Assembly: GCA_945881865.1 (NCBI GenBank)
Contig: CAMCVK010000004.1
Location: forward strand, 62,001 to 126,000
DNA length: 64,000 nt
Reading direction: 5' to 3'
Source: Fimbriimonas ginsengisoli Gsoil 348
GTDB lineage: Bacteria > Armatimonadota > Fimbriimonadia > Fimbriimonadales > Fimbriimonadaceae
Positions 1 through 64,000 of the stretch are shown one piece after another. Under the pieces are notes generated by a model, which did no database searches, was not told the origin of the DNA, and saw nothing but the letters and a program-made list of their open reading frames with translations. How positions within the stretch are numbered: the stretch's first letter is position 1; each line of letters begins with the position of its first letter. Position numbers and translations under genes: made by a program.

Positions 1-2709
1 GCTGCCAGATTCCTCGCTGCCGAAGATCGTGCGGACGATCAGCCCGGCGGCGAAGTCGCTGGCCGTGCCTTCTTTGCTCGGCACCAGCATTTCGCGCTTG
101 CCGCGGCCATCTTCAATTTCGAGGCACGGCATGGCAGATTCTTCTTGCATGCTGTTCATCACGGCGCTCCAAAGCGAGCCGTAATAGGCCCAGTCGGCGT
201 CGGATTCGACCTCCTTCGGCGTGGTAGGTCCGTAAAGATGCACAATCCGTCGGCCGTCTCTGCCTTTCGAAAAGGCGGGAGCCACGAACTCGATCCACGG
301 TTGGCCCGGCGGAGGACCGCTCGGCTTCAGCACGGAGACCTCGAAATGCAAGTTGGTCTTATCGCGTGGCCAAAGCTCGCGGGCGCGATGCTCTCGGTCG
401 AGGACGCCCTGAATGATCCGCTGGCCGGCAAGGCGCAGCAGCTCTCGTTCGTCGCGCTCGAATCCGTTCGCCGGGTCGGTCAGACGGCTCTCAAGCGCGT
501 TGAACAGAACAGTTGGAGCTTCCTCCAGGTCAAGTTTTGCCAAATTGGTCGCTGCGTACAAGCCGTCGAAGACGCGCCAGCGGTCACGTTTGCGAACCGG
601 ACGGATGCCGAGCCTCGCTCCAAACTGGTAGCGAAACGCGCAGATCGCAGCGTCGCGCAGGTGGTCCGGCCGAAACTTCGCCGGAAGCACAGGCAGTTGC
701 GCCATCGTCTTCTCCGGCTCCAGGTAGGCGACGGGCGGCGACGGTTCCACCGGTGCCGCCAATATTTCCGATAGCACGCGGTCGGATTCGGCGGTCGCCT
801 CTTCCGGCAACGGAACCCAGCGGTCGCGCGGGATGTCCCGAAGGTCCGCGCCCGGATCGAACGATGCGATCGCTTGCCGCACCGATTCGATATAAAACGC
901 CGGGATGTTGTCCGTGTCGTCGCCGGCCTTCGGGTAGCTGAGAATCAGCGTCGATTGCGCCGCCGCGCAAACCTTGTAGAAGTCGTCGCGCTCCGATTCC
1001 GCCTCGCGGTGCGAGTTCTTTAGCCTTGGCCAGTCCATACGGAGCCGGGAGATAATGCCGCGCTCCTCGTCCGTGAGAATTGGATCCTCTTTTCGTCGAC
1101 GGGGGAAGGTGCCTTCGAGCATTCCCAATACGATGATCGTGTCGGAATTTTGCAGCGCGTCCACGTTGGCCGTCACCTGGATGCCGTCATCACTGGCGGG
1201 GTAACGGTACCGGCCGTTCTCCCACTGCCTTCGGCAAAGCGCAACAAAGGCGCGGAACGACTCGCCTTCATCGGAGCGAAGCTGACGAACCGACGCCTCG
1301 CCGGCCACCACCCGTTGCATCGCGTTTTGTGCGAAAGAATCCCGAGCGATGATCCAGGCTGGAGCGGGCCGCGCCGAATCCATCCACGGTAACTTTGGCA
1401 AGAGGCCGCGAAGCAGGCTGTACCACTCGGTGGACCGACGGCTTCCGGTTGGGAGGGTCTGTCGGAAGTTCACGACTTCGGCCAGCCATTGATACGGTTC
1501 GGGTTGCTCGCCCAGCCACGCGGCCAGCTTTTTCCAGGCTTCGTCTCGGGATTCAGTGGCGTGCCAGGTCCGGATTTTGTCAATCAGCGTCTCGGTTTCC
1601 GTGCGAGACAGTCCGGAATCTGGGTTATCGATCACCGAAATGAGCTCGCGGATGTCGGTCTGCGAGGCAGCCTCTAGGACTTTTAACGTGTTTCGAACGC
1701 TTGCGTTCGAAAGGAGCGGATCGGCGCACGTGAGCCGGAGCGGAATGCCGAGCCGTCGCGATGCCGAGAGCAGCAATGGGGCATAGTTCGTGAGGTCGCG
1801 AACGTAAATCGCTGCATCCTCGGCTTCGGCAACGGTTCGCAAGGCCCATTCGCACTCGTGCAACGGGTCGGCGGCGCTTTGGATGACCGCGCGCACGGGG
1901 CTGCTGGGCAAGGTCTCGGTGCCGAACAGATTTCGCAACAGCTCGTTTCCGTCGCCCACCGCCTCAGCGTCCTGGCCAAAGTCGAGGACAGTCTGTTTTG
2001 CCGTTCGGAAGATATCGGCGTTCGCGGCGTGACGCTCGACCAGTACGGTGACTTCCATGCCCTGCTCCACCGCCCACTTGAGCCAGCGCACCCGCAAAGG
2101 ATGCTGCTCCGAGAAGCCGAGCACCAGGACTCGGCGCGTAAAAGCATCAAGATCGGGCACCGCCGACATGCAGGCGCGGATTTGTTGCGAATGGGTTTGA
2201 TAGCCCAGCTCGGCGAGCAGCCTGCCGGAGCGATCGTCCAACTCGGCGAGCCAGCCAAGTTTGTGGCCGAACGCCTCGCTCACGTCGCCGGACATCTGCC
2301 GAAGGTCGTCGGCCGTGATGCCCCAGGCGTGGAGTTCGCGCAGTGTGGCGCCGATGGCGGCTTGCGTGCCCGGGAAGCGTAGGCTCGGCCCGACTTCGTC
2401 GAGACCCGGCAGCATGGCGTTGATGACCTGCCCGCAAGCCTCGGCGACCGCTGCCTCGTGAATATTCTGTGGCGCGACCCGCCGCGCCTCTTCGCCAGCA
2501 AGTTGAAGGAATCGGCGGACGAGTTCCGTAAACGGAACCGCCTCGATGAGCGTCGTGTCCGGGTCGAGGCACGGTCGGTAGCCCGCCAAAACTGAGTCAG
2601 AGAGGGCGGTCACAATCCCGGCGCGCGTCTCGGCGAATCGCTCCAGGTAGGTGCGGACGGTCCCGAAGCTTGGGACCATTTCGATGATCCTTAGCGTTCC
2701 GTCCTGCAT
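1..2709 (-). CDS. AddB-like / PD-(D/E)XK family recombination exonuclease subunit (partial, runs off left edge)
   Basis: One open frame runs unbroken from an ATG at 2709 to base 1 (903 codons, C-terminus missing). Features typical of AddB/RexB-type proteins, which process double-strand ends with a UvrD-like partner: a helicase-like segment near residues 525-545 (VLGMLEGTFPRRR, then a leucine/threonine-rich TDEER stretch), and a Cys-containing segment near residue 686 (ICAFRYQFGARLGIRPV) matching the first iron-sulfur cysteine region before the nuclease domain. The N-terminus shows no Walker A motif, so the helicase half is probably inactive, and the nuclease residues would lie beyond the edge. 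An alternative ATG is at 2679, with AAGGAT upstream. The 2709 start has a TACAAT hexamer 8 nt before it. Whether it pairs with an AddA cannot be seen here. A specialised paralogue of AddB is possible. Confidence 0.72.
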   Translation of the reverse strand, partial: MQDGTLRIIEMVPSFGTVRTYLERFAETRAGIVTALSDSVLAGYRPCLDPDTTLIEAVPFTELVRRFLQLAGEEARRVAPQNIHEAAVAEACGQVINAMLPGLDEVGPSLRFPGTQAAIGATLRELHAWGITADDLRQMSGDVSEAFGHKLGWLAELDDRSGRLLAELGYQTHSQQIRACMSAVPDLDAFTRRVLVLGFSEQHPLRVRWLKWAVEQGMEVTVLVERHAANADIFRTAKQTVLDFGQDAEAVGDGNELLRNLFGTETLPSSPVRAVIQSAADPLHECEWALRTVAEAEDAAIYVRDLTNYAPLLLSASRRLGIPLRLTCADPLLSNASVRNTLKVLEAASQTDIRELISVIDNPDSGLSRTETETLIDKIRTWHATESRDEAWKKLAAWLGEQPEPYQWLAEVVNFRQTLPTGSRRSTEWYSLLRGLLPKLPWMDSARPAPAWIIARDSFAQNAMQRVVAGEASVRQLRSDEGESFRAFVALCRRQWENGRYRYPASDDGIQVTANVDALQNSDTIIVLGMLEGTFPRRRKEDPILTDEERGIISRLRMDWPRLKNSHREAESERDDFYKVCAAAQSTLILSYPKAGDDTDNIPAFYIESVRQAIASFDPGADLRDIPRDRWVPLPEEATAESDRVLSEILAAPVEPSPPVAYLEPEKTMAQLPVLPAKFRPDHLRDAAICAFRYQFGARLGIRPVRKRDRWRVFDGLYAATNLAKLDLEEAPTVLFNALESRLTDPANGFERDERELLRLAGQRIIQGVLDREHRARELWPRDKTNLHFEVSVLKPSGPPPGQPWIEFVAPAFSKGRDGRRIVHLYGPTTPKEVESDADWAYYGSLWSAVMNSMQEESAMPCLEIEDGRGKREMLVPSKEGTASDFAAGLIVRTIFGSEESGS

Positions 2710-2717
2710 TCCCTTGG

Positions 2718-2723
2718 ATTGTA
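2718..2723 (-). promoter_or_regulatory. -10-like hexamer for the AddB-like gene
   Basis: TACAAT on the minus strand, 8 nt before the ATG at 2709, with no Shine-Dalgarno sequence between. This would place transcription initiation at or next to the start codon (leaderless mRNA). Assigned from sequence only. Confidence 0.45.
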
Positions 2724-2736
2724 TCACCGCTAGGTG

Positions 2737-2742
2737 TATCAT
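2737..2742 (+). promoter_or_regulatory. -10-like hexamer for the 203-aa membrane protein
   Basis: TATCAT lies 6 nt before the GTG at 2749 and no Shine-Dalgarno sequence is present. It sits back-to-back with the opposite-strand -10 at 2718-2723, so the two divergent promoters share about 40 bp. Confidence 0.45.
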
Positions 2743-2748
2743 CCGGTC

Positions 2749-3360
2749 GTGGCAACCCCGGTTTGGTCTCCCCAGAGAAAGCTGTTGGGCAACCTCGTGC
2801 CTGCGCTGGGTTGGTTACCTCTGGTGGCCGGTGGACTGATCGTCATCTCGCTCACGAACGATCTGCTGGGCCTCGGCCTCGCGTTGGTCGTGGCCGGAAA
2901 CGTCGTGGGTTGGCTCTTGCTCAATCAGTTTGGTCTCTACCAAAACGCCGCGATGCGGCGGGAACTGGAGCGCATGCTGGAGCGTCGCGGAGAGAGCCTT
3001 GCCGGTAAATCGTATTTTGTTGGTTTTGCGACTCCTCGCTATACGGGCCTCGTGGATGCCCACGAAGACGTCGGGTTTTTGGTCGTGCAGCCGGAGCAAC
3101 TGCGGTTCGTTTCCGAAACGCGTACGGTGCCGATTTTGCGTCTTGAGGTCCGTCGGATTCGGTTTCGGGCGAACGTCCACTCTGTGCTGGGGCTCGGTCG
3201 GTGGATCTGCGTGGAGGGGGTTTCGGGAGGCAACGAGTTTCGGCTGCTGGTCGAGCCGCGCCAGCACCGGACGATGATGGCCAACATGATGGCCTCGCGC
3301 ACGATGCTTCGCGAGTTACAGACCTGGCTTGAGACAAAGCCGGCTGCGAAAACCGCGTAG
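2749..3360 (+). CDS. small membrane protein with N-terminal hairpin of two membrane segments
   Basis: A 203-aa protein of unknown function. Residues about 13-35 and 38-60 are hydrophobic and form a two-helix hairpin. The rest is soluble: an Arg/Glu-rich linker (RRELERMLERRGE), then a strand-rich region with alternating hydrophobic residues (FLVVQPEQLRFVSETRTVPI), reminiscent of bacterial PH-like domains on short membrane proteins; the resemblance is by pattern only. I chose the GTG at 2749 because a -10-like hexamer lies 6 nt upstream; an in-frame GTG at 2734 would add five residues. It ends 9 nt before the next gene, so the two are probably co-transcribed. Confidence 0.7.
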   Translation: MATPVWSPQRKLLGNLVPALGWLPLVAGGLIVISLTNDLLGLGLALVVAGNVVGWLLLNQFGLYQNAAMRRELERMLERRGESLAGKSYFVGFATPRYTGLVDAHEDVGFLVVQPEQLRFVSETRTVPILRLEVRRIRFRANVHSVLGLGRWICVEGVSGGNEFRLLVEPRQHRTMMANMMASRTMLRELQTWLETKPAAKTA

Positions 3361-3369
3361 GATACGAGG

Positions 3370-3765
3370 ATGGGTCGCCTCCAAGATTTTGTTTCCGACG
3401 CGCGGCGTCGCGTTTTCGACGATCTCCTACAAGGGGTGCCGCCGTCGCTCGGCTCCGTGGATTTGGATGCGTTCGCCAAAGCGCGAGATCGTGGTAAGCC
3501 ACAGCTCGGAACAACCCGTTTTGGGCAACAGGAGGTCCGGCTTGAGTTCATCTACCCGGATTCCCGCTCAGCGGCAATCCTGTTGGAGGTTCGCATTCCC
3601 ACGCCCGAGCGAGTGGTGTTTCTGCCGGTTCCCGCCTGGGTTGTCGAGCAGATCTGGCAGGGCGAGATCACGGGAAGCTACGCGTTCGAATCTGACGCGA
3701 AGACGATGTTGGAGGCCTTTAGTCAGAGCCTCACCTCGGATGCGAATCTACGCTGTTTTGATTAA
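3370..3765 (+). CDS. conserved-looking hypothetical protein, 131 aa; parent of the partial copy at 5993-6235
   Basis: I do not recognise a family. The protein is soluble, with an N-terminal helix (RLQDFVSDARRRVFDDLLQG) and a C-terminal half of strands ending in FLPVPAWVVEQIWQGEI and a helical tail. The stop of the upstream gene (TAG, 3358-3360) also begins a TAGGAT hexamer 6 nt before this ATG, so it may have its own leaderless start or be read from upstream. The C-terminal half (residues ~70-125) reappears at 5993-6235; bases 3646-3732 are identical to 6128-6214, while sequence on both sides has diverged. That pattern suggests gene conversion or a recent partial duplication. Confidence 0.65.
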   Translation: MGRLQDFVSDARRRVFDDLLQGVPPSLGSVDLDAFAKARDRGKPQLGTTRFGQQEVRLEFIYPDSRSAAILLEVRIPTPERVVFLPVPAWVVEQIWQGEITGSYAFESDAKTMLEAFSQSLTSDANLRCFD

Positions 3766-3785
3766 CTTTATCCAGGAAAGCCTCT

Positions 3786-3814
3786 CCCTTTCGCTCACCG
3801 AGCGGGAGAGGTAG
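3786..3814. repeat. hairpin, first element of the intergenic repeat block
   Basis: CTCTCCC and GGGAGAG arms with an inner GCTC/GAGC pairing form an imperfect hairpin about 20 nt after the stop of the 131-aa gene. It begins a block of hairpin-rich repeats that fills 3780-4131. No U-run follows, so it is not a classical terminator. Confidence 0.55.
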
Positions 3815-3838
3815 GAGAGAGAGAAAGCGAAACACAAG

Positions 3839-3969
3839 CCCCCTCCTTTCGCCTCCGAGAGGATGGGATTAGGGGGTGGAGAGTCCCGAGTTTCTGCCTT
3901 TTGCAGTACCCTCTCCCACCCTTACCCTCCCTCTCGCACGCGAAAGGGAGGGAATTAGCAGCTCACAAG
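3839..3969. repeat. intergenic ~131-bp repeat, copy 1
   Basis: First of two tandem copies, the second at 3970-4099; a third lies at 8212-8340. Each copy has two hairpins: a 5' one with CCCTCCTTTCG and a CGAGAGG-type arm, and a 3' one of about 12 bp (CCTCCCTCTCGC with GCGAAAGGGAGG, one mismatch). Copies 1 and 2 differ at only a handful of positions. There is no open reading frame of note. It resembles REP-type elements in size and symmetry. Confidence 0.8.
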
Positions 3970-4099
3970 TCCCCTCCTTTCGGCTCCGAGAGGATGGGAT
4001 TAGGGGTGGAGAGTCCCGAGTTTCTGCCTTATGCAGTACCCTCTCCCACCCTTGCCCTCCCTCTCGCACGCGAAAGGGAGGGGATTAGCAGCTCACAAG
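3970..4099. repeat. intergenic ~130-bp repeat, copy 2
   Basis: Head-to-tail with copy 1 and nearly identical to it. The 3' hairpin ends 40 bp before the stop codon of the minus-strand exported protein gene. Confidence 0.8.
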
Positions 4100-4130
4100 T
4101 TCTCTCCTCTCGCAGGCGAAAGGAGAGAAC
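4100..4130. repeat. additional hairpin of the same family at the 3' end of the exported-protein gene
   Basis: TTCTCTCCTCTCGC pairs with GCGAAAGGAGAGAA (one mismatch). It reads like an orphan 3' hairpin of the 130-bp repeat. It lies 10 bp beyond the stop of the minus-strand gene at 4140 and could protect or end that transcript, but there is no T-run. Confidence 0.55.
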
Positions 4131-4139
4131 GTTTGATGT

Positions 4140-5858
4140 TTAGTTGATGCTGAACGTTGCCGTGTGGGCAGTGTTGATGTCGTGCGTCGAGTTGGTTCGG
4201 GCGGTGACCGTTGCCGAACCAGTCACGGCTGCGCTCTTCACCTTAACCGAGAACTTTGCGAAATTCGTCCCGGCCGGAACGGTCACCGTCCGGGGGGCAT
4301 TTTCGAGATTCGAACTCACGGAGACGTTGAACGTGTAGCCACCAGCCGGTGCCGGGGTGGTCAGGTGGGCTTTCATGAACACGGTATCGCCGCGGTTTGC
4401 CGTCGTCGATGCGGCCGTGATTCCAACGAAGTATTTCGGCTCTTCCCAAAGAATCGCCGCCTGTAGACCGGTGGACGTGACGCCTACCGTCCAGAAGCGA
4501 TTGCCCGTGACCGGCAGCACCCTTGAGGTGGAGAAGGTGAAGGGAACGTTGAGTTCGGCGGAATAATGGAACTCAAGGTGCTCACTGAAGCAGCTGTACA
4601 GGCTTTGGAAGCCATTCTGAGTTGGCCCACCCGCCAAATAGACACGACTACCGGTCGAGGTGAGGCTCGCACCGACATACTGCGGCGCGGTGGTCGCGGC
4701 GGAGATGAAGCTCCACGGCGCCATAGACAGCTCGCCCGTGGACGGGTATTTCATCATAAACTCCCCATCTCCGGTTGTTCGCATGCCGTAAACCATCCAA
4801 TTGTCGCCAACCCTAGTCGCGGCGTAAGGCACGGAAGAAGGCACAGAGATGACGCTCTTGGCGGCGGAAGTCGTGAATCGATCGATTAGGGGTGTGTCAG
4901 AGTCATTTCGGCTGAGCACGATTGTCTGGCTTGAATGAGACCCGATGCCCTCCATGTTAATGTTGCTAACATTATAGTTCAGGGAGCCAGCTTCGCCTGA
5001 AAGATTGCAGTAACCTTCAGTAAACCAGAAGGCCCCGCTCCCATAGCTCGTAGTTTCGGAGAGATACTCCGGCTCCTCATATCTGGAGAGAGTCTGCATC
5101 ACAATTCTAGTCGTGGCCCCGCCCGCTTCTGCGAGATTGCTCTGCCCCGGTACGACGGCCACAAGCTTGTACTCATCTGACGACAACGAAGTTGGCCAGT
5201 TATTCCAGACGTCCGCCTCCACCCAGTAGTTGCCGGCCACCGAGATCGCGGACCCGCTAACGTCGCCTTGGAGCGAGAGGATGAACACGTGATGGAGATG
5301 AGGCGAAAAGCCTCGGGCGGTAAGCGCGAGGGTTAGCTCTTGTGAAGCCCGCGGACCGTTCTGCATCTGGGCGTTCACAACGTCGAACGTTTGCCCGGTC
5401 GCCTCCTGTAGGTAGCCAACTAGCGAAAGGTAGCCGACCGTGGCGCCAGACGAATTGATCTTCCGGAGAAGGAGGTCTTCGGTGGTGCCAGAGATGACCG
5501 GGTTGCCATCTCGCGGCGAGATGACGTAGGTGTTTCCGCTTCCGTCCAGCATGAGCTGAAACTTGCCGGCGAGAGGGCCAGCCGCCGAGACGGCAACCGG
5601 CGTGTTGATCGTGCTGGACCACTGGCGAGTGCCCGCGGCATTGAACCTCGTGACGACAATCTGCTTTCCGCCTCCGGTCACGTCAGCTTGGACTGCCATG
5701 ACGAGGTTGCCCGAAGTGTCGGTTTTGGCATCGAGGAAGACCGGGTTTGTACGCCCGGCAGGCATGAAGTAAGTAGTCCCCAGGCGAATTGGCCCGGCGA
5801 AACAGGCGGCGCTGATGAGAAGCGCCAAGGTTAGAAAGAGGAATTTGAATCGATTCAT
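4140..5858 (-). CDS. exported beta-rich protein with C-terminal Ig/Calx-like domain (paralogue A)
   Basis: 572 aa. A clear Sec signal peptide (MNRFKFLFLTLALLISAACFA, cleavage after about residue 22) leads into a long region of repeated strand patterns such as DASGN/DTSGN, GVGNTYVIS and TRVGDNWMVYG, which looks like a WD/SBBP-type propeller of run-of-the-mill repeats. The last ~95 residues form an Ig-like domain with RGDTVFMKAHLTTPAPAGGYTF and VTVPAGTNFAKFSVKV. The function is unknown; surface or extracellular location is inferred from the signal peptide. It is divergently arranged with paralogue B at 6368-8071, and the two are alike along their whole length, including the C-terminal NSTHDINTAHTATFSI motif. 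Hairpin repeats lie beyond both 3' ends. Confidence 0.75.
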   Translation of the reverse strand: MNRFKFLFLTLALLISAACFAGPIRLGTTYFMPAGRTNPVFLDAKTDTSGNLVMAVQADVTGGGKQIVVTRFNAAGTRQWSSTINTPVAVSAAGPLAGKFQLMLDGSGNTYVISPRDGNPVISGTTEDLLLRKINSSGATVGYLSLVGYLQEATGQTFDVVNAQMQNGPRASQELTLALTARGFSPHLHHVFILSLQGDVSGSAISVAGNYWVEADVWNNWPTSLSSDEYKLVAVVPGQSNLAEAGGATTRIVMQTLSRYEEPEYLSETTSYGSGAFWFTEGYCNLSGEAGSLNYNVSNINMEGIGSHSSQTIVLSRNDSDTPLIDRFTTSAAKSVISVPSSVPYAATRVGDNWMVYGMRTTGDGEFMMKYPSTGELSMAPWSFISAATTAPQYVGASLTSTGSRVYLAGGPTQNGFQSLYSCFSEHLEFHYSAELNVPFTFSTSRVLPVTGNRFWTVGVTSTGLQAAILWEEPKYFVGITAASTTANRGDTVFMKAHLTTPAPAGGYTFNVSVSSNLENAPRTVTVPAGTNFAKFSVKVKSAAVTGSATVTARTNSTHDINTAHTATFSIN

Positions 5859-5992
5859 GAGACACGGTCGATGGCAGCCCGTTACTCCGGCAACCGTACA
5901 GAATTTACCCGACGGTTTCTACGCCCCTTCCGGCAGCAAGGAACACGGCTAATCTGTAAAAATTCCATTGCATTTTGTTGTAGCAGGCGCAA

Positions 5993-6235
5993 TTGGGGCT
6001 AGGAAGTACGGAATTCGCCTGCGAAGACTTCTATCTGGTGGAGGGACCGTCGGCCGCTATCCTGTTTGAGGTACGCCTTCCTACTCCGGAGAGACTGGTG
6101 TTTCTGCCGGTACCGGGCTGGGTTGTTGAGCAGATCTGGCAGGGCGAGATCACGGGAAGCTACGCGTTCGAATCTGACGCGAAGACGATGTTGGAGGCCT
6201 TTAGTCAGAGCCTCGCCTCGGATGCAAATCGATAC
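5993..6235 (+). pseudogene. 5'-truncated copy of the 131-aa gene at 3370-3765
   Basis: In this frame the sequence encodes AAILFEVRLPTPERLVFLPV and the following WVVEQIWQGEITGSYAFES stretch, matching residues ~68-125 of the protein at 3370-3765. The N-terminal half is absent and the reading frame continues without a stop into the exported-protein gene downstream. Bases 6128-6214 are identical to 3646-3732. I treat it as a gene remnant. A fused 692-aa product from the TTG at 5993 is formally possible but would bury the downstream signal peptide. Confidence 0.6.
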
Positions 6236-6367
6236 TATTTACCCAAGCAAGCGTTTTCTACGTCTCTCGAGTGCGGCTCGCCAGCAGATGGCTCGGCACA
6301 AAATTATCCGACGAAAGTATCCGTCAGCCCATTGACAGTCCGGCAAAGCGATCTGTATCATGCTGAA

Positions 6368-8071
6368 GTGATACATCCAAAAAACATTCTAACGGCCCTC
6401 ATTGCTCTGGCGGCCTCGGTTTCCTTTGCGGGACCGGCGCGGTTAGCTACGAGCTTCTTTCTTCCCTCCGGTCGAACAAACCCGGTCATTCTTGATGCGA
6501 AAGCCGACGCCAGCGGAAACCTTGTCACCGCCGCTCAGGCAGACGTTGTCGGCGGAAAGCAAATCGTCATCAGCAAATTCTCTGCCGCCGGAGTGCGACG
6601 CTGGTCGAGCACCATCAATACGCCGGTCGCGGTGACTTCGCCGGGCCAAGTTGCGGGCAAGTTCCAAATCATGCTGGACGGCGTCGGCAATACTTACGTG
6701 TTGTCTCCCCGAGCTGGCAATCCCGTGGTCGATGGCACCACCCAAGACATCATCGTACGCAAGCTCAATGATAGTGGAGCAACCGTCGGATATCTCTCGT
6801 TGGTTGGCTACCTGTTTGAGCAAACCCTCAGAAAGCACAATGTCTTGAACGCGCAAATGCAGAGCATGCCAACCGGATCTGAAGTGGTCATCGCTTGCAC
6901 GGGCGTTCACCTTGACGACGAAGTGTCGAGTGCATACGCTTTCCTACTACGCGGTGGGACTAGCGGATCGTCAATCACGGTCGACGATCGTAACGAGATC
7001 GCTGGCTCTTTCGTTAGCGTTCCCAGGTTTATTCGAACCGATAACTACTCCGTCGCTGGACTTCTCCCCGGCAGACTTACCGCGGAAGAAGGTCCTCAAC
7101 TTCGTCTCTTTCTCAAGAGAGAATTCATCGAATTCAACAACTTGACTTTGGGTTCCCAGTCTTACACGACGTATCTGGCGTATGAAACCGCAATCACGCC
7201 ATCGAGTTTTGATCTTGCAGGCGGCTCCTTTAGCGCAATTGCAGATGTACTGGGATTCGAAGCCGAGGGCGTTGCATCGACAAATGATCAGGGAGTCCTC
7301 TTGAGTAAAGATATGTCTGGTGCCCGGTATATCAGCCGAGGACGCGATTATCTGGATCACAATTACGTTCCATTCCTTTCGGCCCTGCCGCACACGGCGA
7401 CCCGGGTAGGCGACAACTGGTTGGTCTACGGCCAAAGCACGACCGGAGAGGGTGAGTTCTTTCTGCAATATCCGTCAGTTGGTGACCTAACCGCCACCTC
7501 GTTTACGATCTCCGATGCTGCGGGGGCTCCGTACTACGCTGGCAACAGCCTGACGTCGTCGCGAGGCCGGGCATATCTTGCGGGTGGTCCGACGGTAGGG
7601 TCCGTTCAAGGGATGTACAGCTCGTTTAGCGATACGGGTGAACTGCTGTACACGGCGGGGCAAACCCAGCCGTTTACGCTTTCGACTTCGTTCGTGGTTC
7701 CGGCCGCAAACAACCGCTTCTGGACGGTTGGGAGGACTTCGACCGGCCTCCAAGCCGTGATCCTGTGGCGAGAACCAGACTACTTCGTTGGCATCAGCTC
7801 CCCGAAGTTAGTATCGCCGGGGGATACGGTGACGATGAAAGCTCACCTGAACACTCCGGCTCCGTCGGGTGGCTACACGTTCGCCGTCTCGGTTTCGTCG
7901 AACCTGCAAGACGCGCCGCGAACGGTTACGGTTCCGGCGGGCGCTTCGTCGGCAACGTTCACCGTCAAGGTGAAGAACCCCGTCGCGCTCGGCCCGGCAA
8001 CGGTCGTTGCCCGAACCAACGCGACGCACGACATCAACACCGCCCACACGGCGACGTTTAGCATTCGCTAA
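6368..8071 (+). CDS. exported beta-rich protein with C-terminal Ig/Calx-like domain (paralogue B)
   Basis: 567 aa from the GTG at 6368. This start gives a normal signal peptide (MIHPKNILTALIALAASVSFA) at the same place as in paralogue A. The mature part carries the same repeat signatures (DASGNLVTAAQADV, DGVGNTYVLSPRAGN, TRVGDNWLVYGQ) and ends in the same Ig-like domain (PGDTVTMKAHLNTPAPSGGY, TVPAGASSATFTVKV). The middle part (about residues 170-330) diverges most from A. Function is unknown. It is divergent from A with about 500 bp between the signal peptides, a stretch that also holds the gene remnant at 5993-6235. A 30-bp hairpin follows 11 bp after the stop. Confidence 0.72.
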   Translation: MIHPKNILTALIALAASVSFAGPARLATSFFLPSGRTNPVILDAKADASGNLVTAAQADVVGGKQIVISKFSAAGVRRWSSTINTPVAVTSPGQVAGKFQIMLDGVGNTYVLSPRAGNPVVDGTTQDIIVRKLNDSGATVGYLSLVGYLFEQTLRKHNVLNAQMQSMPTGSEVVIACTGVHLDDEVSSAYAFLLRGGTSGSSITVDDRNEIAGSFVSVPRFIRTDNYSVAGLLPGRLTAEEGPQLRLFLKREFIEFNNLTLGSQSYTTYLAYETAITPSSFDLAGGSFSAIADVLGFEAEGVASTNDQGVLLSKDMSGARYISRGRDYLDHNYVPFLSALPHTATRVGDNWLVYGQSTTGEGEFFLQYPSVGDLTATSFTISDAAGAPYYAGNSLTSSRGRAYLAGGPTVGSVQGMYSSFSDTGELLYTAGQTQPFTLSTSFVVPAANNRFWTVGRTSTGLQAVILWREPDYFVGISSPKLVSPGDTVTMKAHLNTPAPSGGYTFAVSVSSNLQDAPRTVTVPAGASSATFTVKVKNPVALGPATVVARTNATHDINTAHTATFSIR

Positions 8072-8081
8072 AATCCGAAAG

Positions 8082-8111
8082 CCCTTCCCTTTCACTTGTG
8101 AGAGGGAAGGG
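8082..8111. repeat. strong hairpin after paralogue B
   Basis: CCCTTCCCTTTCAC pairs with GTGAGAGGGAAGGG over about 14 bp. It lies 11 bp past the stop codon and may stabilise or end the transcript. It is followed by a second hairpin-like stretch (8170-8200) and then repeat copy 3. Confidence 0.6.
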
Positions 8112-8211
8112 TTGGGTAGGGAGAGGTTGCTAGACCATGCTTTTTGGGAATGGCTCTCCCACACCGGCCTCCCTCTCGAAGATGAAAAAGAGGGAGAAAT
8201 CGAGATACAAG

Positions 8212-8340
8212 TCCCCTCCTTTCGTCTCCGAGAGGAGGGGATTAAGGGTGGAGAGTCCCGAGTTTTTGCCTTGTCCAGTAGCCTCTCCCACCCTAGCCCT
8301 CCCTCTCGCACGCGAAAGGGAGGGAATTAGCCGCTCAAAA
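8212..8340. repeat. intergenic ~130-bp repeat, copy 3
   Basis: Same orientation and structure as the tandem pair at 3839-4099, with somewhat more substitutions. Together the copies frame the two paralogous exported-protein genes as direct repeats about 4 kb apart, an arrangement that could support recombination. Confidence 0.8.
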
Positions 8341-8367
8341 TTACTGTCTTTCGTCCGTAAAAGAGAG

Positions 8368-9171
8368 TCACGCCTGTTGGCGGAGTTCGTCTTCGGCGGC
8401 TTTCAGCAGGCGCAGCTCACCCAATGCCGCGTCGAGCTCGCTGCGGGAAGCCGAAGCCTGCTCAATGTGGGTTCGGGTCGCGAGGTTTTCCGATTCCTGC
8501 GCCAAGCTCCGAAGCTTCTCGCCAATGTCGCGGGCGGCATAGAACACGGGCGGCGGCCCAGAAGTATCGCGCGAGCCTTTCCCCGTGAACGATTCCAGGG
8601 CCTCCTGCACGTAATCCATCGCGTGCCGGCTGCCGACGTCGCCCGGCAGGTGGTGCACGTACATCGCCAAAATTTCTTCCATGCCGGAATCAGCCGCCGC
8701 CCGAACCTGGTTACGCGCCGTCTGGATCGAGGCCGGCGCTCCGTCGGTTGCCCAATAGCCACTGCCCAGCGCGGCATGAATTCGCCCCCAGGCGTGCGCA
8801 CTTTCCTCCAACAAAATCAGAGTGCCGGAGTCGAGATCGCGGTGCAACCTCCGCGCTTCAATGAGCTTCCGCAAAACACCGGCCGCCTTATTCGCATCTA
8901 GCTCCCGTCGGGTTGGCCGCGGCAGACTTTGATAGGTTACGAGTAGCCGCCAGATGCCGATGGCCATTCCGCCAAATCCGATGATGATCGGGATCAGCTG
9001 CGCCGGATCTCCGATGCGGGCAAGCAGGCTGACCCCGCTCGCGCCTGCAATAGCTCCTCCGGCCGTCAGCACCGCTGGCCACATGAACTTTGCCACCGGT
9101 GCCGGCTCTTTCGAGGCGTTCAAGTATGCGTTCAGGCTGGGAAACTGTTTCGCAGGATTGGCAAGAATCAT
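8368..9171 (-). CDS. hypothetical membrane protein, 267 aa
   Basis: Not recognised. Two hydrophobic stretches (about residues 28-48 and 56-74, the second IIIGFGGMAIGIWRLLVTY) form a hairpin near the N-terminus. The rest is helical and charged, probably cytoplasmic, with a predicted coiled coil near the C-terminus (ELDAALGELRLLKAAEDELR). The ATG at 9171 is preferred; an in-frame upstream ATG at 9201 adds ten residues (MTCAYNQPGS). It is divergent from the exported protein at 9264. Confidence 0.6.
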   Translation of the reverse strand: MILANPAKQFPSLNAYLNASKEPAPVAKFMWPAVLTAGGAIAGASGVSLLARIGDPAQLIPIIIGFGGMAIGIWRLLVTYQSLPRPTRRELDANKAAGVLRKLIEARRLHRDLDSGTLILLEESAHAWGRIHAALGSGYWATDGAPASIQTARNQVRAAADSGMEEILAMYVHHLPGDVGSRHAMDYVQEALESFTGKGSRDTSGPPPVFYAARDIGEKLRSLAQESENLATRTHIEQASASRSELDAALGELRLLKAAEDELRQQA

Positions 9172-9263
9172 CGATCCAGGTTGATTGTACGCGCAAGTCA
9201 CGCCACGTCCCGGGTCAAGGCAAGTTAGGAAAAATTGCGGAGGTTCGCCCCATCGGCGAGCTA

Positions 9264-10250
9264 GTGCCTCGAAAGAACGTTATTAAAACCGTGATTGCTT
9301 CTTTGCTTCTCGTTCTCGGCAGCGGAACGATCAACGCGGCCAGTTTCCCCTACCGAAGCGAGGCGTTCACCCGGTTTGTTCAAGACTCCTACGACGCCGG
9401 AGGTGCGAAGGAGCCGACCGACTTCTATCGCTGGATGGAAGCGGCCAGCGTTGGGGCCGGATGGAAAGATGGAGTTTCGTTGCAGGCATTGCGCGAGCGC
9501 CGACGGCAAGCAAAACTGTCGTCTGGCGTCGTTGAGCATGAAATCGCGTTCGCGAAAGAAGTCCACCGTATGGTGAAGAAGGCGATTCCTAAGTTCAGCC
9601 TGGATCGCGGGTTCGAGTTCGCAAACACGGTCAAGCGCGGCGAGCGCCAACCCTTCTTGCAGTCGATTCTCGTAAGCGGGATTTTTCAGGCGGCGGGGAT
9701 GGATAGCGGGGTGGCGATGGTGTGGAGCAACGAGAAGGGCCAGGCCTCGAACAACGGCCACGCCGTTTGTCTGCTACGACTTTCGAACGGAAAAGACTTG
9801 GCGGTGGACTGCAACGGGCCGTACCCATTTGCCACCCACCAAGGACTCTTTACCAGCTCGGGCACGGGCTACCGATTCGTCCGCCCCACCTACGACCCGG
9901 TGAGCAAGCAGATTCTGGGATACCGGTCGGCCGATGGCGGAAAGACATCCGCCATCCGTGGCCTCGACATGGACTTCCTGAATTCGCAGTTCGATTACTA
10001 CCGGGGGGAGCGCGCTCCGGGCGGGCTCATGGTCGGCCGGAAAACGCCCGAGGGCCTTTCGCAAAGTGAAAAATACCTGCGGCGCGCCGTGGCAAAATGC
10101 CCCAAGAACCCGCTGGCCCAGTACGTTCTGGGCCACGTGTTGATGCGGCAAGGCAAGCTCGGCGAATCCAAGAAGCGATACCGAACGGCACTCAACTGGT
10201 ACCAAACGTTCGGCTACTTACCAGCCGACGTCGCCGACGCGGCAAAGTAG
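9264..10250 (+). CDS. exported protein with transglutaminase-like region and C-terminal TPR
   Basis: 328 aa from GTG 9264. A signal peptide (VIKTVIASLLLVLGSGTINAA) is followed by a helical part, then a segment that resembles transglutaminase-like folds: a long helix (RGERQPFLQSILVSGIFQAA), a strand with HAVCLLRL and then LAVDCNGPYPF, where Cys/His/Asp-type positions can be seen. I cannot confirm an intact catalytic triad. The last ~50 residues (KYLRRAVAKCPKNPLAQYVL, then GKLGESKKRYRTALNWY) look like one or two TPR motifs. The stop is directly adjacent to the stop of the opposite-strand serine hydrolase. Confidence 0.55.
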   Translation: MPRKNVIKTVIASLLLVLGSGTINAASFPYRSEAFTRFVQDSYDAGGAKEPTDFYRWMEAASVGAGWKDGVSLQALRERRRQAKLSSGVVEHEIAFAKEVHRMVKKAIPKFSLDRGFEFANTVKRGERQPFLQSILVSGIFQAAGMDSGVAMVWSNEKGQASNNGHAVCLLRLSNGKDLAVDCNGPYPFATHQGLFTSSGTGYRFVRPTYDPVSKQILGYRSADGGKTSAIRGLDMDFLNSQFDYYRGERAPGGLMVGRKTPEGLSQSEKYLRRAVAKCPKNPLAQYVLGHVLMRQGKLGESKKRYRTALNWYQTFGYLPADVADAAK

Positions 10251-11663
10251 CTACTGCTTCGGTGCCGGGGTGAAGTACAACTGCTTGATGCCGGTCACCT
10301 TGTCGTCCGGCGTGAAGTCGATCTGCACAATCGCCCGAATGGGTCCGGTTCCGACCAGATAGCGGGCTGCGGAACCCGACGAAGTCACCTCACCGTCCAG
10401 GTACTGATACCGGGTCACGCCCTTGCCAATTCCTACGAGACCGCCGCGCTCGGCAAGTCCCCGCGCCGTGCTAAGACGCGACCGCATCGAGACCGAAAAC
10501 GGCTCCATGTCATAGACCCCCCGCGACCACCTTCGTGTCGCCGCGAAAAATCGAAGCGTTCGCTCGGGCTTCGGGTCGGTTTCTTTGCGACTGGCGATGT
10601 CGTACTTTGGCGCAACCTTCGCCAAGATGGGATGGGCGATGGCCTCTGGATTTTGCCCGTAGACGTTCGTGAGGACGATCACGGCAAGCTTGTCTTTGGG
10701 AGCGCGAAGGATGTTCGCCGAGAAGCCCGCTGTGTTTCCGCCGTGCGAAATCAGCGGATTTCCGCGGTCGGAGCCGATGAACCAACCCAGCGCGTAACCG
10801 GACGAGCTACCGTCGGCGAGTTTCACCTCCCGGAAGAACTCATCTCGCATGGGTGCCTTTAGAAGCTTGTCGGTGCTAAGGGCGGCTTCCCACTTTGCCA
10901 TGTCCGAAATCGTGGATCTAATGAACCCTGCCCCACTGGCAAGCGAGGGATTGATCGGAAGCTGGTTCGCAACCTCCTTCCCCGCCACGGCATAGCCCTG
11001 GGCGCGATTCGGGATGACCTGCTCCAGCGCCGTCGTACCCGAAGACGTCATGCCCAACGGCTTAAAGATGAGCTCCGACATCAGATCCTCCAGCCTCTTA
11101 CCGGTGACACGCTCGGCCGCCATCGTCGCGATGAGGTAGCCGGTGTTGGAGTAGCTCCAGGCGGTACCGGGAGTGAAGTCCAGCGCAAGACCGCCCACCT
11201 TTTGCACGATCGAATCTTGCCGAACGCGGTCCGTCGAACTCATCAGGTAGCTACCCAAGTAGTCCTTCAAGCCAGCCGTATGGCTGAGGCACTGCCGCAG
11301 CGTCAGCGAGCGCCAGTTTTTCGGCGACTCGGGAAGCACCTTCTCGATTGGCTCATCGAGCTTCAGCTTGCCTTGTTGCACCAAGATGAGAATGACGGCG
11401 GCGGTGAACTGCTTCGTGACGGAGCCAATTTCAAAAACAGTATCGGCCTTTACCGGCGTGCCAAGCTCCAGGCTGGCCTTGCCGAACGCCCCAACCTTGA
11501 TGAGCTTTCCGTTCTTTACAACACCGTAAGCAAGCCCGGGAATGCTGTAAAACTTCCGGGCACCCTCGACGTAGTCATCGAGCTCATCGGCACGGGCAAG
11601 ACCCGCTAAGCCGGCCAAAGCAAGAAAGGCAAGAGAGAATCGCGATGCGTTCACGCTCTCCAT
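10251..11663 (-). CDS. exported serine hydrolase, beta-lactamase class C / PBP4* family
   Basis: 470 aa with a signal peptide (residues 1-24, ending ARA). Catalytic motifs of family S12 are intact: Ser81-V-T-Lys84, Tyr171-S-Asn173 and His307-Gly-Gly. Such proteins act as D-aminopeptidases, esterases or peptidoglycan-modifying enzymes in the periplasm. About 100 C-terminal residues after the catalytic domain form an extra strand-rich domain. The substrate is unknown. I chose the ATG at 11663 because it begins the signal peptide; upstream in-frame codons to 11702 do not help. Confidence 0.88.
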   Translation of the reverse strand: MESVNASRFSLAFLALAGLAGLARADELDDYVEGARKFYSIPGLAYGVVKNGKLIKVGAFGKASLELGTPVKADTVFEIGSVTKQFTAAVILILVQQGKLKLDEPIEKVLPESPKNWRSLTLRQCLSHTAGLKDYLGSYLMSSTDRVRQDSIVQKVGGLALDFTPGTAWSYSNTGYLIATMAAERVTGKRLEDLMSELIFKPLGMTSSGTTALEQVIPNRAQGYAVAGKEVANQLPINPSLASGAGFIRSTISDMAKWEAALSTDKLLKAPMRDEFFREVKLADGSSSGYALGWFIGSDRGNPLISHGGNTAGFSANILRAPKDKLAVIVLTNVYGQNPEAIAHPILAKVAPKYDIASRKETDPKPERTLRFFAATRRWSRGVYDMEPFSVSMRSRLSTARGLAERGGLVGIGKGVTRYQYLDGEVTSSGSAARYLVGTGPIRAIVQIDFTPDDKVTGIKQLYFTPAPKQ

Positions 11664-11782
11664 CTTGCACCGAATGCAAACAAACGTAGGACCTTGGGCC
11701 AACTGGAACCGAGGCGCGGCGGGTTTTTGGACTCATGGCCGAAGGAAATGGGGCTTTTTACTAAACAGGCTGCTTGGCGCGG

Positions 11783-11788
11783 TAGGGT
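11783..11788 (+). promoter_or_regulatory. -10-like hexamer for the DUF1684 gene
   Basis: TAGGGT, 6 nt before the ATG at 11795, no Shine-Dalgarno. Candidate leaderless promoter; weaker match than others in this window. Confidence 0.35.
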
Positions 11789-11794
11789 TTTCTC

Positions 11795-12676
11795 ATGACC
11801 ATCCCTCTCGCCCTTCTCGCCGCCATCGGCAGCCCGATGGCCGACAACATGTCGGATTATGTTGCTGCCGAAACGACTTGGCGAGCCAACCGTGAGGCGA
11901 GCCTAAAGCGACCTCGCGGGTGGCTTGCGGTGACAGCGCTTTCATGGCTAAAGGAAGGCAAGAACGCGTTTGGCTCCGACCCGACGAGTGACGTTGTTTT
12001 GCCGTCGCGGGCGGCCGGCCGCGTGGGCGTTCTGAACCGAATCGGCGACGCCGTGAGCCTGATTCCCAGCGAGAACGTAACGGGCATTCGCGTCGGAAAG
12101 GCAACGATCAGCGCGGAAACGATCCTGAACACGGATCAAAACGGATCGGCCGACCGCGTCACCGTCGGCGACCTGACGTTCTCCGTGATCAAGCGCGGCA
12201 GCCGGCTAGGCGTGCGATTGTGGGATCCGCAAGCGACCGCGCGCCGCACGTTTACCGGCCTGAACTGGTTCCCGGTTGACCCGAAACTTCGGGTCGAGGC
12301 AGCGTTCGTGCCCTATGATCCACCGCGCCGCATCACGATTCTCAATATCATCGGCGACCGGGAGAGCAACGTCAGCCCGGGCTACGTGACGTTCTCGCTC
12401 GGCGGAAAGACCCACCGCCTCGAAGCGCAGGATGGCGGAAATGGGGAACTTTTCCTAAATTTCATTGACAAAACCACCGGCAAGGCGACGTACCCGGCAG
12501 GGCGATTCTTGGACACTCCGGCCCCGAAGGATGGCAAGGTCGTGATCGACTTCAATCGCGCTTACAACCCACCGTGCGCGTTCACCGCGTATGCGACTTG
12601 CCCGCTTCCGCCGGCGGCCAACCGGCTCTCGGTGCCCGTTCCTGCCGGCGAGAAAAAGTACCGCGACCAGCATTGA
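11795..12676 (+). CDS. DUF1684 family protein
   Basis: 293 aa. The order of conserved segments fits DUF1684: a start with WRANREASLKRPRGWLAV, then GKNAFGSD, a middle LTFSVIKRGSRLGVRLWD and TFTGLNWFPVDPKLRVEA, and the C-terminal signature with FNRAYNPPCAFTAYATCPLP. Proteins of this family are widespread and of unknown biochemical role. A weak hydrophobic N-terminus (IPLALLAAIGS) could be a short signal peptide. Confidence 0.88.
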   Translation: MTIPLALLAAIGSPMADNMSDYVAAETTWRANREASLKRPRGWLAVTALSWLKEGKNAFGSDPTSDVVLPSRAAGRVGVLNRIGDAVSLIPSENVTGIRVGKATISAETILNTDQNGSADRVTVGDLTFSVIKRGSRLGVRLWDPQATARRTFTGLNWFPVDPKLRVEAAFVPYDPPRRITILNIIGDRESNVSPGYVTFSLGGKTHRLEAQDGGNGELFLNFIDKTTGKATYPAGRFLDTPAPKDGKVVIDFNRAYNPPCAFTAYATCPLPPAANRLSVPVPAGEKKYRDQH

Positions 12677-12708
12677 TGGCTTAATGGCGCGTTAACACGG
12701 GCGCTGGC

Positions 12709-12714
12709 TATGCT
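12709..12714 (+). promoter_or_regulatory. -10-like hexamer for the YdcF-like gene
   Basis: TATGCT ends 8 nt before the GTG at 12723, which favours that start over the TTG at 12714 that overlaps the hexamer. Confidence 0.4.
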
Positions 12715-12722
12715 TGGAGCCG

Positions 12723-13952
12723 GTGCCCATCCTCACGCTAGCCCTCGTCCTCTTTGTCGGCACCGCCCCGCTGCCCCGGCCGTTGCCGATTAGGTCTCCG
12801 CTGATCGACAAGAACTTCTACTTCTTGTCGCTCCTGGAGCGCACTCCGGCTTTCCAAAAGGCGTGGCAGGAGGATCCGCAAGGACGCGAGATCCAAGAGC
12901 GGATGCGCGACCGGCTGCGGGTTGCGTTCCAAGACGCCTCTCTCGATCAATCGGATGAGATCCGATCCATGCAGGTTTCTCAAGCGGAAACTAGCCAAAT
13001 CGCGGATATTCTCAAGAGACTTGTCCGCACAAACCCGACGCTTCGCCGGGCCATCGCGCAGCCATTGCGTCAATCCGGCACGGCGATTCTGTCGCACGAG
13101 CTTTCCGATGAGGACCTGGTGGCAAAGGTCTGGGCCGAGTGCGCGGCCGGAATCAACAATGCGATTCTCGTGTACGGCACCGGCAAGCCGGGCCGAAGCG
13201 CAAAGATCGATTCGATGTTCTACGACCCCAAAGCGCCGATCTGGAACGCGACGGTCCACAACCTGTTCGGGATTCTCGTCGAGGAGTCAAAACCAACCGA
13301 CCCGTTCTTTGCCCCGTCGCTGCGTTTCGCGGCGAAGCTGATGGAGTTCAACCGGCGCGATGAGGCGGCCCGGTTTGAGCCGCTGGAGAAGGGCGAAAAC
13401 CGAGCCGCGTGTCGGGCGGTTCGCGGAACCAAATGGGAGAAGTTCCCCTATTCGGTGATTCTGGTTCCAGGGCTCGGGCCAGAAGAGCCGGAGGTCGCCC
13501 TGTCCCCTGCCTCAAAACTGATTCTTGGCGCCGTCGCCCGCCGATACCGCGAGGGCAAGGCCCCCTTCATACTGGTTTCGGGCGGGTCCGTCCATCCGAA
13601 CCAAACGCCCTTCTGCGAGGCGATCGAGATGAAGCGCTCTCTGATGCGGGATTTTAGCGTGCCCGAGAGCGCGATCCTCATCGATCCGCATGCTCGCCAC
13701 ACCACCACCAATCTGCGGAACGCCGCCCGGATCCTCTACCGCTATGGGTTCCCTCTTTCACGGCCGGGACTCATCACAACGAACACCTACCAAAGCCAGG
13801 ACATCCAGGGCCCGGCGTTTCGCCGCCGCTGCCAAAACACGTTCCGCTACCAGCCATTCGAGGCTGGAAAACGGCTGAGTCCAATCGATTTGGAGTTCTT
13901 CCCGAAGATCGAATCGCTACAGATCGACCCGCAGGATCCGCTCGATCCTTAA
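12723..13952 (+). CDS. exported YdcF/SanA-like (DUF218) protein
   Basis: 409 aa. The first ~17 residues (PILTLALVLFVGTAPL) form a signal peptide or anchor. A helical N-terminal half is followed by a DUF218-type Rossmann-like domain from about residue 235: VILVPGLGPEEPE, FILVSGGSVHP, IEMKRSLMRDFSVPESAI, and HTTTNLRNAARILYRYG, which are the usual landmarks (G-G-x, S-x-T-T/T-x-x-N). DUF218 proteins are linked to envelope integrity but their reaction is unknown. The GTG at 12723 is preferred over TTG 12714 because of the -10-like hexamer. Confidence 0.78.
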   Translation: MPILTLALVLFVGTAPLPRPLPIRSPLIDKNFYFLSLLERTPAFQKAWQEDPQGREIQERMRDRLRVAFQDASLDQSDEIRSMQVSQAETSQIADILKRLVRTNPTLRRAIAQPLRQSGTAILSHELSDEDLVAKVWAECAAGINNAILVYGTGKPGRSAKIDSMFYDPKAPIWNATVHNLFGILVEESKPTDPFFAPSLRFAAKLMEFNRRDEAARFEPLEKGENRAACRAVRGTKWEKFPYSVILVPGLGPEEPEVALSPASKLILGAVARRYREGKAPFILVSGGSVHPNQTPFCEAIEMKRSLMRDFSVPESAILIDPHARHTTTNLRNAARILYRYGFPLSRPGLITTNTYQSQDIQGPAFRRRCQNTFRYQPFEAGKRLSPIDLEFFPKIESLQIDPQDPLDP

Positions 13953-13992
13953 ACGTTAGTCATCGAGAATATTCTCAGGCGTCTTAAACGTT
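13949..13992 (+). promoter_or_regulatory. candidate operator array upstream of the GH13 gene
   Basis: Two direct TTAAACGTT repeats (13949-13957 and 13984-13992) are 35 bp apart and flank a perfect 12-bp palindrome GAGAATATTCTC (13965-13976). The second site extends to the palindrome AAACGTTT, a LacI-family-like core. It lies just upstream of the -10 at 14003, where a repressor would block initiation. Assignment is by pattern only. Confidence 0.4.
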
Positions 13993-14002
13993 TGGGCAAC
14001 TG

Positions 14003-14008
14003 TATACT
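14003..14008 (+). promoter_or_regulatory. -10 hexamer for the GH13 gene
   Basis: TATACT, 7 nt before the ATG at 14016, which would give a leaderless or near-leaderless mRNA. Confidence 0.5.
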
Positions 14009-14015
14009 TGCCGCC

Positions 14016-15536
14016 ATGCTCTGGTGTACCTTGGCGATGATGGCAACGACGGCACCCAACCCCGACCTTGCGAAAGACTGGCGAAACGGTGCCGTTGTGT
14101 ACCAAGTCTTCGTCGATCGGTTCGCTCCCTCGGCAGATTTCGCCGCAAAGAAGGCGCTTTACCCCGCCCCGGCGATGACAAGAACCTGGGAGGAAACGCC
14201 AAAGGCAACCGCCTATGACCCAAAGATCAAGACCTACCCCCACGTCTTAGAGTTTTGGGGAGGCGATCTACCTAGCCTTCGTGGGCGCCTTGACTACATC
14301 ACCAAATTAGGGGCCGATGTCGTTTACCTACAGCCGATTTTTAAGGCACCCTCGAACCACAAGTACGATACCGAAGACTACTTTGCGGTGGACCCGCAGT
14401 ACGGATCGATGGCCGACCTGAAGGGCCTCATGAAGGATGTCCATTCCAGCAAGATGCGCCTGATGCTCGACGGCGTCTTTAACCACGTCGGTGTCACCTC
14501 GCCGGGCTTTGTCGCCGCGCGCAAGAACCCGAAGGACCCGAACCGCGACTGGTATTTCTTCGGCAAGGAGTACGCCGAGGGCTATCGGGGCTGGGCCGGA
14601 GTCGCCAGCCTGCCGGCCTGGAACCTGGAAAACCCGGAAGTTCGCGATTACCTTTGGGGCAGCAAGAACTCGGTGGTGCAGAAATACCTGCGCGACGGGA
14701 TCGACGGCTGGCGGCTGGACGTCGCGTTCGAGCTGGGTCACGAATACCTGCGCGACCTAACCGCCGCGGCGCACCGCGCGCGAAAAGGCAGCGCCGTCAT
14801 CGGAGAAATCTCCGGCTACCCGGCTGATTGGTTCCCCGCCGTGGATGGTGTGTTCAATTTTTCGGCCATCAACATTGGGGTGGAGATGGTCAGCGGTCGC
14901 ATCTCCGGTGGCCGTGCCGGTCGGACCTACGACCGAATGGTGCAAGACGCCGGATTGGAGAACCTACTCAAATCCTGGCTGGTCGCCGAGAACCACGACA
15001 CGCCGCGCATCGCAAGCATCGTGCCGGACCTCGCTTCGCGCAAAATCGTCACCGCTCTCCAGCTCACCCTGCCCGGCTCGCCGTGCATCTATTACGGGCA
15101 GGAGCTCGGCATGACCGGCACCGGCGACCCCGAGAGTCGCGCCCCAATGCGATGGGATCTCGCTACCGCCGAGAACCCAAATCTGGCCTGGATGCGCAAA
15201 CTCCTGGACGTCCGAAAGCGCTATCCTGCGCTTAAGGTTGGGCAGTTCACGGGCCTCGAAACCGACCGGCTGCTGGCCTTCGCGCGAACCACCGGCAAGG
15301 TGAAAGAGAACGTCATCGTCGTGATCAACCCTACCAATGAAACGGTGCAAGAGACGTTCACTACGCGCATCGGGAAGCTCCTCAGCTGGGGCGAACTCGA
15401 AGACACCCTCACCGGCAAGCGCATCCGAAGCATCACCGGCCTCTTAAACCTCACCATGCCACCGAAATCGACGATGATTTTGGTGCCGGTGGCTGACCGA
15501 TCTTCTGGCTACAGCGTCTACGACCGAATCGACTAA
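14016..15536 (+). CDS. GH13 alpha-amylase-family glycoside hydrolase, exported
   Basis: 506 aa with all four GH13 regions: I at Asp152-GVFNHV, II at GWRLDVA with nucleophile Asp235, III with acid Glu264 (GEISGYPADWF), IV at ENHD with Asp328. It hydrolyses or transfers alpha-glucans, probably malto-oligosaccharides. A short hydrophobic N-terminus (MLWCTLAMMATTA) suggests export. The C-terminal ~80 residues form the usual beta domain. The exact specificity (alpha-amylase, cyclomaltodextrinase, alpha-glucosidase) cannot be read from sequence. The stop overlaps the convergent sialidase-like gene by 4 bp. Candidate operators lie upstream. Confidence 0.9.
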   Translation: MLWCTLAMMATTAPNPDLAKDWRNGAVVYQVFVDRFAPSADFAAKKALYPAPAMTRTWEETPKATAYDPKIKTYPHVLEFWGGDLPSLRGRLDYITKLGADVVYLQPIFKAPSNHKYDTEDYFAVDPQYGSMADLKGLMKDVHSSKMRLMLDGVFNHVGVTSPGFVAARKNPKDPNRDWYFFGKEYAEGYRGWAGVASLPAWNLENPEVRDYLWGSKNSVVQKYLRDGIDGWRLDVAFELGHEYLRDLTAAAHRARKGSAVIGEISGYPADWFPAVDGVFNFSAINIGVEMVSGRISGGRAGRTYDRMVQDAGLENLLKSWLVAENHDTPRIASIVPDLASRKIVTALQLTLPGSPCIYYGQELGMTGTGDPESRAPMRWDLATAENPNLAWMRKLLDVRKRYPALKVGQFTGLETDRLLAFARTTGKVKENVIVVINPTNETVQETFTTRIGKLLSWGELEDTLTGKRIRSITGLLNLTMPPKSTMILVPVADRSSGYSVYDRID

Positions 15537-17458
15537 CCGGCCCGAAGGTCGATCAGATCGGCCCGTAACACGAACGGCGACGACCCGCTCCGAAGGTTCG
15601 GGTTCGTCGCCCGGAACAGCACCTTCACCTGGCCGGTGGCCGAAATGTACGGTGAAGCCGGTTCGGGGGCAGGAAGCCTGACGTCGACCTTGCCGGAAGC
15701 CGAGATCGGGAACGAGTTCAGCAAAACGTATCGCCGTAGCACGTTGTCGTAGATCCACAGAAAGCCGCTGCTCGCGCCCGCCGCCGTGCCGACGAAACGG
15801 GTTTCCAGGCGGGGCGAGGCCTTGTCGGGCACCGTGAACTCGGTTTCCAGCGCGGCGATGTGGCCGCTGCCGTTAAAGTAAGTCGAGCGCGCGTCCGCGG
15901 ATTGGCCGTCTTCGAACCACACCTGAGCCGGTCCGCCCGAAAGCGACTGACCTTGATACAGCCGGACCGCCGAAGCCTTCAGCGAAGGTCCAAGGGGAGC
16001 CGGTACCCGCACAAACCACACATCCTGCTCGCCATTGTGGGTGGCGGCATAGGCGATGTTCGCGCCGCCGTTATCAGAGACGACCGCGATGTAGTCGCCG
16101 ATCTTTTGTTGCACCGGGTAACCAACGTTCGGGTTGAACGACCGGCTCACCTGCACGTTCTTGGTCCACGTCCTGCCACCGTCCGAGGAACTGGTGAAGT
16201 ACAGCGCAGAGTTTGAGGCGCCCGGGTTTGCACGCGTATCGTTCCAAGCCACGTCGATACGACCGTTTGGAGCCACACCCATCGCCCCGAACCAGTGCCA
16301 AGCATTGCTGTTTCGCGGATCGTCGTTCAACCGCATCGGCCGGCTCCAGGTTCGGCCGCCATCGGTGCTACGCACAAAGTTCACGTCGCACGGGTTGCGG
16401 GAGTCCACGCCAACCGAGCAGAGCATATAGATGTTGCCACCATTCGCCGAATTCGATTTGTCGGCGGCAAGCCAAAGCTGACCGGCCAGCCCGACCGGGT
16501 TGATATACGCTCCGTAGACGATGGAACCGCCAAGCTCAACCGGCACGGCGAGATCGAAGACCGGAGTTTGGGTGCGATTCTGGGCGTTGGTCGACCGAAT
16601 GAAGACGAACGGGTTGGCGAGCCCGCCGATGTAAAGATCGCCGTTTCGACCAACGTCGAGCGTGCCCCAAACCGGAAAGTTCGGGATGAAAATCGGGTCG
16701 AGCCAAGTCAAGCCCTCGTCGGTTGAGCGGCTAAACTGGCGTCCGCCGTAGTTGTTTCCGGCGGTGCTCCACGCCTGGTAGATGTTGCCGCGACCGGGGC
16801 CGGTCGTGTTGTCCACCGTCATCCACTGCTTGTCGCCGCCCGTCGCAAACGTGTAGCGGCCCCAAGTCGCGCCACCGTTCGAACTGGGAAAGATGTCTTC
16901 GAAGAACGTGTTTTTCAGGCTGAGGTAGTAAAACTTCCCTTCGCGGGTGCTCGCCAAAACGGGGTCGCTTCGAAAAACGCCGCGCTCCAAATTTCCTTGT
17001 CCACGCCAGCTTCTGCCGCCGTTGGCCGAACTGGAAACGCCGGCCTGGCGAAAATCGGACCCAACGTTATCGAACTGCCGCCAGCCCACCGACAGCCGGT
17101 TCCGGTTCGTCGGATCCATCGTCATAGAAGGCTCGTTGGCCGCGTCGCCGGGGATGTTTCGCCCCAGCGAGTCCACATTCACCTGAACGCTCGTGTAGCC
17201 CCCAAAAATGCTTGCCCCAAAGATCCCGGCAAGCGGGTTTGCCGGCGGAGGCGAGAAGCGAAGGGGTTCGGCTTTTTCGCGCTCCCCTTCCTCGTCTTCC
17301 ACAGCCTCCAGCTCGATCGCTGCACTGGAAGACCGGAACCAAACGCCATTTCGCCCGTGGTCAACGGCGCCTTTTTCGGTAGATGCGGCCTGCTGGGCCG
17401 ATGATATGGAAGCAAGGATAACGGCGAGGGCAAGGCCAAGAATGCGAGAGTTGCGCAT
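15533..17458 (-). CDS. exported BNR/Asp-box protein, sialidase-like
   Basis: 641 aa with a signal peptide (residues 1-21, ending SSA). Five Asp-box motifs are visible: SANGGRSW, SSNGGATW, STDEGLTW, STDGGRTW and SSDGGRTW, which mark a six-bladed sialidase-type propeller. The last ~130 residues form a beta-sandwich-like extra domain. The arginine triad of true sialidases cannot be located with confidence, so a non-enzymatic or other glycosidase role is possible. A minus-strand TATACT lies 13 nt before the ATG, with AAGG inside the short leader. A link to the NanE-ROK gene at 20.6 kb is speculative. Confidence 0.8.
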   Translation of the reverse strand: MRNSRILGLALAVILASISSAQQAASTEKGAVDHGRNGVWFRSSSAAIELEAVEDEEGEREKAEPLRFSPPPANPLAGIFGASIFGGYTSVQVNVDSLGRNIPGDAANEPSMTMDPTNRNRLSVGWRQFDNVGSDFRQAGVSSSANGGRSWRGQGNLERGVFRSDPVLASTREGKFYYLSLKNTFFEDIFPSSNGGATWGRYTFATGGDKQWMTVDNTTGPGRGNIYQAWSTAGNNYGGRQFSRSTDEGLTWLDPIFIPNFPVWGTLDVGRNGDLYIGGLANPFVFIRSTNAQNRTQTPVFDLAVPVELGGSIVYGAYINPVGLAGQLWLAADKSNSANGGNIYMLCSVGVDSRNPCDVNFVRSTDGGRTWSRPMRLNDDPRNSNAWHWFGAMGVAPNGRIDVAWNDTRANPGASNSALYFTSSSDGGRTWTKNVQVSRSFNPNVGYPVQQKIGDYIAVVSDNGGANIAYAATHNGEQDVWFVRVPAPLGPSLKASAVRLYQGQSLSGGPAQVWFEDGQSADARSTYFNGSGHIAALETEFTVPDKASPRLETRFVGTAAGASSGFLWIYDNVLRRYVLLNSFPISASGKVDVRLPAPEPASPYISATGQVKVLFRATNPNLRSGSSPFVLRADLIDLRAG

Positions 17459-17517
17459 AAAGATGCCTTCGAGTATAGGGCGAAAACGAGCCGACGGGTA
17501 AGGGGAAATAACGCCGA

Positions 17518-19662
17518 TTAAACAAGCCCGGTCGGGGCCTGAATCGTGCCGAGTACGGCGGCGAGCTCTTCCGCCGAAATCGGCTTCGTAAGGAACCCGG
17601 TCATTCCGATGGCGATGCTTCGGTCGCGGTCGGTTTCATTCGCGTTGGCGGTGAGCGCATAGACCGGCGGACCGTCTGGTTGCGCTTCTCGGATGGCGGT
17701 AAACGCTCGGAAGCCATCGAGCTCCGGCATTTGAAGATCGAGCAGGATGATGTCGAACCGACCCGCGAGCGCGGCCTCGACCGCCGCCGCGCCGGTCTCG
17801 ACGTGTCGCACTTGGCAGCCAAAGCCTCGCAGCAAGCGGCTAATGACCATCGCGTTCACGCGGTTGTCCTCGGCGAGCAGAACCGCCAGGCCATCCTGAA
17901 CCACCGGGATCTCACCCGGCCGCACCATGCCCGGATTCACCGCCCGGAAAGGAATAACCACTTCGAACGTGCTTCCACGTCCCACCGCCGAGTCGAGCGT
18001 TACCGAGCCGGACATCAGCTGAACGATTTGCATCACGATGGCGAGGCCGAGGCCGGTGCCGCCGTAAACCCGCCGATCGCTATTGTCCGCCTGATGGAAC
18101 GGCCGGAAGATGTTCTCGTGCTCGTGCTCGGGAATGCCGATTCCGGTGTCGGAGACGATGATTTTCAGTTGGCTCTTCGTTGGGCAAGAGACCAGGAATT
18201 TGACCGACCCGGTGCTGGTGAACTTCACCGCGTTGCCCAGCAAGTTGCTGGCGATCTGCCGCAGTTTCGAGGTGTCGATCTCGCCAACCTGCGGCACCGT
18301 GCGATCGATCAGAAACTCAAAGTCGAGCCCTTTGCGCCGAGCCAGCAGTTCGTGCGTCGTCGCTACGTCCCGTAACACGGTGTGAATCGGGGTGCTCGTC
18401 GGGTGTAGCTTGTCTTCTTTCGCCTCGGACTTGCTGAAATCGAGAATGTCATTCACGATGCCAAGCAGCGTCCGTCCGCAGCTTTGGATCGCGTCCACCA
18501 ACTCGGTCTGCTCCGGGGTAAGCGGCGTCTCCCGCAAGATGTCCGCGACGCCGATGACCCCGCTCAGTGGCGTCCGAACCTCGTGGCTGATGTTCGCCAT
18601 GAAGCGGCTCTTCGATTGGCTTCCAGCCTCCGCCTCGGCCATCGCCACCTGAAGTAACTGCTCATAAGAGCTTCGCTCGGTGATATCCACCATTTGCACG
18701 ACCTCGCCAACCGTCTCGCCGCCGGGATTCGTCAGCTTCGACCGCTTGACCTGAAACTCCCGTTGGTCTCGGGAAAGGACGGAGGATTCACGCGACTCGA
18801 AATCGGCCAGCAGCTCCACAAACGGTTGCCGCATCAGGCCTTCTTCGCGATTGAACAGCTCGTGGGCCGCCTGGTTGGCGTCCACGACTCGGCCTAGCCG
18901 GTCAAGCACCAACACCGGGTCCGGCAACTTGTCAACGAGCATTTCTCGCGCCACCGGCGCAAGGTCAAAGAGCGACCACCGAAAAATGGTCACCGCCATC
19001 CCCACCCCAGTCACGGCAAAGACGGTTGGCGTGAGGTCGAGAAACGGAAGCGGGCTGATGCCAAAAACGTAGAGGATGTTCACGATAAACGGCGTTATCG
19101 TGCAGAGCACCAGGATGCGCGTTTGGGTACGAAACACCTGGTTCCGGCCCCGCATCGCGCTCGCCATCGCGACGACGGCCCAACCCAACAGCACATAAGA
19201 GTAAATGTTGTTGACCGTGTACCAGGGCCCCTTCGTAAACTGCAGAAGGAAAACTTCCCCTGGGAACTCCCGCAAAACTACGTCATTCCGGAAGAGCGTG
19301 TGGAACCGATCGGAAAATGCGATGGGCACGGTGGTGACCAGCCCGAATCCGAGGAGCGCCATTTCGCGGGCGCGGAATCGCTGGACTCGACCCGTGTGCA
19401 ACAAGGCGAAGGAGAGAAAGGCCGGGGGAAGGCTACACAGCCCGATGTACTGGAGATTTGCCCAGAACAACGCCGTCGGAATGTCGCGGCTACAAAGCTC
19501 AAACACATACCCGGCTGCCCAAGTGGCGCCGCCCATACTCATCCAAATGAACGATTTTGCCCCGCGCTGTTTTCGGTGGGGCAGGCTAGCAACGGCAGCA
19601 AAAAGGAGCACAATCGCGCCGACCAGGGGAAAGATCGCGATGCTGGTCCATTGTAGTGCCAC
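17518..19662 (-). CDS. 7TM-PAS hybrid sensor histidine kinase with C-terminal receiver
   Basis: 714 aa from GTG 19662. Order: seven membrane helices (about residues 8-230, HisKA_7TM type), PAS domain (~245-330), HisKA with phospho-accepting His360 (FMANISHEVRTPLSGV), HATPase with N (SNLLGNAVKF), G1 (DTGIGI) and G2 (GGTGLGLAI) boxes, then a receiver with phospho-acceptor Asp642 (LLDLQMPELDG) and lysine in FLTKPIS. It is an inner-membrane sensor that would pass phosphate to its own receiver and then to a separate Hpt or regulator not seen here. The signal is unknown. A 60-bp gap separates it from the downstream end of the sialidase-like gene's promoter. Confidence 0.93.
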   Translation of the reverse strand: MALQWTSIAIFPLVGAIVLLFAAVASLPHRKQRGAKSFIWMSMGGATWAAGYVFELCSRDIPTALFWANLQYIGLCSLPPAFLSFALLHTGRVQRFRAREMALLGFGLVTTVPIAFSDRFHTLFRNDVVLREFPGEVFLLQFTKGPWYTVNNIYSYVLLGWAVVAMASAMRGRNQVFRTQTRILVLCTITPFIVNILYVFGISPLPFLDLTPTVFAVTGVGMAVTIFRWSLFDLAPVAREMLVDKLPDPVLVLDRLGRVVDANQAAHELFNREEGLMRQPFVELLADFESRESSVLSRDQREFQVKRSKLTNPGGETVGEVVQMVDITERSSYEQLLQVAMAEAEAGSQSKSRFMANISHEVRTPLSGVIGVADILRETPLTPEQTELVDAIQSCGRTLLGIVNDILDFSKSEAKEDKLHPTSTPIHTVLRDVATTHELLARRKGLDFEFLIDRTVPQVGEIDTSKLRQIASNLLGNAVKFTSTGSVKFLVSCPTKSQLKIIVSDTGIGIPEHEHENIFRPFHQADNSDRRVYGGTGLGLAIVMQIVQLMSGSVTLDSAVGRGSTFEVVIPFRAVNPGMVRPGEIPVVQDGLAVLLAEDNRVNAMVISRLLRGFGCQVRHVETGAAAVEAALAGRFDIILLDLQMPELDGFRAFTAIREAQPDGPPVYALTANANETDRDRSIAIGMTGFLTKPISAEELAAVLGTIQAPTGLV

Positions 19663-19686
19663 GGTAATTGTGCCTGCGAGTTCGTT

Positions 19687-19739
19687 CTACCGTAAAAGAG
19701 CGTTTTGCCGAAGTCGGCTCGACCATAATTCTACGGTAG
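19687..19739. promoter_or_regulatory. paired CTACNGTA sites between divergent genes
   Basis: CTACCGTA (19687-19694) and the palindrome CTACGGTAG (19731-19739) are inverted copies 44 bp apart in the 157-bp gap between the kinase and the rhomboid-like gene. They could be binding sites of one regulator for both. Pattern only. Confidence 0.35.
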
Positions 19740-19819
19740 GTCTTCCTTCCTCGGGGTGGCCGGGAAGATTGGCGGAATCATTCTGCCCCGCCAAAATCTG
19801 ACGTAGAAACGATAAGCCA

Positions 19820-20572
19820 ATGTCATTACCGATTTGGATCCAGCGTCAACGCGCGCCGATCACACTTGCTGTGTGCGCCGGCTTAGTCGCGGCATCGCTG
19901 TTCTTCTTCTTCAGCACCGGCTCCGGAATCAATGCGCTCACTTTTAACGTCGATTGGCTGGAGAAGCCTTGGACGCTTTTGGTGTATCCGTTCGCTTTCA
20001 GCGGTGCGGGCGGCGTCTTCGCGCTTATCTCGACGCTACTCCTGTTGGCGTGGATGGTGTTCACCTGCGGCAGTGTGGAGCGCGACCTCGGGACCAGCAA
20101 GTTCGGCGTGCTTCTGCTGACAATGACCGTGCTTCCCGCCCTTCTGGTTTATGGCGGCATGCGGCTCAGCGGTTCTGGTTTTGGTGTCATGGGGCCGTAT
20201 TTTCCCATCGCCGGAATCAGCGTGATCTGGGCCCTCCGGAATCCCAACTTCCAACTGAACCTGTTCGGCATCTTGCCGCTGACGGCGAAAATTCTTGCGA
20301 TCCTGATCGTCGCCGGAACCTTCTTTTTGTACGGCTTTGGCAACCTGATCCTGGGCGTCGCCGCCATCCTCTACTTCATTCTTTCGTGGGCGATCGCGAC
20401 GAACCGAATCCCGTTCTTTCTCTATGCCTCCGCGCCCGATGTCAAGGTTACGAAAGCACAGAAGGTTCGTGAAGAGGCATATCTTGCCGACGCCGCCCGA
20501 CGCCTCCACGAACGCGAAGAGACCGAGCGGCTTCGGAAATTGTTTGAAAGAAGCGGAATCGACGACAAGTAA
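19820..20572 (+). CDS. rhomboid-like membrane protein lacking the catalytic dyad
   Basis: 250 aa with about six hydrophobic helices between residues 14 and 195. The layout follows rhomboids: a first TM, then PWTLLVYPFAFSG and a helix ending in CGSVERDLGTSKFGVLLL, like the W-R...E-x-x-x-G loop region. The Ser (GxSG) and His of active proteases are not in the expected positions; the nearest sequence is SGSGFGVMGPYFP. I therefore call it an inactive rhomboid homologue. The C-terminal tail is charged and cytoplasmic. It is 17 bp upstream of the NanE-ROK gene and likely co-transcribed with it. Confidence 0.6.
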   Translation: MSLPIWIQRQRAPITLAVCAGLVAASLFFFFSTGSGINALTFNVDWLEKPWTLLVYPFAFSGAGGVFALISTLLLLAWMVFTCGSVERDLGTSKFGVLLLTMTVLPALLVYGGMRLSGSGFGVMGPYFPIAGISVIWALRNPNFQLNLFGILPLTAKILAILIVAGTFFLYGFGNLILGVAAILYFILSWAIATNRIPFFLYASAPDVKVTKAQKVREEAYLADAARRLHEREETERLRKLFERSGIDDK

Positions 20573-20589
20573 CGCAAAATAGCGTAACG

Positions 20590-22023
20590 ATGACCGTTTC
20601 GGCGCTTCTTGCCCGTTTTCGCGCCTGCCCACTGGTGGCCAGCGTCCAAGCCTCCGAGGGTTCTCCCTGCGGCCACCCCGAAACTTTGCTCCGCTTGGCA
20701 AAGGCCTCGCTTAAACAAGGCGTTCGCGTTCTTCGCCTCGAAGGCGTGAAAACCGTTCGTGCGTTGGAGCCCGATCTCAAGGTGCCCGTGATCGGCCTGC
20801 TGAAGCGCACGTATCCCGAGTCGGAGGTGTACATCACGCCGACCGCCCAGGACGCCGACAGCATGATCGACCTCGGATGCGAGGTCATCGCGGTCGACGG
20901 AACCGACCGACCGCGCCCAGGCCGAGACGACCTCGCCGCCCTCATCAAGCACATTCAGCGGCGAAAGGTGCTGGTGATGGCCGACTGCGACTCGCTTGAG
21001 TCGGCGATCCGCGCCGCCGCGCTCGGCGCCGACGTCATTGGAACGACGCTCGCCGGCTATACCTCGGCCCGCGCCGCAACAATTGGCCCCGACCTGGAGC
21101 TTTTGCGGCAGATCATCGCCAACGTGAAAGTGCCCGTCATCGCCGAAGGGCGTTTTTCTCAGCGATGGGAAGTTGAGGCGGCGATGCGAATCGGCGCGAC
21201 TGCCGTAACGGTAGGCGGCGCGATCAACGACCCGGTGAAGCAGACCCGCGCCCTGATGCCAACGCCGAAACTTGGCGAGGACGCCCGGATTGGAGCCGTC
21301 GATATCGGCGGTACTTGGCTCCGGTTTGGCGTGTTCGATGGTCGCGGCAACTTGGTGGGCGAACCGGTTCGAACCCCGAACCCGCGCAACCGAGTGGAAT
21401 GCCTGCAATGGATCCGCGAACGCATCGCCGAGTTCAAGGTAACCCGGGTTGGCGTCGGAACCGGCGGCATCGTCGACCCCGGCACAGGCGAGGTTTGGAC
21501 CGCGAAAGAGCACCTAATGCCGGACCACACCGGCATTCGGTTCCACGAGGCAACCTTGGGCATCACCACGAAAGCCTACGGCGATGGCCACGCCACCGCA
21601 TGGGGCCACGCCAACCTGCCGCAGTTTGCCGGCCGCCGGGTCGCCACGCTGGCCCTTGGCACCGGCGTGGGTGCCGGCTTCGTGCAAAACGGAGCGATCT
21701 GGGCCGGACGACGCGGCGAGTACCCGCGCATCAACGACTTGCCTTCACCGGATGGGCGATCTTACGAGACCGTTCTTGGTGGCATCAACCTGAGCGCCAC
21801 CCCTTCCGAGGACGACCAGGCCGTTGCCCGCCGGGCCCTGCACGGCGCAGTTCAAGCGATCAAAGACCTGTACTTTCCGGATGACATCGTGATTGCGGGT
21901 TCGGTCGGCCTCAGCGACTGGCTGGCCGACGACGTGGCCAAACTCGAACTGGTCCGGAGCCCGTTCGGGGTGAATGCCGGCCTGCATGGGGCGGCCGCCC
22001 TCGCGCTGTATCCCACCTGGTAG
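20590..22023 (+). CDS. bifunctional N-acetylmannosamine-6-phosphate 2-epimerase / ROK sugar kinase fusion (NanE-NanK-like)
   Basis: 477 aa. Residues 1-~222 are a NanE barrel (LEGVKTVRAL, PVIGLLKRTY, VITPT-type and VMADCDSLESAIRAAALGAD, then AEGRFSQRWEVEAAMRIGA). Residues ~230-477 are a ROK kinase: phosphate loop AVDIGGTWLRFGVF, GVGTGGIVDPGTGE, LALGTGVGAGFV. The ROK zinc signature (GH...CxCGxxGCxE) is absent; its place is held by GEYPRINDLPSPDGRSYE. The reaction chain would be ManNAc to ManNAc-6-P to GlcNAc-6-P, feeding glycolysis. No NanA lyase or sialic-acid transporter is in the window. TrmB follows 46 bp downstream. Confidence 0.85.
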   Translation: MTVSALLARFRACPLVASVQASEGSPCGHPETLLRLAKASLKQGVRVLRLEGVKTVRALEPDLKVPVIGLLKRTYPESEVYITPTAQDADSMIDLGCEVIAVDGTDRPRPGRDDLAALIKHIQRRKVLVMADCDSLESAIRAAALGADVIGTTLAGYTSARAATIGPDLELLRQIIANVKVPVIAEGRFSQRWEVEAAMRIGATAVTVGGAINDPVKQTRALMPTPKLGEDARIGAVDIGGTWLRFGVFDGRGNLVGEPVRTPNPRNRVECLQWIRERIAEFKVTRVGVGTGGIVDPGTGEVWTAKEHLMPDHTGIRFHEATLGITTKAYGDGHATAWGHANLPQFAGRRVATLALGTGVGAGFVQNGAIWAGRRGEYPRINDLPSPDGRSYETVLGGINLSATPSEDDQAVARRALHGAVQAIKDLYFPDDIVIAGSVGLSDWLADDVAKLELVRSPFGVNAGLHGAAALALYPTW

Positions 22024-22058
22024 GAGAAATATGAGTCGCGCGTGCAACGAACCCGCGT

Positions 22059-22064
22059 TATAAT
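22059..22064 (+). promoter_or_regulatory. -10 hexamer for the TrmB-family gene
   Basis: Perfect TATAAT, 5 nt before the ATG at 22070, without a ribosome-binding site: the clearest leaderless-type start in the window. Confidence 0.6.
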
Positions 22065-22069
22065 CCGAT

Positions 22070-22783
22070 ATGGACGACGCGCGACACGTGCTCACCCAGT
22101 TCGGATTCACCGCGCTGGAGAGCGAAATCTATACGTTTCTGCTGCAGGAGTCCCCGGTGAGCGGGTACCGCATCGCCCAGGCGCTGGGTAAGCCCGCCGC
22201 GAACACCTACAAGGCGATTCAGACGCTGGAGAAAAAAGGCGCACTGATGACCGAAGAAGGGGAAACCCGTCTTTGCCGTCCGGTGCCTTCGGAAGAACTT
22301 CTGGAACGGCTGGCGGCGACGTTCCAGGCGAACCGGCAAGAGGCGGCGGCGGCCCTCGCCAAGTTCGGTGAGCCAGCCCAAGACGACCGGATCTACGTGG
22401 TTCGCAGCAACGCCCAGGCGATGCACCAAGCCCGGCGGCTGATCGTTTCGGCGCAGAAAACCGTCTCGCTCGCCACCACCGAGGCACTGCGAGAGAGCTT
22501 TTCGGAAGAGCTCGCCGAAGCCGAATGGCGGCAGGTGCGCGTGCGCGTTTCCTTGGTTCGCACGGAAGAAATCCGCCTGGCTTGCGATGCCCTCCACTGC
22601 CTGCTTTGGCGAAACGAGTCCGCCCTCGTGTCATCAAACCCGGCGTTTTCCCAAATGATCCACGACGGATTGGTGGCGGAATTTGCCCTCGAGGAGGTTC
22701 AGCGCCGCCTTGATGAGGGCGCGAGCACCAAGCGGATCCAGCGCGCACTGCGGGAAGCTAGGTCCGATGCCGATGCAGACTAA
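22070..22783 (+). CDS. TrmB-family transcriptional regulator
   Basis: 237 aa. Residues 1-~70 are a TrmB-type winged helix (LTQFGFTALESEIYTFLLQ, then SGYRIAQALGKPAANTYKAI). The remainder has the family's C-terminal effector region (QARRLIVSAQKTVSLATTEA, LAEAEWRQVRVRVSLV). Members regulate sugar uptake and metabolism, mostly as repressors, and bind sugars. Placed right after NanE-ROK, it is a fair candidate regulator of that gene, though it appears to have its own promoter. It is separated from der by 36 bp with an inverted repeat at 22776-22795. Confidence 0.85.
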   Translation: MDDARHVLTQFGFTALESEIYTFLLQESPVSGYRIAQALGKPAANTYKAIQTLEKKGALMTEEGETRLCRPVPSEELLERLAATFQANRQEAAAALAKFGEPAQDDRIYVVRSNAQAMHQARRLIVSAQKTVSLATTEALRESFSEELAEAEWRQVRVRVSLVRTEEIRLACDALHCLLWRNESALVSSNPAFSQMIHDGLVAEFALEEVQRRLDEGASTKRIQRALREARSDADAD

Positions 22784-22795
22784 CGTTTAAGTCTG
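22776..22795. promoter_or_regulatory. inverted repeat across the trmB-like stop codon
   Basis: CAGACT and AGTCTG arms flank AACGTTTA. The core resembles the AACGTT sites before the GH13 gene. It may be an operator for the next gene (der) or a weak hairpin; it is too short to be a good terminator. Confidence 0.3.
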
Positions 22796-22819
22796 GCAAT
22801 AGGGTATCCTTTTGGGATT

Positions 22820-24172
22820 ATGGCCGTAAAACTCCCGGTAGTCGTGATAGTCGGCCGTCCCAACGTTGGTAAGAGCACCATTTTCAACCGCGTGGTCGGA
22901 AAGCGGATCGCCGTCGTGGAAGACAACCCCGGCATCACCCGAGACCGCCTCTACAGTTTGGTCACCTGGAACAAGCGCACCTTCCAGATTGTCGACACCG
23001 GCGGAATCGTTTTCGAAGAGCTCGACACGATGGCCGAGCAGATTCGGATCCAGGCGAACATCGCCATCGACGAAGCCGACGTCGTTCTGTTCATCACCGA
23101 TACGAAGGCCGGTGTCAATCCCGATGACGTGGACCTTGCCAACCGTCTGCGCGGCATCAAAAAACCGGTACTCGTGATGGTTAACAAGGCCGATGACCCG
23201 AATAAAGACACGCTAGCCAACGAATTCTATTCGTTAGGATTAGGTGAGGTTTATCCCGTCTCTGGCCTACATGGCCGCGGAGTAGCCGACGTACTTGACG
23301 AGATTGTTGCATTACTACCCGAGGAAGCCGAGATGGCTCCGGACGAGAAAGAGGAGATTCGCGTGGCGATCGTCGGGCGACCCAACGTAGGTAAATCCAG
23401 CCTGGTCAACGCCTTTACCGGCGAGCAAAGGATGATCGTTTCCGACGTCGCCGGCACCACCCGAGACGCGATCGACACCGTTTTGGAATACGCGGGCGAA
23501 AAATTCCGACTCGTCGATACCGCCGGGATCCGGCGGCGCGGCAAGATTCAGGGCACCGTCGAGTACTACATGGTCGACCGCGCGCAGAAGGCGATTGAAC
23601 GATCGGACTGCGCGATGATCGTCATCGACGGCCACGAAGGACTGACCGACGGCGACAAGCGCGTCATGAAGCTGGCCCACGACGCCGGGAAGGCGGTCGT
23701 CTTTGCGATCAACAAGTGGGACACCAAAGAGCCGCCGGACGGCGAGCCGCGCAAAATGTCCCTGCTGAAGAAGGACTTCCTGCAAATCGTGTCGGACCAG
23801 ATTCCCGAATTGCACTACGCCAAGGCCTCGTTCACCAGCGCCACCGAAAGTGCCGGCCTGGAACCGGTGCTCGACGAGGTCATGAAGGCGGTTGAGAACT
23901 TTAACTTCCGCATTTCAACCGGCCAGCTCAACCGGCTCATCCAAGAGGCGTGCTTCAGTCGGCCGTACACCTCCAAGGGCAAGCGGCTAAAGATTTACTA
24001 CGCGACCCAGGTGAGCACCCGCCCGCCGTCGTTCGCGCTGTTCATGAACGACCCGGAGCTGTTCCACTTTAGCTACGAGCGATACCTTCTGAACAAGATT
24101 CGGGCCGTCTACCCGCTTGGCGGAACGCCGATTCGTCTGTTCGCCCGCGAGAGCCACAAGCACGACAAATGA
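22820..24172 (+). CDS. der: ribosome biogenesis GTPase Der (EngA)
   Basis: 450 aa, the normal length. Two tandem GTPase domains: first P-loop GRPNVGKSTIFN (residues 11-22), DTGG and NKAD; second P-loop GRPNVGKSSLVN near residue 189, DTAG and NKWD. The C-terminal KH-like domain (about 355-450) binds rRNA. Der is needed for assembly of the 50S subunit. The last base triplets overlap the following ATG (4 bp). Confidence 0.97.
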   Translation: MAVKLPVVVIVGRPNVGKSTIFNRVVGKRIAVVEDNPGITRDRLYSLVTWNKRTFQIVDTGGIVFEELDTMAEQIRIQANIAIDEADVVLFITDTKAGVNPDDVDLANRLRGIKKPVLVMVNKADDPNKDTLANEFYSLGLGEVYPVSGLHGRGVADVLDEIVALLPEEAEMAPDEKEEIRVAIVGRPNVGKSSLVNAFTGEQRMIVSDVAGTTRDAIDTVLEYAGEKFRLVDTAGIRRRGKIQGTVEYYMVDRAQKAIERSDCAMIVIDGHEGLTDGDKRVMKLAHDAGKAVVFAINKWDTKEPPDGEPRKMSLLKKDFLQIVSDQIPELHYAKASFTSATESAGLEPVLDEVMKAVENFNFRISTGQLNRLIQEACFSRPYTSKGKRLKIYYATQVSTRPPSFALFMNDPELFHFSYERYLLNKIRAVYPLGGTPIRLFARESHKHDK

Positions 24173-24528
24173 CCCTTTCAAGCGGCGGCGCAGTGCTTGA
24201 GCTCCTTATCGTGGCGGAACCTCCCACGCTTGATGCCCGAATGTCCACCGACTGGGCCGAGGGGCGACTGCAGATCGCGTTCACTGCCGTCACCCGGCAC
24301 CGGTGGTACGATGCCATGCAACGGCTCATGATCGAAGGGGCCGGGAGCGCCGTTCTCACCACCGACGACGGCGAGATGGAGCTCGTCTTGGCAATGTCAA
24401 AGAAGGATGAGTTGCTTATTACGGCGCGGCTTCAATCTCCGCCCGACTTCCTGCACGAAATGCGGGTGGTCCTGGAGCTCGCTCAAAGCGATCTCCTTCA
24501 ATTGGAAGCCTTCGTCAAGGACTACTGA
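24169..24528 (+). CDS. hypothetical protein translationally coupled to der
   Basis: 119 aa, unrecognised. It begins inside the der stop (ATGA overlap). The sequence is soluble, with strands such as VLELLIVAEPPT and a final helix (LAQSDLLQLEAFVKDY). Its conservation next to der would be worth noting in relatives. The end overlaps the convergent mlaE by 7 bp. Confidence 0.6.
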   Translation: MTLSSGGAVLELLIVAEPPTLDARMSTDWAEGRLQIAFTAVTRHRWYDAMQRLMIEGAGSAVLTTDDGEMELVLAMSKKDELLITARLQSPPDFLHEMRVVLELAQSDLLQLEAFVKDY

Positions 24529-25271
24529 AAAAGTAGCTGGGCCAGCACGAAGTTCGCCACGTAGACCAATACGGTCGAAATGACGACGGAGCGCGTGGTC
24601 GCGCGGCCAACGCCCTCGGCACCGCCGGTCGTATAGAGGCCCTCTCGGCAGGCGACGATCGCGATGATCAGGCCAAAGACCGGCGCCTTTAGCATTCCCT
24701 TACCGACGTCGGTCAGCGTTCCAAATTGCTGAACGGATTGGATAAACGTCGTCGAAGGAATCTTCTGGCCGACCGCGACAATCCACCCGCCGACGACCGC
24801 GGACCACATTCCGACAAGGGCCAAGATGGGCATCATCAGCACGCAGGCCAAAACCCGCGGAACCACCAGGTACTTCGTCGGGTGCACGCTCAGCATCTTA
24901 AGCGCGTCTACCTGCTCGGTGACGGCCATCGTGCCCAGTTGCGCGGCCATTGCGCTGCCGCAACGGGCGGCGACCATGATCCCGGCCAGCACCGGGCCGA
25001 TCTCTCGCATCGCGCTGAGGGCGACCGTTGCCCCGACGAACTGGCTGGCTCCGTAACGGATCAAAAACTCGGAAAGGTAGAGCGAAAGGACCGCACCGGA
25101 AAAGAAGCCGGTCATCACCACGATCGGCACCGACGAGACGCCGACGAACGACATCTGTTTGACCATTTCGAAAAACTCGAACGGCCGCGCGAAAAGGCGT
25201 CGGATCGCATCCGCGAGAATGAGCCATGCCTCGCCAATCCAGGCTAACGTACTTGTGATCGCTGCCGACAC
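24522..25271 (-). CDS. mlaE: MlaE-family ABC transporter permease
   Basis: 249 aa with the MlaE/TGD1 layout: amphipathic N-terminal helix, then about five membrane helices. Signatures include RYGASQFVGATVALSAMREI, GPVLAGIMVAARCGSAMAAQ and GTMAVTEQVDALKMLSVHP. Such permeases move phospholipids between inner and outer membranes with an ATPase (MlaF) and an MCE protein (MlaD). Neither is next to it here, although the small protein at 25308 starts 37 bp away on the other strand. It supports a diderm envelope. Confidence 0.93.
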   Translation of the reverse strand: MSAAITSTLAWIGEAWLILADAIRRLFARPFEFFEMVKQMSFVGVSSVPIVVMTGFFSGAVLSLYLSEFLIRYGASQFVGATVALSAMREIGPVLAGIMVAARCGSAMAAQLGTMAVTEQVDALKMLSVHPTKYLVVPRVLACVLMMPILALVGMWSAVVGGWIVAVGQKIPSTTFIQSVQQFGTLTDVGKGMLKAPVFGLIIAIVACREGLYTTGGAEGVGRATTRSVVISTVLVYVANFVLAQLLFQ

Positions 25272-25295
25272 CGATGGGTAGTTAACCCGGAAAGG

Positions 25296-25301
25296 TACAG
25301 T
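25296..25301 (+). promoter_or_regulatory. -10-like hexamer for the 53-aa gene
   Basis: TACAGT, 6 nt before the ATG at 25308. An AAAGG overlaps it, so a leadered start cannot be excluded. Confidence 0.4.
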
Positions 25302-25307
25302 CTGACG

Positions 25308-25469
25308 ATGGCGAAAGCAAAGCCAAAACCGGGAAAACGTCGGCGGCTCGATATTCCCTGGTTCCTCATCCTCGCGCTGATCGCGACGATCTACTTTGCC
25401 TGGTTCTTCCCGGATGCCCGCGATGGCGGAAAGGCGTCACCCCCGATCGAACTCATCCCAGAGCCGTGA
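25308..25469 (+). CDS. small single-pass membrane protein, 53 aa
   Basis: The product starts MAKAKPKPGKRRRLDIPW, a basic head with seven Lys/Arg, followed by one membrane helix (FLILALIATIYFAWFF) and a short acidic/proline-rich tail. It is a type II topology (basic end inside). A -10-like hexamer sits at the expected distance. I do not know its function. It lies between divergent mlaE and a serine hydrolase that starts 31 bp further on; they may be co-transcribed, though a separate ECF-like promoter overlaps its stop. Confidence 0.6.
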   Translation: MAKAKPKPGKRRRLDIPWFLILALIATIYFAWFFPDARDGGKASPPIELIPEP

Positions 25470-25493
25470 ACTTTTTGCGATACCGTGCGTTCG
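25468..25493 (+). promoter_or_regulatory. ECF-sigma-like promoter candidate for the serine hydrolase
   Basis: GAACTT at 25468-25473, 14 nt, then CGTTCG at 25488-25493. See the three similar cases at 60993, 62052 and 63478. The spacer is the shortest of the four. Confidence 0.3.
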
Positions 25494-25500
25494 AACCGGC

Positions 25501-26448
25501 ATGAGTGCTTTCGTTGTTGCCGCATTCGCCGTGCTCGCCGGGGGAGAGGTTGCGGGACCGTTTGAGAAGGCGGCCGAGATCAGCCGCGGTGCAAGCGGCA
25601 TCTCAATGCTTGTTATGGAAGCCGGAAAGATCGTGTTCGAGGAGTATCCGAACGGCGGCTCTGCCGATCAACCGACCGAACTGGCAAGCGGAACCAAAAG
25701 TTTCTCGGGCGTTTTGGCCCTCTGTGCCCAGCGGGATGGGCTGCTGAAGCTTGATGACAAGGTGAGCGATACGCTGACGGAATGGCGAGCCGACGAACGA
25801 AAATCCATCACCATTCGCCAATTGCTTAGCCTTTCCAGTGGGATGCCGGGCGGCACCGTCGGGCGCGTCCCCAGCTATGCCGATGCCATCCTACAGAAAT
25901 CCGTCGCCGCGCCAGGTACGCGTTTCATTTACGGGCCGGTTCCGTTTCAATGCTTTGGCGAGCTTCTTCGGCGGAAGCTATTGCCGCAAAAACTATCGGT
26001 TGGCGACTATCTCGAGAAGAATATTCTCAAGCCAGCCGGCGTGAAGTGCGACCGTTGGCGACGCGATGAGGATGACAATATCCATCTTCCAAGCGGAGCC
26101 TTCCTGACGGCCCGCGACTGGGCAAAGTTTGGCGAGTGGATCCGGCTGGACACCAAACGGGCGTTGCCGAAGAAGGATCTTGCAGACATGTTTCGGTCGT
26201 CGGCTGCACGCCCAGGCTACGGATTGACTTGGTGGCTGCCCAGCAAAGGTCCGGTTGGGGTGAGCCTTCTAAAGCAGTCGGCTACTTCGAAAAAGGTTCC
26301 GGTTGAAATTTGGGAAGCGGCCGGTGCGGGAGGCCAGAGACTTTATATTGTTCCCTCCCGGCGGCTAGTCGTGGTGCGGCAGGCTCCAGTGCGGCTCCGG
26401 GACAACTTCAGTGACCCGGATTTCCTCGCCGCACTGTTGGGCGACTAG
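25501..26448 (+). CDS. serine hydrolase, beta-lactamase-like family
   Basis: 315 aa. A short hydrophobic N-terminus (SAFVVAAFAVLAGGEVAG) may direct export. The S-x-x-K motif is Ser63-G-T-Lys66. The second motif appears as Tyr144-G-P and not the usual YxN, and the third motif is not obvious, so activity may be altered. LRDNFSDPDFLAALLG is the end. An upstream in-frame extension to 25396 is unlikely, since it would cross the small membrane protein gene. Convergent with the next gene, overlapping by 4 bp. Confidence 0.75.
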   Translation: MSAFVVAAFAVLAGGEVAGPFEKAAEISRGASGISMLVMEAGKIVFEEYPNGGSADQPTELASGTKSFSGVLALCAQRDGLLKLDDKVSDTLTEWRADERKSITIRQLLSLSSGMPGGTVGRVPSYADAILQKSVAAPGTRFIYGPVPFQCFGELLRRKLLPQKLSVGDYLEKNILKPAGVKCDRWRRDEDDNIHLPSGAFLTARDWAKFGEWIRLDTKRALPKKDLADMFRSSAARPGYGLTWWLPSKGPVGVSLLKQSATSKKVPVEIWEAAGAGGQRLYIVPSRRLVVVRQAPVRLRDNFSDPDFLAALLGD

Positions 26449-26843
26449 CGGACTTTCTTGAAGTAGTAAAACTTCTTGCCTTTCCTAACTCCGGTGGCCC
26501 GTACGTAGTGGTGGCCTTTGTAATCAAAAGATCGGCGATTGAAGAGTGCGGCGCGCTTACGGGCTGCCTTACTTTGGCTCTTACGATCTTGTTCGTAGCG
26601 GTAAGCCGAGTAGGCACCGCCGCCGAGACCAAGGGCGGCGAGAGTATTGTCGTGCTTTAGCAAGCCATAGATTCCAACGGCGCCGCCCAGGTAGCCGAGG
26701 TTACGCCAGTCGTTCTTCTGCTTCTGGGCGTGCTGCTGCGCCTTCGTCTTCTTGCTTTGGGCGTAGGCCGGAGTCGGGGCGAGGGCCGGTGCCAACAGAG
26801 CGAACCCGACGGCGAGTGAAACGAGAAGGCTTCGAAAGTTCAT
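26445..26843 (-). CDS. exported small basic protein, 132 aa
   Basis: A Sec signal peptide (MNFRSLLVSLAVGFALLAPA, ending AYA) is followed by a Gln/Lys-rich stretch (QSKKTKAQQHAQKQKND), a hydrophobic Gly-rich segment (YLGGAVGIYGLLKHDNTLAA) and a basic tail with a Phe/Tyr-rich end (KGKKFYYFKKVR). It is probably a periplasmic or cell-surface protein of unknown role. I place the start at 26843 because it opens the signal peptide; ATGs at 26852 and 26858 are in frame. Confidence 0.6.
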   Translation of the reverse strand: MNFRSLLVSLAVGFALLAPALAPTPAYAQSKKTKAQQHAQKQKNDWRNLGYLGGAVGIYGLLKHDNTLAALGLGGGAYSAYRYEQDRKSQSKAARKRAALFNRRSFDYKGHHYVRATGVRKGKKFYYFKKVR

Positions 26844-26907
26844 GTTGCCCATGTCCATGCAGACTCTCGGCCCCCCGCTTCGTTCCATCGAGATAGGACT
26901 TGCTGAG

Positions 26908-27207
26908 ATGGTTCCCCTTGAAGCGGGAACCGCGGCCGGGGGGAAACGTGGGGGAGGGGGCCGTGTCAGAATCCACAGGCAAACGCTTCTGAACCCTTCT
27001 CCGCGCGGAGAAGGGCAGGGATGAGGCTAAAAGTACAGGCTAGGAAGCAAGAGAGAGCATTCCTTCCGGCCAATCGAGCACGTCTCCGCCTCATCCTAAT
27101 CCTTCTCCCGAGGGAGAAGGACTTCCGGAGTCCTAACTCAGTCGCTTACGTTAGGTAGTAGGGAAGCCCCCTCCCCCATGGTTCCCCCGCTACGCAGGGG
27201 AACCATC
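26908..27207. repeat. MITE-like nested inverted-repeat element
   Basis: The outer arms (26908-26963 and 27162-27207) are inverted copies: GATGGTTCCCC followed, after a GCGGGAACC-type arm, by GGGGGAGGGGGC. Inside lie inverted REP-like units: a perfect 22-bp palindrome CCCTTCTCCGC with GCGGAGAAGGG (26994-27015) plus GGATGAGG, mirrored by CCTCATCC and CCTTCTCCC-GA-GGGAGAAGG (27101-27120). It has no coding capacity. A third related hairpin (GATGGTGCCCC...) follows at about 27234-27280. No target duplication was found. Confidence 0.6.
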
Positions 27208-27313
27208 TTTAATGTGCGCGGCGGCGTTATCCGAGATGGTGCCCCCTGGAGCGTAGCGTAGCGGCAGGGTGAACGATCTTGGATTCGCCACCCCTGGGTA
27301 AGGTTGGGAAGTC

Positions 27314-27709
27314 ATGCCCGCAACTTTCCTTCGCGCCGCCCCCTACGCTGACGACGTTCTGAACCTGCCCGTGGGCGACGTTACCGCGTCGGTCCCCTAC
27401 TACGAATCCTTTTTCGGCATGACCCTGGTCGCTCAGGAAGACGAGCCGATTCGCCGGGCAGTTCTGATCCGCGACGGGATCCAAATCGGCTTCGCCGAGA
27501 ACGGCGGCGACCCCAGCCAGGAAGGTGCCTTCATCGAAGTGAACGACCTGGAGGCCATGCACGCCGAATTCGTCGAGCGCGGCCTAACCCTCGGAGCGCC
27601 GAGTTTCCGCACCGACGATCACGGCGACACGAAGTACCGCGTGTTCTTCGTCATCGCCCCGGATGGCCTTTGCTACTGCGTCGGCCAGCGAATCACTCCG
27701 GCTTCTTAA
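27314..27709 (+). CDS. VOC (glyoxalase/bleomycin-resistance) fold protein
   Basis: 131 aa. One VOC module pair is seen: LPVGDVTASVPYYESFFGM at the start and AFIEVNDLEAMHAEFVERG near residue 80, ending with VIAPDGLCYCVGQR. These proteins bind a metal and act as glyoxalases, dioxygenases or resistance proteins. The substrate is unknown. The 3' end overlaps the convergent esterase gene by 17 bp. Confidence 0.85.
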   Translation: MPATFLRAAPYADDVLNLPVGDVTASVPYYESFFGMTLVAQEDEPIRRAVLIRDGIQIGFAENGGDPSQEGAFIEVNDLEAMHAEFVERGLTLGAPSFRTDDHGDTKYRVFFVIAPDGLCYCVGQRITPAS

Positions 27710-28525
27710 GCAGCCCGCGATCGGTCAGCCAGTCGACCATGCGTTGCGGCCAGTTGCGCACCGCCTGCAAGTTCGACCGATCGCCCATATTGAATCCGTG
27801 GCCGCCCCCGCTAAGGATATGCACCTCGGTGGGCGCCTTTGCCTCGCGATACTTCCGAGCTAGGTCGTTCACCACGTTCACCGCGCCATCATCGGCGGCC
27901 ACAAGAAGAAACGCGGGCGGAGCATCGGCGGTGAGCTTCTCGGGCACGCCCACCGGCCCGGGATAAATCCACATCGCGAAGCTGGGGCGACCGTCCGCAA
28001 GGTCAATTCTGTCGGGGAATTCGGCCGTCGGCGCGGGTCCGAGGGCGGCCATCGAGACGATTTCGCCGCCCGCCGAGAAGCCCAGCATGCCGATGCGCTT
28101 CGGGTCGATCTTCCATTCCGCCGCGCGAGACCGCACCAACCGAACCGCGCGCATGGCGTCGACCGGGGCGTCCTTCTCGATCGTCAGCCCGGAGCCTTCC
28201 TCGCGCACGAGTCGGTACTTCAGCACAAATGCGGTTATCCCGAGCTTCGCCAGCATCTGGGCCGGCTTGAATCCTTCCTCACCCACGACCAACTCGCGGA
28301 AGCCTCCGCCGGGCGCGACAATCACCGCCGTGCCGTTTGCGGTGCCGGGCTCCGGCGCAAAAACCGTAAGGCTCGGGTTATAGATATTCCCGATGCTCCA
28401 CGGGTGCGGCTTGGTCTCGGCCTCGTTTTCCGGGCCATCGAGCCGGGTGCACCATTCGGCCAGAGAGGAATGACATCCGGCGCGGGAACGAAGAGCGTGA
28501 GTAAAGTCGCTACGATGAGACCCAT
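27693..28525 (-). pseudogene. exported alpha/beta-hydrolase (xylan esterase-like) with an apparent -1 frameshift
   Basis: The protein family normally begins with a signal peptide, then PLWPNGAPGS, then a region with acidic residues, then PSLTVFAPEPG. The first part is in one frame (ATG 28525: MGLIVATLLTLFVPAPDVI...) and the second in another from about 28436 (GPENEAETKPHPWSIGNIYN). Adding one G in the ATGGCCC at 28438-28432 would restore one product of about 277 aa. Downstream motifs are intact: oxyanion VAPGGG, nucleophile GFSAGGE, Asp in AADDGAVNVV, His in GGGHGFNMG. Either the base is missing by assembly error or the gene is broken. Confidence 0.72.
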
Positions 28526-28570
28526 TGCGGCACATTACCCGCAACGCCTCAGTACACTGATAGGATCAAT

Positions 28571-29755
28571 ATGTCTGCGGAGTATCGACCGCTCATCGAA
28601 AAGGCCGTGCTGGACGAAGCGGCGTTCATCCGGGCCACCTTCACCGGCCTGGTTCCCACGGCCGAAGAGCCGTGGAAGAAGGTCACCCTGCGAACGGTCG
28701 AGATTCGCGGCGTTCCGCACGTCCAGTTCTCCTACTTCGACGAGCGTCGCTGCATCGCGAAAAACTACCGTGGACCAGAACTGTACGAAGCACTCATGCG
28801 CCTCCTCGAGTGGCCAGTGCGCAACGTGTCGCTCGATACGACGGCCGAATCGATTCAGGTGACGGTGGCCGTGAACGGAAAGGTGGCGATTCGTCGTCAA
28901 CCCGCCAAAGCGGTGGAGGCCGTCCGTGCGCATGACCGCAAGAAGTCGCTACTACTTCCGGATGGCGAACCGAACGCCTACCTTCAAGCCATCGGTTTCA
29001 TGACCAAGGACGGCCAGATTCGGGCCGACAAGCAACGAAAATTCAAGCAGACCAACGAGTTTTTGAAGTTCCTGGACCAAACCGGCGAGCTCGAGAAGCT
29101 GGACGAACGGCCGATTCACGTGGTGGATTTCGGTTGCGGCAACGCCTACCTGACCTTCGCCGTTTATCACTTTTTGAACTCGGTAAAGCAGATTCCAACC
29201 CGGGTGACGGGGATCGACACGCGCGAGGACCTTCTCGCGAATCACCGGCAGACGGCGGCCGACCTCGGATGGCAGGATTTTTCCTTCCTTGCCCAGCGCA
29301 TTGAGGAATACGTGCCCGATTCGCCACCGACGATTGCCATCGCCCTGCACGCTTGCGACACCGCAACCGATGACGCGCTTGCAATGGCCATCCGGCACGG
29401 CTCCAAAATCATCCTCTCCGTGCCTTGTTGCCACCACCATCTTCAAGCGCAGCTCTCGGCAGCCGCGCCTCCCGCCGAGATGGCGGCGGCCATGCAGCAC
29501 GGCATCCTCCTGGAGCGCATGGGCGACATCCTGACCGACGCTTTCCGGGCGCAAATCTTGCGGATGCATGGCTACGAGACGGACGTCATTCAGTTCGTCT
29601 CGGCGGAACACACAGCCAAGAACGTGCTGATTCGGGCGGTTCTTCGGTCCGGATCACCCTCGCCCCGCGTGGCCGAGGAGTACGCGGCGATGAAGGCATT
29701 TTGGGGCGTAACGCCCTACCTAGAAAAGCTAATTTCTGCCGCCGCCGTCGTGTAG
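28571..29755 (+). CDS. class I SAM-dependent methyltransferase (METTL25-like)
   Basis: 394 aa. Residues ~1-150 form an N-terminal domain with basic character (KKSLLLPDGEPNAYLQAIGF, DKQRKFKQTNEFLKFL). The Rossmann methyltransferase core follows: motif I VVDFGCGNAYLTFAVYHFL (~residue 190), GIDTREDLL, then IALHACDTATDDAL and the VPCCHHHL motif that is typical of METTL25/DUF-type RNA methyltransferases. The target, probably RNA, is unknown. It converges on the amidohydrolase, overlapping its end by 40 bp. A TAGGAT lies 4 nt before the ATG. Confidence 0.82.
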   Translation: MSAEYRPLIEKAVLDEAAFIRATFTGLVPTAEEPWKKVTLRTVEIRGVPHVQFSYFDERRCIAKNYRGPELYEALMRLLEWPVRNVSLDTTAESIQVTVAVNGKVAIRRQPAKAVEAVRAHDRKKSLLLPDGEPNAYLQAIGFMTKDGQIRADKQRKFKQTNEFLKFLDQTGELEKLDERPIHVVDFGCGNAYLTFAVYHFLNSVKQIPTRVTGIDTREDLLANHRQTAADLGWQDFSFLAQRIEEYVPDSPPTIAIALHACDTATDDALAMAIRHGSKIILSVPCCHHHLQAQLSAAAPPAEMAAAMQHGILLERMGDILTDAFRAQILRMHGYETDVIQFVSAEHTAKNVLIRAVLRSGSPSPRVAEEYAAMKAFWGVTPYLEKLISAAAVV

Positions 29756-30981
29756 AGTCGCTCGGCTTCCGCTTGGGAGATGTTCTCCGTTGGATCAAAC
29801 CCGGCCGGACGGTTCACCGCGACTTCGATTCCGTCCCGCGGGTCACCGGCGACAATCGGTCGATCTGAGCTGAAGCAAAGCCGGATTCCGGCATCCAAGA
29901 CCGACCTAACGCGCTTGAGCTTCGATGCTCTCTCCGGGCCCAGTTGCCGCAAGTAGCTGTGGCCGAACCGCCGCAGGAACTCGGGCTGCATCGTGACCCA
30001 GCAGTTCAATCTCGCCAGCCGCTCAATCTGCGCGTCGCTCAGGATCATGGCGTGCTCGATGCGGTGGCGGGACGGGTCCCCGGTCGCCTCGTAGGCGTCC
30101 ATCACGAGGTCGGTACTCCGGTCTCCAATCGTGTGGACGGCGATCTGCCAACCGGCATCGTGGGCGGTCTGCACCATGGAGTTCAGCCGCTCGACCGAGT
30201 AAATCAACTGCCCCGAAAACGCTGCGTCCGGCTGGCCTTCGTAGGCACCGTAAATGGCGGCGGTTGCCGAACCGATCGCGCCGTCGGCAAAGATCTTGAT
30301 GCCGTCGATGTGGCTTCGCCCGGTGGCTTCCAACCTCTGCTTGGCAACTTTCAGCGCTTCTTCACCAATCGCTCGCTTCCCAAACACCACGTTGTATTGC
30401 AAAAAGAGGCGAGTTTCGATGGCGCAGCCTAGTTCCGCGGCCCGCTGATACGCGGTGAGTTCGCGTTCCAAATCGAACCAGCCAGTCATCATGTCGGTTG
30501 CCGAGGCGATCCCGTAACTCGCCATCGAGGCACCGGCGGCCAAAATCGCGTCGGTCATTTCCTCGACCGAGGGCATCGGCACCTTGCCGGTTACGAACTC
30601 GTGGGCAAGTTCGAACAGCACGCCGTCCGGCTCGCCTTCGGCGCCGCGTCGATACTCCCCGCCGACCGGGTCAGGCGTCGAGGCATCCACTCCGGCGGCG
30701 CGCAACGCCGCCGAGTTGGCCACGCTCGCATGCCCGTTCACGTGCCGCAAAAGAATCGGCCTTTCGTCGGAAATCTCGTCTAACTCGCGACGGGTTAGAT
30801 GAATCCCTTCGTAGCGCGTTTGGTCGTAGTGCACCGCCAGCAGCCAGCCATCCGGGTGTGATGCGTGCCTTGCCTTTAGCAGCCGGATGACGTCGGAGTG
30901 GGACTCCGCGGAGCCCAAATGCAGCTTCTGAAGATCTAGCCCGATCGGGAGGATGTGACAATGTGGGTCGTGAAAAATCAT
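29716..30981 (-). CDS. amidohydrolase (YtcJ/Amidohydrolase_3 type), shortened at both ends
   Basis: 421 aa; relatives are about 540. The metal ligands are all visible: HxH in DPHCHILPIG near the very N-terminus, the lysine of GIKIFADGAIGS, His in VHTIGDRS, His in HRIEHAMIL and Asp in CFSSDRPIVAGDP. The N-terminal beta-strands that usually precede HxH and the C-terminal beta-sandwich after LYT are missing. The gene is last in a five-gene operon and overlaps the FAD-oxidase gene by 4 bp. The truncated sandwich may be a real variant or a gene in decay; the catalytic barrel is complete. Confidence 0.85.
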   Translation of the reverse strand: MIFHDPHCHILPIGLDLQKLHLGSAESHSDVIRLLKARHASHPDGWLLAVHYDQTRYEGIHLTRRELDEISDERPILLRHVNGHASVANSAALRAAGVDASTPDPVGGEYRRGAEGEPDGVLFELAHEFVTGKVPMPSVEEMTDAILAAGASMASYGIASATDMMTGWFDLERELTAYQRAAELGCAIETRLFLQYNVVFGKRAIGEEALKVAKQRLEATGRSHIDGIKIFADGAIGSATAAIYGAYEGQPDAAFSGQLIYSVERLNSMVQTAHDAGWQIAVHTIGDRSTDLVMDAYEATGDPSRHRIEHAMILSDAQIERLARLNCWVTMQPEFLRRFGHSYLRQLGPERASKLKRVRSVLDAGIRLCFSSDRPIVAGDPRDGIEVAVNRPAGFDPTENISQAEAERLYTTAAAEISFSR

Positions 30982-32258
30982 GCGGACATTACCTCGGCGT
31001 GCGCGCGCTCCGCGCTTTCGAGTGCGCCTTCGATGAAGCCGTTCCAGGTCGCGGTGTGCTCGCCGGAAAAGTGAATCCGCCGCTCCGGCGGCGCAACGTG
31101 GGCCAGATGCTCAAGCACAAAACCCGGTGCCAGGTGCGAAAATGCCCCCATGGCGAACGGATCATCGGGCCAGTTGTGCGTCCAGCCGCGCCTAAAATGG
31201 CGGGCGGCGGCCGGAAAGAGCACGCTCAGCTCGTACACTCCGGCACGGACCGGGTCGCCAAGTTGCATCCAGTCGCGGGCTTCTTTGCCGCAGATGTAGG
31301 CCGAGAGCACCGGCGCCCCGCCAAGCCCCGCCGACCAAGTTTGCTGCAGCGGACCGTCGCACTGCATGCTTCCACCCCAGCCGTCGTCCTCCCACCAAGC
31401 GTGGTCGAACTCCCACGAAATCTTCACCGCCCGACTCATCCGGTAGCCCTCGATGGCGCACCGCTTGCGGGCCGATAGAGCGGGCTCGAATACGACTTGC
31501 TCCAGCGCGGGCGGCGGCAACGTTAGGACAACCTGATCGAATCGCTCGATGCCGTCTTCAAAGATCAGCGTCACGCCTTTGCCTTCCTGCGAAACGCGCC
31601 GCAGGATGCGGCCAAATTGGACGTCGGTAGTCAGCGACGCCTGCATGGCTGCCAGCACCCGGGAGCTTCCGCCCTCAAACCGAAAAGCGCTCAGCTCGTC
31701 GCCATCACGCTCGGAGGTCTTCAGGATTCCCGACAGCCAACCCAAAAGGCCGATGCGCTCCAGGTCGTCACCTTCATCGCTGCGGAACATGCTGGTCACC
31801 CACCACCGTCCGCGTTCGGTGAGGGCGTGTTCGCGGATGAAATCGGCCAGGGTCCGGTCGTCAAGCGACTTCGCCGTGGGGTTCTTCCAGATCGGTAAAT
31901 GGAGATTCTTGCAAAGTTCCTTGGCGGCCGCCTCCACCCTCAATTCGTCTTCCAGTGCGTCGGACCAAATGTCCAGCGCGGTGGTTTCGCGGCCCCTGTG
32001 GATGAGCTTTCTCGGTAGGGCATCCTTGTGGGCGGGCTCCATGCCGAAGGATTGTAGGAGACGGAGCACCCGCAGGTGGTCGGCATCGATCCATTCGCCG
32101 CCGGCCTCGTACTGTACTCCGCCGCCCTCATCGACGGTTTGGCATCGGCCGCCAACCCGGTTTCGGGCCTCGAACAAACGAACCTCGGCACCGGAAGCCT
32201 CCAGCAGCATCGCGGCCCGAAGGCCAGCAAAGCCCGCACCCACGACGCCCACTCTCAT
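30978..32258 (-). CDS. flavin-containing amine oxidase / protoporphyrinogen-oxidase-like FAD enzyme
   Basis: 426 aa. Rossmann FAD-binding start GVVGAGFAGLRAAMLLEASG, the FAD-binding motif EARNRVGGRC, and a C-terminal FAD signature GEHTATWNGFIEGALESAERA typical of monoamine-oxidase-fold enzymes. It would oxidise an amine or related substrate with O2. Its stop overlaps the amidohydrolase start and its start overlaps the small membrane protein gene by 4 bp, so all are probably coupled. Confidence 0.9.
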   Translation of the reverse strand: MRVGVVGAGFAGLRAAMLLEASGAEVRLFEARNRVGGRCQTVDEGGGVQYEAGGEWIDADHLRVLRLLQSFGMEPAHKDALPRKLIHRGRETTALDIWSDALEDELRVEAAAKELCKNLHLPIWKNPTAKSLDDRTLADFIREHALTERGRWWVTSMFRSDEGDDLERIGLLGWLSGILKTSERDGDELSAFRFEGGSSRVLAAMQASLTTDVQFGRILRRVSQEGKGVTLIFEDGIERFDQVVLTLPPPALEQVVFEPALSARKRCAIEGYRMSRAVKISWEFDHAWWEDDGWGGSMQCDGPLQQTWSAGLGGAPVLSAYICGKEARDWMQLGDPVRAGVYELSVLFPAAARHFRRGWTHNWPDDPFAMGAFSHLAPGFVLEHLAHVAPPERRIHFSGEHTATWNGFIEGALESAERAHAEVMSA

Positions 32259-32551
32259 TTCTTAACTGGCCCCTTTAACGCTTTTGGTTCTGCTGGTTTT
32301 CGCATGAATAAGTCAGCCGCCAAAAACCCCAAAACCAAGACTCCGCCGAGCTTGACCGTCCAGTCCGGAAACCCCGCCGCCGCCAGAGAAAGCGTCGAAC
32401 CCAGCGCGACGAATGCCAACGCGAGCACCACCGCCCTCGCACCCCGCTTGCCGACCATGGCCAGATTCAAGATGACCATGAGCGCGCAAACGATGGTGGC
32501 CGCGCCGGAAAAACTCCGCCAATCGGAAGCCGACATCTCGGGCAGACTCAC
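32255..32551 (-). CDS. small membrane protein, 98 aa, three hydrophobic helices
   Basis: Hydrophobic segments at about residues 14-32, 38-58 and 65-83, with a basic tail (MRKPAEPKALKGPVKK). No family recognised. It overlaps both neighbours by 4 bp, in the middle of a gmd-led operon; this argues for a shared function even though it has no recognised motif. Confidence 0.65.
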   Translation of the reverse strand: MSLPEMSASDWRSFSGAATIVCALMVILNLAMVGKRGARAVVLALAFVALGSTLSLAAAGFPDWTVKLGGVLVLGFLAADLFMRKPAEPKALKGPVKK

Positions 32552-33384
32552 GCGGCCTCCAAAAATGGGGCAAGGTACGCCGAGAGGCCGTCGATCGGCT
32601 TGCCGATGGCCACCGCCGATGCCGCGCGTATGTCGGCCAAACTGCGAACCGGGAACAGAACCGGATTTTCGGTGGCGAGATCACAGACAACAAGCTCGCG
32701 CAACGAGCGACCGGTCTTCCCTTGAATCAGATTCCGCATCCGCTGGCGGTCCGTCATGGGCGCCCCGACGTTAGCGTCCTCGGGAAACGTCAAGAAGTCT
32801 TGCCCCACACGCCAGGCGAACGGGCCGTCCGTGACGATTCCCACTCGTCGCTCCGCCGCCATCGGCTCCAACGTTTCGTGAGCTTCGGTGTACACGTGGT
32901 TTCGGCGGTAACGAATCAGTTCGAAACCATCGTGAAATTGCCACAAGCCAAGGGCGGACAGTGGGTGGCCAACCGCCTGCAGGCCAACGAAGCGTATATG
33001 CCCTTCGTGGCGCGCCGCCTCCAGTGCCTCCAAGGCCCCGTTCACTTGCACTTCCTCTGCCGACTCTCGCACCGGCAAGAAGTATGCATCAATCGTCTCA
33101 CGCCCCAACGAAGAAAGCAGGTGAATAAGCTCGGACTGAACCAAATCGCTGGCATGCGAAGTGTCGGATCCGGTCGTGTAGTTCAGCGAACCGGTCGCCA
33201 CCAGAAATGGCGTGTGACCCCGCAGGTAGCCGCCCCACAGGCCGGGCTGGGACGCGACTTCCAACGGAAGCCCCGAGGCCACCGCCGCTTCGACAAACGC
33301 CGGAATGTCCTCTGGCAGATTCGGGACGCCCAGTTGCAACCAAACATCCGGAAACTCCAGGTTGGTTCGCCCAAGGATTTTCAT
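32548..33384 (-). CDS. aldo/keto reductase-like barrel protein
   Basis: 278 aa, starting at the ATG that overlaps the gmd stop (33381-33384). The length and barrel pattern fit an aldo/keto reductase: MKILGRTNLEFPDVWLQLG, SLGRETIDAYFLPV, ALEALEAARHEGHIRFVGLQ, FELIRYRRNHVY. The usual catalytic Tyr and Lys are not clear to me, so activity is uncertain. The upstream in-frame extension to 33759 crosses gmd and is rejected. Confidence 0.68.
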   Translation of the reverse strand: MKILGRTNLEFPDVWLQLGVPNLPEDIPAFVEAAVASGLPLEVASQPGLWGGYLRGHTPFLVATGSLNYTTGSDTSHASDLVQSELIHLLSSLGRETIDAYFLPVRESAEEVQVNGALEALEAARHEGHIRFVGLQAVGHPLSALGLWQFHDGFELIRYRRNHVYTEAHETLEPMAAERRVGIVTDGPFAWRVGQDFLTFPEDANVGAPMTDRQRMRNLIQGKTGRSLRELVVCDLATENPVLFPVRSLADIRAASAVAIGKPIDGLSAYLAPFLEAA

Positions 33385-34415
33385 CGTTGCAGGCTTCCAG
33401 AGGCGGCCCGCCGAAGGTCGGCTTCCATCATCATGCCAACCAATGACGGCAATTTCGTCTTTGGCAGCCAGTCGAGCGTTCGCCAAGCTTTGGCGGCGTT
33501 CCCGAGAAGGCGCTCGACTTCGGCCGGTCGATAGAACTCGGGATTGATCCGGACGATCGTTTTGCCGCTTGTTGTGTCCACCGCGGTCTCGTCCACTCCG
33601 GAGCCGCTCCATTCCAGTGGCATGTCGGCGGCGGCGGCGGCCAAGTTCACGAACTCGCGCACCGTGTGCATCTCCCCGGTGGCCAAAACAAAGTCGTCGG
33701 CCACATCGTGCTGAACCATCCGGTGCATGCCGTCGACATAGTCTCCGGCAAATCCCCAATCGCGCAGGGCATCTACGTTGCCGAGTTCCAGAGTTTCGGC
33801 CAGCCCAAACCGAATCTTCGCAAGGGTCGAAGTAATCTTTCGGGTCACAAACTCCAGTCCGCGCAGCGGCGATTCGTGGTTGAACAGGATGCCGGATGTA
33901 GCGTGAATGCCGTACGACTCGCGGTAGTTCACCGTGATCCAGTGCGCGTAGAGCTTGGCCACGCCGTACGGGCTGCGAGGATAGAACGGCGTGTGCTCGT
34001 TCTGCGGCGACTCTTGCACCTTGCCAAACATCTCGCTGGTGCTGGCCTGATAGAAGCGAATCTTCGGATTGATGTGCCGAATTGCTTCCAGAATTCGGGC
34101 CGGGCCAAGCGCATCAGCCTGGGCCGTGTACAGCGGCTGCTCAAAGCTGAAGCCAACAAAGCTCTGGGCGGCGAGGTTGTAGATCTCGTCCGGCGCGACT
34201 TTCTCGACGCTTCGCAGAATGTTCGTGTCTTCCAGCAGGTCGAACGCAACGCGCTTAACGTCGGCTTCCACGCCGAGTTCCGCGAGCCGCCAGAAATCGC
34301 TGGATGCGGTGCGACGGTACGCGCCGTAAACCTCGTATCCGAGTCCGAGGAGATGCTTGCAGAGGTATGCACCGTCCTGGCCGGTTACCCCGGTGATGAG
34401 CGCCTTTTTTGCCAT
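33381..34415 (-). CDS. gmd: GDP-mannose 4,6-dehydratase
   Basis: 344 aa, full length for the family. NAD-binding ITGVTGQDGAYLCKHLLG (GxxGxxG) at residue 7; catalytic residues in STSEMFG (Ser125-Thr126) and Tyr150-GVA-Lys154; NHESPLRG and RDWGFAGDYVDGMHRMVQ are conserved. It converts GDP-mannose to GDP-4-keto-6-deoxymannose, the entry to fucose and rhamnose-type sugars. No fucose synthase (fcl) lies nearby. It is the first gene of the five-gene operon to 29716 and ends in a 4-bp overlap with the reductase. Confidence 0.93.
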   Translation of the reverse strand: MAKKALITGVTGQDGAYLCKHLLGLGYEVYGAYRRTASSDFWRLAELGVEADVKRVAFDLLEDTNILRSVEKVAPDEIYNLAAQSFVGFSFEQPLYTAQADALGPARILEAIRHINPKIRFYQASTSEMFGKVQESPQNEHTPFYPRSPYGVAKLYAHWITVNYRESYGIHATSGILFNHESPLRGLEFVTRKITSTLAKIRFGLAETLELGNVDALRDWGFAGDYVDGMHRMVQHDVADDFVLATGEMHTVREFVNLAAAAADMPLEWSGSGVDETAVDTTSGKTIVRINPEFYRPAEVERLLGNAAKAWRTLDWLPKTKLPSLVGMMMEADLRRAASGSLQR

Positions 34416-34538
34416 GTGTCCTACCAGAGTTGATACCAGAGATTGCGCTTTCGATCCCGCCATAGCAGGTAGGTAACATCTCACCGTCAGTTTGTCTGGA
34501 GGGTGCACGTTCACTCTCACGTTGTTTTCGGGAGAAAA

Positions 34539-37076
34539 ATGAGAGAATCGGCGGAGCCGACGGCCCTTGCCGCAGAACGAGCCCGTGAACTCGAAAAATT
34601 GCTCGACACGGAGGGCTCTGTTTCGGCGGCAATGTTCGACTACCTGAAGACCGCCGTCGCGGAAGCCCGTCTCAATGGCGACGAACTCCGTCTTGCGCGC
34701 CTCTGCCGCGCACTGTGTAAAGGCTACCGAGAACGCGGCGAGCTGACGGAAGCCATCCGCGTGGGCGAGGAGGCCCTTGAGATTTGCGTTCGCCTGGGCG
34801 CCCATGCCGAACGAACCCGGGTGCTAAACAACCTCGCCACGGTCCACCTCCACCGAGGGGAGCCAACTCTCGGATTCGCTTGCCTTGGCCTCGCGGAAGG
34901 CATCGCGCGCAACCACGGGCTCCGAATCGAGCTTGCAAACGTCCTCATCGCCTACGGAGCTTCTTACGGCGGAATGAGAATGGCAGAAGCTTCGCTGCCC
35001 TACTCGCTTCAGGTCATCGACGAGTTCGGCGCCGAGCTGCCGCCCGGCCGCCTTCAGACGGCCCTCATCAATGCGGCCAGTGCGCTCATCGACCTTAGCC
35101 GGTACGCGGAGTCGGTTCCTTACCTTCACCGTGCGCTCGAGATCGCAGAAGCGCAGAAGGACGAGCTCGGGAAAGCGTCTCTGCTCGCGATCCTCGCGGT
35201 GGCCTACAGCCGAACGCATTCGGAGGCGGAAGTGTTTGAGATCTGTGAGCAGGTCGAGATCGTCGCGCTGCGGCACGGAAACCACTCGATGATTGCCGGG
35301 ATGATGGAGGAAGTCGGCGCCTCTTACCTGGAGCTTGAGCAGACGACGACCGCAATCGGTTGCCTTGAAAAAGCGAAGGACATTGCCCGACAAACCGGAA
35401 CGAAGAGCATCGTTCGCACGACCGCCCGTCACCTTGCCCGCGCCTATGAAGAGGTCGGCGACTACATCAGCGCAAACGAAAACCTGAAGATCTCGCTTCA
35501 GATCACGGAATCTTCGCTTCGAGAAGACGTCGATGCCGGGGTGCGCACCGCGCTGCTGGGGCAGGAAGCCGAGTTCGTACGGCAACAGAACGAACTCCTA
35601 ACCTTTGCCAAGGAGCGAGCCGAAAGCGCCAATCGGGCAAAATCGGAATTCCTCGCGAACGTCAGCCATGAGTTGCGCACGCCGCTTAACGGCGTTATCG
35701 GCCTCACCGAACTGTTGCTGGAAGAAGACCTGCGGCCGGACCAGCTTGAAGTCGCTGACCTCATTCGATTGTCCGGCAAAACGCTGTTGGACGTCATCGG
35801 AAACGTGCTGGACTTTTCCGAGATCGAATTGGGCAAGTTGGCCCTCGACCGCGTGGAGTTCGATGTCGGCAAACTGTGCGAGGAAGTCGTCGCGTCGATG
35901 GCCCTCAGCGCCGAAAACCGGGGCATAGACCTCAACGTCTTTGTTTCGCCCGCTGTCCCAGCCTCCGTCGAGGGCGACGCCGGCCGCCTTCGGCAAATCA
36001 TCACCAACCTGCTTGGAAACGCGTTGAAGTTCACCGAGTCTGGCGAGGTTTATCTGGAAGTGTCAGTCGGAGATGAAAGCGTGCTGCGGATCGATGTTGT
36101 CGACACCGGCGTAGGTATCGAGCCGGACCGAATGGAGGCGATCTTTGAAACCTTCACCCAGGCCGACGCGTCCACCCGAAGGCGGTTCGGCGGCACTGGC
36201 CTGGGGTTGGCAATTTCGAAGAGGCTCATCGAGATCATGGGCGGCCGGATCGAGGCGGTAAGCGCCGTCGGCAAAGGGAGCCGCTTTCGCGTCTCGGTTC
36301 CGTTGCCTTTTCGGAACGGTCGCCCGAGTGTCGACATTCCACAGTTACCTTCTGTTGCGGTAATCGGACCGGAGAGCCGCCGTCGGAAGGTACTGGTTTG
36401 CTACCTGGGCCAAGGCGCAAAGGCCGTGGACTCCGCGGAGGAACTGCCCTCGGCCCCGCCGGATCTGTTCATTCTGACTTCCGAAGGTAGCCTGGCCGAA
36501 GCAGCCGAGACCGTACGGCGCGTCCGCGACAAGTACGCGATGCCAACTCTGCCGGCCATCGGGCTTCGAAATCTGGGCTCGCCAGCCTCCTGCAGCAGGT
36601 TGCCCCACGCCGCAACGGTGACCAATCCGATCCAACGCCGCCTGCTCGCCGAAGCGATTCATCTGGCCACCGGTCTAGGGCCGACCACTGCACCGGCCGA
36701 CGCCGCTGCCGTAACACTGCAGGGATGGAAGGCGCTGATCGTTGAGGACAACGCCGTGAATCAGGTCGTCGCGGTGCGTTTTCTCGCCAAATTCGGTGCT
36801 ACGGTAACCGTGGTCGGGAATGGCCAAGAAGCGGTGACCACGGCAAAAGCTGAGACGTTCGACCTGATCTTTATGGACTGCCAGATGCCGGTGATGGACG
36901 GGTTTGAAGCCACGCGCCGGATCCGCGCTTTTGCCCCAACTGTACCAATCTTCGCCATGACCGCAAACGCCTCCGCCGAAGACCGGGAAGCTTGCGCCGC
37001 CTGCGGCATGACCGGCTTCCTCGTGAAACCGGTCACGCAAAAGCAACTCGCAGAGGCCCTAGCCGCGCATATCTGA
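34539..37076 (+). CDS. cytosolic TPR hybrid histidine kinase with a pseudo-receiver and a receiver
   Basis: 845 aa, starting at ATG 34539 after GGGAGAAAA. Residues ~40-330 are TPR-like helices with no membrane segment. HisKA has His377 ([16 protein letters not shown]); HATPase boxes are [16 protein letters not shown] and GGTGLGLAI. Then a degenerate receiver (about 605-710) lacks a phospho-acceptor Asp, and a true receiver follows with Asp780 ([11 protein letters not shown]) and K in FLVKPVT. A soluble TPR sensor would read a protein or peptide partner. Divergent from gmd; the 3' end overlaps the convergent SDR gene by 18 bp. Confidence 0.93.
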
Positions 37077-37808
37077 GCCGCCGTCGACGGTGACCGTTGT
37101 GCCGGTGATGAACCCGGCGAGCGGGCTGAGGAGGAACAGCGTTGCCTTTGCCACGTCGTCCGCCTGGCCGATGCGGCCCAGTGCGAAGCTCTTGGCGACT
37201 TCCGTGCGATCCAACTTCGTGAGGCTGGCGTCCGCCATGTCGGTATCCGTCCACGACGGCGCGATGCAGTTCACGCGGATCTTGCGCGGACCAAGCTCTT
37301 GGGCCATCGACCGCATAAAGAGAATCTGGGCTCCCTTCGAGGTTGCGTAGGCCGAGAAAACCGCCGAGCCACGCTGGCCCGCCGTGGAGGAATATATGAC
37401 GATACTGGAATCTTCCGGCATGTGCGGGGCCGCTTCGCGGACCGCCAAGAACGTGGCCCGAAGGTTCACGCCCATCACGCGATCCCAAAACTCCACCGTC
37501 ATGTCCTGGAGTGGGATCCCTTCAAAGACGCCCGCCGAAACGACGAGGCCATGAATGGGCCCGTGGGCTTCGACCGCTCCTTTGATTGCCGCCGAGATCT
37601 CGGCCTCCACTGATGCATCGGCCCGGAACGCCGACGCCGGACTTCCGCCCAGCGAGATCGCCTCGACCACCGCATTTGCCGCGTCTTCACGCGCCCGGTA
37701 AATGATGGAGACGGCCGCGCCGGTTTCGCCGGCTAGCTTCGCCGCCGCCGCCCCGATTCCGCGGCTTCCGCCGACCACAACCACGTGCTTTCCTTTTAGA
37801 TCAATCAT
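37059..37808 (-). CDS. short-chain dehydrogenase/reductase
   Basis: 249 aa. Cofactor site VGGSRGIG (residues 12-19); active site Ser141 and Tyr154-ATS-Lys158; ends [12 protein letters not shown], as in FabG-type SDRs. The RAR after IIY (residues 38-40) suggests NADP preference. It starts 6 bp after the PhyH gene on the same strand, so the two are a likely operon. Confidence 0.92.
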
Positions 37809-37814
37809 AGGTTC

Positions 37815-38606
37815 CTAGCCGTACGCGGCTTCCGGATGCTTGCCCAACAACCGAAGCTGCCGTGGATTCGCCACCGAGAGAATCTCGGGCGAATAGGTGA
37901 AGGGGAATGGCGAAAATCGCTGGGCGATGGTGCGGTGCGAGTAGTGCACCTGGATGAGATATCGCGTGCGGTCGCTCTTGTTCAGGCTTCCCGTGTGCCA
38001 GATTTCGCTGCGGAAGAACAGAACGTCTCCGGCTTTACACAGCACCGGCTCCAGCTTGCGGCCCTCAAATTCGGGGTCGGAGTCCTTCCCCCAGCTGAGC
38101 GCGTGGCCCGACTTGTGGCTCCCGGGGATCACGTAGGTGGGGCACAGGTCCTCGTCCAGGTCGTCCAGGTAGTAGTGTGCGGTGCAAAGATAGATGGGGA
38201 ACTTGCTCCGGTCGGAAGCTACTTCCTTCGGCACCGTAACAAGGATGTGATCGGTATGCGGCGACCAACCGTTGTGCCCGGGGCGGCTTCTCCAGGCCGT
38301 CATCCCGATGATGTGGCACTGATCGCCCATCGTCGACTCGGCGAGATCGACAATACCCGGCCGGTCGATGTAGTTGAGGAAAAGCTGCTCGCGGTTGAAG
38401 ACGCACTTGTAGTGGTCGCCGACCCCGCCCGCGTGGTCGAAGCCAAATGGCTTCAGGCGATCGATGCCCTCACGGGCCGCAGCGACTTCATCCGCCGAAA
38501 GCACGCCCGGGACGAGGGCAAAGCCATCCTCATGCAGCGCGTCGGTCATCCCGGCGAGGTCATCGAGGGCGAAGGTTTTTTGTCGATAGGCGAATGAGGT
38601 CGTCAT
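37815..38606 (-). CDS. phytanoyl-CoA dioxygenase-like Fe(II)/2-oxoglutarate oxygenase
   Basis: 263 aa. Iron ligands His117-x-Asp119 (SPHTDHILV) and distal His204 (EIWHTGSLN), with Arg215 as a likely 2-oxoglutarate contact. N-terminal DDLAGMTDALHEDGFALVPG is typical of PhyH proteins. It would hydroxylate a small substrate; with the SDR next door, which could oxidise the alcohol formed, the pair may degrade or tailor one compound. The ATG at 38606 follows TATCGGAGCC. Confidence 0.87.
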   Translation of the reverse strand: MTTSFAYRQKTFALDDLAGMTDALHEDGFALVPGVLSADEVAAAREGIDRLKPFGFDHAGGVGDHYKCVFNREQLFLNYIDRPGIVDLAESTMGDQCHIIGMTAWRSRPGHNGWSPHTDHILVTVPKEVASDRSKFPIYLCTAHYYLDDLDEDLCPTYVIPGSHKSGHALSWGKDSDPEFEGRKLEPVLCKAGDVLFFRSEIWHTGSLNKSDRTRYLIQVHYSHRTIAQRFSPFPFTYSPEILSVANPRQLRLLGKHPEAAYG

Positions 38607-38695
38607 GGTCGGCTCCGATAAGATTCCGCTAGTATCGCTCAAAGCTCGGCTTCCCGTGTAGCACGCGGGCGGCCTTTTATGGAAGAGTTGCGGTG

Positions 38696-39706
38696 ATGAT
38701 GGATGATCTGACGATTTGGTGCAATCAAGACCTCACGCCGGAGGCGATGACCGCCCTCCAAGACGGCCTTGGCGACGATCGACTCATCCTGCCGTCTGAG
38801 TTCACGGACAACCTCGGGCAGCGCGTTGCGCCTCCTGCCTGGAGCGGTAACTTCTCTGCCGGCACGGAAAACCCGGAGCTTGCGCTTGCCGACATCGCGT
38901 TTGGGCAGCCGGACCCGGAGATGATTCTTCGTCTGCCGAATATCCGTTGGGTGCAGATCACCAGCGCGGGCTACACCCGATATGATCGTCCGGACTTCCG
39001 GGCCGCCCTCGAGGACCACGATACAGCTTTTACGAACAGCTCGTCCGTCTACGCTGATCCCTGCGCACAGCACCTGCTCGGCTTTATGCTCTCCGAGACG
39101 CGGCAACTGCTTCTGGCCTGGATCGACCAACGCGGCCAGCGCACCTGGCGACATGGATTGCGACCGCAGATGCGGTTGCTTCGCGGCGAAAACGTGCTGA
39201 TCATCGGCTACGGCGCGATCGGAGAGCGGCTCGCGCAGCTGCTTCAGCCTTTTGGCGCGGTGGTTACCGGCTTGCGGCGGCGCGTGCGCGGGGACGAACT
39301 CGCGCCGACCTTTGGCTTGGATCTTCTCTCGGAGAAGCTACCGACCGCCGACCATGTTGTGAATATTCTTCCCGCTCACCCGACAACGAATCACTTCTTT
39401 GGGCCGGCCACCTTTGCCCAGATGAAACCGGGTGCGGTGTTCTACAACATGGGTCGTGGCGCCACCGTCGATCAGGATGCCCTGCTGGCCGCATTGGCTT
39501 CCGGGCGGCTTGCGGCTGCCTATCTCGACGTGACCGATCCGGAGCCGCTTCCGGCAGATCACCCGCTTTGGGACGCACCAAATTGCTTCATCACGCCCCA
39601 CACCGGCGGCGGGTTCGCCGGGGAGCACCTGCACCTGGTTCGGCATTTCTTGGCTAATCTGGCGCGGTTCCGGGCGAACGAGCCACTGCTCGACGTTGTG
39701 TTTTAG
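38696..39706 (+). CDS. D-isomer-specific 2-hydroxyacid dehydrogenase
   Basis: 336 aa. NAD-binding VLIIGYGAIGERLAQLLQ (near residue 165); catalytic Arg in NMGRGATVDQDALL, Glu in DVTDPEPLP and His in ITPHTGGG. The N-terminal domain is shorter than usual. Substrate not predictable (2-oxo acid or glyoxylate type). Of three possible starts (GTG 38693, ATG 38696, ATG 38699), 38696 has GGAAGAG at the best distance. It is divergent from the PhyH gene and co-directional with ndk. Confidence 0.9.
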   Translation: MMDDLTIWCNQDLTPEAMTALQDGLGDDRLILPSEFTDNLGQRVAPPAWSGNFSAGTENPELALADIAFGQPDPEMILRLPNIRWVQITSAGYTRYDRPDFRAALEDHDTAFTNSSSVYADPCAQHLLGFMLSETRQLLLAWIDQRGQRTWRHGLRPQMRLLRGENVLIIGYGAIGERLAQLLQPFGAVVTGLRRRVRGDELAPTFGLDLLSEKLPTADHVVNILPAHPTTNHFFGPATFAQMKPGAVFYNMGRGATVDQDALLAALASGRLAAAYLDVTDPEPLPADHPLWDAPNCFITPHTGGGFAGEHLHLVRHFLANLARFRANEPLLDVVF

Positions 39707-39732
39707 TCTGGTCGGTACACTTTCGGGTTCCC

Positions 39733-40143
39733 ATGGAAAAAACCCTTGTTCTCATCAAGCCGGGCGGCGTTCAGCGCAACCTCATCGGCGAAATCACCGC
39801 TCGCATCGAGCGACGCGGCCTGAAAGTGGTCGGCCTTAAGCTGATCCACGCCGACCGCGAGACGGTGGAAGCCCACTATGACGAGCACCGCGAGCGACCG
39901 TTCTTCGGCGGCGTCGTGAGCTACCTCACTTCCGGCCCGATCGTGGCTCTGGCCATCGAAGGCGAGAACGCAATCAAGGCGATTCGCGCGATGATGGGCG
40001 CGACCAATCCGATCGACGCCAACCCGGGCACTGTGCGTGGTGACTTCGCGCTGAGCATCGAGGACAACCTCACGCACAGCAGCAGCGATCCGGAAGCCGC
40101 CGAGCGCGAGCTTGGTCTCTGGTTCCCGACCGGCACGTTCTAA
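39733..40143 (+). CDS. ndk: nucleoside diphosphate kinase
   Basis: 136 aa with the active-site His115 (DNLTHSSSDP), KPGGVQRNLIGEI near residue 9 and NPGTVRGDF at residue 97. It phosphorylates NDPs with ATP. The P-loop-like KPGG has Gly where many have Asp. There is no Shine-Dalgarno; a TACACT lies 11 nt upstream. A strong terminator follows 15 bp after the stop. Confidence 0.96.
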   Translation: MEKTLVLIKPGGVQRNLIGEITARIERRGLKVVGLKLIHADRETVEAHYDEHRERPFFGGVVSYLTSGPIVALAIEGENAIKAIRAMMGATNPIDANPGTVRGDFALSIEDNLTHSSSDPEAAERELGLWFPTGTF

Positions 40144-40158
40144 AGCTTCAGACAAAAG

Positions 40159-40196
40159 AAAAAGCCGGATCCCGAGAAATCGGGATCCGGCTTTTT
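40159..40196 (+). terminator. intrinsic terminator after ndk, bidirectional
   Basis: A perfect 17-bp stem (AAAAAGCCGGATCCCGA with TCGGGATCCGGCTTTTT) closes on a GAAA tetraloop. The T-run serves ndk on the plus strand and the A-run serves the convergent gene at 40219 on the minus strand. Confidence 0.93.
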
Positions 40197-40218
40197 CGTG
40201 CCGGTTCCGGCGGCTTCC

Positions 40219-41016
40219 TTAGAAGCCGTCGGGGAGGATGAGGGTGGCGTCCTTGCTCGGCGAGTAGTTCGGCGTCAGAACCACGTTCGAGACTTGGCCG
40301 TTCTTGAGCTTGGCGGTTCCGAAGGCGAAGATCAAGCCCTTGTAGCTGATGACCTCGCTGAGTCCGCTGAGGGTGATACCCTTTCGGTTGAAGCCGTTAA
40401 CCTGCTTCGTGCCCTTGGTCGTGCTGTTCGTGAAGAACGCGAACTTACCCGTCTCCGGGTTGAAGTCGGCCCAGGTGTTCAACTGAACGCCGTCTGCCTT
40501 CTCGTCCTCGTCAACGTACTTCCAGCCCTTGGCTCCCTTAGAGTTGCCAAGCTTGACCGTGACCGCAGAGTCTGCGACCGGAGCGAGGTTCTCGGCGTCT
40601 GCCGTGTAGCCCTCGTTGTAGCCTGGGGTTACGAACGTCGTCGAGCCGTCTTCGTTCTGGACCTTGGCGAACAGGATTCCGTTGAGCTCGAATGCGGCTA
40701 GGACGGTTGCGCCCTTGAAGATCGAGAACGTCTGGATGCCAGCGGCCTTGCCGTTCGCATCGACAGTGCTGTCGGTGAGGAACTTAACCGTTCCGCCGTC
40801 AACTTCGATCCACGCGTTGATCTGGGTGCCAGCTTCGTCCGCGTCGATGTCGTCAAATTTCCAGCTCTCAGCCGATAATCGACCGTTACCACCACCCGCG
40901 CCTGGCGGCGGCGGAGGCGTCGGAGCTCCCTTCGGCGCATCAAGAATGTAGTCTGCCGAAGCAACCGTGGCCCCAGCGACCAGTAACAAAGCAAGTGAAC
41001 TGACTCGACTTAACAT
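40219..41016 (-). CDS. exported protein with proline-rich linker and beta-repeat domains
   Basis: 265 aa. Signal peptide MLSRVSSLALLLVAGATVASA; then a linker (APTPPPPPGAGGG) and two similar strand-rich halves (ADEAGTQINAWIEVDGGTVK, ADGVQLNTWADFNPETGK) separated by ~130 residues, which look like two copies of one domain. Function unknown. The ATG at 41016 is chosen because AAAGGGAAAA precedes it; ATG 41031 adds MGKGK but has no ribosome-binding site. A further upstream reading to 41310 overlaps rimO and is rejected. Confidence 0.72.
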   Translation of the reverse strand: MLSRVSSLALLLVAGATVASADYILDAPKGAPTPPPPPGAGGGNGRLSAESWKFDDIDADEAGTQINAWIEVDGGTVKFLTDSTVDANGKAAGIQTFSIFKGATVLAAFELNGILFAKVQNEDGSTTFVTPGYNEGYTADAENLAPVADSAVTVKLGNSKGAKGWKYVDEDEKADGVQLNTWADFNPETGKFAFFTNSTTKGTKQVNGFNRKGITLSGLSEVISYKGLIFAFGTAKLKNGQVSNVVLTPNYSPSKDATLILPDGF

Positions 41017-41111
41017 TTTTCCCTTTCCCATTTGAATTCTACCAAACAACGCTCTACCTATATTGGCGCAAGTAACCATGATCTTTAGCCCTTCCCCAAA
41101 TTTTCTGAAAA

Positions 41112-42512
41112 TTATTGAGGCTTTTTCGGGATTCGATGCTCTACTGCGCTTTCCACTTCCGCTGACCCTTCGACCGCTCGGCCGATGAGATCGTAAACGT
41201 CTGCTTCCTCTATTGTGACGTCGGCGTATGTACCTGGTTCCGTCACACCTTTCCGAAAGACCTGTCCATCGATCTCCGGAGCGTCTCGATGGGAGCGACC
41301 GATGGACCAACCGTCGCGGACATCTTCGAAAAGAACCCTTAACTTTCGGCCTACCCAGCCGTCGTTGATTTCGCGGCTGATCCGTTGCTGAACCTGCATG
41401 AGGCGGTCGTACCGCTCCTTTTTGGTTCGAAACGCCACCTGACCTTCCATGTCGAAGCTAGGCGTGCTGGCTTCGCGACTGAAAACGAACGCCCCAACCC
41501 GATCTAGCCGCGCCTCCTCAATAAAGTCCAACAGGTACTGAAACTCCGCTTCGGTCTCTCCGGGGAAACCAACGATGAACGTGGTTCGCACAGCGGCGTC
41601 TGGCATGGCGGCCCGCAGCTTGCCCAGGAGGTCTAGGTACTTAGCCCCATTGCCCGGCCGGCGCATCCGCTTGAGGGTCTCCGGGTGGGCGTGCTGCAAT
41701 GGGATGTCGATGTATGGCAAGACTTTTTCGCAGTCCCGCATCGCAGAGATCACCTCGTCAGTCAAGCGGCTCGGATAAAAGTAGAGGATGCGAATCCACT
41801 CAATGCCTTCGACCTCGTTCAGTTCGCGCAGCAGCCTGGGCAACGTGAACTTGCCGTAGAGATCGAAGCCATACTGCGTCACGTCTTGCGCAATCAGGTT
41901 GATCTCCTTTGCCCCGGTTGCGGCGAGGTGCCTAGCTTCTTCCAGAACGCGCTCGATAGGCTTACTTACGTGTAACCCTCGGAAGCTAGGGATGGTGCAA
42001 AACGTGCATTTGTGGTCGCAACCTTCGCTCACCTTGAGGTAGGAGCTCCACGGGCGGCCCGTCCTCGCGCGGGTCTTGACGTCGGCCCAGCGGTGGTGCG
42101 GCGCTTCGACTTCCAGCCCGACACCGTTCGCGCCCCGGACTTCCCGGACGATCTCGGCGAAGCGGCCCATCTGGCCGACGCCAACGTAGAGGTCGGCTCC
42201 CGGCGCCAACTTCATGAGGTCGGCACCCAATCTCTGGGCAAGGCATCCGGCCACGATCACTTTCTCGGTTCGGCCCGCCTGCTTCTCGCGAACGGCCTCG
42301 CGAATCGCCTGGATGGACTCTTCCTTCGAGGACTCCAAAAATCCGCAGGTGTTGATGACGGTGACGCCGGACCGCTTGGCGGAACCGTCCACCGTGTAGC
42401 CCGCTTGAAGCAGCACGCCAGCGATTTCCTCGCTGTCCACTTCGTTTTTGGCGCAGCCAAGCGTCACGATCTTGACGTTTTCGGCTTTGGCGGCTCCGGG
42501 CGTGGCACTCAT
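41112..42512 (-). CDS. rimO: ribosomal protein S12 methylthiotransferase
   Basis: 466 aa. N-terminal UPF0004 domain with Cys at LGCAKNEVDSE, NTCGFLESSKEES and AGCLAQR (one iron-sulfur cluster); radical SAM cluster CDHKCTFC near residue 165; C-terminal TRAM domain. It beta-methylthiolates Asp88 of ribosomal protein S12. The sequence FCTIPSFRGLHVSKPI is more RimO- than MiaB-like. A CATACT lies 9 nt before the ATG. Confidence 0.96.
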   Translation of the reverse strand: MSATPGAAKAENVKIVTLGCAKNEVDSEEIAGVLLQAGYTVDGSAKRSGVTVINTCGFLESSKEESIQAIREAVREKQAGRTEKVIVAGCLAQRLGADLMKLAPGADLYVGVGQMGRFAEIVREVRGANGVGLEVEAPHHRWADVKTRARTGRPWSSYLKVSEGCDHKCTFCTIPSFRGLHVSKPIERVLEEARHLAATGAKEINLIAQDVTQYGFDLYGKFTLPRLLRELNEVEGIEWIRILYFYPSRLTDEVISAMRDCEKVLPYIDIPLQHAHPETLKRMRRPGNGAKYLDLLGKLRAAMPDAAVRTTFIVGFPGETEAEFQYLLDFIEEARLDRVGAFVFSREASTPSFDMEGQVAFRTKKERYDRLMQVQQRISREINDGWVGRKLRVLFEDVRDGWSIGRSHRDAPEIDGQVFRKGVTEPGTYADVTIEEADVYDLIGRAVEGSAEVESAVEHRIPKKPQ

Positions 42513-42569
42513 CTACCCTAAAGTATGGCCGGTCGCAGTTTTGTGCCGATGACACGTTTCTCCGCGCGG

Positions 42570-42575
42570 TAGCAT
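42570..42575 (+). promoter_or_regulatory. -10-like hexamer for the isomerase-like gene
   Basis: TAGCAT, 7 nt before the ATG at 42583, no Shine-Dalgarno. Confidence 0.35.
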
Positions 42576-42582
42576 TGGCCCG

Positions 42583-43455
42583 ATGCTACACACGCGCACC
42601 GGAGCGTTTCCGATCGGTTTTCGTCGCGGCTGGTCCGCCTGGCAAAAAGACTTGCCGGGGCTGGTTGCCTGGGCAAAAGAGAATGGCCTTGGAGTGGTTG
42701 ACCTTGGCGGGGACGGCGACACCGCCGGTGCCGCTGTCACCGAAGCTGGCCTGAAAATCGGCAGCGTCGACCTTCGCGCGTGGAGCGGCCTGATCACCGC
42801 CGACGACGCGAAGCGCGAAGCCGCCATCGCCGAGAACAACGCCTACATCGCGGCCGCGGCCGCGGTCGGCGGCAAGAACTTCTTCACGGTTCTCCTGCCG
42901 GATGACGTCGTTCGATCCCGCCGCGAGAACCTCGCGCTAGCCATCGAAGGTCTTTCGGCCATCGTTCCGGCGCTTGAAGCCGTTGACGGACACGTGGTCA
43001 TCGAAGGTTGGCCCGGACCCGGTGCCCTCGCCTGCACGCCCGAAGGCTATCGCGCCGTGCTCGACGCCATCCCGAGCAAGGCGATTGGCATCAACTACGA
43101 CCCGAGCCACCTCATCCGAATGGGAATCGACCCGATTCGGTTCCTGGAAGAGTTCAAGGATCGCGTTTTCCACGTTCACGGAAAGGACACCGAGATCTTC
43201 AACGAAGCCGTCTACGAGTACGGAACGGAGCAGGAACCGACGATGTTCGGCGGACGCGGATTTGGCGGCCCAACCTGGCGCTACACCATCCCCGGCCACG
43301 GCGAAATGCGATGGACGCGCGCATTCGAGATTCTGGCGGCCAACGGCTACCAGGGCGCAGTTTCGATTGAGCTCGAAGACCTGCACTTCAACACCGACGA
43401 AGCGGGCGAGAAGGCCGGTCTGCTTGCCGGCGCACACTTCCTGGCTGCAGCCTAA
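42583..43455 (+). CDS. sugar phosphate isomerase/epimerase-like TIM barrel
   Basis: 290 aa of the AP-endonuclease-2 fold. Metal-binding-type residues appear in IEGWPGPGAL, INYDPSHLIRMG, FHVHGKDTEIF and the terminal SIELED. Such enzymes isomerise or epimerise sugars and inositols. Its final codons overlap ribE by 4 bp on the opposite strand. Confidence 0.85.
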   Translation: MLHTRTGAFPIGFRRGWSAWQKDLPGLVAWAKENGLGVVDLGGDGDTAGAAVTEAGLKIGSVDLRAWSGLITADDAKREAAIAENNAYIAAAAAVGGKNFFTVLLPDDVVRSRRENLALAIEGLSAIVPALEAVDGHVVIEGWPGPGALACTPEGYRAVLDAIPSKAIGINYDPSHLIRMGIDPIRFLEEFKDRVFHVHGKDTEIFNEAVYEYGTEQEPTMFGGRGFGGPTWRYTIPGHGEMRWTRAFEILAANGYQGAVSIELEDLHFNTDEAGEKAGLLAGAHFLAAA

Positions 43456-44057
43456 ACGATGAGTGGCGCCTGAAGGCGCCGCACATATTTGGCGACGACG
43501 TCGAACTCTACGTTCACGCCGTCGCCTTCTTTTTTGGTCGAGAGGTTCGTGTTGCGGAACGTGTGCGGGATGATCCACACGTCGAAAATGCCTCGGTCGA
43601 AGTCCGCGTCGTCGTCCGGATGAACCACCGTGAGCGAGATGCCGTCGAGGGTGACCGAGCCTTTGTCGATGAGCAGCCGCGCGTTCTCCGGGCCAACATC
43701 ATAGCGAATCCGCGAAAAGTCTTCTCGCGGTTCGATCTGCAGGATTCGTCCAACTCGGTCTACGTGGCCCTGCACAATATGCCCGCCGAAACGGTCGGTG
43801 GCTTTCATCGCTCGCTCTAGGTTGACAAAATCGCCGGGCGATAATTCACCAAGCGCGGTTCTGCGCTGGGTCTCTTCACTCACGTCGAAGAGCATCTCAC
43901 CTGCAACCGAGACGACCGTGAGGCAGACGCCGTTGATTGCGACACTCTCGCCCAACTCCAGCGGTTCATCCAGAAAGGTGGGCGGAATCAAAACGCCGAT
44001 CTGGTCGGCGGTGATCTGTGCGACGGGGCTAACCGCTTGAATGAGACCCGTGAACAT
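43452..44057 (-). CDS. ribE: riboflavin synthase, alpha chain
   Basis: 201 aa. Two barrel repeats start MFTGLIQAVSPVAQI and GHIVQGHVDRVGRI; INGVCLTV and LDGISLTVV are the paired motifs. It makes riboflavin from two 6,7-dimethyl-8-ribityllumazine. It begins 7 bp after csrA on the same strand with only a weak ribosome-binding site, so coupling to csrA is likely. Confidence 0.95.
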   Translation of the reverse strand: MFTGLIQAVSPVAQITADQIGVLIPPTFLDEPLELGESVAINGVCLTVVSVAGEMLFDVSEETQRRTALGELSPGDFVNLERAMKATDRFGGHIVQGHVDRVGRILQIEPREDFSRIRYDVGPENARLLIDKGSVTLDGISLTVVHPDDDADFDRGIFDVWIIPHTFRNTNLSTKKEGDGVNVEFDVVAKYVRRLQAPLIV

Positions 44058-44064
44058 GCTTTTG

Positions 44065-44250
44065 TTACGCCTCGGGTTTGGCGGGTTCTTCGCCCTGGAT
44101 CAGCGTATAAACTTCCATTCGGTGGACGGTGACGTCTTTGGGCGCACGAATTCCAAGGCGAACCTGCTCGCCCCGAACCTCCAAAACGACAATTTCAATT
44201 TTGTCGTCGATCATAATGCTCTGGCCGAGCTTCCGCGTTAGCACCAGCAT
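44065..44250 (-). CDS. csrA: carbon storage regulator CsrA
   Basis: 61 aa, [14 protein letters not shown] at the start, the conserved ITV-type strand ([20 protein letters not shown]) and a short C-terminal tail. CsrA binds GGA-containing mRNA leaders. The ATG at 44250 follows AAGGAAGGGAAAACGGC, itself rich in GGA, so it may bind its own leader. A minus-strand TATACT lies near 44293. Usually found near flagellar genes; here beside ribE. Confidence 0.95.
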
Positions 44251-44366
44251 GCCGTTTTCCCTTCCTTGGTAGCGCGGCGTGTTAAATTTCGCGCCGTAGC
44301 CGAGTATACGCACGTCTTCGAGCGTTCATCGTCCAACCTTTTTGACCCACGAAGCCCCCCGCAAAG

Positions 44367-44372
44367 TAACCT
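44367..44372 (+). promoter_or_regulatory. -10-like hexamer for tmk
   Basis: TAACCT, 8 nt before the ATG at 44381. Divergent from the csrA promoter. Confidence 0.3.
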
Positions 44373-44380
44373 ACTCCGTA

Positions 44381-45025
44381 ATGTTTGTAACCTTTGAAGG
44401 TCCGGAGGGCGGCGGCAAGTCCACCATGGTCCAGCGCGTCGCGGCCGCGATGTTGGCCGACGGGCATGAAGTGGTGACAACCCGCGAGCCAGGGGCGGGA
44501 GAAACCGGTCAGCGGATTCGTGAACTGCTGCTGCACGGGCCAGATATGCCGCCCGAAACCGAGTTACTTCTCTTTCTGGCGGACCGCGCAAACCACGTGC
44601 GCACCGTCATTCGGCCTGCGCTTGAAGCCGGCAAAATCGTCCTCTGCGATCGGTTCGCCGACAGCACGTGGGTGTACCAGGCCTACGTGCGCGAGCTCGA
44701 CCGAGCGTTCGTGGAGGCCGGAAACAGGTTTGCAACCGGCGGTCTCGAGCCGGACCTCACCATCCTGTTGGACGTGGAGCCGGAAATCGGGATGGCGCGA
44801 TTTACCAGCCGAGACCGCATCGAAGCGCAGCCGATCGAATTCCACAAGCGAATTCGGGAAGGGTTTATCCTGCGCACCGCCGATTCCTCTCGGTGGGTCA
44901 TCGTCGACGCGAGCCAGCCAGAAGATGCCGTCTTTGGGCGGGTCTGGCACGCGATTCACGAAAACCCGGCGTATAACTTGAAACGTCGCCCGGAGAACAG
45001 TTCCGGGCAGGGCACACCGAAATGA
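44381..45025 (+). CDS. tmk: thymidylate kinase
   Basis: 214 aa. P-loop FEGPEGGGKSTMVQ (residues 5-18), TTREPGAGETGQRIRELLL, DRFADSTWVYQ and the final kinase helices. It phosphorylates dTMP. Upstream in-frame codons to 44342 add residues without homology. The TGA overlaps the next ATG by 4 bp. Confidence 0.95.
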   Translation: MFVTFEGPEGGGKSTMVQRVAAAMLADGHEVVTTREPGAGETGQRIRELLLHGPDMPPETELLLFLADRANHVRTVIRPALEAGKIVLCDRFADSTWVYQAYVRELDRAFVEAGNRFATGGLEPDLTILLDVEPEIGMARFTSRDRIEAQPIEFHKRIREGFILRTADSSRWVIVDASQPEDAVFGRVWHAIHENPAYNLKRRPENSSGQGTPK

Positions 45026-45981
45026 TTTGGCAAGGTCTCGTTCTCGTCCTCTTCCCCGGTCCGGCGGATGCCGCCCTCTCGCTTCTCGCGAAGGCCGAGA
45101 CCTTCCGGACCCGAAAAGGGGCTTTCGCGGCCGACTTTGCCTTCCGCGCCGCTGATAAGGGCAAGCCGCTGTTGGGCAAGATTCGGCTTGGCGACGGTTA
45201 CCGCGCCTACATGCGCATCCAAGATCCCGCGCTGAACTATGAGCTGTTTTCAACCCGGGAGGGGGCGATGGAAATCGACCACGATGCGCGCATGTACGAC
45301 GAGGATCACGGCCCGGGGCGACGCCCATCCCGCCTCTCCGAATACTCGAGCATCGCCTTCCCCGGGTTCTACTTCGGCCGCAGCCTGCGATCGCAACTGC
45401 CGAAGGAGACCGTTTGGAATACGGATGGCCGCGCGGTTGTCGGTGGCGTTTCTGGAGACGTGGTGCACGGAAAATTCAAGGGCACCGATAGCGAGCTGGA
45501 TCTGAAAATTACGGTTGGACCGCGCGGCGAACTGCTCAACGTTCGGCGATACAGCCAAACCCCAATGGCGCGCTCCACGTACATTTGGACTTTTACCAAC
45601 TACCGAGATTTGCCCGAGAGCCCGAAGTGGTTCTCCGCGCCACTTCCCCAAGGATACAGTCCGTTCGAGCTTCCCGATACCGGCGACCCGATCCAGGTTG
45701 GCGACTCGCTGCGGGTTCCGGGCTCGAAGGCTACGTTGCTTCTCGTTGGGGACGGTACTCCCGCGAGCCTCGCGGCGCAGAAATGGTTTGACCGATTCTC
45801 TGCAAAGGAAACGAAGCGAGTTCTGAGCGCTACGGCTGCCTCCGACCGCGCTTTGATCAGCAAAATCCGACCACCCGCTTTCCCGTTCTTCGTACGGGTT
45901 TCGGCGGCCGGAAAGGTGACGAACCTCTGGATGGGTTTTGATGCATCCCGTGGAAAAGAGATTGCAGCGGCACTGAAGTAA
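45022..45981 (+). CDS. exported LolA-like protein with C-terminal thioredoxin-like part
   Basis: 319 aa, coupled to tmk by ATGA. A signal peptide (MIWQGLVLVLFPGPADA) precedes a LolA/LolB-like half: KAETFRTRKGAFAADFAFRA, LNYELFSTREGAMEIDH and MARSTYIWTFTNYRDLPE are the pattern of strands in lipoprotein carriers. The C-terminal ~120 residues (TLLLVGDGTPASLAAQKWF, FFVRVSAAGKVTNLW) look like a thioredoxin-like strand order without a CxxC. The role is unknown; lipoprotein sorting is one option. Confidence 0.6.
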   Translation: MIWQGLVLVLFPGPADAALSLLAKAETFRTRKGAFAADFAFRAADKGKPLLGKIRLGDGYRAYMRIQDPALNYELFSTREGAMEIDHDARMYDEDHGPGRRPSRLSEYSSIAFPGFYFGRSLRSQLPKETVWNTDGRAVVGGVSGDVVHGKFKGTDSELDLKITVGPRGELLNVRRYSQTPMARSTYIWTFTNYRDLPESPKWFSAPLPQGYSPFELPDTGDPIQVGDSLRVPGSKATLLLVGDGTPASLAAQKWFDRFSAKETKRVLSATAASDRALISKIRPPAFPFFVRVSAAGKVTNLWMGFDASRGKEIAAALK

Positions 45982-46024
45982 GGCTTGCGGCGGCGTTTCG
46001 CTCAAAAAGCGTCGGGTGTGCGTG

Positions 46025-46030
46025 TATAGT
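46025..46030 (+). promoter_or_regulatory. -10 hexamer for the GrpE/Hsp70/J-domain operon
   Basis: TATAGT in the 106-bp gap before the operon, about 58 nt before the TTG start. No good -35 is visible. The transcript would have a leader of about 50 nt containing CAGGGG upstream of the TTG. Confidence 0.35.
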
Positions 46031-46087
46031 TTCTTCCGTCGGGGTTCGGGCGCTTTACCGGCTTGAACTCCCAGGGGATGGACTCGA

Positions 46088-46810
46088 TTGTCAGCCGCAC
46101 CAAATTTGCCAAATCACGCCCGCCGACTTGCTCCCGCCGCCGCCGGCATTGGGGTTCTCCTCTCGGTCGCTGGCGTCGTCCTGCCGGGGGTCGGTCAGAC
46201 GCCGTTGCTTTTCACCGGACTGGCCCTGCTCGTCGCGGCAGGCACCATGTTTTTCACGCCGGATGAAGTCGCGCCCTTGCCGCAGCCGGAACCGACCGTC
46301 TTCCCCGACCTCAAGCCGCTAGAAAAACTGGTCGGCCGGATGAGCGTTGGTGTCTCGGCGACCCTAGAACAGATCGAGACCGAACGCGCCCAGATTGAGC
46401 AGCTTCGCGCTGCACTTCAGGGAACCCTCGAAGAGAGACGTCGCCTGGACGACTGGATGACGAAAACGAACGTCGAGACCGAACGCCTTCGCACCGAGGT
46501 GGCCACCTGGGAAAAGAGTGTGATAGATCACTTTGAGGCGATCGCCCGCGCGTTAAGCTTTCCGGGTCAGAGCGAGGAACGGTTACAGCGATTTGAGCGT
46601 GAGTTCAAAGACCTTTCGGCCGCCCTTGCGGCAACCGGATTTTCCGTCATCCGCCCCGAACCGGGCGACCGTGTGCAGGAGGGCTTGCACGTGGTGGTGA
46701 GCACGGAAAAGTCGGAACGGCCGGCTGGCGAAATCGTCGGGATCGAGCGTTGGGGTTTTCAGAATGGCGTCCGGATCATCCGGCCCGCCGAAGTTAAGGT
46801 AGGGGAATAG
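46088..46810 (+). CDS. membrane-anchored GrpE-like nucleotide exchange factor
   Basis: 240 aa from TTG 46088 (AGGGG 9 nt before). Order: two hydrophobic segments (about residues 14-33 and 39-57), a long coiled coil (~75-150: IEQLRAALQGTLEERRRLDD), and a GrpE-type beta domain (~178-240: LAATGFSVIRPEPGDRVQEG, then GIERWGFQNGVRIIRPAEVKV). GrpE is normally soluble; here a membrane anchor is added and the sequence is far from a housekeeping GrpE. It would eject ADP from the Hsp70 encoded 3 bp downstream. Confidence 0.78.
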   Translation: MSAAPNLPNHARRLAPAAAGIGVLLSVAGVVLPGVGQTPLLFTGLALLVAAGTMFFTPDEVAPLPQPEPTVFPDLKPLEKLVGRMSVGVSATLEQIETERAQIEQLRAALQGTLEERRRLDDWMTKTNVETERLRTEVATWEKSVIDHFEAIARALSFPGQSEERLQRFEREFKDLSAALAATGFSVIRPEPGDRVQEGLHVVVSTEKSERPAGEIVGIERWGFQNGVRIIRPAEVKVGE

Positions 46811-46812
46811 CA

Positions 46813-48543
46813 GTGGCAAAGTTTTCAATCGGCATGGACTTAGGGACGTCAACTTCCGAGGTTGCGGTCTACCGAAACGATCGGTATGAGGCATTGTTGG
46901 ACCCGCGGACGCAGTCGGCCATCGTGCCGAGCTTGGTCGCGGTGAGCGCGGCAGGCGAGTTGCTCGTCGGCCAGGAGGCCCTCAGCCGCGTGGACCAGCC
47001 CGGCTTTGGCGTTCGCGAAGTGAAGCGCCTCATGGGCACTGATGCGACCGTGAGCCTGCGCGGCGAAACCTATCGCCCCGAGGAAGTCTCCGCCCTCATC
47101 CTTCGAAAGCTGAAGCACGTGGCCGAAGTTTCGCTTGGCGAGTCGGTTTCCGACGTTGTCATTACCGTTCCGGCAAACTTTCCGGACCAGGCGAAAGCCG
47201 CCACCCACAACGCGGCCCAGATTGCCGGCCTTAACGCACTGCGCCTCATCAACGAACCCACCGCCGCCGCGATGGCGTTCGGAGTGAAGAACCTCGAGCG
47301 GGAAGAGCAGCTCGTTGTGTTCGACTTTGGTGGCGGAACCCTGGACGTAACCACGCTCGAGATGGTGTCCGGCATCATGGACGTGAAGAGCAGCTTTGGC
47401 GACACCAAGCTGGGCGGAAAGGACTTCGACGACCGCATGATCGACCTGATCCTGCGAAAGTTTCACGCCACCGGCGCGCGGACGGACCATCTAAGCGACG
47501 TCCGCCGCGAGCTGAAGGCGTTTGCCGAAAGTGCTAAGAAGGACCTATCCACCCGACGCGAAGCCGAAATCTCCGTTGCCCGGTTTGGCCAAAAGGGCGG
47601 CGAAATGGTGAACCTCGAGGTCCGCATCACCCGAGAGGAGTACGAAGACGAAATCGCATCGCTACTTGACCGCGCCCGCACGGTTTTGAAGACCGCGCTC
47701 CAGTCGGGCAAGCTGCGCCCGAGCAGCATCGGCCGCATCCTCCTCGTCGGCGGAACGACCTACATTCCGGCCGTCCGCGACCTGGTCTCAGAGGCGTTTG
47801 GCAAGCCGGGCTCGACCGAAATCCACCCGGATTTGGCGGTTGCCTACGGCGCGTCGGTTCAGGCGGCGATCATCCAGGACCTCATCTCCTCGGAGACCGG
47901 GCTCATCGTTGCCGATATCGCGCCGATCGGAATCGGGATCGACATCATGTCGGATGTCGGCGGCCAAAGAATGCTCATGTATGAGCCGCTGTTGATGCCG
48001 AATCAGAAGATTCCGGTGATGGTGGAGCGCGACTACTCGCTCATGAGCGCCGACCAGCGCGAGCTGGAAATCGAGATTCTGCAGGATCCGACCGGCAAAG
48101 CCAAGCTCGCGACCGACGCTGTGAAGACGGACATCATCGGCCGCATCACGGACATCCCGCCGAACCAGTCGGGTAACCCGCACCCACTTAAAGTGGCGTT
48201 CAGCTACGACCTCAACGGAATGATTCGTCTACGTGCATGGATTCCAGGGTTAGACAAATCGCTGGACATCGGCGTCGCTGCCACGGCAAGCCGAATGTCG
48301 GATGAACAAAAAGCGCAGGCATCGGATCGCATCGACGAGATCTGGAAGTCTAGCCCGTACTCCCGCCAGTTCGAATCGCTGATCCGCAAGGGCGAGCGTC
48401 TCGTTGGCGAGAAGGGAGACGAGGCAAAGCCGATCTCCGAGTCCCTCATCGAGCTCAAGAGCGCGCTTGCGGAGGGCAACGAATCGCGGATCGAGACGGC
48501 GGGCGGCATGCTGGCCGACGCGATCTTCGACCTTGAAGGCTGA
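46813..48543 (+). CDS. Hsp70 family chaperone, DnaK-like, short
   Basis: 576 aa (DnaK is about 640), GTG start. Nucleotide-binding signatures: GMDLGTSTSEVAVYRN, VPANFPDQAKAATHNAAQIAG, FDFGGGTLDVTTLEM and LVGGTTYIPAVRDLV. The substrate domain is divergent (MLMYEPLLMPNQKIPVMVER) and the helical lid is short, ending GGMLADAIFDLEG, without the usual C-terminal EEVD- or GG-rich tail. It is probably a specialised paralogue and not the cell's main DnaK. It sits between the GrpE-like and J-domain genes in one operon with 2-3 bp gaps. Confidence 0.93.
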   Translation: MAKFSIGMDLGTSTSEVAVYRNDRYEALLDPRTQSAIVPSLVAVSAAGELLVGQEALSRVDQPGFGVREVKRLMGTDATVSLRGETYRPEEVSALILRKLKHVAEVSLGESVSDVVITVPANFPDQAKAATHNAAQIAGLNALRLINEPTAAAMAFGVKNLEREEQLVVFDFGGGTLDVTTLEMVSGIMDVKSSFGDTKLGGKDFDDRMIDLILRKFHATGARTDHLSDVRRELKAFAESAKKDLSTRREAEISVARFGQKGGEMVNLEVRITREEYEDEIASLLDRARTVLKTALQSGKLRPSSIGRILLVGGTTYIPAVRDLVSEAFGKPGSTEIHPDLAVAYGASVQAAIIQDLISSETGLIVADIAPIGIGIDIMSDVGGQRMLMYEPLLMPNQKIPVMVERDYSLMSADQRELEIEILQDPTGKAKLATDAVKTDIIGRITDIPPNQSGNPHPLKVAFSYDLNGMIRLRAWIPGLDKSLDIGVAATASRMSDEQKAQASDRIDEIWKSSPYSRQFESLIRKGERLVGEKGDEAKPISESLIELKSALAEGNESRIETAGGMLADAIFDLEG

Positions 48544-48546
48544 ACC

Positions 48547-50097
48547 ATGGCGGCGTCACTTTATGAAATGCTTGGGGTGACTCCCGACGCAAGCCCGGCG
48601 GAGATCAAGCGTGCTTACTACAACCTGATTCGAAAGCATCCGCCCGAGAAAGAGCCTGAGCGATACCGGTTGATCAACGAAGCTTGGTCGGTGCTCAGCA
48701 ACGAAGAGTCTCGCCGAAGCTACGACGAGACGTCGCTATACGGCGACGAGGTAGAGGCATTGATGGACGCGGCCAGGAGGGCCGAGGAGGAGGAGAACTG
48801 GGCTACGGCGGTGCAAAAGCTGAAGATGGCGCTGGCACTTACGCCGACCGCCGACTACATCCTGAACCGTCTCGCGCTGGTCTATGCATACGATAACCGG
48901 TTCCCTGAGGCCGTGAAGAGCCTGGAAAAGCTCACCACCCGGGTTCCAACCGTGCCCGTCTATTGGAGCAATCTTGGCGAGATCTTCCTGCGGCAGGCGG
49001 ATTGGCAGAGCGAGAACGGGCAGGAGAAAGAGAAGACCCCGAGCCTCGAAAAAGGGCGGGCGGCGTTTGAAACCGCGTATCGGCTGGAACCCTACAACCA
49101 AAAGCATCTACTGGGCGTCTCTCGCTGCTACAAAGCAGAGAAGAACTACCCGCAAGCGATCGCCTATGCCAGACGGGCGATCACCGCTGACGGCGAGGTG
49201 GACTACAGCGACTTCGATACGCTGTTCGAGATCGCCTTCCTTCACGTGCTCACCGATGACTGGGACGGCCTCCAGAAGGTAGTCGGCGAAATCAATTCGG
49301 TCACGCCTAGCGACCCAGAGATTCGCGGCTACGTGGCCAGCCGATTCGCACGGCTTGCCAGCGAGCTCTTCGGGGCCGGGGGATACTCGGATGCGGCGCG
49401 AATCGGCATCCATGCGCTGACTTTCCAAGACGCTTCGGCGCGCGCCGAGCTGGAAAAGATGGTGACCTTCTACCGCTACGTGGCCGGGGCAAACGAGGAA
49501 ATGGGGGCTTTCTCGGGAGACCAGCGTCTGCCGGTGCCGCTCCGGTACTTCGCCTATCTGTCCTACATGAAGGCGGTTGATGAACCGCTCGAAGACCACG
49601 ATGACGAGTTTCAGGAAGCTTGGACGAACTTTCTTCGCGGAGACGGCGACCATCGCTTGGCGCTCCTGATCCTGCGGATGGAATACCCGCACCTGTACTG
49701 GCTCCAAGACAACGTGTACGACAAGTTGGCAGAGCAGCTAAAGCTAGACCTTCGGCAGGGACCAGACCCGATGGGCGATGGATTCCGACCACTGAACATG
49801 GCCGAGGATTCGGCCCCGCAAAGAACGATTACCAAGCCACCGGTTGCAAAGCCGCCGGTCGCAAGGCCGGTAACGGGACCAACGCTCCGCGAAAGCAGAG
49901 CAACCCTGCCGAATAATCTCACCCGCCCGCCGAACCAGGGGTTGGCTCTACCTTTCGCCGGCGGCGTCCTCGGCTTCTTCATGGGTGCAGTCTTCGCGAC
50001 TCCGTTGGGCGGGGCCGGCGTCGTCATTACGGGCATCATTGGCGCCTGGATCGGCGTCAGCCTCGGAAAGTGGCTACGCAGAATCGTCGGCGGCTAG
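48547..50097 (+). CDS. J-domain / TPR protein with HPP in place of HPD and a C-terminal membrane hairpin
   Basis: 516 aa. Residues 1-63 are a J-domain (YEMLGVTPDASPAEIKRAYY, INEAWSVLSNEESRRSYDE), but the HPD motif that stimulates Hsp70 ATPase is His31-Pro32-Pro33. Residues ~70-400 are TPR-like repeats. A proline-rich linker (KPPVAKPPVARPVTG) leads to two Gly-rich hydrophobic segments (~465-510: FAGGVLGFFMGAVF, VITGIIGAWIGVSLG) and a basic end. It is a substrate-binding TPR platform at the membrane. A J-domain without Asp could be a weak activator, or be of a known HPP-type subclass that I only partly recall. Confidence 0.85.
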   Translation: MAASLYEMLGVTPDASPAEIKRAYYNLIRKHPPEKEPERYRLINEAWSVLSNEESRRSYDETSLYGDEVEALMDAARRAEEEENWATAVQKLKMALALTPTADYILNRLALVYAYDNRFPEAVKSLEKLTTRVPTVPVYWSNLGEIFLRQADWQSENGQEKEKTPSLEKGRAAFETAYRLEPYNQKHLLGVSRCYKAEKNYPQAIAYARRAITADGEVDYSDFDTLFEIAFLHVLTDDWDGLQKVVGEINSVTPSDPEIRGYVASRFARLASELFGAGGYSDAARIGIHALTFQDASARAELEKMVTFYRYVAGANEEMGAFSGDQRLPVPLRYFAYLSYMKAVDEPLEDHDDEFQEAWTNFLRGDGDHRLALLILRMEYPHLYWLQDNVYDKLAEQLKLDLRQGPDPMGDGFRPLNMAEDSAPQRTITKPPVAKPPVARPVTGPTLRESRATLPNNLTRPPNQGLALPFAGGVLGFFMGAVFATPLGGAGVVITGIIGAWIGVSLGKWLRRIVGG

Positions 50098-50100
50098 CGG

Positions 50101-52503
50101 CTACATCAGGTTGTAGGCGTCCACGTCGATCGTAACCTGGACATCGGGAAAATCCGCCCGTCCGATTGCCTGGGTGATCGGCTCAAGGCTTGCGCCCGGC
50201 GGAAGCTTCATGATCACGTGCCTTCGGTGGCGATTCTGCAGCTTCTCGAGCGGGCAATCCACCGGACCGAGGCACGGAATGTCGAATTCGCCCAGCCGGT
50301 TGGCGACCCAGGCACTGACCGTTTGCACGCGACCCTCGGCCTCGCCAGAAATCACCACATTAACGAGCCGGGCAAACGGAGGATACAGTGCCTCCTCCCG
50401 CTCGGACCGCGCGTATTCATAAAAGCTTACGTAGTCGTGTTGGCGGGCCAACTGAATCGCCGGATGGTCCGGATTGAACGTCTGGATGATGACCCGGCCC
50501 GGCTTCTTTCCCCGCCCAGCGCGGCCTGCGACCTGGGACAAAAGTTGGAAGGTCCGTTCCGTGCTGCGGAAGTCGGGAATATTCAGCGAGATGTCCGCCG
50601 CGATCACGCCGACGAGCGTGACGTTCGGGAAGTCGAGCCCCTTAGCGATCATTTGCGTACCGACCAGGATGTCGAGGTCTCCCGCCCGAAACAATGCCAG
50701 CGTTTCTTCGAGGGCGCCCTTCCGCTGGGCAACATCCCGGTCGAGGCGCGCGGCCCGCGCCGTCGGATAGGCCGTTTGGATGTGCTCAAGGACGCGTTCG
50801 GTACCGACCCCAAACGGCTGAACCCGCGTCCCTTCGCACTCGGGACAAGTCTCGGGCGGGCGCGTCTCGTAGCCGCACATATGGCAGCGCAGCCGCCGTT
50901 CGCCGCGATGGAAGCTGAGGGACACGCTGCACTTCGGGCACATCGGCCGATGCCCGCAGTCGCGGCAGATGAGCGACGGCGAATAAGCGCGGCGGTTCAG
51001 GAACAGAATCGTCTGCTCGCCACGTTCCAGGTTCAGAGCGATCTCGGCCGCCAGCTCCTCGGTCAGAAGGTCCGGGCGGGAGTTGCGGAAACCCTCGCCC
51101 AGATCACGAATCCGGACCTCGGGCAGAACGGCGGTCGCGGTACGGTACGGCAAAGGCAGCAAACCGAGCGTGGCCGCTTCGCCGTCGGCCTCGGCAAAGC
51201 TTTCGACGGAAGGGGTCGCCGATCCGAGGACGGCCGGGCAACCGTGGGCGCGCCCAAGCTCTAGTACAAGTGACTTTGCGTGGTAGCGCGGCGACGAGTC
51301 CTGCTTGTAGCTTGTCTCGTGCTCTTCGTCCATGATGATGAGGCCGAGGTTGGCAAGCGGCGCAAACAGGGCTGACCGCGGCCCGAGCACCACGGAAACC
51401 TCACCGTCGCGGATGGCCTGCCAGGTTCGCAGCCGCTCCGTTGGCGTCAGCTCGCTATGCAAAACGGCGACGCCGCGACCAAAGCGGGCCCGAAGCTGCG
51501 AGATGGCCTGGGTGGCCAAGGCGATTTCCGGCACCAAGTACAGCACCTGCCGTCCGGCGGCGAGTGCCTCGGATGCGGCCCTGAGATAGACCTCGGTTTT
51601 TCCGCTCCCGGTGACGCCAAACAGTAAGAACGGCTCGCTTCGTTGGCCGGTCACGGCGTCGAGGATGGCGTCGATCGCCATCTGCTGGGCGAGGTTTGGC
51701 ACGGGTGGTTCGGGCGGTTCCTGGGCGTCGGGATCGACCAACTCCAGGAAGCCCGCCGAAACCAGGGCTTGAATGGTTCGGTCGGTGACTCCCGCCAGCG
51801 CGCGAATCTCGGCGGCGGTGAGGAGGCTGTCCCCGCCGGTTTGCAGCCGCATCAGGGTCAGCGCCTGGGCCGGGCGCTTCTTGCCTTCCTTCGCCAAAAA
51901 CGCCGAAACCTTCGCCTCGTCGCGCGTCAGTCGGAGCACGCTGACGGTGGTTTTCTTCTCGCTCAGCGGCGCAAGACGCATCTCCCGCCGCAAGATGCCG
52001 TCCTTCGTAAGTATCCGCAATGCCCGCGCCAATGGGCCGGGGAGTTCCGTCGAAACGCCTTCGACCAGGGTGCCACCGGCCTCCCGAACTAGCTGGAGAA
52101 CCTCGTCCTTCACCGCCGAGACCTTCTCTTTGGGCTCTTCCACAAGGATCCAGGCGTCGACGAGGCGATCCCGCAATCCGGGCGGCACTGCTGCCGACAA
52201 TGCCACCGAGACCGGACACAGATACTCCTGAGCGACAAACCGAACCAGTCGCAGCGTTTGCGGCGGCAACGAAACGCCCGCCACCCTGGCCTGGACCTTT
52301 CGCAATTTCTCCACCGGAAAGCCTAGTGCCTCCGGTTCGACATCACGAATTTCCAGCACATAGCCTAGCGATTGCCGGGTGCCCAGCGGGACCATCACGG
52401 CATCGCCGGGCGAAAGCCCATCAATGGGCAGGTAACTATATTCGGCGTCCGCGCCGCCGGCCTTCGAGTCGATAACGACCTCGACCACGCGGATCGTCGA
52501 CAT
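50101..52503 (-). CDS. priA: primosomal protein N' (replication restart helicase)
   Basis: 800 aa. Order: N-terminal 3'-DNA-binding domain, winged helix, helicase with Walker A GVTGSGKTEVYL, DEEH box and GSATPSVESF, and the zinc-binding module with eight Cys (CRDCGHRPMCPKC, CHMCGYETRPPETCPEC). It restarts stalled forks. The ATG at 52503 overlaps the folD stop as TAATG, so the two are probably co-translated. Confidence 0.96.
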   Translation of the reverse strand: MSTIRVVEVVIDSKAGGADAEYSYLPIDGLSPGDAVMVPLGTRQSLGYVLEIRDVEPEALGFPVEKLRKVQARVAGVSLPPQTLRLVRFVAQEYLCPVSVALSAAVPPGLRDRLVDAWILVEEPKEKVSAVKDEVLQLVREAGGTLVEGVSTELPGPLARALRILTKDGILRREMRLAPLSEKKTTVSVLRLTRDEAKVSAFLAKEGKKRPAQALTLMRLQTGGDSLLTAAEIRALAGVTDRTIQALVSAGFLELVDPDAQEPPEPPVPNLAQQMAIDAILDAVTGQRSEPFLLFGVTGSGKTEVYLRAASEALAAGRQVLYLVPEIALATQAISQLRARFGRGVAVLHSELTPTERLRTWQAIRDGEVSVVLGPRSALFAPLANLGLIIMDEEHETSYKQDSSPRYHAKSLVLELGRAHGCPAVLGSATPSVESFAEADGEAATLGLLPLPYRTATAVLPEVRIRDLGEGFRNSRPDLLTEELAAEIALNLERGEQTILFLNRRAYSPSLICRDCGHRPMCPKCSVSLSFHRGERRLRCHMCGYETRPPETCPECEGTRVQPFGVGTERVLEHIQTAYPTARAARLDRDVAQRKGALEETLALFRAGDLDILVGTQMIAKGLDFPNVTLVGVIAADISLNIPDFRSTERTFQLLSQVAGRAGRGKKPGRVIIQTFNPDHPAIQLARQHDYVSFYEYARSEREEALYPPFARLVNVVISGEAEGRVQTVSAWVANRLGEFDIPCLGPVDCPLEKLQNRHRRHVIMKLPPGASLEPITQAIGRADFPDVQVTIDVDAYNLM

Positions 52504-53387
52504 TACTGCGTCCCGCGTGCAAGCCGCAGTTCGGCGGCGGTGACGCAGTTCCCCAGCAGGCTGGCCACTGTCATCGGCCCGACACCGCCTGGTACCGGCG
52601 TAATCCAACCCGCAACCTCTTTCGCTTCGTCAAAGGCGACGTCGCCAACGTCGAACTTCCGGCCATCGACCTTGTTGTAGCCGGCATCGATGACGACCGC
52701 GCCGGGCTTGATCCAGTCGCCTTTCACCATCTCAGCCCGACCGACCGCCGCCACGAGAATATCGGCCGTTCGGCAAAGCTCGGCGAGGTTCTGAGTCTTG
52801 GAATGGGCGATCGTAACCGTCGCGTTCATCTGCAAAAGCATCAGAGCCATCGGTTTGCCGAGTATCACGCTGCGGCCGATGACCACCGCGTTTTTGCCCG
52901 CGACCGGAATCTCGGCATCCTTCAGAATGTGCGTGATGCCAAGCGGGGTTGCGCAACGGAAGCCGGGAAGGTCGGCCACCAGGCGCCCAAGCGAGGCCGG
53001 CGTGATGCCATCGACATCCTTTTCTGCGCCCAGCGCCAGCAGTACTTCATCCTCATTTAGTGGCTTCGGCAGCGGATGCTGCACCAAAACGCCGTGCACG
53101 GCCGGGTTCTCATTCAGGTCCTTCACCCATCCCAGCAGTTCGGCCTGCGTGGTTTCCGGGGTCACCGAGTAACTTTCGCCCAGGATTCCGGCGGCTTCGG
53201 CCCACTTGCGCTTCATGCGAACGTAGGCGAGGGATGCCGGGTCCTGCGCGGCCACGATGACATCAAGGCGCGGCACGATGCCATGCTCCCGGAGGCGATC
53301 AACGCGCACTTTTAGCTCTGCGCGGAAGCGTTTGGAAAGGGCTAGGCCATCGAGAAGGTTTGCGGACAAGATTCTATTTTGTCGCAT
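52503..53387 (-). CDS. folD: bifunctional methylenetetrahydrofolate dehydrogenase/cyclohydrolase
   Basis: 294 aa. Folate site with Tyr-x-x-x-Lys (AYVRMKRKWAEAAGI), LVQHPLPKPLNEDEVLLALG, the loop KDVDGITPASLG, NADP site VIGRSVILGKPMALMLL and the final GGVGPMTVASLL. It interconverts 5,10-methylene-, methenyl- and 10-formyl-THF. The ATG at 53387 or TTG 53369 (MSANLLDG) may start it. Divergent from the nitroreductase. Confidence 0.96.
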   Translation of the reverse strand: MRQNRILSANLLDGLALSKRFRAELKVRVDRLREHGIVPRLDVIVAAQDPASLAYVRMKRKWAEAAGILGESYSVTPETTQAELLGWVKDLNENPAVHGVLVQHPLPKPLNEDEVLLALGAEKDVDGITPASLGRLVADLPGFRCATPLGITHILKDAEIPVAGKNAVVIGRSVILGKPMALMLLQMNATVTIAHSKTQNLAELCRTADILVAAVGRAEMVKGDWIKPGAVVIDAGYNKVDGRKFDVGDVAFDEAKEVAGWITPVPGGVGPMTVASLLGNCVTAAELRLARGTQ

Positions 53388-53434
53388 CCGGCCATGCGGG
53401 AGATCCTGTTCGGCAACCGCGCCAAGATAGAGGG

Positions 53435-54238
53435 ATGAACTTCCAGGAATCTTTTTCTGAGGCGTGGCGGAAACGTTATGGCACGGAGCCGATGGACGAA
53501 GTGCCGGACCTGACGCCGTTTCTGCGGCATCGTTCGGTTCGGCGGTACTCCGACCGGGCGATTGAACCGGCCCTGAAGTCGGCCCTTTTTGCCGTCGCCC
53601 AGAGTGCCGCCACCAGCAGTAATCTCCAACTCTGGTCGGCTATCTCCGTTACTGATCCGGAAAAGCGGGAAGCCATCGCGGTTATGGTGGGCAACCAGAA
53701 CCAGGTTCGCCGGGCGCCGCTTTTTCTTGCGTTTTTCGCTGACTTGAACCGGCTAGTGCAAGCATCCCGGGCCCATGACGAGGCGGCCGAAGCCGCCGAA
53801 TTCACCGAGTTCTACACGATGGCCGTAGTCGATGCGACGCTCGCGGCCGAGCGGCTCGTGGTCGCCGCGGAAAGCATCGGCCTGGGAACCTGCTACATCG
53901 GCAGCCTGCGAAACGACCCGCAGGGCCTCAAAGATCTGCTCGGCTTGCCCGACCGTACGTTTGGCGTCTTCGGCCTGTGCATCGGTTGGCCGCAACCCGA
54001 GGCAAAGGAAGACATCAAGCCGCGCCTCGCCGCTCCCAGCGTGTTCTTTGAGAACATGTACGCCGACGCCGACACTGCCGAATACAACGCCCGGATGGCC
54101 GAGTTCTACGCCGCGCAGAACATGCCCGGAGACGACACCTGGAGTCTCAAGTCGGCAAAAAGATCAAGGCCATCTGCCCTTGGCGGGCGAGATGGCCAGT
54201 TGGAATTTCTCCGTTCGGTCGGTTTGCTGTTGCGTTAG
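53435..54238 (+). CDS. NADPH-dependent nitroreductase / flavin oxidoreductase (NfsA/Frp-like)
   Basis: 267 aa. FMN-binding signature RHRSVRRYSDRAI near residue 31, SAATSSNLQLWSAI, GLGTCYIGSLRNDPQGLKDL and the family's extended C-terminus (FENMYADADTAEYNARMAEF). It reduces flavins, nitro compounds or quinones. GGG before the ATG is a partial ribosome-binding site. Overlaps the ThuA-like gene by 4 bp. Confidence 0.9.
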   Translation: MNFQESFSEAWRKRYGTEPMDEVPDLTPFLRHRSVRRYSDRAIEPALKSALFAVAQSAATSSNLQLWSAISVTDPEKREAIAVMVGNQNQVRRAPLFLAFFADLNRLVQASRAHDEAAEAAEFTEFYTMAVVDATLAAERLVVAAESIGLGTCYIGSLRNDPQGLKDLLGLPDRTFGVFGLCIGWPQPEAKEDIKPRLAAPSVFFENMYADADTAEYNARMAEFYAAQNMPGDDTWSLKSAKRSRPSALGGRDGQLEFLRSVGLLLR

Positions 54239-54978
54239 GCGTCGCTTCGCGATGCCCAAAGAACGGCGTTGTAAATGACCTGCTTCACGCTCTCGTCGAA
54301 GTAGGTCGGGTAGGTCTCGTGGCCGGGTCGGAAGTAGAACACGCGGCTCTTACCTTCGCCCTGACCTTTTCCGCCGCCGGGGCCGGAGGTGAACTCGGGA
54401 TCAATGCCCTCGCCCACGGTCCAGGTAATGCCGCAGGGGAAGAACTCGCCGCCTAGCGGGAAGTAGCTCTGGAACACCAAAGCTTCGGCCGGGGGAACGT
54501 CGAACGGCGCACCGTACATCTCTTCGTGCTCCAGCGTGAAGTTGCTGACGCCGATCGCGATCGGGTGCTGCGGAGCGCAGACCGTGATTTCTTCGCTATC
54601 GGTCGATTCTCGCCAGCCGCCCTTCAGGTGACCGGTTGCGCCGAGAACGGCCTGGAACGGCTTGCTGTAGTGGCCGCTGTGAAGGCAGATGAAACCGAGG
54701 CCGCGCGTATGGGCTTCGTGCTTAATGCGCTCGGCGAGGGCATCCTCAACTTCCCCGTGGCGGGCATGGCCCCACCAGATGAGAACGTCGGCCGACTTTA
54801 GCTTCTCTTCCGGAAGTCCTTGGTCGGGCTCGTCCAGGCCGATCGCTTCGACTTCGAACTTACCGTCGACGTCAAGTTCACGAATTCCGGCGGCCACCGC
54901 GCCGCGGATTCCATCCGGATAAACCTCTTTCGGAGCGTGCGGCGGATACTCGTCCCAGACCAATACTTTGAGTGCCAT
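54235..54978 (-). CDS. ThuA-like protein
   Basis: 247 aa of the class I glutamine-amidotransferase-like ThuA fold: KVLVWDEYPPHAPKEVYPDG, ADVLIWWGHARHGEVEDALA, GLGFICLHSGHYSKPF and VFYFRPGHETYPTYF. ThuA proteins act in trehalose or sugar metabolism by an unclear reaction. The neighbouring alpha-galactosidase gene is divergent. Confidence 0.88.
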   Translation of the reverse strand: MALKVLVWDEYPPHAPKEVYPDGIRGAVAAGIRELDVDGKFEVEAIGLDEPDQGLPEEKLKSADVLIWWGHARHGEVEDALAERIKHEAHTRGLGFICLHSGHYSKPFQAVLGATGHLKGGWRESTDSEEITVCAPQHPIAIGVSNFTLEHEEMYGAPFDVPPAEALVFQSYFPLGGEFFPCGITWTVGEGIDPEFTSGPGGGKGQGEGKSRVFYFRPGHETYPTYFDESVKQVIYNAVLWASRSDA

Positions 54979-55042
54979 CGTGTTTATTTTGGCCGTTTTT
55001 CTTGGTGAGATTTCGCGCTAGCGCAGTTGCGGAAATTCTTGC

Positions 55043-55048
55043 TACTCT
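55043..55048 (+). promoter_or_regulatory. -10-like hexamer for the alpha-galactosidase gene
   Basis: TACTCT, 5 nt before the ATG at 55054. Confidence 0.35.
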
Positions 55049-55053
55049 GACGT

Positions 55054-57063
55054 ATGCCGATCTGCTTGCTGACCCTCGCCCTCGTGGGAGTTCAGGTTCC
55101 TTTTCACCTTGAAGACCTGGATCTTTCCGAGATGAACCAGGGCTACGGCACCCCTGCAAAAAACCGGACGGTCGATGGCAATCCGCTGCGGCTGGGGGCG
55201 GCAACGTTCGAGCGCGGGATTGGCACCCACGCGGAGAGCACCTGGAGCCTGCGGCTGGATGGCAAAGCGGTTCGGTTTTCTTCCATTGTCGGCGTCGACG
55301 CCGAGGCACCTCAGGGCACGGTTCGATTCCTGGTTCAAGCCAACGGGAAAACCGTCGCCGATTCGGGCGTGATGACCGCGAAGGACGCCCCGAAGACCCT
55401 CTCGGTGCCTCTTGCCGGTGTCAAGTCGCTCCGGCTGGTGGTCGAAGACGGCGGCGACGGCATCAACTATGACCACGCCGACTGGGCCGAGCCGACGGTG
55501 TTCATCGAGCAAGGTGGAAAGCCGCCGGTTCCGCTGGTGATTCCGACCGAGCCGCCGATGAAGATTGCCTCGCACCGACGGCCGCAAACAGAGATCCACG
55601 GCCCGCGCATCATTGGAGCAACCCCCGGCCACGACGTGATCTTTAAGGTTCCCGCCACCGGAAAAGGCAAGCTGACCTACCGGGCGGAGGGCCTGCCGAG
55701 CGGCCTGAGCATGGACTCGCGGGGCGTGATCTCCGGGCGCATCAAGGAAGCCGGTACAACGCCGGTTAAGATAATTGTCTCCGGTCCGGGCGGCACCGAC
55801 CGCCGAACGTTGACGTTCGTGGCCGGCAAAGACAAGCTCGCGCTCACGCCGCCGATGGGCTGGAACAGCTGGAACGTTTGGGCCGGCAACATCGACGCCG
55901 ACAAGGTTCGCGCCGCCGCCGATTCATTCGTCAGCACCGGCCTCGCCGACTACGGATATTCCTACATCAACATTGACGACTGCTGGGAAGCTGGCCGCGA
56001 CGCCAACGGCAGAATTCTGACGAACGCCAAGTTTCCCGATATGCGGGCACTTTCGGATTACGTGCACAACCAGGGCCTGAAGATCGGCATCTATTCCAGC
56101 CCCGGGCCACTTACCTGCGCGGGATTCACCGGCTCCTATCAGCACGAAAAGCTGGACGCCGAGCAGTACGCCGATTGGGGAATTGACTACCTGAAGTACG
56201 ACTGGTGCTCCTACGGAAGCATTGCGAAAGATGGTGGTCTGTATGAGCTGCAAAAGCCATACCTGATGATGCGCGATGCGTTGAAGAGTGTTGACCGCGA
56301 CATCATCTACTCGCTTTGCCAGTACGGCATGGGCGACGTGCACCAATGGGGCAAAAAGGTGGGCGGCCAACTTTGGCGCACCACCGGCGACATCACCGAC
56401 ACCTGGAACAGCATGTCCTCGATCGGGTTTTCGCATTCGACCCGCTCGCTGTTTGCCGGACCGGGCGGCTGGAACGACCCCGACATGCTCGTCGTTGGCA
56501 GCGTGGGTTGGGGCAACCCGCACCCAACCAAGTTGAAGCCGAACGAGCAGATTACGCACATCACGCTTTGGGCGATGCTCGCCGCACCGCTCATCATTGG
56601 CTGCGACATGACGAAGCTTGACGACTTTACGAAGGATCTTTTGATGAACCACGAGGTCATCGAGATCGACCAGGATCCGCTGGGCAAGGCGGCAACACAG
56701 GTTCGAAAAGACGGCGACAAGGAGGTTTGGGCGCGTCGGCTTTCGGACGGCGGCATCGCGGTGGCGCTGTTCAATCGCGGCACCGAGCGCGGCAAGGTTT
56801 CAGCCTCGCGTCGCGATATCGGGGTGTTCGATTCCGGAGAGCGCATCGTCCGAGATGCTTGGCTTCGACGGCAAGTTGGGGGCCTCGGCGCAACGATTTC
56901 GGCGACGGTTCCCGCCCACGGCGCTAAGCTTTTCACGATCTGGCCGAAACCCGCCGCGCGGCCTAGCGCGGGCCAAAACGACGCCGCTAAAATGGGCGGT
57001 GTCTGGAAATCTCTCCGCCCCGGAATCACGCGGCCCCCGGTTCCTCGTTCGAAGCACGTCTGA
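55054..57063 (+). CDS. exported NPCBM-GH27 alpha-galactosidase
   Basis: 669 aa. A short signal peptide (PICLLTLALVGVQV), an NPCBM domain (~20-150: RLGAATFERGIGTHAESTW), a putative Ig domain (~175-255: LSMDSRGVISGRIKEAG) and a GH27 catalytic barrel from ~262 (PPMGWNSWNVWAG). The nucleophile Asp is in YLKYDWCSYG, the acid/base Asp in GWNDPDMLV. It removes alpha-galactosyl groups in the periplasm or outside. The last ~20 residues run into the start of the next gene (65-bp overlap), which is unusual for this family's end (VPAHGAKLFTIWP). Confidence 0.93.
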   Translation: MPICLLTLALVGVQVPFHLEDLDLSEMNQGYGTPAKNRTVDGNPLRLGAATFERGIGTHAESTWSLRLDGKAVRFSSIVGVDAEAPQGTVRFLVQANGKTVADSGVMTAKDAPKTLSVPLAGVKSLRLVVEDGGDGINYDHADWAEPTVFIEQGGKPPVPLVIPTEPPMKIASHRRPQTEIHGPRIIGATPGHDVIFKVPATGKGKLTYRAEGLPSGLSMDSRGVISGRIKEAGTTPVKIIVSGPGGTDRRTLTFVAGKDKLALTPPMGWNSWNVWAGNIDADKVRAAADSFVSTGLADYGYSYINIDDCWEAGRDANGRILTNAKFPDMRALSDYVHNQGLKIGIYSSPGPLTCAGFTGSYQHEKLDAEQYADWGIDYLKYDWCSYGSIAKDGGLYELQKPYLMMRDALKSVDRDIIYSLCQYGMGDVHQWGKKVGGQLWRTTGDITDTWNSMSSIGFSHSTRSLFAGPGGWNDPDMLVVGSVGWGNPHPTKLKPNEQITHITLWAMLAAPLIIGCDMTKLDDFTKDLLMNHEVIEIDQDPLGKAATQVRKDGDKEVWARRLSDGGIAVALFNRGTERGKVSASRRDIGVFDSGERIVRDAWLRRQVGGLGATISATVPAHGAKLFTIWPKPAARPSAGQNDAAKMGGVWKSLRPGITRPPVPRSKHV

Positions 57064-58372
57064 GCGCGAAGGCGTTTCGGCCGACGGCATTCTCGAGTTC
57101 GTGAATGCCGTTGAGCTTGCCGGACTCGAGCTACACAGCCTCATGGTGCTACGGCACGGGCGTGTGATTGCCGAGGGCTACTGGCACCCTTACCGGGCCG
57201 ACCACCCGCAGATGCTGTTCTCGGTGAGCAAGAGCTTCACCTCGACCGCCATCGGATTTGCCGTCGCCGAAGGGCGACTGACCGTTGAGGACAAGGTTAG
57301 CGGCTTCTTCCCAGACGACCTTCCGGAGACCGTCTCGGACAATCTCGCCGCCATGCGGGTGAAGGACCTGCTGACCATGGCGACGGGTCATGCCGATGAG
57401 CCAAACCTTTGGCTCTCTGAGGACAGCTGGGTGCGCGGGTTTCTTGCCAACCCGGTGCCGCACGCGCCGGGCAGCAAGTTCCTGTACAACACGCCGGCCA
57501 CCTACATGCTGTCGGCGATCCTGGAGAAAATCACGGGAGAAAGCCTGCTGGCGTACCTTGAGACCAGGCTCTTTGTTCCGCTTGGAATCGAGGGGGCGAC
57601 CTGGGAGCGCTGCCCGTTTGGTATCTGCACCGGCGGCTACGGCCTCAGCGTGAAGACCGAGGATATCGCCAAGTTTGGGCAGTTCTACTTACAAAAAGGT
57701 GTTTGGAACGGTGTTCGGTTATTGCCCGAGGCCTGGTTTGAGGAGGCCACCCACGGTCACGTTTCGAACGGGAGCGAGCCGACAAACGACTGGCACCAAG
57801 GCTACGGATATCAGTTTTGGCGCTGCCGGCACGGTGCCTATCGCGGCGACGGCGCGTTCGGTCAGTTCTGCATCGTTTTGCCGGAGCAAGATGCGGTGGT
57901 CGCCATCACGTCTGGTCTGGAGAATATGCACGGGGTCATCGACCTGGTTTGGAAGCACCTGCTACCGGCGTTTGCCGAAGCTCGCGAGAATAGCTACCTG
58001 CCGGTGCGGTTAAGGGCCTTGGAGATTGTTGTGCCGACCGCCGCGCACTTCCCGGCGGACAGCCACCGAGAGTTCCACACGGCGGAGAACGAGACCGTGA
58101 CCTTGTCACAATCGGGCGATTTAATGACCTTGGCGGTCGGCGCAGATGAGCGGTTCGAAGCCCGGTTCTCTACTTGGCACGCCGCCAGCCGAACGACCTC
58201 CCGCGCCGCGTGGACCGACGCCAGCACGCTGGTCATTCGGACGATGGTGAACGAAACCCCGTACGTTTACACCCGAACGTTCACGATTGATGGCGATAAT
58301 TTGCGCCTGCAAACAATCCGCAGCTGTGGATTCGGCACGACCGTCTTTCCCGACATCACCGCTAGCTCGTGA
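56999..58372 (+). CDS. serine hydrolase, beta-lactamase-like family
   Basis: 457 aa from GTG 56999 (TCT-GGA-AAT follows), overlapping the GH27 gene by 65 bp. Catalytic Ser75-V-S-Lys78 (MLFSVSKSF), second motif Tyr163-Asn-Thr (FLYNTPATYML), third GDGAFGQF near residue 285. No signal peptide is seen, unlike the other S12 proteins here. The C-terminal ~130 residues form a beta-rich extra domain. It ends 10 bp inside the convergent polA. An ATG further upstream at 56855 in the same frame overlaps too far into GH27. Confidence 0.85.
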   Translation: MSGNLSAPESRGPRFLVRSTSEREGVSADGILEFVNAVELAGLELHSLMVLRHGRVIAEGYWHPYRADHPQMLFSVSKSFTSTAIGFAVAEGRLTVEDKVSGFFPDDLPETVSDNLAAMRVKDLLTMATGHADEPNLWLSEDSWVRGFLANPVPHAPGSKFLYNTPATYMLSAILEKITGESLLAYLETRLFVPLGIEGATWERCPFGICTGGYGLSVKTEDIAKFGQFYLQKGVWNGVRLLPEAWFEEATHGHVSNGSEPTNDWHQGYGYQFWRCRHGAYRGDGAFGQFCIVLPEQDAVVAITSGLENMHGVIDLVWKHLLPAFAEARENSYLPVRLRALEIVVPTAAHFPADSHREFHTAENETVTLSQSGDLMTLAVGADERFEARFSTWHAASRTTSRAAWTDASTLVIRTMVNETPYVYTRTFTIDGDNLRLQTIRSCGFGTTVFPDITASS

Positions 58373-60953
58373 GCGGCGTCATCTCGTTCCAATCGTGGCC
58401 GATCTTGGCATCCACCTCGGTCGGAACGTTCAGCTCCAGCGCGTGCTCCATCGTGCGCTGGAGCTTCGGAATGATGTCCTCGCCGCCGATGGGCACCTCG
58501 AATACCAGTTCGTCGTGAACGTTCAGCAGCATGCGCGTTGATGATCCCCGCAACACTTCGGTGCAATGAATCATCGCTAACTTCAACATATCGGCGGCCG
58601 TCCCTTGTATCGGCGCGTTCATCGCCTGTCGCTCGGCCGCCTTGCGGTCGTTGATGCGTGCGGCGTGGATGTCCGGGAAATGTCGTCGCCGTCCGCGCAG
58701 GGTCGTCGTGAATCCCTTCGAACGGGCCTCGGCGATGATCGAATTCGTGAATTCTTTCACCGACGGAAACCGCTCGTTGTACTGCGTGATGAGGGCTCGC
58801 GCCTCCGAAACGGAGAATCCCGCGCCGAGCTGCTGTGCCAAACCGAACTCGCTGACGCCGTACAAAACGGCATAGTTCAGCATTTTTGCCATGCGACGTT
58901 GCTCTTTGGTCACGTCGTTCTCGTGGAACATCGCCCGCGCGGTCACGGTGTGTACGTCTTCCCGGTCATTGAACGCCCGCACGAGCGCCGGCTCCTCGCA
59001 CAGATGCGCGAGAACCCGAAGCTCGATCTGGCTGTAATCGAGCGACGCCAGCCGGAAGCCTTCGGCGGCGTGAAACGCCTTGCGAATGCTTCGCCCGAGC
59101 TCGGTCCGAATCGGAATGTTTTGCAGGTTCGGGTCGTTGGACGAAAGCCGTCCGGTGGCGGCCCCGGTCTGGTGGTAGGTCGTGTGAATGCGGCCGTCGG
59201 GTCGCACCAGGCGCTCCAACGCGTCGGCGTAGGTCGATTTCAACTTCGTCAGCTCGCGCCAACTCAGGACATCGGCGACGATCGGATACTCCGCGGCAAG
59301 GTCGGCCAGGACTTCGACGCCCGTCGCATACCCGGTCTTGGTCTTTTGAGCACCGGGCAGCTTCATCTCGTCGAACAAAACCTCGCCGAGCTGTTTCGGC
59401 GAACCGATGGTGAACTCCCGCCCGGCTGCCTTGTGCACCCGCGCCTGTACCACCGCGATCTCGGTTTGCAGTTGGCCAGAGAACTCGCGGAACTGCCCGC
59501 GGTCGGCGGCGATTCCGAGGCGCTCCATGTCGGCCAGAATCGGCACCAGGGGCAGCTCGATCCCTTCAAAAACGGTCGCTTGGCTCTCGCGTTCCAACCG
59601 GTCGGTAAGCGTTTCCTTCAGCAAGAAAAGCCCGTTGGCGAGTTGGAACGGCGTGGTCGGCGCGGAAACCTCAAGGTAGCCCTGCACGAGGTCGCGCAGG
59701 GCGTAGTTCGACCGCTCGGACCGCAGGACGAAGGCCGCGATTTGCGTGTCGAATCCCGGTGCAGGCGCCCCGGCCGGCTGGAAGCGGTAGGTCGGCTTGG
59801 CGTCGTGTAGGATCGCATCCGCCGGTCGAGCCTGCAATAGCTCTCGCGCGGCGAGCTCTGGAACCTCGAACACGTTCTTGCCCTGCCCAACGTACGCCAG
59901 CCGGATCTCTTCTTGAAAGAGATCATCGCGAATCGGCGGTGCGGCAAAAAACACCGAGTACGGACCGGCCGACAAGGCCGAAAGCAGCGACTCGTAGTCG
60001 GCGCAACTACCCTCGGTTGGCGCCAAAGCTTCCTCGATGACTTCCACCGCCGGTTCCGTGGTTCTGCCCTCCCCAAGGTAACGACCCAGCACCGACGGTG
60101 CCTTCTTCACCAGACCACGAAACTCCAGCTTCTCGAGCATTGATACGGCGGCGGTTAGCTGATCTTCGGTCAGCTTGTAAACCGCGAAGTCGTACTCCAG
60201 CGGCACGTCGCGCACGATGGTCGCAAGCCATTTGCTCTTGCGCATCTGGTCCTGGTTCCCCGCGATTTTCTTCTGATACTTCGCCGGAAGCTCTTCGAAC
60301 TTCTCGATCATGGACTCGATCGTGCCAAACGCGGTGATCAGCTCCGCCGCGCCTTTGTCGCCAATCCCCGGCACGCCCGGAATGTTGTCGCTTGTGTCGC
60401 CCTTCAGTGCCTTAAAGTCGGCGATGAACTCCGGGCCAAAGCCGTAACGCGCAACCACGTCGGCCGGAGTGTAGATCACGGTTTCGGTGACGCCGGTCTT
60501 GGGGGCCATCACCGAGACCATCTCATCGACCAACTGAAGCGAGTCCAGGTCACCGGTCACAATCGTCGTCTCGTAGCCGTTCTCCTCGCCCATCCGGCTG
60601 ATCGTGCCGACCACGTCGTCCGCCTCGAATCCCTTCACTTCGATGGCCGGAATCCCGAGCGCGGCGATGAGGTCGCGGGCGTCGTTCAGCTGAACCTTCA
60701 GCTCGTCGGCGGTGGGTTTGCGCGTGCCCTTGTATTCCGCATAGTCGTCGTGCCGAAACGTCTTGCCGGGGGCATCCAGCGCAACGACCATGGCATGGGG
60801 CTCCACCTTTTCCAATAGCTGGAAGAGCATCGCAGTAAAGCCAAACAGGGCGTTGGTCGGCCGGCCATCACTCGTGCTCAGATATCGGGTCGCGAAGAAC
60901 GCCCGGTAGAGCAGTGCGTAGCCGTCGATAATTACCAGCCGTTTGGGGCCCAT
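58362..60953 (-). CDS. polA: DNA polymerase I
   Basis: 863 aa. N-terminal 5'-nuclease (LVIIDGYALLYRAFFA, FEADDVVGTISRMGEE, KGDTSDNIPGVPGIGDKGA), a central 3'-5' exonuclease-like domain without the DxE of the first Exo motif (SVFFAAPPIRDDLFQEE), and the polymerase domain with LDYSQIELRVLAHL (motif A), RRMAKMLNYAVLYG and VHDELVFEVP (motif C). It repairs and removes primers; proofreading is probably lost. A TAACGT is 6 nt before the ATG. Confidence 0.97.
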   Translation of the reverse strand: MGPKRLVIIDGYALLYRAFFATRYLSTSDGRPTNALFGFTAMLFQLLEKVEPHAMVVALDAPGKTFRHDDYAEYKGTRKPTADELKVQLNDARDLIAALGIPAIEVKGFEADDVVGTISRMGEENGYETTIVTGDLDSLQLVDEMVSVMAPKTGVTETVIYTPADVVARYGFGPEFIADFKALKGDTSDNIPGVPGIGDKGAAELITAFGTIESMIEKFEELPAKYQKKIAGNQDQMRKSKWLATIVRDVPLEYDFAVYKLTEDQLTAAVSMLEKLEFRGLVKKAPSVLGRYLGEGRTTEPAVEVIEEALAPTEGSCADYESLLSALSAGPYSVFFAAPPIRDDLFQEEIRLAYVGQGKNVFEVPELAARELLQARPADAILHDAKPTYRFQPAGAPAPGFDTQIAAFVLRSERSNYALRDLVQGYLEVSAPTTPFQLANGLFLLKETLTDRLERESQATVFEGIELPLVPILADMERLGIAADRGQFREFSGQLQTEIAVVQARVHKAAGREFTIGSPKQLGEVLFDEMKLPGAQKTKTGYATGVEVLADLAAEYPIVADVLSWRELTKLKSTYADALERLVRPDGRIHTTYHQTGAATGRLSSNDPNLQNIPIRTELGRSIRKAFHAAEGFRLASLDYSQIELRVLAHLCEEPALVRAFNDREDVHTVTARAMFHENDVTKEQRRMAKMLNYAVLYGVSEFGLAQQLGAGFSVSEARALITQYNERFPSVKEFTNSIIAEARSKGFTTTLRGRRRHFPDIHAARINDRKAAERQAMNAPIQGTAADMLKLAMIHCTEVLRGSSTRMLLNVHDELVFEVPIGGEDIIPKLQRTMEHALELNVPTEVDAKIGHDWNEMTPLTS

Positions 60954-60959
60954 GGACCT

Positions 60960-60965
60960 ACGTTA
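60960..60965 (-). promoter_or_regulatory. -10-like hexamer for polA
   Basis: TAACGT on the minus strand, 6 nt before the ATG at 60953. Confidence 0.3.
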
Positions 60966-60992
60966 CCAAACCGGGCCCTAGGGCTTACGGCT

Positions 60993-61020
60993 GAACTTTT
61001 GAACTTCGGGAGAACGCCTA
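60993..61020 (+). promoter_or_regulatory. ECF-sigma-like promoter candidate for the signal peptidase gene
   Basis: GAACTT (60993-60998), 16 nt, CGCCTA (61015-61020). A second GAACTT follows at 61001. The predicted leader is about 80 nt and contains two hairpins (TACAC/GTGTA at 61036-61047 and CCGGC/GCCGG at 61057-61069). Confidence 0.45.
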
Positions 61021-61108
61021 GGCATTTAACACGCATACACCCGTGTAGGGAAAAAACCGGCAAGGCCGGAACCCGCCGCACTCGGGGCGAACCCGCGGAG
61101 GTGGGGGA

Positions 61109-61591
61109 ATGAAAATGATTCACTTTGGAAAATGGAAAGGTTATAGTTTAGCGTTGGGAATCGCCGCCGTTGCGGTGGCCCAACCGTTCCGCCCGATGAT
61201 CGTCTCGGGCGTCTCAATGACGCCGACTTACGCAAGCGGCGAGCTTCATCTCTTCGACCGAAGCGCGAAAGAATTTCGCCCGGGCGACGTGGTCGTGGTT
61301 CGGTCAGACGAAGGAACGATCGTAAAGCGGATAGCTTATGGCCCCGGCGATACCCTGTACCAGTCTCGGGTTCACGGGCAGGTGACCGACCTGATCATCG
61401 TGAAGATCGGCAAACGCCCCAACAAGAACATCCACAAAAAGATCCTCGGCGAGAACGAGTTCTATCTGCTGGGCGACAACCTGGACGACTCGCGCGACAG
61501 CCGCATCTTCGGCACCGTCGGCCGAGACCAGATCTTGGGCCGCTTGATCGACTGGCGGCCGGCCCCAGATCGCAGCCTCCCCGCAAACTAA
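61109..61591 (+). CDS. lepB: signal peptidase I
   Basis: 160 aa. One N-terminal hydrophobic segment (residues ~13-25), box with catalytic Ser36 (SGVSMTPTY), Lys73 (IVKRIAYGPGD) and GDNLDDSRDSR, the S26 signature. It cleaves Sec and Tat signal peptides. It is short for the family. GGAGGTG lies 5 nt before the ATG, the best ribosome-binding site in the window. Confidence 0.93.
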   Translation: MKMIHFGKWKGYSLALGIAAVAVAQPFRPMIVSGVSMTPTYASGELHLFDRSAKEFRPGDVVVVRSDEGTIVKRIAYGPGDTLYQSRVHGQVTDLIIVKIGKRPNKNIHKKILGENEFYLLGDNLDDSRDSRIFGTVGRDQILGRLIDWRPAPDRSLPAN

Positions 61592-61642
61592 TCGCCATCG
61601 AATCTCCTTAAAGTTCTGGAACCAGAATCGCCGATCCCTTGG

Positions 61643-61648
61643 TACAAT
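61643..61648 (+). promoter_or_regulatory. -10 hexamer for the TfoX-N gene
   Basis: TACAAT about 64 nt before the ATG at 61712. An inverted repeat TCTGG-AAC-CAGA ends about 15 bp before it. Confidence 0.35.
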
Positions 61649-61711
61649 GTTGGTACGGGGTGATCGGGCGTTTTGCGCCGTAACGCCGAACGTTTTGGGG
61701 ATTCGAAACCG

Positions 61712-62053
61712 ATGGTCTACCGACCTCTCCGCTACGAACAAATCATGCGGGCCGCCGAGGCCTACGATGTACGTGCGCGTCGAATGTTCGGCGGCATGGG
61801 CGTGTACACCGGCGAGAAAATGTTCGCTTTTCTCATCGGCGAAGAAATCGGCTTTAAGCTTGCCCCCGAGCATCTGGAAGAAGCGATGACCCTTCCCGGC
61901 GCTGGCCCCATGAAGCCGGATAAGGACGCCGAACCCATGCGAGAGTACGTTCGCATGCCGAAAGACGTCCTCGACAACATGGATGTCTTCATGTTTTGGC
62001 TAGAGCGAAGTACCGCATACGCCCGGCGGAAGATCAGCCAAACCGCCGCCTGA
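61712..62053 (+). CDS. TfoX N-terminal-domain protein
   Basis: 113 aa. MFGGMGVYTGEKMFAFLIG and FKLAPEHLEEA define the TfoX-N fold; the C-terminal TfoX-C domain of full-length Sxy is absent. Stand-alone copies are common and of unknown role; DNA-uptake control in gammaproteobacteria should not be assumed. A TTG at 61673 would add 13 residues with no homology. Confidence 0.82.
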   Translation: MVYRPLRYEQIMRAAEAYDVRARRMFGGMGVYTGEKMFAFLIGEEIGFKLAPEHLEEAMTLPGAGPMKPDKDAEPMREYVRMPKDVLDNMDVFMFWLERSTAYARRKISQTAA

Positions 62054-62078
62054 ACTTTTTCATACTTCCCCCCGTTCT
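62052..62078 (+). promoter_or_regulatory. ECF-sigma-like promoter candidate for the 451-aa protein
   Basis: GAACTT (62052-62057), 15 nt, CGTTCT (62073-62078), 30 nt before the ATG. Confidence 0.4.
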
Positions 62079-62108
62079 GCAAACTAAGGTAGGGTTGCGG
62101 GAACCGCG

Positions 62109-63464
62109 ATGAAAGCAAAGTTTGTTCTTTTGGGCTGCGCGGGCAGCATCGTTTTGTGCCTGGGAACGTGCGGTATTGGCACGTTCATCTTTACTAAGCA
62201 GGCCGGCGATGGCTTCATCAGGGAGATTGCGCAGGCGAAGAAAGACGGCTTGCCTACCACGGCCGAGGATTTTTCTCCCGCCGTCGACCCCGCGAAGAAC
62301 TCCGCGCCAGCCCTCGTCGCGGCGGCGAAGTCGATGCGAGACCAGGTCCGGGACCTTGCTAAAAATGCAAAGGAGCCTCAGAAATCGGTGCTGCAGCTTT
62401 CCAACAGAGGATGGAGCCAAACGGTGTCGGCGAATGATTCCATACTTCAGCCGGCCATAGCAAAGCTCAAGCCCACGTTGGACAAAGCCGTTCGAGCCAC
62501 CAAGATGCCGGGCTTTCGGTTCGATCGCGACTACACTCGGGGCTTTGATCTGCTGTTTCCTGAGTATGCCGACTTCAAAACTCTAACGCGCTGGCTCTCG
62601 GTCCGGGCGATCCTGAGGGCAAATTCTGGCGACGACGCCGGAATGGCTGAGGACCTCACCGCCTTAGCAAAGATTTCGGCCGCTTGTGGCTCAGAAGATT
62701 TCCTGATCGGCTTCTTGGTGCAAGTCGCCACGGAGTCCATCACGTTGCAGACAATGGAACAATGCCTCACCGAGGCGAAATGCCGCCCCGGCACGATTCG
62801 CGCGGTCCGGCAAGCTCTGAAGACGTTCGCACCGGTTCTCAACATAAAGACCGCACTGCGCGGCGAGTACTACAAATTGTTGGTGAGCATGCAGGAGATC
62901 ATCAAACAGCGCGAGCCTGGAACTTTCGATGTATTCACAACTCAGGAAGCGAGAAACTCGCCCAGCGTATGGTCGCGACTCATGGTGAGTCAGGGGATGT
63001 TGGAATCGAATGTGGCCAACCTTCTGCGGGTCACGCGTGAAGCCTATCAAGCGCTCCCGGATGATCCGCTTGATCTTCCGGCCGCGGAAGCCGTGTTCGC
63101 CGCAAACGACAAAAAGCTTGCCGCCGAGGCCAACAACAATCACTATGTTCTCGCCCGGAGCATTTTCCCGGTGCCCACTGAGGCCCCGAAGGTGCTCGTT
63201 CGGTTGGCGCAACGACGCCGTCTGATGGAGGTCCTGCTGGTTAGCCTGGAGGAGCGCAACGGCGCCGGAAAATTCCCCTCCGAGCTGCCCGTCACTGGTG
63301 CCTTGGCGACCGACCTCTTCGGCAGCGGTCCCCTGCGCTACACCCTGAATGCCGGAAAACTGAAAATCTATAGCGTCGGAATGGATGGCGTTGACAACGG
63401 CGGAACTGAGCGGGCCTTCGGCGAGGAAAAGGAATTCGATCTCGTCGTGAGCTTTCCCCGCTAG
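62109..63464 (+). CDS. membrane-anchored hypothetical protein, 451 aa (tandem paralogue 1)
   Basis: Begins with a membrane anchor (KFVLLGCAGSIVLCLGTCGI) that contains several Cys. The body is helical with repeats of KMPGFRFDRDY type, and ends with LRYTLNAGKLKIYSVGMDG, a motif often seen at the C-terminus of pseudopilin-like or planctomycete proteins. No enzyme family is recognised. The protein is preceded by the same promoter pattern and N-terminus as the next gene, which makes the pair a recent tandem duplication. Confidence 0.68.
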   Translation: MKAKFVLLGCAGSIVLCLGTCGIGTFIFTKQAGDGFIREIAQAKKDGLPTTAEDFSPAVDPAKNSAPALVAAAKSMRDQVRDLAKNAKEPQKSVLQLSNRGWSQTVSANDSILQPAIAKLKPTLDKAVRATKMPGFRFDRDYTRGFDLLFPEYADFKTLTRWLSVRAILRANSGDDAGMAEDLTALAKISAACGSEDFLIGFLVQVATESITLQTMEQCLTEAKCRPGTIRAVRQALKTFAPVLNIKTALRGEYYKLLVSMQEIIKQREPGTFDVFTTQEARNSPSVWSRLMVSQGMLESNVANLLRVTREAYQALPDDPLDLPAAEAVFAANDKKLAAEANNNHYVLARSIFPVPTEAPKVLVRLAQRRRLMEVLLVSLEERNGAGKFPSELPVTGALATDLFGSGPLRYTLNAGKLKIYSVGMDGVDNGGTERAFGEEKEFDLVVSFPR

Positions 63465-63477
63465 CAGAATCTGCATC

Positions 63478-63505
63478 GAACTTTTTCGCTACTTAATGGC
63501 GTCTA
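63478..63505 (+). promoter_or_regulatory. ECF-sigma-like promoter candidate for the partial paralogue
   Basis: GAACTT (63478-63483), 16 nt, CGTCTA (63500-63505), 30 nt before the ATG at 63536. Confidence 0.45.
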
Positions 63506-63535
63506 GCAAGCTGGGTTAGGTTTGGGGAAGCCTCG

Positions 63536-64000
63536 ATGAAATCAAAATTTGTCTTACTCGGTTGTGCCGGATTCGTTGTAGTTTGCGCGGGCTTCTGCGG
63601 GCTGGGCACGTTTCTATTTCAGAACCGCGCGACGGATGGGTTCTTCGCCGAGATCGCGCAGGCAAAAGCCGACGGCCTTCCGACCACGCTGGAGGAGTTC
63701 ACCAAGCCGGTTGAGCCCAAGCTCAACGCTGGTCCGGGCCTCCTTGCCGCCGCCGAAACCATTAAGCAACAAGCCAGTGCCTTGACCCGGCCAAAAACTG
63801 GAAGCCGGACGCCAACCTTTGACTTCAACCGAAGCAATTGGGAAGCCGAAATTCCAAAGAACGAGAAGTTCTTCAACGCCGCCATTGCGAGCATGAACCC
63901 CGCACTCGACCGCGCGGTTGCCGCCACGAAAATGCCCGCATTTGGCTTTGACCGCGACTACAACAAAGGGTTCTCGACCCTGTTTCCTGAATACGCTGAG
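63536..64000 (+). CDS. membrane-anchored hypothetical protein, tandem paralogue 2 (partial, runs off right edge)
   Basis: 155 codons present, starting MKSKFVLLGCAGFVVV, the same anchor as the upstream gene. Shared downstream motifs include IAQAKADGLPTTLEEF (IAQAKKDGLPTTAEDF upstream) and ATKMPAFGFDRDYNKGF. GGGGAAG is 6 nt before the ATG. It continues past the window end. Confidence 0.75.
   Translation, partial: MKSKFVLLGCAGFVVVCAGFCGLGTFLFQNRATDGFFAEIAQAKADGLPTTLEEFTKPVEPKLNAGPGLLAAAETIKQQASALTRPKTGSRTPTFDFNRSNWEAEIPKNEKFFNAAIASMNPALDRAVAATKMPAFGFDRDYNKGFSTLFPEYAE

What the first reader, a model, noticed from the sequence alone, without database searches (positions are those of the whole stretch)
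46088..50097. Three-gene chaperone module: membrane-anchored GrpE-like protein, short Hsp70 and a J-domain TPR protein with HPP instead of HPD
The sequence shows, in one operon with 2-3 bp gaps, a GrpE-like beta domain behind two hydrophobic segments and a coiled coil, a divergent Hsp70 with a short lid, and a J-domain/TPR protein whose HPD is HPP and whose C-terminus is a Gly-rich membrane hairpin. Established knowledge: HPD is needed for Hsp70 ATPase stimulation. Inference: this is a dedicated Hsp70 machine held at the inner membrane, perhaps for secretion or envelope protein quality control, with an altered activation step. A family of HPP-type J-domains may exist, so the single substitution alone is not proof of novelty; the membrane placement of both co-chaperones is the new part.
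Basis: partly seen in the sequence, partly recalled or inferred. Interest (0 to 1): 0.75.

Follow-up and report, generated by a model that had tools for sequence, protein, structure and literature searches.

The report
Membrane-anchored private Hsp70 chaperone module
Next to its ordinary heat-shock chaperones this bacterium carries a second, three-gene chaperone machine whose two helper proteins both look anchored in the cell membrane; it resembles the little-studied E. coli HscC system but adds a membrane-embedded nucleotide-exchange factor of its own.

Summary
The three genes, their order and the 2-3 bp gaps are real: GrpE-like 46088-46810, Hsp70 46813-48543, J-TPR 48547-50097. The genome has separate canonical DnaK, GrpE and DnaJ genes. 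The module recurs in ten genomes of the phylum, in five families, sporadically, with different flanking genes, and in none of 19 other genomes of the window's genus. All eight module GrpEs found full length carry strongly hydrophobic N-terminal segments; none of 23 other GrpEs checked does. Membrane placement is thus supported by conservation, not shown experimentally. The 'HPP instead of HPD' reading is off by one residue: gapless alignment through helix II makes KHPPE equal to KYHPD, so His33 is replaced by Pro, Pro34 is kept and Asp35 becomes Glu. His33 is also often lost in HscC-linked J-proteins (HRPD, TRPD, IRPD), and E. coli DjlB/DjlC have HPE. The Hsp70 has HscC's deletions but forms its own clade and keeps the GrpE-contact loop that HscC lacks. 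Best reading: an HscC/DjlC-like membrane Hsp70 machine with a dedicated membrane-embedded GrpE, predicted in three relatives to span the membrane with an extracytoplasmic domain. A new variant of a known kind; client unknown.

The parts
46088..46810 (+). GrpE-like nucleotide-exchange factor, 240 aa, TTG start, two N-terminal hydrophobic segments, coiled coil, GrpE beta domain
   Evidence: ORF; Pfam GrpE 1.7e-10; AGGGGA ribosome-site-like stretch before the TTG; predicted helices 15-31, 40-53, 76-156, 163-182 in a low-confidence model
46127..46183 (+). hydrophobic segment 1 of the GrpE-like protein (residues 14-32)
   Evidence: Kyte-Doolittle mean 2.21
46199..46255 (+). hydrophobic segment 2 of the GrpE-like protein (residues 38-56)
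   Evidence: Kyte-Doolittle mean 1.81; hydrophobic segments conserved in all module GrpEs
46364..46804 (+). GrpE domain (residues 93-239)
   Evidence: Pfam; aligned with E. coli GrpE it keeps the H, G, GY/GF, NG..R and A.V.V core
46813..48543 (+). Hsp70, 576 aa, HscC-like architecture with short lid
   Evidence: Pfam HSP70 6.9e-106; alignment and contact residues; tree
48547..50097 (+). J-domain/TPR protein, 516 aa
   Evidence: Pfam DnaJ 5.5e-15 and TPR
48559..48726 (+). J-domain (residues 5-60), short-loop DjlB/DjlC type
   Evidence: Pfam; alignment; single-sequence model helices 5-9, 17-30, 37-76, whose best Foldseek matches are J-domains, E about 5e-3
48637..48648 (+). H31-P32-P33-E34, equivalent to DnaJ Y32-H33-P34-D35
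   Evidence: gapless register; P33 invariant in A1
49942..50061 (+). C-terminal Gly-rich hydrophobic hairpin of the J-TPR protein (residues 466-505)
   Evidence: Kyte-Doolittle 1.94 and 1.75

Best explanation
A dedicated Hsp70 machine working on the cytoplasmic face of the inner membrane. The J-TPR protein, held in the membrane by its C-terminus, collects a client through its TPR array and presents it to the Hsp70. Its J-domain docks on the Hsp70 with the conserved Pro34 and the acidic residue at position 35 (Glu here) and triggers ATP hydrolysis. The GrpE-like protein, held by an N-terminal hairpin with its coiled coil and beta domain in the cytoplasm, ejects ADP, so client capture and release both occur at the membrane. 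Shown here: gene order, domains, conservation, co-inheritance, hydrophobic anchors, the J-domain register, and retention of Hsp70 residues that contact the J-domain and of the GrpE-contact loop. Inferred: pairing of the three proteins, topology, the ATPase effect, and the client class (cytosolic parts or assembly intermediates of membrane or envelope proteins).
For: Order GrpE-Hsp70-J-TPR on one contig in G000, G075, G082, G142, G143 and G147, and adjacent pairs cut by contig ends in G003, G074, G170 and G186. J-TPR and Hsp70 diverge together (Spearman 0.82 over 36 non-independent pairs). All 8 module GrpEs have hydrophobic segments at Kyte-Doolittle 1.6 or more; 0 of 23 other GrpEs do. The J-TPR ends in a hydrophobic anchor in G000, G003, G074, G082, G142 and G147 and in a CFI-box-CTERM domain in G143 and G170. 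Module Hsp70s keep R167, E171, D393 and P419 of DnaK; R167 and P419 receive J-domain D35 and P34 (PMC8215388). They also keep the AK..LS loop deleted in E. coli HscC, in line with having a GrpE of their own. Canonical DnaK, GrpE and DnaJ are elsewhere in the genome.
Against: No expression, localisation or ATPase data. Anchors rest on hydropathy only. His33, needed in every J-protein tested so far (PMC8215388), is replaced by Pro. Q378 of DnaK is S or A in five of nine relatives checked. Flanking genes give no common client.
Confidence: 0.6

Rival explanations
1. The J-domain is a pseudo-J ('type IV') domain that binds but does not stimulate the Hsp70, acting as a scaffold or brake as Pam16 does; another J-protein of the cell supplies the stimulation.
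For: His33 is lost in all 12 module-type and f10 J-domains aligned; conservative changes at H33 abolish stimulation in all systems tested, and HPE is the only tolerated change named in a recent review (PMC13254874). The genome has other J-proteins with HPD.
Against: Pro34 is invariant and position 35 is E, D or Q, with R167 and P419 kept in the Hsp70. Operon-linked J-proteins of HscC also often lack His33 (R instead), so the loss is a family pattern rather than decay.
Confidence: 0.2
2. The machine is an assembly chaperone for a type IV pilus or type II secretion apparatus.
For: In family f10 (G120, G121) a related Hsp70 and J-TPR sit in one gene run with a secretin and a T2SSE assembly ATPase, and in G128 two N-methylation (pilin-like) genes follow the J-TPR.
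Against: The f10 Hsp70s lie on a long separate branch, no GrpE was seen beside them, and module loci proper show no pilus or secretion genes among the neighbours checked.
Confidence: 0.2
3. A second, general stress DnaK-DnaJ-GrpE set; the hydrophobic stretches are incidental.
For: All three roles are present in one operon.
Against: Hsp70 far below every curated DnaK or HscA cut-off (353.6 against 648 bits for DnaK); separate clade; hydrophobic anchors in 8 of 8 module GrpEs and 0 of 23 others.
Confidence: 0.08
4. A transmembrane switch: an extracytoplasmic signal sensed by the membrane GrpE sets nucleotide exchange on the Hsp70, so the module is a signalling device more than a folding machine.
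For: In G082, G142 and G147 the GrpE domain follows an N-terminal signal or anchor, about 230 probably extracytoplasmic residues and a transmembrane segment.
Against: The window protein and those of G143, G186 and G075 have no sizeable extracytoplasmic domain; where present the domain has no Pfam match.
Confidence: 0.1

Closest known systems
HscC with DjlB/DjlC (E. coli and other Proteobacteria)
   Same: Short-lid Hsp70 with the DnaK 76-101 deletion, helix-B deletion and loop L1,2 insertion; short-loop J-domain with x-P-[DE]-x-[DE]-P; membrane-anchored J-protein; private Hsp70-J pair.
   Different: The module has its own GrpE, in the membrane, and its Hsp70 keeps the GrpE-contact loop; HscC is reported to lack the GrpE signature. 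The J-protein carries TPRs. The Hsp70s form separate clades (100/99 and 100/100). Position 33 is Pro, Ser or Thr, not His or Arg.
Canonical DnaK-DnaJ-GrpE
   Same: The same three roles and, in outline, the same contacts (R167, D393, P419, GrpE beta domain).
   Different: Soluble; DnaJ has HPD, G/F and zinc domains; DnaK has a full lid and tail; present separately in this genome.
Pam16/Pam18 membrane J pair at the mitochondrial import motor
   Same: Hsp70 machine held at a membrane, with an HPD-deviating J-domain (PMC13254874).
   Different: No import channel partner seen; a single J-protein with TPRs; bacterial. Resemblance in mode of work only, not tested as kinship.
Cyanobacterial plasmid cluster TPR - short J - GrpE - Hsp70 (Acaryochloris, L143)
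   Same: Same set of roles in one cluster, J motif without HPD (EFPAHKQP).
   Different: GrpE without hydrophobic segment; TPR and J on separate genes; different order.

Membership tests
HscC (Hsp70) | Deletion of DnaK residues 76-101 and in helix B, insertion in L1,2 | tested here: met
   Alignment with E. coli DnaK and HscC (features from PMC8215388)
HscC (Hsp70) | GrpE signature absent, GrpE-independent | tested here: not met
   Module Hsp70s keep the AK..LS loop region missing from E. coli HscC and are encoded next to a GrpE
HscC (Hsp70) | Falls in the HscC clade | tested here: not met
   Module and HscC are two separate, fully supported groups, both on the non-DnaK side of the unrooted tree
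DnaK | Score above curated DnaK cut-off | tested here: not met
   353.6 bits against 648; 344.8 against 822.55
HscA | Score above curated HscA cut-off | tested here: not met
   299.6 against 620; 295.6 against 708.55
GrpE | Pfam GrpE domain over its curated cut-off | tested here: met
   41.3 bits against 25.8
GrpE | Nucleotide exchange on the partner Hsp70 | not testable with these tools
   Needs biochemistry
J-domain proteins | J-domain over Pfam cut-off | tested here: met
   55.7 bits against 27.8; J-domain structures are the best Foldseek matches, with weak E-values
J-domain proteins | HPD motif | tested here: not met
   PPE in the correct register; H33P, P34 kept, D35E
DjlB/DjlC-type J-proteins | Short loop after the motif followed by [DE]P and F/Y, acidic residue at 35 | tested here: met
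   Window HPPEKEPERY against DjlB FHPETDPQGF and Pantoea HRPESDPEGY, no gaps
DjlB/DjlC-type J-proteins | C-terminal membrane anchor | tested here: met
   Hydropathy only
DjlB/DjlC-type J-proteins | Stimulates only its own Hsp70 | not testable with these tools
   Needs ATPase assay

The most novel reading that the evidence does not exclude
A transmembrane GrpE: in part of this family the nucleotide-exchange factor is a receptor-like protein whose extracytoplasmic domain could control a cytosolic Hsp70 across the membrane, coupling envelope state to client release.
Probability: 0.25. Interest if true: 0.8.

Novelty: new variant of a known kind. Interest (0 to 1): 0.55.

Why it matters
GrpE-type exchange factors are described as soluble: a 2025 review of them does not contain the words transmembrane or anchored (PMC12987570), and phrase searches for membrane-bound, membrane-anchored or transmembrane GrpE found no such protein in the library. 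A membrane-embedded, in some relatives probably membrane-spanning, GrpE would mean that the Hsp70 cycle can be confined to, or regulated from, the bacterial membrane. The family also gives natural J-domains without His33 beside their own Hsp70, which makes the question of what the HPD motif really requires directly testable.

Tried and rejected
The genome-contig scan with the Hsp70 gave only 24-31% partial flavobacterial matches and was not used as evidence. A viral-contig scan found no relative. The plasmid collection holds no J-TPR relative beyond the J-domain. 296 genomes of the phylum of a flavobacterial genome gave no full-profile match, without a positive control. A search centred on E. 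coli was not possible. G277 and G190 were dropped from the J-TPR list: G277 is an ordinary HPD DnaJ (KYHPDVN), and G190 has a degenerate J with no Hsp70 beside it. Myxococcus SglK/GrpS was considered; the Hsp70 paper searched has no GrpE, DnaJ or TPR mention, and no sequence test was made. A von Willebrand-like reading of the extracytoplasmic domain was not supported by Pfam.
Full report
Observation. The ORFs are at 46088-46810, 46813-48543 and 48547-50097 on the + strand, with gaps of 2 and 3 bp; the next gene, priA, is convergent. Pfam finds GrpE (41.3 bits, cut-off 25.8), HSP70 (355 bits) and DnaJ plus TPR. The GrpE-like protein starts with two hydrophobic stretches and the J-TPR protein ends with two.

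Not the housekeeping set. The same genome carries a canonical Hsp70 on contig 7 (838 bits), a canonical GrpE on contig 10 (149.7 bits) and J-proteins with HPD on other contigs. The window Hsp70 is far below the curated cut-offs of DnaK and HscA.

Distribution. With the J-TPR protein as query, 16 of 291 genomes of the phylum match. After inspection nine carry the module type (G000, G003, G074, G075, G082, G142, G143, G147, G170), five of family f10 carry a related J-TPR (G120, G121, G128, G129, G130), and two (G190, G277) are not members. A tenth module, with membrane GrpE and Hsp70 up to the contig end, is in G186. Members lie in families f1, f2, f12, f15 and f19. None of the other 19 genomes of the window's genus has it. 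Flanking genes differ from locus to locus. This pattern fits a module that moves or is often lost; which of the two was not tested. J-TPR and Hsp70 identities correlate (Spearman 0.82, 36 non-independent pairs), as expected if they evolve together.

Membrane anchors. All eight module GrpEs with a full N-terminus have one to three stretches with a Kyte-Doolittle mean of 1.6 or more; none of 23 other GrpEs from the same phylum has one (one of the 23, L153, is cut at a contig end). Three of the eight (G082, G142, G147) have a signal-like or anchor segment, about 230 residues, a second segment and then the GrpE domain, so the middle part should lie outside the cytoplasm (inference). The J-TPR C-terminus is a hydrophobic anchor in six genomes and a CFI-box-CTERM domain in two; in f10 it is a short basic, possibly amphipathic tail. 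That different anchors serve the same two proteins is the best argument that the location matters. It remains a prediction from hydropathy.

The J motif. Aligned without a gap, window YEMLGVTPDASPAEIKRAYYNLIRKHPPEK runs against E. coli DnaJ [30 protein letters not shown], which puts H31 on Y32, P32 on H33, P33 on P34 and E34 on D35. G143 has YPPE, with the tyrosine still in place. Two other J-proteins of the window's genome have KHHPD, so an H at that position is ordinary. In 13 aligned relatives the second Pro is invariant and the first is not. The motif 4-mer scores 11.7 in this register and 5.5 in the other. The changes are therefore H33 to P (S, T or R in relatives) and D35 to E (D or Q in relatives).

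What that means. D35 binds R167 and Q378 of DnaK, P34 touches P419, and H33 binds a backbone carbonyl of the linker (PMC8215388). R167, P419 and D393 are kept in all nine Hsp70s checked (seven module, two f10); Q378 is kept in four of the nine, the window's among them. His33 is often lost in HscC-linked J-proteins too: HRPD in Pseudomonas and Duffyella, HRPE in Pantoea, TRPD in Rahnella, IRPD in Rhizobium, against HPE in E. coli DjlB/DjlC. DjlC stimulates HscC (PMC8215388), so an acidic residue other than Asp at 35 is workable; no ATPase test of a natural J-domain lacking His33 was found in the passages read. The pseudo-J reading therefore stays open at 0.2.

Kinship. The Hsp70 shows HscC's deletions and insertion but not HscC's missing GrpE loop, and in the tree the module Hsp70s form one group (100/99) apart from HscC (100/100) and from DnaK (100/100); the tree is unrooted. 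It works like HscC-DjlC at the membrane, but it is not filed as HscC because two defining features fail. The chief difference is a private, membrane-embedded GrpE.

Function. No flank points to a client. The f10 cousins in a secretin and T2SSE gene run suggest envelope machines as one client class, kept as a rival at 0.2. The statement that the module handles membrane or envelope proteins is inference from anchoring.

Limits. No search across most other phyla was possible. Hydropathy is not localisation. Single-sequence models are weak.

Noticed in passing
L102:1392-2717, L118:7933-9399, L119:9239-10717: GrpE domain preceded by a signal-like segment, about 230 probably extracytoplasmic residues without Pfam match, and a transmembrane segment: a receptor-like GrpE.
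   Followed up: partly
L121:6093-13827 and L125:161-9154: Related Hsp70 and J-TPR genes in one gene run with a secretin, a T2SSE-family assembly ATPase and a shared 437-aa gene that by eye is enolase, in family f10.
   Followed up: partly
L116:3051-4550 and L117:6391-7881: J-TPR proteins that end in a CFI-box-CTERM domain (NF041770, 63 and 71 bits) in place of a plain hydrophobic anchor.
   Followed up: no
L143:1523-6666: Acaryochloris plasmid cluster of TPR protein, 98-aa J-protein with EFPAHKQP motif, soluble GrpE and Hsp70 (the Hsp70 reading frame looks broken in the part read).
   Followed up: no
L138, L140, L175-L180: HscC-linked J-proteins on proteobacterial plasmids often lack His33 of HPD (HRPD, TRPD, IRPD, IDPQ); Paracoccus and Variovorax lack the motif altogether.
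   Followed up: partly
window 45022-45981: 319-aa protein with a signal-like N-terminus, no Pfam or NCBIfam match, same strand, 106 bp before the GrpE-like gene; not seen beside the module elsewhere.
   Followed up: no
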